Shown here in pieces: positions 1-21,375 of a stretch of 21,375 nt of DNA (position 1 is its first letter; every line of letters starts with the position of its first letter). Both the position numbers and the translations under genes were made by a program. Under the pieces are notes generated by a model. It did no database searches. It saw nothing but the letters and a program-made list of their open reading frames with translations, and had not been told where the DNA came from. Location: the IMG/VR virus record IMGVR_UViG_3300048591_000342, positions 1 through 21,375 of that record; one strand, written 5' to 3'. This DNA comes from a virus.

Positions 1-8
1 ATTCTTTT

Positions 9-40
9 TAATAATAATAATAATAATAATATAATAATAA
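9..40. repeat. AAT/TAA trinucleotide microsatellite
   Basis: About ten near-perfect TAA units with one slipped unit (near position 30) form a pure A/T tract. It sits in otherwise GC-rich DNA and contrasts sharply with all the coding sequence downstream. Such a tract is flexible and easily melted and may be length-variable. Its role (promoter up-element, terminase recognition region or simple slippage product) cannot be decided from sequence alone. Confidence 0.9.
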
Positions 41-62
41 CAAGAGCTTACCCCTCTCTTGT
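40..62 (-). terminator. Hairpin with T-rich tail on the minus strand, possible leftward terminator
   Basis: ACAAGAG (40-46) pairs perfectly with CTCTTGT (56-62) around a 9-nt loop. Read on the minus strand, the hairpin is followed by the TTATTATTA tract, giving the shape of an intrinsic terminator for leftward transcription. The T-tract is interrupted by A, so it would be weak. No minus-strand gene is seen in this window that would need it, so it could equally be a protein-binding inverted repeat. Confidence 0.3.
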
Positions 63-144
63 CTCAGAACTTTTCCGGTGGTGGTTTCTTACGTAATTTG
101 GGCCGGAGGATTGGCAAGGGTAAATTTTTGGGGGATTTGCTGCA

Positions 145-164
145 ATATTGATTTTTTCCAATAT
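145..164. repeat. Short inverted repeat in the AT-rich leader
   Basis: ATATTG (145-150) and CAATAT (159-164) are a perfect 6-bp inverted repeat with an 8-nt spacer containing six T. It lies about 80 bases upstream of the small terminase start. The symmetry would suit an operator or an architectural-protein site, but the match is short and could be chance in AT-rich DNA. Confidence 0.3.
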
Positions 165-207
165 AGGTTCCTTGCTTTTACGCGCACGCACTTTACCTTT
201 TGGGGTA

Positions 208-237
208 TTTCCCCTCTGGGCCTTCCTTCGCTATACT
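208..237 (+). promoter_or_regulatory. Candidate promoter directly before the small terminase gene
   Basis: TATACT at 232-237 matches the -10 consensus at five of six positions. The -35 candidate TTTCCC (208-213) is poor at 18-bp spacing. Transcription from this -10 would start about at the ATG at 244, giving a leaderless or nearly leaderless message. The pyrimidine-rich bases before that ATG hold no Shine-Dalgarno sequence, which fits this idea but does not prove it. The rest of 63-243 shows no convincing gene. Confidence 0.35.
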
Positions 238-243
238 ACCCCC

Positions 244-759
244 ATGAAGAAGGTTCCGTACAAACCAAAGAAGGTCACCCCGCCGGTTCGGTTTACCGAA
301 GACGTCAAGCGGGACTACCTTGATCTTTACCGCAACCACCCCGAGTTGGGGGGCATGAGGCACCTTTGCCGGGAGGCCCTGGGCGTTTCTATCGGGGAGT
401 TCAAGACAGCCATGAAGGAGGATTCCGCCTTTGCGGAGGCCTTTGAGGATGGTCGGCAGTCTTGGATAGATGAGAATATCTTTCGCCCGGCCCTCCAGCG
501 GGCTCGGGACGGGGTGGAGCGCCCTATCGTGGGCGGGAAGTTTCGGGATGAAGTTATTACTTATGAGCGGGTGTATAGCGATCGCCTGATGGAGTTGGCC
601 CTGAAGGCCCACCGGCCTGAGTTCAGGGAGAAAGACCCGGCACCAGGGACGGCCGGAGCGGCCCCCGCCGGGGTGTTAATCGTTCCCGCTTCCCCGCAGA
701 CGATCGGGGAGTGGATGAGTAATTTTTCTGAACTTGCGAAGGGTAGGGGGGTGTCATGA
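244..759 (+). CDS. Terminase small subunit (probable)
   Basis: This 171-aa protein is placed as the DNA-recognition subunit of the packaging motor, which binds concatemeric phage DNA and hands it to the large subunit. The support is its position as first gene upstream of the large terminase, its size, and a helical N-terminal part (about residues 15-60, with LCREALGVSIGEFKTAM) that looks like the helix-turn-helix of small terminases. An oligomerisation-type helical middle follows and a Pro/Ala-rich tail (about 127-150). I chose the ATG at 244, which opens with a basic MKKVPYKPKK segment. The frame stays open upstream to a TTG at 148, but that would add an unlikely hydrophobic extension translated from the AT-rich leader. 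No Shine-Dalgarno precedes 244. The gene overlaps the next by 4 bases (ATGA). Confidence 0.7.
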   Translation: MKKVPYKPKKVTPPVRFTEDVKRDYLDLYRNHPELGGMRHLCREALGVSIGEFKTAMKEDSAFAEAFEDGRQSWIDENIFRPALQRARDGVERPIVGGKFRDEVITYERVYSDRLMELALKAHRPEFREKDPAPGTAGAAPAGVLIVPASPQTIGEWMSNFSELAKGRGVS

Positions 760-1085
760 GAGAGTTTATAGCGCATGGGGTCGTTGCGGCCCCGTTGGTC
801 ACGAAGAGGATGGCGGGGGATACGCCAGATGCGTTTATTTATCTGGAGTTCAGCGATAACCTTTCCTTTGATCCGTGTATCGTGCCCTCTTCCGGGATTA
901 TCCAGGTTGAGGCCTCTGAGAACGGGGATGTGTGGGGGTCGGTAGTGAACGGGGGGTCGGTTGATGTTTCTTCGGCAGATTACCCCCGCCTGTCGGCCAA
1001 GGGGGACGTTGCTTTTGTTCGGGCTACCCCCACCGATCCGATAGTTGGTACGACTTATTGGCGCGTTCGCGTAGTGAGGTATTGA
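756..1085 (+). CDS. Small beta-rich protein, possible virion component
   Basis: The function of this 109-aa protein is not established. It has no signal peptide or membrane segment. It is rich in alternating polar and hydrophobic stretches typical of beta sandwiches (VEASENGDVWGSV, GDVAFVRATPT, YWRVRVVRY). That layout resembles small phage structural proteins that carry an immunoglobulin- or discoidin-like fold, an inference from pattern only. Its ATG overlaps the stop of the small terminase gene, so translation is probably coupled. A run of G residues upstream may act as ribosome binding site. Lying between the terminase genes, it could be a decoration or tail-fibre accessory protein rather than a packaging factor. 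Confidence 0.6.
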   Translation: MREFIAHGVVAAPLVTKRMAGDTPDAFIYLEFSDNLSFDPCIVPSSGIIQVEASENGDVWGSVVNGGSVDVSSADYPRLSAKGDVAFVRATPTDPIVGTTYWRVRVVRY

Positions 1086-1086
1086 T

Positions 1087-1437
1087 ATGGGCTTTCCTAG
1101 CGTAAACCCGGAAGCGGGCGGGCCTGCTTTCCTTCCGGACAATCTCACCGCTGTGTGGGTAGGGGAGTCCACCACCCCTTATGTGACCGGAACCTACCCG
1201 GAGGGCCTATACTTGGCGGACAGCGCCGCCGGGAGAATCCTGCTTCACCTCAAGAAGTCGGGCACGGTCTACCGGGCGTGCATAAACACTTACGGCGGGA
1301 GTACCTGGAGCACTACGATCACCTGTGACGTTACTTGGAACGCAGGATTGAACCAGTGGTTAGTCCGGGCCCAGCACGTCGGCCACCGGGCCTCCCCGTT
1401 GGCGGAAACCTTTTATCAAATCTACAAGGTGGGGTGA
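1087..1437 (+). CDS. Hypothetical protein between the terminase genes
   Basis: I do not recognise this 116-aa protein. It has no signal peptide, membrane segment or coiled coil. It is rich in Gly, Thr, Tyr and Trp and appears mostly beta-strand (YVTGTYPEGLYLADSAAGRILLHL; TWSTTITCDVTW), the composition of small fibre-tip or adhesin-like virion proteins. GAGG about 7 bases before the ATG gives a good ribosome binding site. It begins one base after the preceding stop and is followed three bases later by the next gene, so it belongs to the same tight three-gene group inserted between the two terminase subunits. Confidence 0.6.
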   Translation: MGFPSVNPEAGGPAFLPDNLTAVWVGESTTPYVTGTYPEGLYLADSAAGRILLHLKKSGTVYRACINTYGGSTWSTTITCDVTWNAGLNQWLVRAQHVGHRASPLAETFYQIYKVG

Positions 1438-1440
1438 TCT

Positions 1441-1899
1441 ATGGGCCTGATTCTTATCCAAACAGCTTTCCAGCCCGGCAGCCCGAGGCTCAATTGGGAG
1501 TCTTATCCCCGGGAGCCGAAGGAGGGCTGGCTGCTGATGGACGTTCCCGCTGAAGACGTTTCTGCCTTCCTCCTGGGCAAGAAGTTTCTCAACGGGGAGC
1601 TGACGGACATGACCCCGGAAGAGGCCCAGGCCCAGCTGGATGAGATCGCGTCTATGGCTCCTCCGGTTCCCGGTCAGATCATCACCCCTCGTGAGTTTCT
1701 GGCCCGGTTTACCCCGGCCGAAAAGACCGGGATTTACACGGCCGCCATGACTGACGTGGAGGTGGCTCAGGTCAAGGATGAAATGGTTGCGTCCGAACAC
1801 ATAGACCTCTGCGACCCCGACCTTGCCGCCGGGCTGGATGTCCTGGTGGCGAAGTCTCTGCTGACCGGAGCCCGGAAGACCGAACTGTTGGTCATATGA
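1441..1899 (+). CDS. Hypothetical two-part phage protein
   Basis: In this 152-aa protein, residues 1-60 carry an aromatic and acidic segment (ESYPREPKEGWLLMDVPAED), followed by a Pro-rich linker. The C-terminal half (about residues 80-150, ITPREFLARFTPAEKTGI and LDVLVAKSLLTGARKTELL) matches a helical module I recall from small proteins near phage structural or tail-fibre genes. In those, a sentence-like pattern of REF-RFT-AE, IDL-DP and GLD-L--LLT recurs. The biochemical function of that module is not known to me. The gene overlaps the large terminase start by 4 bases (ATGA), so expression of the large terminase is probably coupled to it. It may be a fibre-assembly helper or a packaging accessory protein. 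Confidence 0.55.
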   Translation: MGLILIQTAFQPGSPRLNWESYPREPKEGWLLMDVPAEDVSAFLLGKKFLNGELTDMTPEEAQAQLDEIASMAPPVPGQIITPREFLARFTPAEKTGIYTAAMTDVEVAQVKDEMVASEHIDLCDPDLAAGLDVLVAKSLLTGARKTELLVI

Positions 1900-3410
1900 C
1901 CGCAGCGGCCCTCTACCCCGCCCGCCCGGGCTATCCGATAGAGTGGAGGGAGACGGAACCCGGAGCCCTTCGCGCATTCTACGTGGATAGTGAGAAGGGC
2001 CGGAGGGTGGAGGCTACGTGGGCCCCGTTGTACGGGAGTCAGTTGGCCTTCCTCCAGGCCGGGGCCGTGTTTGAAGTGCTGTATGAAGGGACGCGGGGGC
2101 CGGGCAAAACCGATTCCCTGCTGATGGACTTCCTCCAGTATGTCGGGCGTGGTTGGGGTGCCGAGTGGAGGGGGGTTCTCTTCCGCCAGACCTATCCGCA
2201 GTTGAAGGACGTGGAGACAAAAGCCCTGAAGTGGATTCCCCTGCTATTCCCCGGAGCCCGCTACAACAAGAATGAGCATACATGGCGCTTCCCTACCGGG
2301 GAGGAGCTGTTGTTGAGGCACATGCGGGTTGAGGATGATTACTGGAATTACCACGGCCACGCCTACCCCTGGATGGGCTGGGAAGAGCTGACCAACTGGG
2401 CCACGGATCGTTGCTATACGGTCATGATGTCCTGTTGCCGGTCTACCCGTCCCGGGATGCCCCGGTGCTACCGGGCGACAACCAACCCCTACGGCCCCGG
2501 CCATAATTGGGTGAAAGCCCGCTTCCGCCTGCCCCACTTTCGCGGTATCGTAATCACAGACGCTACGAAAGACGGCCACCCGGAGCCGCCCCGGCTGGCG
2601 ATTCACGGGAGAATCCATGAAAACCTTATCCTGCACCATGCCGATCCGGACTACATAAACAAGATACGGGCCGCCGCCCGGAACCCGTCCGAATTGGCGG
2701 CCTGGCTGGAAGGCTCCTGGGACATCGTGGCCGGTGGGATGTTTGACGACCTATGGAGGGGGGAGGTTCACGTGGTTCCTCCCTTCCCGCTGTCAATGGT
2801 ACCGAAGGGGTGGAAGGTTGACCGCTCTTTTGACTGGGGCTCTAGTCGGCCGTTTGCCGTGGGTTGGTGGGCGGAATCGAACGGGGAGCCCTTTGAATAC
2901 GGGGGCAGGCTGTACGGACGGGTGCGGGGAGACCTCTACCTGATACAGGAGTGGTACGGTTGGAACGGAACCCGCAACGAAGGTGTCCGGATGCTGGCAC
3001 GGGACGTTGCCGAGGGTATCCTTGACCGGGAGGCTGATTGGGGGATAAAGGGCCGGGTGAAGGCGGGCCCGGCTGATTCCAGTATCTTCGATGTGGAGAA
3101 CGGGAACAGTATTGGGGGGGATATGGAGCGCAAGGGCGTTTCGTGGCAGGCCGCCGACAAGGGGCCGGGGAGCCGGAAGCAGGGTTGGGAGCAGATGCGG
3201 AAGATGTTGAAGGGGGCCCTGACCCCTCGGGAGAATCCGGGCCTGTTTATCTTCTCCCACTGCCGGCAGACGATAGAAACCCTCCCGGTGTTGCCCCGTG
3301 ACGATAAAGACCTGGATGACGTGGATACCGAAGCTGAAGACCACCTGGCCGACATGATACGCTATCGGGTACGGAAGAAGCTGCGTGGGGCTAAACAGAC
3401 TGAGATGTGA
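1896..3410 (+). CDS. Terminase large subunit
   Basis: This 504-aa protein is the ATP-driven DNA packaging motor and headful or cos nuclease. The ATPase domain shows a Walker A loop GTRGPGKT at residues 65-72, a Walker B-type segment YPWMGWEE at 157-164 and the coupling motif ATTNP at 194-198. The C-terminal RNase H-like nuclease domain shows candidate metal-binding acids D313 (in DRSFDWGSS), D394 (in KAGPADSS) and D486 (in DHLADMIRYRV). Length and domain order are normal for the family and no motif is missing. It acts with the small subunit at 244-759 and docks on the portal encoded just downstream. The ATG overlaps the preceding stop. A seven-G run at 3114-3120 is read through in frame. Confidence 0.96.
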   Translation: MTAAALYPARPGYPIEWRETEPGALRAFYVDSEKGRRVEATWAPLYGSQLAFLQAGAVFEVLYEGTRGPGKTDSLLMDFLQYVGRGWGAEWRGVLFRQTYPQLKDVETKALKWIPLLFPGARYNKNEHTWRFPTGEELLLRHMRVEDDYWNYHGHAYPWMGWEELTNWATDRCYTVMMSCCRSTRPGMPRCYRATTNPYGPGHNWVKARFRLPHFRGIVITDATKDGHPEPPRLAIHGRIHENLILHHADPDYINKIRAAARNPSELAAWLEGSWDIVAGGMFDDLWRGEVHVVPPFPLSMVPKGWKVDRSFDWGSSRPFAVGWWAESNGEPFEYGGRLYGRVRGDLYLIQEWYGWNGTRNEGVRMLARDVAEGILDREADWGIKGRVKAGPADSSIFDVENGNSIGGDMERKGVSWQAADKGPGSRKQGWEQMRKMLKGALTPRENPGLFIFSHCRQTIETLPVLPRDDKDLDDVDTEAEDHLADMIRYRVRKKLRGAKQTEM

Positions 3411-3418
3411 GGTGACGT

Positions 3419-4825
3419 ATGGCGAAAGACAAGAGAGACCCCGCGACAACCAGTGCGGCCTATGATACTATGGTTCCCCGGCTTCGGGTGATGGCGACCC
3501 TATTGGGCGGCACTCCGGCTATGCGGGAGGCGGGGGAGGTCTACCTGCCCCGCCACCGGGAGGAGAGTGACGTGGGTTACAAGGAGCGGTTGGAGGCGGC
3601 CGTATTGCTGAACTTGACCGAGCAGACGCTGAATACCCTCTCCAGTAAGCCGTTCAAGGAGCCGATCGCCCTGGGGGAGGATGTCCCGGAGGCTATTGAA
3701 GACGGGGTGCTTCCGGACGTTGACCTGTTGGGCAACGACCTGACGGTGTTCTGCCAGCAGTGGTTCCGGGAGGGGATCGCCAAGGCCTTCGCCCATGTTC
3801 TCGTGGACATTACCCCGACAGAGGGCCGGGAGCCGGGGAAGCCCTGGACGCTTGACGATGCCCGGAAGGCGGGCCAGCGGCCCTTTTGGACTCTTGTTCC
3901 ACCGGAATGCGTGATATTCGCCTCCTGCCGGGTGGTCGGGGGCCGGGAGGTTCTGGATCATGTCCGGATTCTGGAGGAGTACGCGGAAATTGACGGGTAT
4001 GCTGAGGTGAAGAAGGCCCGGATACGGGTGCTGACCCCGGGCAAGGTTACGATTCTTATCCCCGGAACGAAGAAGGGCCGGTGGGTGGAGGAGGATTCCT
4101 GGGAGACGGGCCTGGACTACATTCCCTTGGTGACGTTCTACGCGGATCGGGAGGCCCCTTTTGTTGGCAAGCCCCCGTTGCTTGATCTGGCCTACCTGAA
4201 CGTGGCGCATTGGCAATCCACTTCCGATCAGCGGCACATCCTTTCCGTTTCCCGTTTCCCGATCCTGGCGTGTTCCGGGGCCAACGGGGAAGACTCTTCC
4301 ACCGTGGTTATCGGGCCCAACAAGATTTTGTATGTGCCCGATCCCAAGGGAAGTTTTTACTACGTGGAGCACAGCGGGGCCGCCATTGAGGCCGGGGCGA
4401 AAGACCTGGCCGCCTTGGAGGAGCAGATGGCGGGCTATGGGGCAGAGTTTCTGAGGAAGCGGCCGGGGAGCCCGACAGCTACCGCCCGGGCGCTGGACAG
4501 TGCTGAGTCGTGTAGCCTCCTTGGGTCAATGGCCGTTTGCTTTGAAGACGCGGTGGCCCAGGCGCTGGATATTACCGCCGACTGGTTGGGCCTGGAGGGA
4601 GGTGCCGGGGGCCGGATCACCGTGGCGAAGGACTTTGATCTCACCGGGGAGGATTCCGCCGGGTTGGATGCGTTGGAGAAGGCGCGGGCCCGCCGGGATA
4701 TTAGCCGCAAGGCCTATATCGCTGGGCTGAAGGCCCGGAAGGTGTTGCCGGAGGAGTATGATGAGGAAGAGGATATGGAGGAGCTGATGGAAGAGTCTCC
4801 TGGGCTGATGGGGGGAGGTGTGTGA
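3419..4825 (+). CDS. Portal protein, DUF4055-type
   Basis: This 468-aa protein forms the ring at the unique capsid vertex through which DNA enters and leaves. The assignment rests on position right after the large terminase, size, and the N-terminal pattern (VYLPRHREESDVGYKERLEAA, then LNLTEQTLNTLSSKPF) that I recognise from DUF4055-family portals. A central region follows (WTLVPPECVIFASC, LAYLNVAHWQSTSDQRHIL) containing the portal stem and wing elements. The C-terminus is strongly acidic (EEYDEEEDMEELMEESPG), which may contact the terminase or the DNA channel. A GAGGTGA ribosome binding site sits immediately upstream of the ATG. The stop codon shares a base with the ATG of a small ORF. Confidence 0.92.
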   Translation: MAKDKRDPATTSAAYDTMVPRLRVMATLLGGTPAMREAGEVYLPRHREESDVGYKERLEAAVLLNLTEQTLNTLSSKPFKEPIALGEDVPEAIEDGVLPDVDLLGNDLTVFCQQWFREGIAKAFAHVLVDITPTEGREPGKPWTLDDARKAGQRPFWTLVPPECVIFASCRVVGGREVLDHVRILEEYAEIDGYAEVKKARIRVLTPGKVTILIPGTKKGRWVEEDSWETGLDYIPLVTFYADREAPFVGKPPLLDLAYLNVAHWQSTSDQRHILSVSRFPILACSGANGEDSSTVVIGPNKILYVPDPKGSFYYVEHSGAAIEAGAKDLAALEEQMAGYGAEFLRKRPGSPTATARALDSAESCSLLGSMAVCFEDAVAQALDITADWLGLEGGAGGRITVAKDFDLTGEDSAGLDALEKARARRDISRKAYIAGLKARKVLPEEYDEEEDMEELMEESPGLMGGGV

Positions 4826-4983
4826 TGCTTATGGTAAACGGCCGGGAAGTAGACCCGGAGAGCGAAGAAGGAAAGGCCGCCCGGAAGGAGCTGGACAAGC
4901 TGGAGGGACTGCGGGGGGAGGGGGCTATTGTAGACAAAGACGACAACGTGGTGGGCACGGTTGATGTTGACGCAGGGGATTGA
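4825..4983 (+). CDS. 52-aa acidic small protein between portal and minor head protein
   Basis: This short ORF starts at an ATG sharing one base with the portal stop (TGATG), with a strong GGAGG about 6 bases upstream (4814-4818). It encodes an acidic, lysine/glutamate-rich helical N-terminal part (PESEEGKAARKELDKLEGL) and a short beta-like tail (AIVDKDDNVVGTVDVDAGD). It ends 20 bases inside the next gene, so it fills the gap exactly and probably couples translation. No family is recognised. It could be a small head-assembly cofactor or mainly a translational bridge. An internal ATG at 4831 is less well spaced from the binding site. Confidence 0.6.
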   Translation: MLMVNGREVDPESEEGKAARKELDKLEGLRGEGAIVDKDDNVVGTVDVDAGD

Positions 4984-6799
4984 GAAGGCCTACCGGGAGT
5001 TGGCTGCGGAACTTCTTCGGGAGTTTCCGGAGGAAAAGGGGTTTCGTCATATCGCGGAATATCACTATGATGAACGGTGGGAGACTTACCGGGTCAGCTA
5101 CGTTATTGAGCATCGCGGGGGGTTTGCTCTTCGCCTCCACCGCTCTTTTTCCCCCGACCCAGCCACGGGAGAGGTGGTGTTGTCCAACATCCTGATGAGG
5201 ATACGGAAGGAGTACCAAGGCCGCCACCTGTCTTCGCGGATAAATCTTGCTGGGGTTCGGGCCTTGGAGTCTCTTGGGGGTAGTAGGATTGAGGTTGACG
5301 CCGAACTGGATGACGGGGCTCTGGCGTGGCTTCGGTCGGGCTTTTGGCCCAACGAGGGAAAGGATAAGCTGGACGAGATTTTCCGCCAGACGCTGCCCGC
5401 CGGGGATCGCCGGTTGGAGCGGTGGCTTGCCCTGACGGAGCCCGAGGCGCGGGCCTTCGTTCACACGCAGGAGTTCAAAGACGATTACAAGGCGGCTTTA
5501 TTCGGGCAAGCCTGGTCAGGTTCCGCCGACATCCGAGACCCCGAGACCCGCTGGTGGCTCACTCGAGAAGGGGAGCCGCCCTGGGCCCCGAAGAAGACGA
5601 TCAACGAAGCCTACAGGGACGCGGCTATTGCCCGCCAGGTGGATGTCCGGAGGTATTCCGCCGGGGTATCGAAAAAGATTAACACGTTACTGGCCGAAGC
5701 TGACCGGGACTTGTCTGACCTGTTGGCCGCCCGGCTGGCCCGGTTTGAGGGGAAGCCGATAGACTACACAGGAGCCCGCTGGGGGGCCCTCCTGGAGGAA
5801 CTACGGGCCGCCCGTCAGAAGGTTCTGGCCCAGATAGCCGACCAAGTCACCCCGGAGCTGGAGCAGCTGGCCGCCACGGAAGCGGGGGCGGAACTCGGGG
5901 CCCTTTCGGACAGTATCGGGCTGAACATATCCTTTTCCGCCGTTCCTCTGGACAAGCTGAAGGCTATCGCCACCTCCCGGCCGTTCCAGGGCCGGTTGCT
6001 GAAAGACTGGTTCCAGGGGCTTGAGTCGTTGGATCGGGCCCGCCTCCAGCAGGCGGTTCAGCTCGGGATGGTGAACGGGGAGCCGATTGACGACATAGTG
6101 CGCCGGGTAGTCGGTACGCGGGCAAATAACTATGCCGACGGGGTACTGTCGATGACCCGCCGGGACGCTACCGCCGTGGTCAGGACGGCCGTGAATCACG
6201 TATCCAACGCGGCCCGCAACGAGGTGTGGGAGGCGAACAGCGATATCATCCAGGCGAAGGTCTGGACATCCACGCTAGATGGGCGCACCTCCCCGATCTG
6301 TAGGGCTCGGGACGGTCACGGGGCCCCGGTGGGGGATAACTCTCTTCCGGCCGACATCCCCCCGCTATCGCCTCCGGACGTTCAGCCCCCGGCCCACGTC
6401 AACTGCAGGTCGGTCATGGTTGCCGTGATTGACGGCCTCGGGCTTCTTGGGGATCGCCCGGCCGTGACAGACACGCGGGGCCGGAAGGCTCGTGAAGTAG
6501 ACTTCCGCCGGTTGGCGAAGGAGCAGGGAAAGACAATCCAGGAGGTTCGGGCCGATTGGGCCGCCCGTAACGTGGGCCGGGTTCCCGCCACTCTTCGGTA
6601 TGAGGAGTGGCTCAGGGGCCAGTCTCCTGGGCTGCAGGATGAGATACTGGGCCGGAGTAAGGGGCGGTTGTTCCGCCAGGGCGGATTGTCTCTGGAGGGC
6701 TTCGTTGACCGGGCGGGGAATGAGCTCACCCTAGCCCAACTCAGCGATCGGGTTCCGGAGGCCTTCCGGGCCGCCGGGATAGACCCCGGGCAATTCTAG
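4964..6799 (+). CDS. MuF-like minor head protein with acetyltransferase-like N-terminus
   Basis: This 611-aa protein belongs to the portal-associated minor head proteins (Mu gpF / SPP1 gp7 type). The MuF core is at about residues 390-490: ADGVLSMTRRDATAVVRTAVN, then VWTSTLDGRTSPICRARDG and PPAHVNCRSVMVAV. A common C-terminal extension follows (YEEWLRGQSPGLQDEILG, then GRLFRQGGLSLEGFVDRAG). The first 130 residues are unusual: they read like a GNAT fold, with YQGRHLSSRINLAG at 84-97 and DAELDDGALAWLRSGFWP at 112-129. The acetyl-CoA loop would normally carry glycines where this has H88 and S90, so activity is doubtful. ATG 4964 is taken as the start, TTG 4961 is an alternative; both lie within the preceding small ORF. 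Confidence 0.88.
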   Translation: MLTQGIEKAYRELAAELLREFPEEKGFRHIAEYHYDERWETYRVSYVIEHRGGFALRLHRSFSPDPATGEVVLSNILMRIRKEYQGRHLSSRINLAGVRALESLGGSRIEVDAELDDGALAWLRSGFWPNEGKDKLDEIFRQTLPAGDRRLERWLALTEPEARAFVHTQEFKDDYKAALFGQAWSGSADIRDPETRWWLTREGEPPWAPKKTINEAYRDAAIARQVDVRRYSAGVSKKINTLLAEADRDLSDLLAARLARFEGKPIDYTGARWGALLEELRAARQKVLAQIADQVTPELEQLAATEAGAELGALSDSIGLNISFSAVPLDKLKAIATSRPFQGRLLKDWFQGLESLDRARLQQAVQLGMVNGEPIDDIVRRVVGTRANNYADGVLSMTRRDATAVVRTAVNHVSNAARNEVWEANSDIIQAKVWTSTLDGRTSPICRARDGHGAPVGDNSLPADIPPLSPPDVQPPAHVNCRSVMVAVIDGLGLLGDRPAVTDTRGRKAREVDFRRLAKEQGKTIQEVRADWAARNVGRVPATLRYEEWLRGQSPGLQDEILGRSKGRLFRQGGLSLEGFVDRAGNELTLAQLSDRVPEAFRAAGIDPGQF

Positions 6800-6812
6800 G
6801 GGTAGAGTATCC

Positions 6813-6831
6813 GTTGCGGGAGAACCGCAAC
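6813..6831 (+). promoter_or_regulatory. Intergenic hairpin upstream of the scaffold gene
   Basis: GTTGCGG (6813-6819) pairs perfectly with CCGCAAC (6825-6831) around the loop GAGAA. It lies in the 57-base gap between minor head and scaffold genes and lacks a T-tract, so it is not a standard terminator. It may stabilise or mark an mRNA processing point before the highly expressed scaffold and capsid genes. A near-identical core recurs at 7708-7720. Confidence 0.5.
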
Positions 6832-6856
6832 AACCAAAACACGTGAGGTGAGAACG

Positions 6857-7627
6857 ATGGAATTTGATTTCAACGAAGTTGACGCAATCGACAAGGTTCC
6901 GGAAGCATTCCGGGGAATGTACAAGCCGGGAGAGGCGGGCAAGTTTTCCGTAGACCCGACCCTGACCCCGGTCAAAGAGGCCGTTGTGGGCCTGAACAAG
7001 GCGCTGAAAGCCGCCCGGGCGGAAGCGAAGGCCAAGAATGTAGACCTGTCCCCGCTGGAGGAGTTTGGAAAGACTCCGGAAGAGATCAAGGCTGCTGTTT
7101 TGGCAAAGACCAAGGAGCTGCAAGACCAATTAGCGCAGGGTAAGGATGCGAAGCTGAATTTGGATAAGGTTCGCCAGGAGCTTGCCGAGGCTCACGGGAA
7201 GGAGCTGAAGAAGGCCACAACCCGAGGAGAGGCCCTTCAGAAGCAGTTGTATTCCCTCATGGTCGATAACGCAGCCACCTCTGCGGTAGTGGAGCTGAAG
7301 GGGGTTCCCGACCTCCTGCTGCCGTTTATCCGCAACCAGGTTCGCGTCACCGAGACTGATGGCGAGTTTCGCGTGTTTGTGGTTGATGCGCAGGGCGACC
7401 AACGCTACTCCGGAGTCACCGGCCAGCCTATGACGATCAAGGAGCTGGTGGCTGAGATGCGCGGCAACGAAAAGTTTGGCCGGTTGTTTGAGGCCGAAGA
7501 GAAGAAGGGGGCCGGAACCCCGCCCGGCAAGAAGAGCGCCCCGGGCCCCGGAGCCGGTAACGAAAACCGCTCTTCTGTGTCCAAGATCGCCGCCGGATTA
7601 TCCAAAGGGGTTCGCCGGGGCACGTGA
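6857..7627 (+). CDS. Capsid scaffolding protein (probable)
   Basis: This 256-aa protein is soluble, highly charged and mostly helical, the usual make-up of the internal scaffold that guides procapsid assembly and is then removed. Residues about 50-130 form a Lys/Glu/Ala-rich coiled-coil-like stretch (KALKAARAEAKAKNVDLSPL; AKTKELQDQLAQGKDAKLNL). The C-terminus is a Gly/Pro linker followed by a basic segment (SKIAAGLSKGVRRG), the kind of tail that scaffolds use to bind the capsid protein. It sits directly before the major capsid gene, as scaffolds do. ATG 6857 is preferred over GTG 6848, because the GAGGTGA element at 6845-6851 is well placed for it. No protease is visible here. Confidence 0.8.
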   Translation: MEFDFNEVDAIDKVPEAFRGMYKPGEAGKFSVDPTLTPVKEAVVGLNKALKAARAEAKAKNVDLSPLEEFGKTPEEIKAAVLAKTKELQDQLAQGKDAKLNLDKVRQELAEAHGKELKKATTRGEALQKQLYSLMVDNAATSAVVELKGVPDLLLPFIRNQVRVTETDGEFRVFVVDAQGDQRYSGVTGQPMTIKELVAEMRGNEKFGRLFEAEEKKGAGTPPGKKSAPGPGAGNENRSSVSKIAAGLSKGVRRGT

Positions 7628-7631
7628 GGGG

Positions 7632-7656
7632 GCTTCCCTTTTTGTAAAAGGGGAGC
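7632..7656 (+). promoter_or_regulatory. Strong 11-bp hairpin before the capsid gene
   Basis: Positions 7632-7642 pair with 7646-7656 (eleven pairs, one of them G-T) around a TGT loop. The following bases are TATATTTA, not a clean T-tract, so termination would be partial at most. TATATT at 7657-7662 also resembles a -10 box, with only a poor -35 inside the hairpin. An mRNA stability or processing element between scaffold and capsid, or an attenuator balancing their dosage, are the likely readings. Confidence 0.5.
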
Positions 7657-7707
7657 TATATTTACACCATAGCACGGCCCAATGGAGTGATTCCTGATTG
7701 GGGTATG

Positions 7708-7720
7708 GCGGGGGAACCGC
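7708..7720 (+). promoter_or_regulatory. Small GCGG/CCGC hairpin before the capsid gene
   Basis: GCGG and CCGC flank the loop GGGAA. The 13-base core differs at one position from the core of the hairpin at 6816-6828. A run of six T follows about 13 bases later (7734-7739), too far for a normal terminator. The capsid ribosome binding site GGAGGG (7749-7754) lies just downstream. Confidence 0.35.
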
Positions 7721-7761
7721 TGTGGCTTTAGTCTTTTTTCACTTTACCGGAGGGCCTTATC

Positions 7762-8694
7762 ATGGCTTCAGTAACACTCGTTGAATCAGCAAAACTGGCC
7801 CAGGATGACCTGGTAGCCGGAGTTATCGAAAATATCATCACTGTCAACCGTATGTTTGACGTGCTCCCGTTTGACGGCATTGAGGGTAACTCCCTTGCCT
7901 ACAACCGCGAGAACGTCCTGGGCGACGTTATCACCGCCGGTGTGGGCACTACCTTCTCCGGAGCCGGTGCGGGTAAAGGGGCCGCTACCTTCACGAAGGT
8001 GAACAGCAACCTGACTACCATCATGGGTGATGCCGAAGTAAACGGCCTGATCCAGGCTACCCGTTCCGGGGACGGCAACGACCAAGCAGCCGGGCAGATC
8101 GCCTCCAAGGCGAAGAGCGCGGGCCGCAAATTCCAGGATCAGATGATCAACGGAACCGGAGCTGGCAACGACTTCGCGGGCCTGATTACCCTCTGCGCCG
8201 CTGGCCAGAAGGCAGCTACCGGAGTGAACGGCCAGGCCCTGTCCTTCGGTATCATGGATGAGATGATGGACTTGGTGACCGATAAGGACGGCATGGTGGA
8301 TTATATCGCTATGCACGCACGCACTCTGCGCAGCTACAAGGCGCTGTTGCGCGCTCTTGGCGGGGCCTCCATCAATGAGGTGGTTGAGCTTCCTTCCGGT
8401 GAAGAGGTTCCGGCCTACTCCGGTGTGCCGATCTTCCGCAACGACTACATCCCGACCAACCAGGTCAAGGGTGCCGGTAGTAACCAGACAACCATTTTTG
8501 CCGGAACCTTCGATGACGGTTCACGCACTCACGGTATCGCTGGCCTTACCGCTGAGAAGGCCTCGGGCATCCAGGTTGTTGACGTGGGTGAGGCGGAAGA
8601 CAAGGATGAGCACATCTGGCGCGTTAAGTGGTACACCAGCCTGGCGCTCTTCAGTGAGAAGGGTCTGGCTTGCGCAGACGGCATCACCAACTAG
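7762..8694 (+). CDS. Major capsid protein
   Basis: This 310-aa protein is the main shell subunit, expected to have the HK97 fold. Support is its position after the scaffold, typical length, and recognisable stretches such as the N-terminal arm (SAKLAQDDLVAGVIENIITV), the AGRKFQDQMINGTG segment, ASINEVVELPSGEEVPAYSG and the C-terminal WRVKWYTSLALFSEKGLACA. A strong GGAGGG binding site lies 7 bases before the ATG. Codon use differs sharply from the neighbours: its ten arginines use CGC (eight) and CGT (two) and never CGG, and many Gly codons are GGC or GGT. That is the pattern expected from selection for high expression. A rho-independent terminator follows immediately. No N-terminal maturation-protease site can be asserted. 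Confidence 0.95.
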   Translation: MASVTLVESAKLAQDDLVAGVIENIITVNRMFDVLPFDGIEGNSLAYNRENVLGDVITAGVGTTFSGAGAGKGAATFTKVNSNLTTIMGDAEVNGLIQATRSGDGNDQAAGQIASKAKSAGRKFQDQMINGTGAGNDFAGLITLCAAGQKAATGVNGQALSFGIMDEMMDLVTDKDGMVDYIAMHARTLRSYKALLRALGGASINEVVELPSGEEVPAYSGVPIFRNDYIPTNQVKGAGSNQTTIFAGTFDDGSRTHGIAGLTAEKASGIQVVDVGEAEDKDEHIWRVKWYTSLALFSEKGLACADGITN

Positions 8695-8697
8695 GAT

Positions 8698-8728
8698 AAA
8701 AACAGCCCAAGGACGGGCCTTTTTCTTT
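8698..8728 (+). terminator. Rho-independent terminator after the major capsid gene
   Basis: An A-rich lead, the stem GCCC (8705-8708) / GGGC (8715-8718) and a following CTTTTTCTTTC tract (8719-8729) make an intrinsic terminator four bases after the capsid stop. The A and T tracts can extend the stem. It would limit read-through, so accessory, lysis and tail genes receive less message than the capsid gene. Confidence 0.8.
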
Positions 8729-8744
8729 CTCCCGGAGAACTACC

Positions 8745-9326
8745 GTGCCCACATACGTCCTGAGAATTAACGCAGAAAAGAGCGGTCACCAGCTTCCGAA
8801 TGGGGCCAATGCTGCGGTTGTCTATGCCCCCGACCCGACTGTTGCCAAGGCGATCCTTGCTGCTCAGTTTGACGGGGACGGTGCTGCCTGGGAAGTGGAC
8901 GGGGATGCCACCGAAGCGGGCCCGGCCTCCAGCTGGCAAGGCTGGAAATTCGATTTGACGATTCACGGGGGTCTCGGGGTAGGGGGTCAGGAGCCGCTCA
9001 CCGTTTCCTTCACCGCTGATGGCGTGGATAACACGCTAGACCTTATCGGGGCGCAGTTGGTCACTCAGCTTAACGCTCATCCAGATATTGCCGGAGCTTC
9101 TTATGACGGCCCGACTAACGTATTGACCGTGGCGGATGCCGGGGACGGGCTGGGAGACCAGACAGTGTCCGTGATGATGACTCCCCCTTTTGCTGTGTCT
9201 TCTTTTCCCGGCCCCGTGGGCATTACCCACCAGGGCGCGGCCGGAGACCCGCTGTTTGTAGCCTTCCCGCCGGACGCTACGGACACTGACGTGCCGCAGA
9301 TTCTCGGGATTTTCGCGCAAGTATAA
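8745..9326 (+). CDS. Probable capsid accessory or decoration protein
   Basis: This 193-aa protein has no recognised family. It starts at GTG 8745, with GGAG 7 bases upstream that lies just after the capsid terminator. It has no signal peptide or membrane segment. It is acidic and Gly/Ala-rich, with beta-type stretches (TYVLRINAEK, WKFDLTIHGG, EPLTVSFTADG, TNVLTVADAG, DQTVSVMMTPP), consistent with a beta-sandwich virion protein. Its place directly after the major capsid gene is where decoration or head-stabilising proteins are commonly encoded, and that is the only functional evidence. The next gene follows after 21 bases with its own ribosome binding site. Confidence 0.65.
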   Translation: MPTYVLRINAEKSGHQLPNGANAAVVYAPDPTVAKAILAAQFDGDGAAWEVDGDATEAGPASSWQGWKFDLTIHGGLGVGGQEPLTVSFTADGVDNTLDLIGAQLVTQLNAHPDIAGASYDGPTNVLTVADAGDGLGDQTVSVMMTPPFAVSSFPGPVGITHQGAAGDPLFVAFPPDATDTDVPQILGIFAQV

Positions 9327-9347
9327 CCCAACCAGAACAGGAGAACC

Positions 9348-9863
9348 ATGATGGCCGTTATTCAAAAGAAGTTTTTGTTGAGGGGAGCCCTGAAGGCCTA
9401 TACCGGCCAGCTGGGCCCCTACTCCTTCGTGAACGGGGCTTGCGAGCTTACCTGTACCGAAGATGATATGGCGGCCCACGCAAGGTTCATCGAACGCAAC
9501 TGGCAGGGGGTAGAGGATGGCAAGCGTGATCTTTCGCAAGAGGGGGAAGAACCGGTATCAGGCGACCTTCTCCCCGAAGGGGGACGGGCTGAAGCCGGTC
9601 AGAACACCGAAGACGGCCAGGGAGCAGCTGGAGCCCCGACCGGGGCGGCCGGGGGTCTACCCGATGGGGACGGATACAATGAAAAGCTGAGAAGGGCTGT
9701 GCTGGCGCTCAACCCGGAAGAGGATTCCCACTGGACTTCTGAGGGCAAGCCCGCTATTTCCGCTCTGGAAGCGGTCTACGGCTCCTCTGGCTTTACTCGG
9801 GCAGACGTAAACGCAGCGGCCCCGGGCTATACCCGGAAGGTTGCGAAAGAAGATCAGAAATGA
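9348..9863 (+). CDS. Capsid-region protein with a DxHWT-type C-terminal module
   Basis: This 171-aa protein has three parts. An N-terminal domain (about 1-65) contains a KKFLLRGALKAYTGQLGPYSF stretch. A low-complexity Gly/Glu/Ala/Pro linker covers about 66-110. The C-terminal module (about 110-165) reads LRRAVLALNPEEDSHWTSEG, then SALEAVYGSSGFTRADVNAA. I recognise the last part as a helical module that recurs in phage head-region proteins, built around ALDP-NDxHWT and TRADVNAAAPG motifs; its function is not known to me. Two ATG codons in tandem (9348, 9351) follow an AGGAG binding site. The stop overlaps the start of the spanin gene (ATGA), so the head and lysis modules are translationally joined here. 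Confidence 0.7.
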   Translation: MMAVIQKKFLLRGALKAYTGQLGPYSFVNGACELTCTEDDMAAHARFIERNWQGVEDGKRDLSQEGEEPVSGDLLPEGGRAEAGQNTEDGQGAAGAPTGAAGGLPDGDGYNEKLRRAVLALNPEEDSHWTSEGKPAISALEAVYGSSGFTRADVNAAAPGYTRKVAKEDQK

Positions 9864-10309
9864 TCCGGGCCGTTTTGATAGCGGCCTTGCTGTTTTTCGG
9901 CTTCGGCTTCGCCCTCGGGTACGTCAAGGGGGTCTCCGGAGAGAAGCTGGAACAGGCAGAGAAGGTTCAGGAACTACAAGCCCAGGCGGTAGCCCGGGCG
10001 ATACGACACACAAAGCGGGTAGAGCGGCTGAGAAGCCGGTGGGAGGCCGACAACAATGCGCAACTACAAAAGGATGCCGCCACTATTGCTGATTTGCGCG
10101 CTGGCGTTAAACGGTTGCGGATTCGCGTGCGACAATGTGAGGCCGACCCTGGAACCCCCGCCGAAGGAACTGATGGAGCCGGTTCCGCAGAGCTTTCGGG
10201 AGAGGCTGCTGCGGAGCTTTGGAACATAGTGGGGGACGCTGACGAGGTTTCCCGGAAACTGGAGGCCCTTCAGAAGTGGGCCCGAACCGTAGTGGATGAG
10301 TGCAAATGA
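9860..10309 (+). CDS. Rz-like inner-membrane spanin (i-spanin)
   Basis: This 149-aa protein has one N-terminal membrane anchor (about residues 3-22, AVLIAALLFFGFGFALGY) followed by a long charged periplasmic coiled-coil region (about 27-95). This is the layout of Rz proteins, which pair with an outer-membrane lipoprotein to fuse the two host membranes at the end of lysis. The assignment is strengthened by a complete Rz1-like lipoprotein gene nested in its +1 frame (10056-10229) and by the holin and endolysin genes directly after it. The ATG overlaps the preceding stop and the stop overlaps the holin start, both ATGA. It implies a host with an outer membrane. Confidence 0.88.
   Translation: MIRAVLIAALLFFGFGFALGYVKGVSGEKLEQAEKVQELQAQAVARAIRHTKRVERLRSRWEADNNAQLQKDAATIADLRAGVKRLRIRVRQCEADPGTPAEGTDGAGSAELSGEAAAELWNIVGDADEVSRKLEALQKWARTVVDECK
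10056..10229 (+). CDS. Rz1-like outer-membrane lipoprotein spanin (o-spanin), nested in Rz
   Basis: This 57-aa ORF lies wholly inside the i-spanin gene in the +1 frame. It has a basic start (MRNYKR), a hydrophobic core (PPLLLICALAL) and a lipobox-like LNGC with the lipidated cysteine at residue 21. It then has the proline-rich mature segment typical of Rz1 (PTLEPPPKELMEPVPQ), ending at TAG 10227-10229. GGAG lies about 10 bases before the ATG. Signal peptidase II would give a mature lipoprotein of 37 residues that sits in the outer membrane and binds the i-spanin C-terminus across the periplasm. A second cysteine (C25) and an in-signal C14 are present. Nested Rz1 genes are known in lambda and relatives, and this is easily missed because of its length. 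Confidence 0.88.
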   Translation: MRNYKRMPPLLLICALALNGCGFACDNVRPTLEPPPKELMEPVPQSFRERLLRSFGT

Positions 10310-10629
10310 ACAAATTCCTTACCCGTTTGAAGAAGAGACTTGCCCCACTGGGAGACCTTACTGCCTGGGTGATGATCCTCTTGAGCCTTGTTCCTTTGGC
10401 TCTTGTTGACTTAGCTATGGTTGCGACCCTGATCCAGTGGACGGCATACGCCTTCGCCCTGGCGGGCGTGAGTGTCGTGGTTAGCCGGATCGTGTTCCCC
10501 CAGATTTACCTGACTGAGTGGATAGACCGGGCGAAGGAGGGGAGCCTGTCGGCCGCCCTTGTCGTTTTGGGCATAACGATCTTCCTTGGCACCGTGATAA
10601 TGTCGATGGTTTTATGGGCAAAAACCTAG
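10306..10629 (+). CDS. Probable holin, three membrane segments
   Basis: This 107-aa membrane protein has a basic N-terminus (NKFLTRLKKR) and three hydrophobic stretches at about residues 19-38, 42-64 and 83-103. No holin family is recognised by motif; the call rests on size, membrane topology and position between the spanins and the endolysin. As a holin it would oligomerise in the inner membrane and set the time of lysis. If the downstream endolysin is exported by its own signal, small holes would suffice. The ATG at 10306 overlaps the i-spanin stop (ATGA); the frame also opens at GTG 10300, which is less likely. The 3' end overlaps the endolysin start by 16 bases. The gene order spanin-holin-endolysin reverses lambda's. 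Confidence 0.72.
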   Translation: MNKFLTRLKKRLAPLGDLTAWVMILLSLVPLALVDLAMVATLIQWTAYAFALAGVSVVVSRIVFPQIYLTEWIDRAKEGSLSAALVVLGITIFLGTVIMSMVLWAKT

Positions 10630-11324
10630 TATGGCTGCTCCTTCTTCCCGTTATCGCCCTGGCCGGGGCTCTTCCTCCCGGGGCGGAACTCTACGGCCCC
10701 GTGCTTGTTGAGAAGCAGAGGGCTGTCTGGCCGAAGGCTCCCCAACCCCACACCCTCGGGGGCCTGGTTGAGCAAGAATCCTGTATTACCCTGAAGCACT
10801 CCCGTTGCTGGAATCCGCGTGCTGAATTGAAGACCTCCCGTGAATACGGGTTCGGGTTCGGGCAGATCACCGTAGCCTATCGGGCAGACGGTTCCGTGCG
10901 GTTTAACAAGTTTGAGGAGCTGAAGACGGCCCACGACTCCCTCCGGGGATGGGCCTGGGCCGATCGCTACAACCCCGGATATCAACTCACTGCTATTGTT
11001 GAAATGACCCTGGGGTTGTGGAGGCGCGTGGCGACCTCTCCCGGGGCGACTACCGAAGACCAGTGGGCCTTCGTTCTGTCCAGCTACAACGGGGGCGTGG
11101 GTGGGTTGTTACAAGACCGCCGGTTGTGTGACAATACGGCCGGTTGCGACCCGGCCCGCTGGTTCGGGAACGTAGAAAAGACCAGCATGAAGTCCAAGAC
11201 CCCGCAGGCCGCCTACGGGGGAAAGTCCTGGTACAGTATCAACCGGGAGTATGTCCGGAACGTGATCACAATCAGGCGGGAAAAGTATCGGGGGATGTTC
11301 TATGGGTCTTATTGTCCAGGATAA
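10614..11324 (+). CDS. Exported lytic transglycosylase-type endolysin
   Basis: This 236-aa protein cuts peptidoglycan glycan strands. The SLT-like fold shows the catalytic ES pair at residues 55-56 (LVEQESCITL), the GFGQIT segment at 80-85 and SSYNGGVGG at 156-164, in the normal order. The N-terminus is a strongly hydrophobic segment (about 4-19, WLLLLPVIALAGA) with an A-G-A site that could be cut by signal peptidase I. So the enzyme is either Sec-secreted or held as a signal-anchor-release form. Five cysteines (57, 65, 172, 178, 234) could form periplasmic disulphides. ATG 10614 was chosen because it gives a signal peptide; the frame is open further upstream inside the holin gene but those residues look out of frame in character. 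It overlaps the following connector gene by 23 bases. Confidence 0.88.
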   Translation: MGKNLVWLLLLPVIALAGALPPGAELYGPVLVEKQRAVWPKAPQPHTLGGLVEQESCITLKHSRCWNPRAELKTSREYGFGFGQITVAYRADGSVRFNKFEELKTAHDSLRGWAWADRYNPGYQLTAIVEMTLGLWRRVATSPGATTEDQWAFVLSSYNGGVGGLLQDRRLCDNTAGCDPARWFGNVEKTSMKSKTPQAAYGGKSWYSINREYVRNVITIRREKYRGMFYGSYCPG

Positions 11325-11820
11325 TACCGGAGCGGTTGCCGGGGCAAATTCCTACCTTGACGTGGCGGCCTTCAAGGCCTACCACGATGACCGGGGGGCC
11401 GACTATTCCGGCTTTACTGATCCGCAGATCGAGGCCGCCCTGATCCGGGCTACCGACTACCTTGACCAGCGGTTTTCGTTCACTGGGAAGAAAATCAGGG
11501 GCAGGGATCAAACGACCGAATGGCCAAGAACCGGGGTGACGGATCGGGACGGCTATGGAGTGGACGGACTGCCGCATGAAGTAACAGGAGCCTGCGCAGA
11601 ATACGCTATCCGGGCCCTTTCTCTTCCGTTGTCGCCCGATCCCGTGCGTGACGACACCGGGGCGCTGGTTCAGTCCAAATCAGAGACCGTGGGCCCAATA
11701 ACAGAGTCGGTGGCCTACGTGGGCGGGGCGCTCTTCGCCCTGCCGAAGTATCCGGCAGCCGACCAAAGACTGATCCGGGCGGGCTTCGTGCGTACCGGGG
11801 GAGAGGTCGTGCGTGGGTAG
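11302..11820 (+). CDS. Head-tail connector (DnaT-like family)
   Basis: This 172-aa protein matches the phage family often annotated as DnaT-like, whose members sit between capsid and head-closure genes and act as neck adaptors below the portal. The signature is at the N-terminus (MGLIVQDNTGAVAGANSYLD, then AFKAYHDDRG and ALIRATDYLDQRF), with the WPRTGV segment and a helical LPHEVTGACAEYAIRAL stretch. The name DnaT-like reflects remote similarity only; a replication role is unlikely here. The gene begins inside the endolysin end and its stop overlaps the next GTG start, so the lysis and connector genes share one translational chain. Confidence 0.8.
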   Translation: MGLIVQDNTGAVAGANSYLDVAAFKAYHDDRGADYSGFTDPQIEAALIRATDYLDQRFSFTGKKIRGRDQTTEWPRTGVTDRDGYGVDGLPHEVTGACAEYAIRALSLPLSPDPVRDDTGALVQSKSETVGPITESVAYVGGALFALPKYPAADQRLIRAGFVRTGGEVVRG

Positions 11821-12175
11821 GTTTGACCGGCAGATCAATACCGCTTCCCGGCTTATTCAGAAAAACGGGCAGCCGGTGACCGTTCGCGGTATTGCCCCCA
11901 CAGCTGGCCCGACTCCCTGGAGACCGGGGCCGCCTTCCGTTTCGGATCAGGTCGGGATTTCTGCCGTGTTTCTGGACTACCAGCAGAAGTATATTGATGG
12001 GGAGGTTATCCGGATGGGGGATCAGCAGGTACTCCTCCCGGCCCTCGGGCTTTCCGCACCGCCCGAGGTTGATGGCTATATCCTACGGGGGGCGGAAAAG
12101 TGGAAGATTCTTGTGGTAAAGCCGCTGAACCCGAACGGCCAAACGATCCTTTTTGAACTGCAGGTGCGTCAATGA
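11813..12175 (+). CDS. Head closure / head-tail joining protein
   Basis: This 120-aa beta-rich protein begins RFDRQINTASRLIQKNGQPV, a start typical of siphovirus head-closure proteins that seal the connector after packaging and form the platform for tail docking. Further beta strands follow (ISAVFLDYQQKYIDG, QQVLLPALGLSAPPEV, WKILVVKPLNPNGQTILFEL). Size and position, after the connector and before the tail terminator, agree with this. It starts at GTG 11813, overlapping the previous stop by 8 bases, and its stop overlaps the next ATG. Confidence 0.78.
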   Translation: MGRFDRQINTASRLIQKNGQPVTVRGIAPTAGPTPWRPGPPSVSDQVGISAVFLDYQQKYIDGEVIRMGDQQVLLPALGLSAPPEVDGYILRGAEKWKILVVKPLNPNGQTILFELQVRQ

Positions 12176-12597
12176 CCGCCCGTGATGACGTTTTTTCTCT
12201 CTTCCAGGCCCACTGGAACGCGGAAACGCTACCCTACAACGGGGGCAACCCGGTTGCGGTTGAGTGGCAGGGGGTAGATTCCGGAGCCCCTCCCGGGGCA
12301 GACACCCCTTGGGCCCGGATAACGATGAACCACAATACCGGCCAGCAGACAACGCTGGGCGGGGTAGGTTCCCGGAGGTTTACTCACCAGGGAATTATTG
12401 TGGTTCAGGTATTTTCTCCAGTGGGGGGCTTTTCTATTGGGGAGAATCTAGCGATAATCGGGAAAACGGCCTTTCAGGGCCAAAGAACCACCAGCGGGGT
12501 TTGGTTCCGCAACGTCCGGGTTCAGGAGATCGGCTTTGACGGAACGTGGAACCAGACCAACGTGGTGGCTGAATTTGAATATGACGACTGGGGGTGA
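12172..12597 (+). CDS. Tail terminator protein (DUF4128-like)
   Basis: This 141-aa protein is predicted to cap the tail tube at its final length and join it to the head. The pattern AHWNAETLPYNGGN, then WARITMNHNTGQQTTLGG and GIIVVQVFSPVGGFS, ending in AEFEYDDWG, fits the DUF4128 tail-terminator family as I know it. The position just upstream of the tail tube gene is the normal one. The ATG overlaps the preceding stop (ATGA). The tail tube gene starts three bases after the stop. Confidence 0.8.
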   Translation: MTARDDVFSLFQAHWNAETLPYNGGNPVAVEWQGVDSGAPPGADTPWARITMNHNTGQQTTLGGVGSRRFTHQGIIVVQVFSPVGGFSIGENLAIIGKTAFQGQRTTSGVWFRNVRVQEIGFDGTWNQTNVVAEFEYDDWG

Positions 12598-12600
12598 CCT

Positions 12601-14133
12601 ATGGCGAGTAAGATTGATTCCAACGTGACTGGGCTTCGGTACGCCGAAGAGGCTTCCATCAAGGTTCTGCCCGGCTCCCCTGTGTGGTATCCGGCCGAAC
12701 CGAACGGGTACAACGATTTTGGCGGTCAGATCGCCACTATTGCCCGGAACCCCATCAACCCTTCCCGCCAGCGGAAGAAGGGCGTGACTACCGACCTGGA
12801 TGCCTCCGGAGGTTTTGGACAAGACCTCACCCAAAGCAACCTTACCCGGCTGCTCCAGGGCTTTCTCTTCGCGGATATGCGGGAGAAGAGCACCACCCAA
12901 CCGCTAAACGGGGCGGCCATCCCGATCACTAGCGTGACGGCCGCTACCAACACCTACGCAGCGGCCTCGGGCCTGACTATCTTTGGCTCCAATTACCTGA
13001 TCCTGGCCTCCGGCTTCGGTCAGGCGACCAATAATGGGTTGAAGCGGGTCATCTCATCTACCGCGTCCACCGTGGTTGTGTCGCCGGGAACCGTGGTTGA
13101 TGAGCCCTCCCCGCCCGCTACTGCAAAGCTGCAGAAGGTCGGCCGGGCCTGGCTGGCCGGAGAACTGAGTGTGGACGTGTCCGGAAGCTACCCCCGCCTT
13201 GTTCGGGCTTCTGGTACCTTTGACCTCACCCTGCTGGGTCTTATCCCGGGTGAGTGGATCTTTATCGGGGGAGATTCCGCCCTCCAGCGGTTCGTGAACG
13301 CGGAGAATAACGGATTTGCCCGCGTCCGGGCGGTAGACACCACCTATATCGAACTGGACAAGACCTCCAACACGATGGTAGCGGAAACCGCAACCCTTCA
13401 GACAATCCGCCTTTACTTTGGGAACGTCCTGAAGAACGAAGCGGCCGCCAACCTCATCAAGCGGCGCAGCTACCAGCTGGAGCGTACCCTGGGCGAAGAC
13501 GGAAGCGGCACCATGTCTGAGTACCTGGTTGGCGCGGTACCCAATGAGCTTTCCCTCCAGATTCGCCAAGCCGACAAGATCACTGCCGATCTGGGCTTCA
13601 TTGCGGTAGACCACGAACAGAGGGACGGGGCGACCGGCCTGAAGTCTGGAAGCCGTCCCGACCTTATCGAATCGGATGCCTTCAATACTTCCAGCGACTT
13701 TACCCGGGTGAAGCTACACCAGATCGTGGACGGGGACACCAACCCCTCCCCGCTCTTCGCCTTCTTCACCGAACTCACACTGACGGTCAACAATAACGTG
13801 TCCCCGCTGAAAGCTGTTTCCGTGTTGGGAGCCTTCGATGTTGCTGTGGGAACCTTCGCGGTGTCCGGGAACCTGACGGCCTACTTCGCTGACATCGCAG
13901 CAGTTCAGGCGGTTCGGAATAACGCGGATGTCACGCTGGACTTCGCCTTGGCGAAGAATAACGCGGGTATCGTTGTGGACGTTCCTATGATTGCCCTCGG
14001 GGACGGCCGCCTGGCGGTAGAACAGGATCAGCCCATCACCCTTCCCCTTACTGTGGAAGCGGCCGCCGGTGCGAACAACCACACCCTGCTGTTTAATGAA
14101 TTCCCCTATCTGCCGACCCTGGCGGAAGGCTAA
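12601..14133 (+). CDS. Major tail tube protein (large form)
   Basis: This 510-aa protein forms the stacked rings of the tail tube. Assignment comes from position (tail terminator before, frameshifted chaperones after) and from a beta-rich tail-tube composition, with the N-terminal RYAEEASIKVLPGSPVWYPA and C-terminal VVDVPMIALGDGRLAVEQDQ and LPLTVEAAAGANNHTLLFNE segments. At 510 residues it is far larger than lambda gpV (246). The middle (about 100-270) looks like an added Thr/Val-rich beta domain that may project from the tube surface. There is no signal peptide or membrane segment. CGT, CGC and CGG arginine codons are all used. Confidence 0.85.
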   Translation: MASKIDSNVTGLRYAEEASIKVLPGSPVWYPAEPNGYNDFGGQIATIARNPINPSRQRKKGVTTDLDASGGFGQDLTQSNLTRLLQGFLFADMREKSTTQPLNGAAIPITSVTAATNTYAAASGLTIFGSNYLILASGFGQATNNGLKRVISSTASTVVVSPGTVVDEPSPPATAKLQKVGRAWLAGELSVDVSGSYPRLVRASGTFDLTLLGLIPGEWIFIGGDSALQRFVNAENNGFARVRAVDTTYIELDKTSNTMVAETATLQTIRLYFGNVLKNEAAANLIKRRSYQLERTLGEDGSGTMSEYLVGAVPNELSLQIRQADKITADLGFIAVDHEQRDGATGLKSGSRPDLIESDAFNTSSDFTRVKLHQIVDGDTNPSPLFAFFTELTLTVNNNVSPLKAVSVLGAFDVAVGTFAVSGNLTAYFADIAAVQAVRNNADVTLDFALAKNNAGIVVDVPMIALGDGRLAVEQDQPITLPLTVEAAAGANNHTLLFNEFPYLPTLAEG

Positions 14134-14156
14134 CCAACCCTCAGAAATGGTGTATC

Positions 14157-14615
14157 ATGAGCCTGTATAAACTGTTCAAGACCAATGAAAACCTGGAGAC
14201 AGACGGAATCTGGATTGAGTACGGAACCACCGCCGCCGGGAAGGCGATCCGGATCAAGGTCGCCCGTGCCGGGGGCCACAACTCCCGGTTCGCCAAGGCC
14301 CTGGAGAAGGCGACCCGCCCGCATAGGAAAGCCCTTCAGGTTGGTTCGCTGGACAACGCTACCGCTGACCGCCTCTTCCGGGAGGTGTTCGCGGATACTG
14401 TCGTGTTGGGCTGGGAGAACGTGGAAGGCCCGGACGGCCAGGAGCTTCCATTCAGCCGGGAGAACGTCCTGAAGCTGTTTTCCGATCTTCCCGACCTCTT
14501 CAACGACCTCCGGGAGCAGGCCAACAACGCGGCCCTCTACCGGGAAGAGCTACGGGAGGCCGACCTGGGAAACTCTGGGGGGTTGTCCTCTACGGACTCG
14601 AACAGGGCCCCGTAG
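14157..14615 (+). CDS. Tail assembly chaperone, short (G-like) product
   Basis: This 152-aa protein is the zero-frame product of the paired tail chaperone gene, located between tail tube and tape measure as gpG is in lambda. It is soluble, charged and helical (FAKALEKATRPHRKALQVGS; LFREVFADTVVLGWENVEG) and would coat the tape measure during tail assembly. The last 12 residues after the GGG GGG codons at 14577-14582 are Ser/Thr-rich and look unlike the rest, as expected for sequence read only when frameshifting fails. It stops at TAG 14613-14615, which lies inside a predicted frameshift-stimulating stem. Confidence 0.88.
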   Translation: MSLYKLFKTNENLETDGIWIEYGTTAAGKAIRIKVARAGGHNSRFAKALEKATRPHRKALQVGSLDNATADRLFREVFADTVVLGWENVEGPDGQELPFSRENVLKLFSDLPDLFNDLREQANNAALYREELREADLGNSGGLSSTDSNRAP

Positions 14616-14650
14616 AACAGAAAATCATTGAGCAGTGTACCCGGTTCGGG
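14577..14650 (+). promoter_or_regulatory. Programmed -1 frameshift signal with stem and possible pseudoknot
   Basis: Zero-frame GGG GGG (14577-14582) is followed after 6 bases by TCTACGG (14589-14595), which pairs perfectly with CCGTAGA (14610-14616). Loop bases 14597-14603 (CTCGAAC) can pair with 14644-14650 (GTTCGGG; six Watson-Crick pairs and one G-T), giving an H-type pseudoknot. Spacer length fits known stimulators. The heptamer is T GGG GGG, not the classic X XXY YYZ, so slippage most likely uses re-pairing of glycine tRNA on the second GGG. Confidence 0.7.
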
Positions 14651-14905
14651 CTACCTCTGCCGGAGAAGATACGGAACGCCCCGGGACTTTGGCCGGGGCT
14701 TGAGCTTTTTTATACCGGGTTCCTGGAGCTTACCTCCTCCCGGCAGCTCGGGATGAGCCTTGGCCCTATATCGCAGTTGTCTGTTCTGGAGTATTGCCTG
14801 ATCAGGGAGATAGACGGGGAGCAGCAGGAAGATTTCCTGTGGATTATCTCCCACCTGGATCAAAAATATCTGGAGTGGAGTGCGAACCGTGCCAAGCCTA
14901 AGTGA
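14579..14905 (+). CDS. Tail chaperone T region, made as a G-T fusion by -1 frameshift
   Basis: An open frame in the -1 phase runs from the G-run to TGA 14903-14905 and encodes about 107 residues (LYGLEQGPVEQKIIEQCTRF, then LELFYTGFLELTSSRQLG and DFLWIISHLDQKYLEWS). It has no ATG or GTG start with a ribosome binding site near its beginning, so it is best read as the T extension of the chaperone at 14157. Slippage on GGG GGG would give a fusion of about 249 residues. The T part has the helical and aromatic make-up of domains that bind tail tube subunits. The next gene starts at GTG 14889 inside it. Confidence 0.85.
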   Translation, partial: GVVLYGLEQGPVEQKIIEQCTRFGLPLPEKIRNAPGLWPGLELFYTGFLELTSSRQLGMSLGPISQLSVLEYCLIREIDGEQQEDFLWIISHLDQKYLEWSANRAKPK

Positions 14906-15329
14906 GTTTTCAAAAAGAATCCGCATACAGGCCTCCCGGATGGAGCAGGGAGTACAGGCGACCGTTCGCAAGGTCGCCCTTGCCATAGACCAGACGGTGG
15001 TGATGGGTACCCCGGTAGACACCGGCCGGGCCCGCTCCAACTGGATGGTTACTGTCGGGGCTCCCTCTGATGCTGTAATTTCTGCCTATGCCCCCGGAGA
15101 GGGGGGAAACACCGCCGCCTCCAATACCGCCGCCGCCCTGGAACAAGGGGCCGCCGTGATCGCCGGGTACGCAGGGGGCAGTAGTATTCACCTCACAAAT
15201 AACCTACCCTATATAGCAAGATTGAATGACGGGTATAGTGCCCAGGCACCGGCCGGTTTCGTGGAGAAGTCGGTACAGGTTGCCGCCGGAGTTGTGGCTG
15301 GTGCGAAGGTACTTGACGGGGGTGTGTAG
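14889..15329 (+). CDS. HK97 gp10-like minor tail/neck protein
   Basis: This 146-aa protein opens PSLSEFSKRIRIQASRMEQG, continues ALAIDQTVVMGTPVDTGRAR with SNWMVTVG, and ends near LPYIARLNDGYSAQAPAGFV. I recognise this as the HK97 gp10 type of siphovirus head-tail or minor tail proteins, with the VDTGRARSNW and RLNDGYSxQAPAGFVE landmarks intact. GTG 14889 is the preferred start because GGAG (14877-14880) lies 8 bases before it; GTG 14880 would sit on top of that site. Unusually for this family, the gene lies between the tail chaperones and the tape measure rather than among the head-tail connectors. Confidence 0.82.
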   Translation: MPSLSEFSKRIRIQASRMEQGVQATVRKVALAIDQTVVMGTPVDTGRARSNWMVTVGAPSDAVISAYAPGEGGNTAASNTAAALEQGAAVIAGYAGGSSIHLTNNLPYIARLNDGYSAQAPAGFVEKSVQVAAGVVAGAKVLDGGV

Positions 15330-18300
15330 TGTCTCGGGAACGCATTGAGATAGTTGTAACAGAGTCGGGCTCCCGTGTCGTAAAGCGGAACCTGGAGGGG
15401 ATCGGGACGGGGGCGGAAAAAAGCTCTGGGGCGGTAGACTTCCTGAAGAAGTCCCTGGCCTCCCTCGGGGTGGCCCTTTCCGCCTCAACCCTATTGAAGA
15501 CGCTAGACCAATACACCCAGCTGCAGAATCGCCTCCGGGCCGTGGGTCACGAGGGGTCAAACCTGGCCGAAGTATACGGCCGCCTTCAGACCGTTTCCAA
15601 TGACACCCGCTCCTCCTTGTCCGGCTCCATCGAGCTGTATTCCCGTCTGGCCGTTTCGTCAAAAGAGCTGGGCGTGAACACGGATGAGTTGGTCCAGTTT
15701 ACCTCCTCCCTGAACCAGGCCATTATTCTCTCCGGGGCTTCCGCACAGGAAGCGCAGGCGGGCCTGATCCAGTTGAGCCAGGGCATGGCCTCCGGAGCCC
15801 TTCGCGGGGATGAACTCCGGAGCGTGATGGAACAGCTCCCGGCCGTTGCCGATATTATCGCCCGCCAGATGGGAGTCACCCGGGGGGAACTCCGGAAGAT
15901 GGGGGAAGAAGGGGCTATCACCGCAAAAATCATCCTGGATGCCTTCGCGGCCGCCCGTGAGGAGCTGGGGGAGAGGTTCGCCAAGACGATTCCCACGATG
16001 GGGCAGAGCTTCCAGATACTCACCAATAATTTGACCACCTTTGTCGGGAAGGTTGACGAAGCCGGAGGGTTGTCCAGGGCCTTGTCGGGGAGTCTCATGG
16101 CCATGGCCAACGTCCTGGGGGCGGTCGCCGCCCGTGCAGACGATATTGCCGCCGCCCTGACCAACTTCGGCAAAGCCGCCGTGATCGCCGCTACCGCCTA
16201 CGGAACCCTGAAGGCGGCCACTGCGGTTCAAACCATCGTGGCGGCTACTTCCGCCTGGTGGGCCTACCGGAAGGCGATCGCCGCCGGAACCGTGGTACAG
16301 CTCGGGAGCGCCGAAGCTGAAAGGCAGAAGGCCCTGGCCGTGCTGAATAAGATGGCTGCTGAGAACGCAGCCGCCGCCACAACTCTCCGGGTGGCCCAGA
16401 CGGAACAGGCCGCCGCCGCCGCTCGGGTTGCCGGGGTACAGACCGTGGTGGCCCAACTGGCCGCTGAGAGGCAGTTGGAGGTTGTCCGGCTCCAGGCCCA
16501 GATAAATCAGATTGGGCGGAACGCCTCCATGGCCCGCCTTGCGGAGATACGGGCTGCGGAAATCGCCATGACCCGCTCCCTTACCGCCGCCCAGGCGGAA
16601 CTTACCGCCGCCACGACCGCTACGGCTACGGCACAGACCCGTTTGGCCGCTACCTCAACCGCCGTTTCCGGGGCCCAGGCTACCGCCGCCGCTACCGCAA
16701 CGACCGCCGCCGCTTCCACGACCCTGTTTGGGCAGGCCGCCAACTTTGCGAAGGGGGCCGTGGCCTCCCTCTGGGCCGTGATAATGGCCAACCCGTTTGT
16801 GGCCGCCGCAGTGGCCCTGACCGCGATAATCACCACCCTGTACCTTTACCGGGACGCGATCCGGATCGCCGAAGGAGAGACCACCTCCTTTGGAGACCTG
16901 TCCAAGGCGACCTGGGAGGGTATCGTGGCGACTATCCGCCCGGTAGGGGACGCGATCGGCAGCATGTTTTCTGCTACCGGGGACGCGATCCGGGCTATGC
17001 TGGGCGACTCTACGGAAGAGGTGAGAGGGCAGACCAAGAAGCAGGAGGCCTTCTGGCTGTACAGCATTCGCACCGTGTTGCGGATATTTGATATGCTGGG
17101 AGGCGGGGGACGGGCCGTGGCCGCCGGTATCGGGGCCGCCTTCGGTTCCGTGTTTGACTCCCTGAAGGCTCAGCTGCAGCTCCTTGTCCGGGCTTGGGAG
17201 GCGGCCACCAACTTTGATCTGGCCGGAGTAAAGGCGGCCCTTTCGGAATCCGCGAAGGGCTGGGGCGAACTCGGGGCAAACGCGGGCACTGCCTTCCGGG
17301 AAGCGTTTGATGAGCAGCTTCGCCGCCAGTCAGAATCCGGGCTGGAGGCCGCCCTGGATAAAACGATTAACCGGGCTCGGGAGATCGGGGAGAAGCGCCG
17401 GGCGATCGCCGTGCCCATGCCGGAGGTTTCCGTGTCTGTCGGGGGGGTTGTACAGGAGCCCGCCGCCCCGTCCGATGGGCTCCAGAAGTCGCTGGACAAC
17501 CTGATCGGGCAATACGACCGGGTACACGCGGCCCAAGAGGAGTACCGGAAGAATCTGGAGATTCTACAGGCGGCCGAAGCGGCCGGGATACCCGGCAGTG
17601 AACACGCCGCTCACGTCCGGGAGATCATGAAGAAACTGATGGAGGATTCGCTTGACCCCTTCGGGGCGGTTATGCGCTCCTTGAACGAAGAGTCTGCTCT
17701 GTTGGGCCTTACCGCCCAACAACGGGAGATAGCCAACCAATCCCGGAGTATTGAGCAGAGTTTACTGGGGCAGGGAGTTATCCTGAATGAACAGGAGATT
17801 TCCCAGCTCAGGGAGCGGCTGACCCTCCTCCAGCAGGAGACCGCCGCCACTGCCGCTCGTGAGCAGCTACTCCAGTCAGTTAAGGGAAGCCAAGCAGAGT
17901 TTGTGTCCCAACTTACCGCCATGAATCAGTTGATCAAAGACGGAAAAGTGACACAGGCTGAGGCGAATACTTGGTTGGTGGAAAGCCAAGGAGACCTGCT
18001 GGAGGGGACGCTAGAGCAGCAAAACGCCTTTGTGAAGGCCCACGAAGATGCCTATGCGAAGATAGCCGCCCTCCGGCAAGCCGACCTGATAAGCGAGCAG
18101 ACCGCCAATCAGGCAAAGGCTCGGGCTGACGCAGAACTATTCTCTCAGCGGGTAGCGGGGGCAAAAGACTTTTTTGGCAGTATGTCCTCCCTTTCCCGAT
18201 CCAAGAACAGAGAGTTGTTCATGATCGGGAAGGCAGCTTCCCTCGCCAATGCGACTATCTCTGGGATTGAGGCGGTTCAGGAATCCTATGCCAACGGGGG

Positions 18301-18685
18301 CGGATACCCTTGGGGCATTGCCCCGGCCGCCGCTATGACCGTGGTGCAAGCGGCTAACGTGGCTGCGATCGCCGCCCAGGAGCCCCCCGGCTTCGCCTTC
18401 GGTGGCGACTTCGCCGTGAGAGGAACCGGGGGAACCGACTCCCAGACAGTAGCCTTCCGGGCCACCCCCGGGGAAACCGTTTCAATCCGCACCCCGACCC
18501 AGAACCGGGAAGAGCGCCGGGCGGAAGCCCCGGCCGCCGCCCCGGTAACGGCCCGGATCATCAACGTGATAGACCCCGCCCTGGTTGGGGACTACCTCAG
18601 CAACTCCTCTTCCGATTCCGTGCTGGTCAACGCTATCCGCCGCAACTCTGATAGCCTGGCCCCGATCTTCCGTGGGCGGGGGTAG
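15329..18685 (+). CDS. Tape measure protein
   Basis: This 1118-aa protein sets tail length and is later ejected to help DNA cross the host envelope. The N-terminal tape-measure domain is clear (about 50-260): LDQYTQLQNRLRAVGHEG, LSGSIELYSRLAVSSKELGV, ALRGDELRSVMEQLPAVADI. An Ala/Thr-rich helical stretch spans about 345-470. One hydrophobic membrane-type region lies near 480-505 (MANPFVAAAVALTAIITTLY). Charged helices with coiled-coil character fill about 690-950. The C-terminus has the Gly-rich AFGGDFAVRGTGGTDSQTVA segment common in this group. It starts at GTG 15329, overlapping the previous TAG by one base. From length alone the tail would be around 150-170 nm. A seven-G run at 17441-17447 is read in frame. 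Confidence 0.95.
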   Translation: MSRERIEIVVTESGSRVVKRNLEGIGTGAEKSSGAVDFLKKSLASLGVALSASTLLKTLDQYTQLQNRLRAVGHEGSNLAEVYGRLQTVSNDTRSSLSGSIELYSRLAVSSKELGVNTDELVQFTSSLNQAIILSGASAQEAQAGLIQLSQGMASGALRGDELRSVMEQLPAVADIIARQMGVTRGELRKMGEEGAITAKIILDAFAAAREELGERFAKTIPTMGQSFQILTNNLTTFVGKVDEAGGLSRALSGSLMAMANVLGAVAARADDIAAALTNFGKAAVIAATAYGTLKAATAVQTIVAATSAWWAYRKAIAAGTVVQLGSAEAERQKALAVLNKMAAENAAAATTLRVAQTEQAAAAARVAGVQTVVAQLAAERQLEVVRLQAQINQIGRNASMARLAEIRAAEIAMTRSLTAAQAELTAATTATATAQTRLAATSTAVSGAQATAAATATTAAASTTLFGQAANFAKGAVASLWAVIMANPFVAAAVALTAIITTLYLYRDAIRIAEGETTSFGDLSKATWEGIVATIRPVGDAIGSMFSATGDAIRAMLGDSTEEVRGQTKKQEAFWLYSIRTVLRIFDMLGGGGRAVAAGIGAAFGSVFDSLKAQLQLLVRAWEAATNFDLAGVKAALSESAKGWGELGANAGTAFREAFDEQLRRQSESGLEAALDKTINRAREIGEKRRAIAVPMPEVSVSVGGVVQEPAAPSDGLQKSLDNLIGQYDRVHAAQEEYRKNLEILQAAEAAGIPGSEHAAHVREIMKKLMEDSLDPFGAVMRSLNEESALLGLTAQQREIANQSRSIEQSLLGQGVILNEQEISQLRERLTLLQQETAATAAREQLLQSVKGSQAEFVSQLTAMNQLIKDGKVTQAEANTWLVESQGDLLEGTLEQQNAFVKAHEDAYAKIAALRQADLISEQTANQAKARADAELFSQRVAGAKDFFGSMSSLSRSKNRELFMIGKAASLANATISGIEAVQESYANGGGYPWGIAPAAAMTVVQAANVAAIAAQEPPGFAFGGDFAVRGTGGTDSQTVAFRATPGETVSIRTPTQNREERRAEAPAAAPVTARIINVIDPALVGDYLSNSSSDSVLVNAIRRNSDSLAPIFRGRG

Positions 18686-18688
18686 CCT

Positions 18689-19843
18689 ATGCCGGTGGTA
18701 AATACCTCGTTATTTGGTTCCTTGTACCTTCTCCCCTTCCCGGCCCAGGTTCCGGTTCAGGAGAGGATGACGTGGAAGACTTCGGTGTTGGAGGCCTATG
18801 ACGGAACAGAACAGCGGTTTGCCGTTCGGCCGGTAGCCCGGTGGAGGTTTTCCTACTCTCTCCCGGCTTCGGCAGAGGTGGTCGCCTCCGGGTTCCATAC
18901 GGTGTTTGGTGCTCGGGGGTATCAGTGGGCGATCCCGCTGTGGGTAGAGGCCCAGACCCTCGGGGCGGTAGCCCCCGGACTCACCTCCCTTTCGGCCGTG
19001 ACCGATCTGTATGACTTCCGTTCGGACAGCCTGGCCCTTCTGTGGGAGTCCAACCAGAGTTGGCAGATTATTGAGATACAATCCGTTGGGGTAGGAACTC
19101 TCTCCCTGTACGGGGCCACCCAGGCATTCTCCCGTGCGGTACTCCTCCCGGTTCGCCGGGGGTTCATGCCGGATTCCCCGACCCGGACGGGGAGCGGGTA
19201 TGGCTCCACCTATGACGTGGTGTTTGAGGTAGAGGACACGACCCCACCGGCTTCGGTTCCCGTTCCACCCCAGTATGACGGGCAGGACTGGTATGACGAT
19301 GCGGGACTGATGTCCGGGGAAGAGGTGGAAGATCGATTCATACAGCGGGTGGACGTTGTTGACGAGGAACTGGGCCCGGTAGCCTACCGGAGCCCTTGGG
19401 CTACCGGAAGGGTGGCCCGGCCGGTGCGGTGGGTTCTAAGTGGCCCGGAGGCCGTCCGGGACTTCCGGGACTTCCTGAACCGCCGGGCGGGTCGCCTCCG
19501 GGCCTTCTTCTCTCCCTCGGGGTTTCCCGACCTTCGCCTTGCTCACACGGGCCTCGTGACCTCTTCCGTGACCGTTTGGGAAGACGGGTACAACGGGCGG
19601 GAGCGGGTCGCCTTCCAGGATACCGCCCAGGAATGGTTCCCCCGAAAGATAACAGGGGTCACGGTTCTACCGGGCGGCCTTATCTCCCTTGACCTGGATA
19701 CGCCCCTGAACCGGGAGGCGGCCGACCTCCTCCAGTTATCCTATGTGGGCCTGAAGCGGCTAGAACCGGATATGGTGGAACTGGATTGGGTTGGGAACGG
19801 GGTTGCCCAGACAACTATTCGGATATTGGAGATTGAGCCGTGA
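18689..19843 (+). CDS. Distal tail / minor tail protein
   Basis: This 384-aa protein is the first gene after the tape measure, where distal tail proteins that start the tail tip are encoded. No catalytic motif, signal peptide or membrane segment is seen. It is beta-rich, and its two halves contain similar aromatic-rich segments (VARWRFSYSLPASAEVVASG with GFHTVFGARG, against PVRWVLSGPEAVRDFRDFLN with RRAGRLRAFFSPSG). This suggests an internal duplication of a tail-ring fold, each half combining a beta barrel with a Phe/Arg helix. The stop overlaps the next GTG (GTGA). I have seen this gene upstream of DUF2163 genes in other siphoviruses, but I do not know a fixed name. Confidence 0.7.
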   Translation: MPVVNTSLFGSLYLLPFPAQVPVQERMTWKTSVLEAYDGTEQRFAVRPVARWRFSYSLPASAEVVASGFHTVFGARGYQWAIPLWVEAQTLGAVAPGLTSLSAVTDLYDFRSDSLALLWESNQSWQIIEIQSVGVGTLSLYGATQAFSRAVLLPVRRGFMPDSPTRTGSGYGSTYDVVFEVEDTTPPASVPVPPQYDGQDWYDDAGLMSGEEVEDRFIQRVDVVDEELGPVAYRSPWATGRVARPVRWVLSGPEAVRDFRDFLNRRAGRLRAFFSPSGFPDLRLAHTGLVTSSVTVWEDGYNGRERVAFQDTAQEWFPRKITGVTVLPGGLISLDLDTPLNREAADLLQLSYVGLKRLEPDMVELDWVGNGVAQTTIRILEIEP

Positions 19844-20649
19844 TATCTGAGCTGTACCGATTCTCGATGAAAGACCGGGTGTGGACGTACACCAGCGGGG
19901 GCGTGGCCGTCACGCACGCGGGGGAGACCTACCTGCCCCGCCCGATCGGACGCGGGCACGCAGAAGCGAAAAACGACATGAGCCGGGCCTCCCTTGAGGT
20001 TCGCCTGGACATTACTGATGAACTCTCCCGGGCCTTCCTGGATCAGTTTTTTGACTTCATCCTGGAAGTAACTATCTTCCGGAAGGATGAGGTGGAGACC
20101 GTAGTGGAGTGGAAGGGGGTATTGGCGGGGGTTCTTCCCTCTCTTACTCACATGACCTTCAACTTTGAATCCGCCCTCACCTCTCTCCGGAGGCCGGGGC
20201 TACAGCAGCGGTTCCAAAAGAACTGCCGCCACATCCTCTACCGCCGGGGCTGTAACCTAAACCGGGAAGACTTCGCGGTGACGGGGCCGGTGACCGCCAT
20301 CAACGGGGCCTTGGTCACTATGCCCGCCGCTGCCTTGCAGCCCAACGGGTACTACACGGGAGGAGTATTCACGGCCGGGTGGGGGGTTTCCGCATACATC
20401 ACCTACCACGAAGGCTCGGGCCTTGTCCTCCAGCGATCTATGGATGAACTCCTCCAGGCCTTTGCTAACGACGAGAAGGGGTGGGGAAAGAATTACGGTA
20501 GATTGTATGGGGGCCCGGGCGCTAGTATATCCCCGGGTTGTGATCGAACGATCAACACCTGCCGGGATCGGTTTAACAACTTGGACAATAACGGGGCGTT
20601 TCCGTTCATCACTGACCGTAACCCGTTTGACGGTTCCTCCATTATCTGA
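19840..20649 (+). CDS. Tail hub protein, DUF2163 / phiJL001 Gp84-like, probable Fe-S protein
   Basis: This 269-aa protein belongs to the group of tail-tip proteins related to phiJL001 Gp84 and the gene transfer agent hub protein. Landmarks are SELYRFSMKDRVWTYTSGG, ETYLPRPIGRG, SRASLEVRLDITDELSRAF and the C-terminal GCDRTINTCRDRFNNLDNNG with FPF. Four cysteines at 129, 138, 234 and 241 give the pattern C-x8-C ... C-x6-C, the same spacing as the four ligands of the [4Fe-4S] cluster in lambda gpL. A cluster here is therefore likely, though inferred. It sits between the distal tail protein and the tip hub gene cluster, as gpL-like proteins do. It starts at GTG 19840. Confidence 0.88.
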   Translation: MISELYRFSMKDRVWTYTSGGVAVTHAGETYLPRPIGRGHAEAKNDMSRASLEVRLDITDELSRAFLDQFFDFILEVTIFRKDEVETVVEWKGVLAGVLPSLTHMTFNFESALTSLRRPGLQQRFQKNCRHILYRRGCNLNREDFAVTGPVTAINGALVTMPAAALQPNGYYTGGVFTAGWGVSAYITYHEGSGLVLQRSMDELLQAFANDEKGWGKNYGRLYGGPGASISPGCDRTINTCRDRFNNLDNNGAFPFITDRNPFDGSSII

Positions 20650-20659
20650 GGTGTTTTTT

Positions 20660-20893
20660 ATGTGGGTATGGTATGTTGCGGTGTTTGTTGTCTCCCTTCT
20701 GGCGGCCTACGCTACCCGCCCGAAGCCCCAGAACCAGCCGCCTCCGGGCTTCGGGGACATCAAGGCCCCGACCGCAGAGGAGGGCCGGGAGATCCCCGTG
20801 CTATTCGGGACGCGGGAGATGCCCGCCCCGAACGTGGTCTGGTATGGAGATTTTCAAGCAACCCCCGTGAAGAAGTCGGGAGGTAAAAAGTGA
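20660..20893 (+). CDS. Small tail-tip protein with N-terminal hydrophobic segment
   Basis: This 77-aa protein has a GAGG ribosome binding site about 8 bases before the ATG. Residues 2-18 (WVWYVAVFVVSLLAAYA) are hydrophobic enough to be a membrane or insertion segment. A Pro-rich linker and the segment EGREIPVLFGTREMPAPNVV followed by WYGDF come next. That segment is familiar from the N-terminal region of large siphovirus tail hub proteins, where a similar IPVVFGT--NVVWYGD stretch occurs. So this may be a split-off or accessory piece of the hub. The gene ends in a basic KKSGGKK tail and overlaps the next GTG start (GTGA). Confidence 0.65.
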   Translation: MWVWYVAVFVVSLLAAYATRPKPQNQPPPGFGDIKAPTAEEGREIPVLFGTREMPAPNVVWYGDFQATPVKKSGGKK

Positions 20894-21087
20894 CAGAGCC
20901 TGTAATCACTATCCGCATGAGCCAACTACGAAAGCTGCAGCTTTGTGGTAAGGGCTCCCGTGAGTTTTTCCAACGCCATGGCCTGGATTGGGGGGACTTT
21001 CTTCGGAACGGGGTTCAATCGGACGTGCTGGAGGCTACCGGGGACGCCATGGCCGTACAAGTAGTGGAGGCCTGCCGTGGCAGATAA
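20890..21087 (+). CDS. Small conserved-looking tail-region protein
   Basis: This 65-aa soluble protein starts at GTG 20890, overlapping the previous stop. It is mostly helical, with SQLRKLQLCGKGSREFFQRH, then GLDWGDFLRNGV and EATGDAMAVQVVEA. I recall similar short proteins (G-C-G-R-FF-RHGLDW--F---G and ATGDAMA-RVVE) immediately upstream of tail hub genes in other siphoviruses, but no function is known to me. Two cysteines are present (residues 19 and 62). It overlaps the start of the hub gene by 11 bases, so all three genes appear translationally coupled. Confidence 0.65.
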   Translation: MTEPVITIRMSQLRKLQLCGKGSREFFQRHGLDWGDFLRNGVQSDVLEATGDAMAVQVVEACRGR

Positions 21088-21375
21088 GGTAACGGTTGGT
21101 TATAAGTATTGGCTGGGCCTCCACATGATCTTCTGCCGGGGGCCGGTGGATTTTGTTAAGCGGATATGGGTTGACGGCCGCCTTGCTTGGTCAGGAGTCG
21201 CCACCGGGGGACAGATAACCGTGGACGCGCCCGCCCTCTTCGGGGGCTCCTCCCGGGAAGGAGGGGTGACCGGGGACATAGACGTGGAGATGGGCGGCCC
21301 GGCCCAGGTGAAAAACGACTACTTGATGGATCAGCTCGGGGCCGACATACCGGCCTTCCGGGGGGTTCTGGGTCT
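21077..21375 (+). CDS. Large tail hub/tip protein, 5' part (cut by window end)
   Basis: The frame opens at GTG 21077 and stays open for 99 codons to the window edge. The visible start reads VTVGYKYWLGLHMIFCRGPV, then VKRIWVDGRLAWSGVATGGQ and SREGGVTGDIDVEMGGPAQV. That is the N-terminal pattern of the large tail-tip or baseplate hub proteins that follow small tip genes in this kind of siphovirus (G--Y--G-H--ic-GPvD-v--I-v-g--aw and the fgg---GGv-G-vdv--G segment). The protein would contact the host or carry the tip fibre, but its C-terminal receptor-binding part is outside the window. It overlaps the preceding ORF by 11 bases. Confidence 0.75.
   Translation, partial: MADKVTVGYKYWLGLHMIFCRGPVDFVKRIWVDGRLAWSGVATGGQITVDAPALFGGSSREGGVTGDIDVEMGGPAQVKNDYLMDQLGADIPAFRGVLG

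Follow-up and report, generated by a model that had tools for sequence, protein, structure and literature searches.

How is the second reading frame of a phage tail gene pair brought into a protein when it has no start codon of its own? The question is raised by a locus in an IMG/VR virus record that is 21,375 bases long and may be a fragment of a genome; the complete record is the window analysed here. The gene for a tail assembly chaperone, G, is overlapped at its end by a conserved -1 frame, T, and the original prediction joined the two by a frameshift on a run of six Gs followed by a pseudoknot. Our analysis retains the frameshift and moves its site. We put at about 93% the probability that the locus encodes a G/G-T pair expressed by tandem -1 slippage at the heptamer GGGAAAC, probably with the aid of a hairpin. 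We infer the tandem slippage, the function of the first hairpin (HP1) in this phage and the roles of the two chaperones from sequence.

The gene pair and its reading frames

Judged by sequence, the locus belongs to a YuA/M6-like siphophage and encodes its G/G-T pair of tail assembly chaperones (Table 1). It is located between the tail tube gene and a block formed by the Neck1 and tape measure genes, and PHROG 8233, a family of fused tail assembly chaperones, matches the G half and the T half alike. The best named relatives, at 73-75% protein identity, are YuA, M6, LKO4, MP1412, FP1 and CN2 (Mesyanzhinovviridae). The locus thus has what marks a lambda-type G/G-T pair, namely the gene position, the chaperone families, a conserved startless T in the -1 frame and a heptamer at the junction. 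No match was returned by a PDB profile search with the G alignment or by a search of NCBIfam, and a search of the region against Rfam gave nothing but one chance match under the gathering score. A close relative of T (72%) is found on two contigs, L192 and L193, binned as an Anaerolinea thermophila MAG; they are likely to be phage contigs that were binned together with the MAG.

The -1 frame stays open between 14369 and 14905, and the first ATG, GTG or TTG in it comes only at 14753, 50 codons from its stop. The earlier description of a clean extension with no start of its own therefore holds for the open frame and for the missing start, although the stated length of 107 aa does not: measured from the heptamer, the extension has 110 aa.

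Table 1. Features of the G/G-T locus and its neighbours, in positions of the window
Feature	Position	Strand	Details
Tail tube protein gene, upstream of G	12601..14133	+	Pfam PF18906 Phage_tube_2
G, tail assembly chaperone, zero-frame product	14157..14615	+	152 aa, 16.8 kDa; PHROG 313 E=6e-41, PHROG 8233 E=1.5e-20
Shine-Dalgarno-like GGGAGG	14554..14559	+	7 nt upstream of heptamer; candidate stimulator
Heptamer G_GGA_AAC, putative tandem -1 slip site	14567..14573	+	conserved in relatives
T, -1 frame extension from heptamer	14573..14905	+	110 aa; PHROG 3817 E=6e-31, Pfam PF23812 Phage_TAC_18 E=2.5e-16
G-T fusion, predicted	join(14157..14573,14573..14905)	+	249 aa, 28.2 kDa, computed
GGGGGG, spacer and hairpin foot	14577..14582	+	in phase as GGG GGG; not conserved in relatives
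Competing stem	14579..14611	+	14579-14584/14606-14611 and 14585-14588/14594-14597; private to this phage
HP1, putative stimulatory hairpin	14581..14626	+	7 nt past heptamer; -14.3 kcal/mol
Zero-frame stop TAG of G	14613..14615	+	
HP2 position in this phage	14638..14666	+	weakened, 8/12 pairs by reading
Tail completion/Neck1 gene	14880..15329	+	PHROG 169; initial codons overlap T end
Tape measure protein gene, downstream	15329..18685	+	PHROG 3336, Pfam TMP_3

The putative slip site across relatives

The original prediction held that a classic heptamer is absent, but G_GGA_AAC is present, ends 3 nt upstream of GGGGGG and is the sole in-phase XXXYYYZ in the G ORF, where it is read in the zero frame as CTG GGA AAC (14565-14573). 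With Y as A or T, the window has 8 such in-phase motifs in 6572 codons, and about 0.1 would be expected in the 83-codon overlap of the two frames. GGGAAAC also occurs in phase at 15104-15110, within the Neck1 gene and probably by chance, so the heptamer on its own is not diagnostic. We accept it as the slip site because the same site is found in relatives, and that evidence is decisive.

The relatives came from protein-anchored scans of IMG/VR, which gave 125 distinct G loci; the pattern search relied on the closer alignments (A3 and A4), A1 and A2 being too diverse. In every one of the 125, T is in frame -1 with respect to G, and all except one carry GGGAAAC, AAAAAAC or AAAAAAT at the junction (122 by script and 2 by eye). 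GGGAAAC accounts for about 71 (69 by script, with L044 and L183 added by eye), AAAAAAC for 51 and AAAAAAT for 2. The GenBank phages examined, 17 of 17, agree in having a -1 frame T and a junction heptamer. Together with the PHROG and Pfam matches, these results bear out the part of the original prediction that placed a -1 frameshift in the tail chaperone genes. The group L018-L020 has no heptamer; its junction reads GCAAAAAGC (GAC GCA AAA AGC) before a TAA stop while T is still in the -1 frame, so slippage in that group would have to differ.

The A-site codon of the heptamer is almost always AAC, and the lysine codons AAG and AAA occur there in no member. GGG and AAA replace each other in the first triplet while the second stays constant, which fits joint re-pairing of two tRNAs and not slippage on a G-run. 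The C of the heptamer may also be retained because it opens a conserved Leu codon of T. At 76 of the 116 sites used for RNA analysis the zero-frame stop abuts the heptamer (TGA in 46, TAA in 24, TAG in 6), and the next base is often C or T; the Yuavirus-like clade, this phage included, has a 39-nt overlap with the stop not abutting the heptamer.

Slippage at GGGAAAC predicts the junction peptide EADLGNLWGVVLYG... and a computed G-T junction of ...EADLGN-LWGVVLYG.... The computed tryptic junction peptide of this phage would be EADLGNLWGVVLYGLEQGPVEQK in the fusion and EADLGNSGGLSSTDSNR in the zero frame.

It is possible that the Shine-Dalgarno-like motif upstream acts as a frameshift stimulator of the dnaX type. 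GGAG, GAGG or AGGA stands just 5' of the heptamer in 86 of 116 relatives, which is no more than synonymous shuffling gives (mean z -0.22), and the frequency would be explained by coding. The records of YuA (L194 2103-2263, of the -24/-12 type) and LKO4 (L201 1418-1441, rpoD-type) annotate promoters within T; a -24/-12 match was sought within T of this phage and not found.

RNA structure downstream and the alternatives

For the structure test, the stretch past the heptamer was refolded after its -1 frame codons had been exchanged for synonymous ones, drawn according to the codon usage of the sequence in question. The native RNA right after the heptamer proved more stable than the shuffles (mean z -1.98, n=116), against z values of -0.7 to +0.3 in most control windows, the exception being the second hairpin, HP2. 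The signal is limited to windows starting 0-9 nt past the heptamer, with a second peak at starts of 48-64 nt. In the family HP1 spans about +8 to +40 nt and HP2 about +62 to +95 nt downstream of the heptamer. Many members have an HP1 of the form GGUCCUGCUC...GAGCA-RGGNCC; HP2, inside T, corresponds to columns 72-83/89-100 of alignment A7 (examples are L072, L084, L054 and L027).

Covariation points the same way. HP1 has 34 double-change cells where 17.4 were expected (0/500 shuffles), and HP2, with both-side changes in 9 of its 12 pairs, has 76 where 50.5 were expected (0/500 shuffles); these shuffles keep the relatedness among the sequences, and the resulting numbers are not probabilities. 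Slid-register controls favoured the named registers, both on cells paired and on covariation score. RNAalifold found no consensus structure in 70 relatives, probably because bulges shift the register. These comparisons indicate that there is selected RNA structure downstream of the heptamer across the family, in the form of two successive hairpins. In the searchable literature, which covers few subscription papers, we saw neither hairpin described. For the family the evidence for a hairpin stimulator is good, and in this phage such a stimulator is plausible.

In the Yuavirus-like clade HP1 is a longer, bulged hairpin, and the 7-bp stem of the original prediction forms its upper part. Three pairs of the clade hairpin are changed on both sides (6/500 shuffles), and one compensatory pair is seen in this phage, where 14584/14623 goes from C-G to U-A at third codon positions (GTC/AAG to GTT/AAA). 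The pairs of HP1 here would be 14581-14584/14623-14626, 14586-14587/14620-14621, 14589-14595/14610-14616 and 14597-14599/14605-14607, and this is the best fold when the first bases are occluded. In free RNA the best fold is the competing stem, which uses the G-run and reaches -12.9 kcal/mol, or -18.5 with 14574-14577/14613-14616 added. A plain fold of 14574-14660 was unremarkable (z = -1.14). The 7-bp stem can form, but the competing stem wins. Taken by itself, this phage has a downstream structure no more stable than those of its synonymous shuffles (z 0.1 to -0.15). A perfect 7-bp stem lies 5-9 nt downstream of 0.6% of window positions.

That a single tRNA slips on the GGG GGG, driven by an H-type pseudoknot (14589-14595/14610-14616 with 14597-14603/14644-14650), we regard as very improbable, even though every element is present in the window. 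The G-run is in phase, the perfect stem containing the TAG follows 6 nt on, and the loop can form 7 pairs with the distal arm, one of them G-U; through G-U exchange most clade members can still form the loop pairing. Other G6 runs do occur in the window, as had been stated (24 matches, fewer than in shuffles, with five in-phase GGG GGG). However, a canonical heptamer stands just upstream of the G-run, and relatives such as TCTGGGAAG, TCTGGGGCG and TCTGGCAAG are without the run and all have GGGAAAC just upstream. Covariation, which the original prediction had named as a check, was counted in 14 clade members; not one pseudoknot pair had changed in both arms, and the pseudoknot did no better than shuffles. 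The distal arm, GUUCGGG, is taken by HP2 in relatives, being its 5' arm in most clade members (for example GUAUGCGGUUCGGG...CCCGACCGCAUAC). The stem is plausible as the upper part of the longer clade hairpin, which has some compensatory changes, while the pseudoknot finds no support; one private to this phage is possible, HP2 being weakened here. Slippage on the G-run would give the junction EADLGNSGGVV, against EADLGNLWGVV for the heptamer.

We think it just as improbable that T is made separately and not as a fusion, with ribosomes re-initiating or starting internally. The records of M6, FP1 and CN2 do list T as an ORF of its own from an internal start, but in this phage that position is ACC, 22 codons into the conserved T domain; conservation of the -1 frame reaches back to the heptamer, and a fused family exists. 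An independent start was accordingly rejected as a candidate, the start of these three records not being conserved and no start codon standing ahead of 14753 in the window. A joining of the frames by transcriptional slippage or by sequencing error is extremely improbable: there is a G6 run near the junction here, but in GGGAAAC the homopolymer is too short for polymerase slippage, and the frame relation is the same in all the distinct sequences.

Proposed mechanism and comparison with known systems

In tandem slippage at the heptamer, most ribosomes would terminate at 14613 and give G, and a minority at CTG GGA AAC would move back by one base, both tRNAs slipping together. The Gly tRNA would re-pair from GGA to GGG and the Asn tRNA from AAC to AAA, and reading would continue in the -1 frame from CTC (14573) to give the G-T fusion. 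HP1 would probably make the shift more efficient. If the analogy with lambda holds, the tape measure protein would be coated by the G part, and the T part would bring in the tail tube subunit.

A -1 frameshift in the tail chaperone genes is standard among long-tailed phages (PMC5009743), and a G/G-T frameshift with GGGAAAC is a known mechanism, both GGGAAAC and AAAAAAC having already been reported in phage tail chaperones. A -1 shift was predicted at GGGAAAC in Colossus and at AAAAAAC in phiCbK (PMC3556154), and in Acinetobacter phage Loki at an AAAAAAC adjoining the stop, as in much of this family (PMC5313236); these are single-genome predictions, and the passages that make them mention no downstream hairpins. 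Viruses of archaeal hosts use the same heptamers for G-T expression (PMC5009743). Kakheti25, KL1 and RcMotherGoose have homologous tail chaperonins with the same heptamer class, and their records annotate the joined frameshift product; their stop comes directly after the heptamer, unlike in this phage with its overlap. The closest named homologues, YuA, M6, LKO4 and MP1412 (Yuavirus), have the identical GGGAAAC and 39-nt overlap, but their records either omit T or give it an ORF to itself, and they annotate no frameshift. Yuavirus named together with frameshifting was not found in the searchable literature.

The locus resembles lambda G/G-T (G_GGA_AAG) in its position before the tape measure gene, in the late -1 shift, in the first six bases of the heptamer and in the short T. 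It differs in the A site, where lambda has AAG, read by tRNA-Lys, and this phage AAC, read by tRNA-Asn. The frameshift output of lambda depends on thiolation of tRNA-Lys (PMC7618472). In E. coli, A_AAA_AAC is reported to slip far less readily than A_AAA_AAG (PMC5009743), which counts against slippage with AAC in the A site here. The family, with AAC there almost throughout, may make up for a weak slip site by the stop, which mostly comes directly behind, and by the two hairpins further downstream. More tentatively, and with somewhat less than even confidence, we suggest that the family uses a composite signal, in which a weakly slippery Asn heptamer (GGGAAAC or AAAAAAC), the stop that usually adjoins it, and HP1 and HP2 (at about +8 and +62 nt) would together set the ratio of G to G-T through tRNA-Asn, and not through the thiolated tRNA-Lys of lambda.

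For this phage, the analysis corrects the slip site and the junction peptide, and it supplies the T product that the Yuavirus records leave out or treat as an ORF of its own. The family offers a testable case of how a bacterial ribosome may be made to slip on tRNA-Asn, at a codon, AAC, that is reported to be weakly shifty in E. coli. It raises the question of whether an adjacent stop and two hairpins compensate for a tRNA-Asn slip site.
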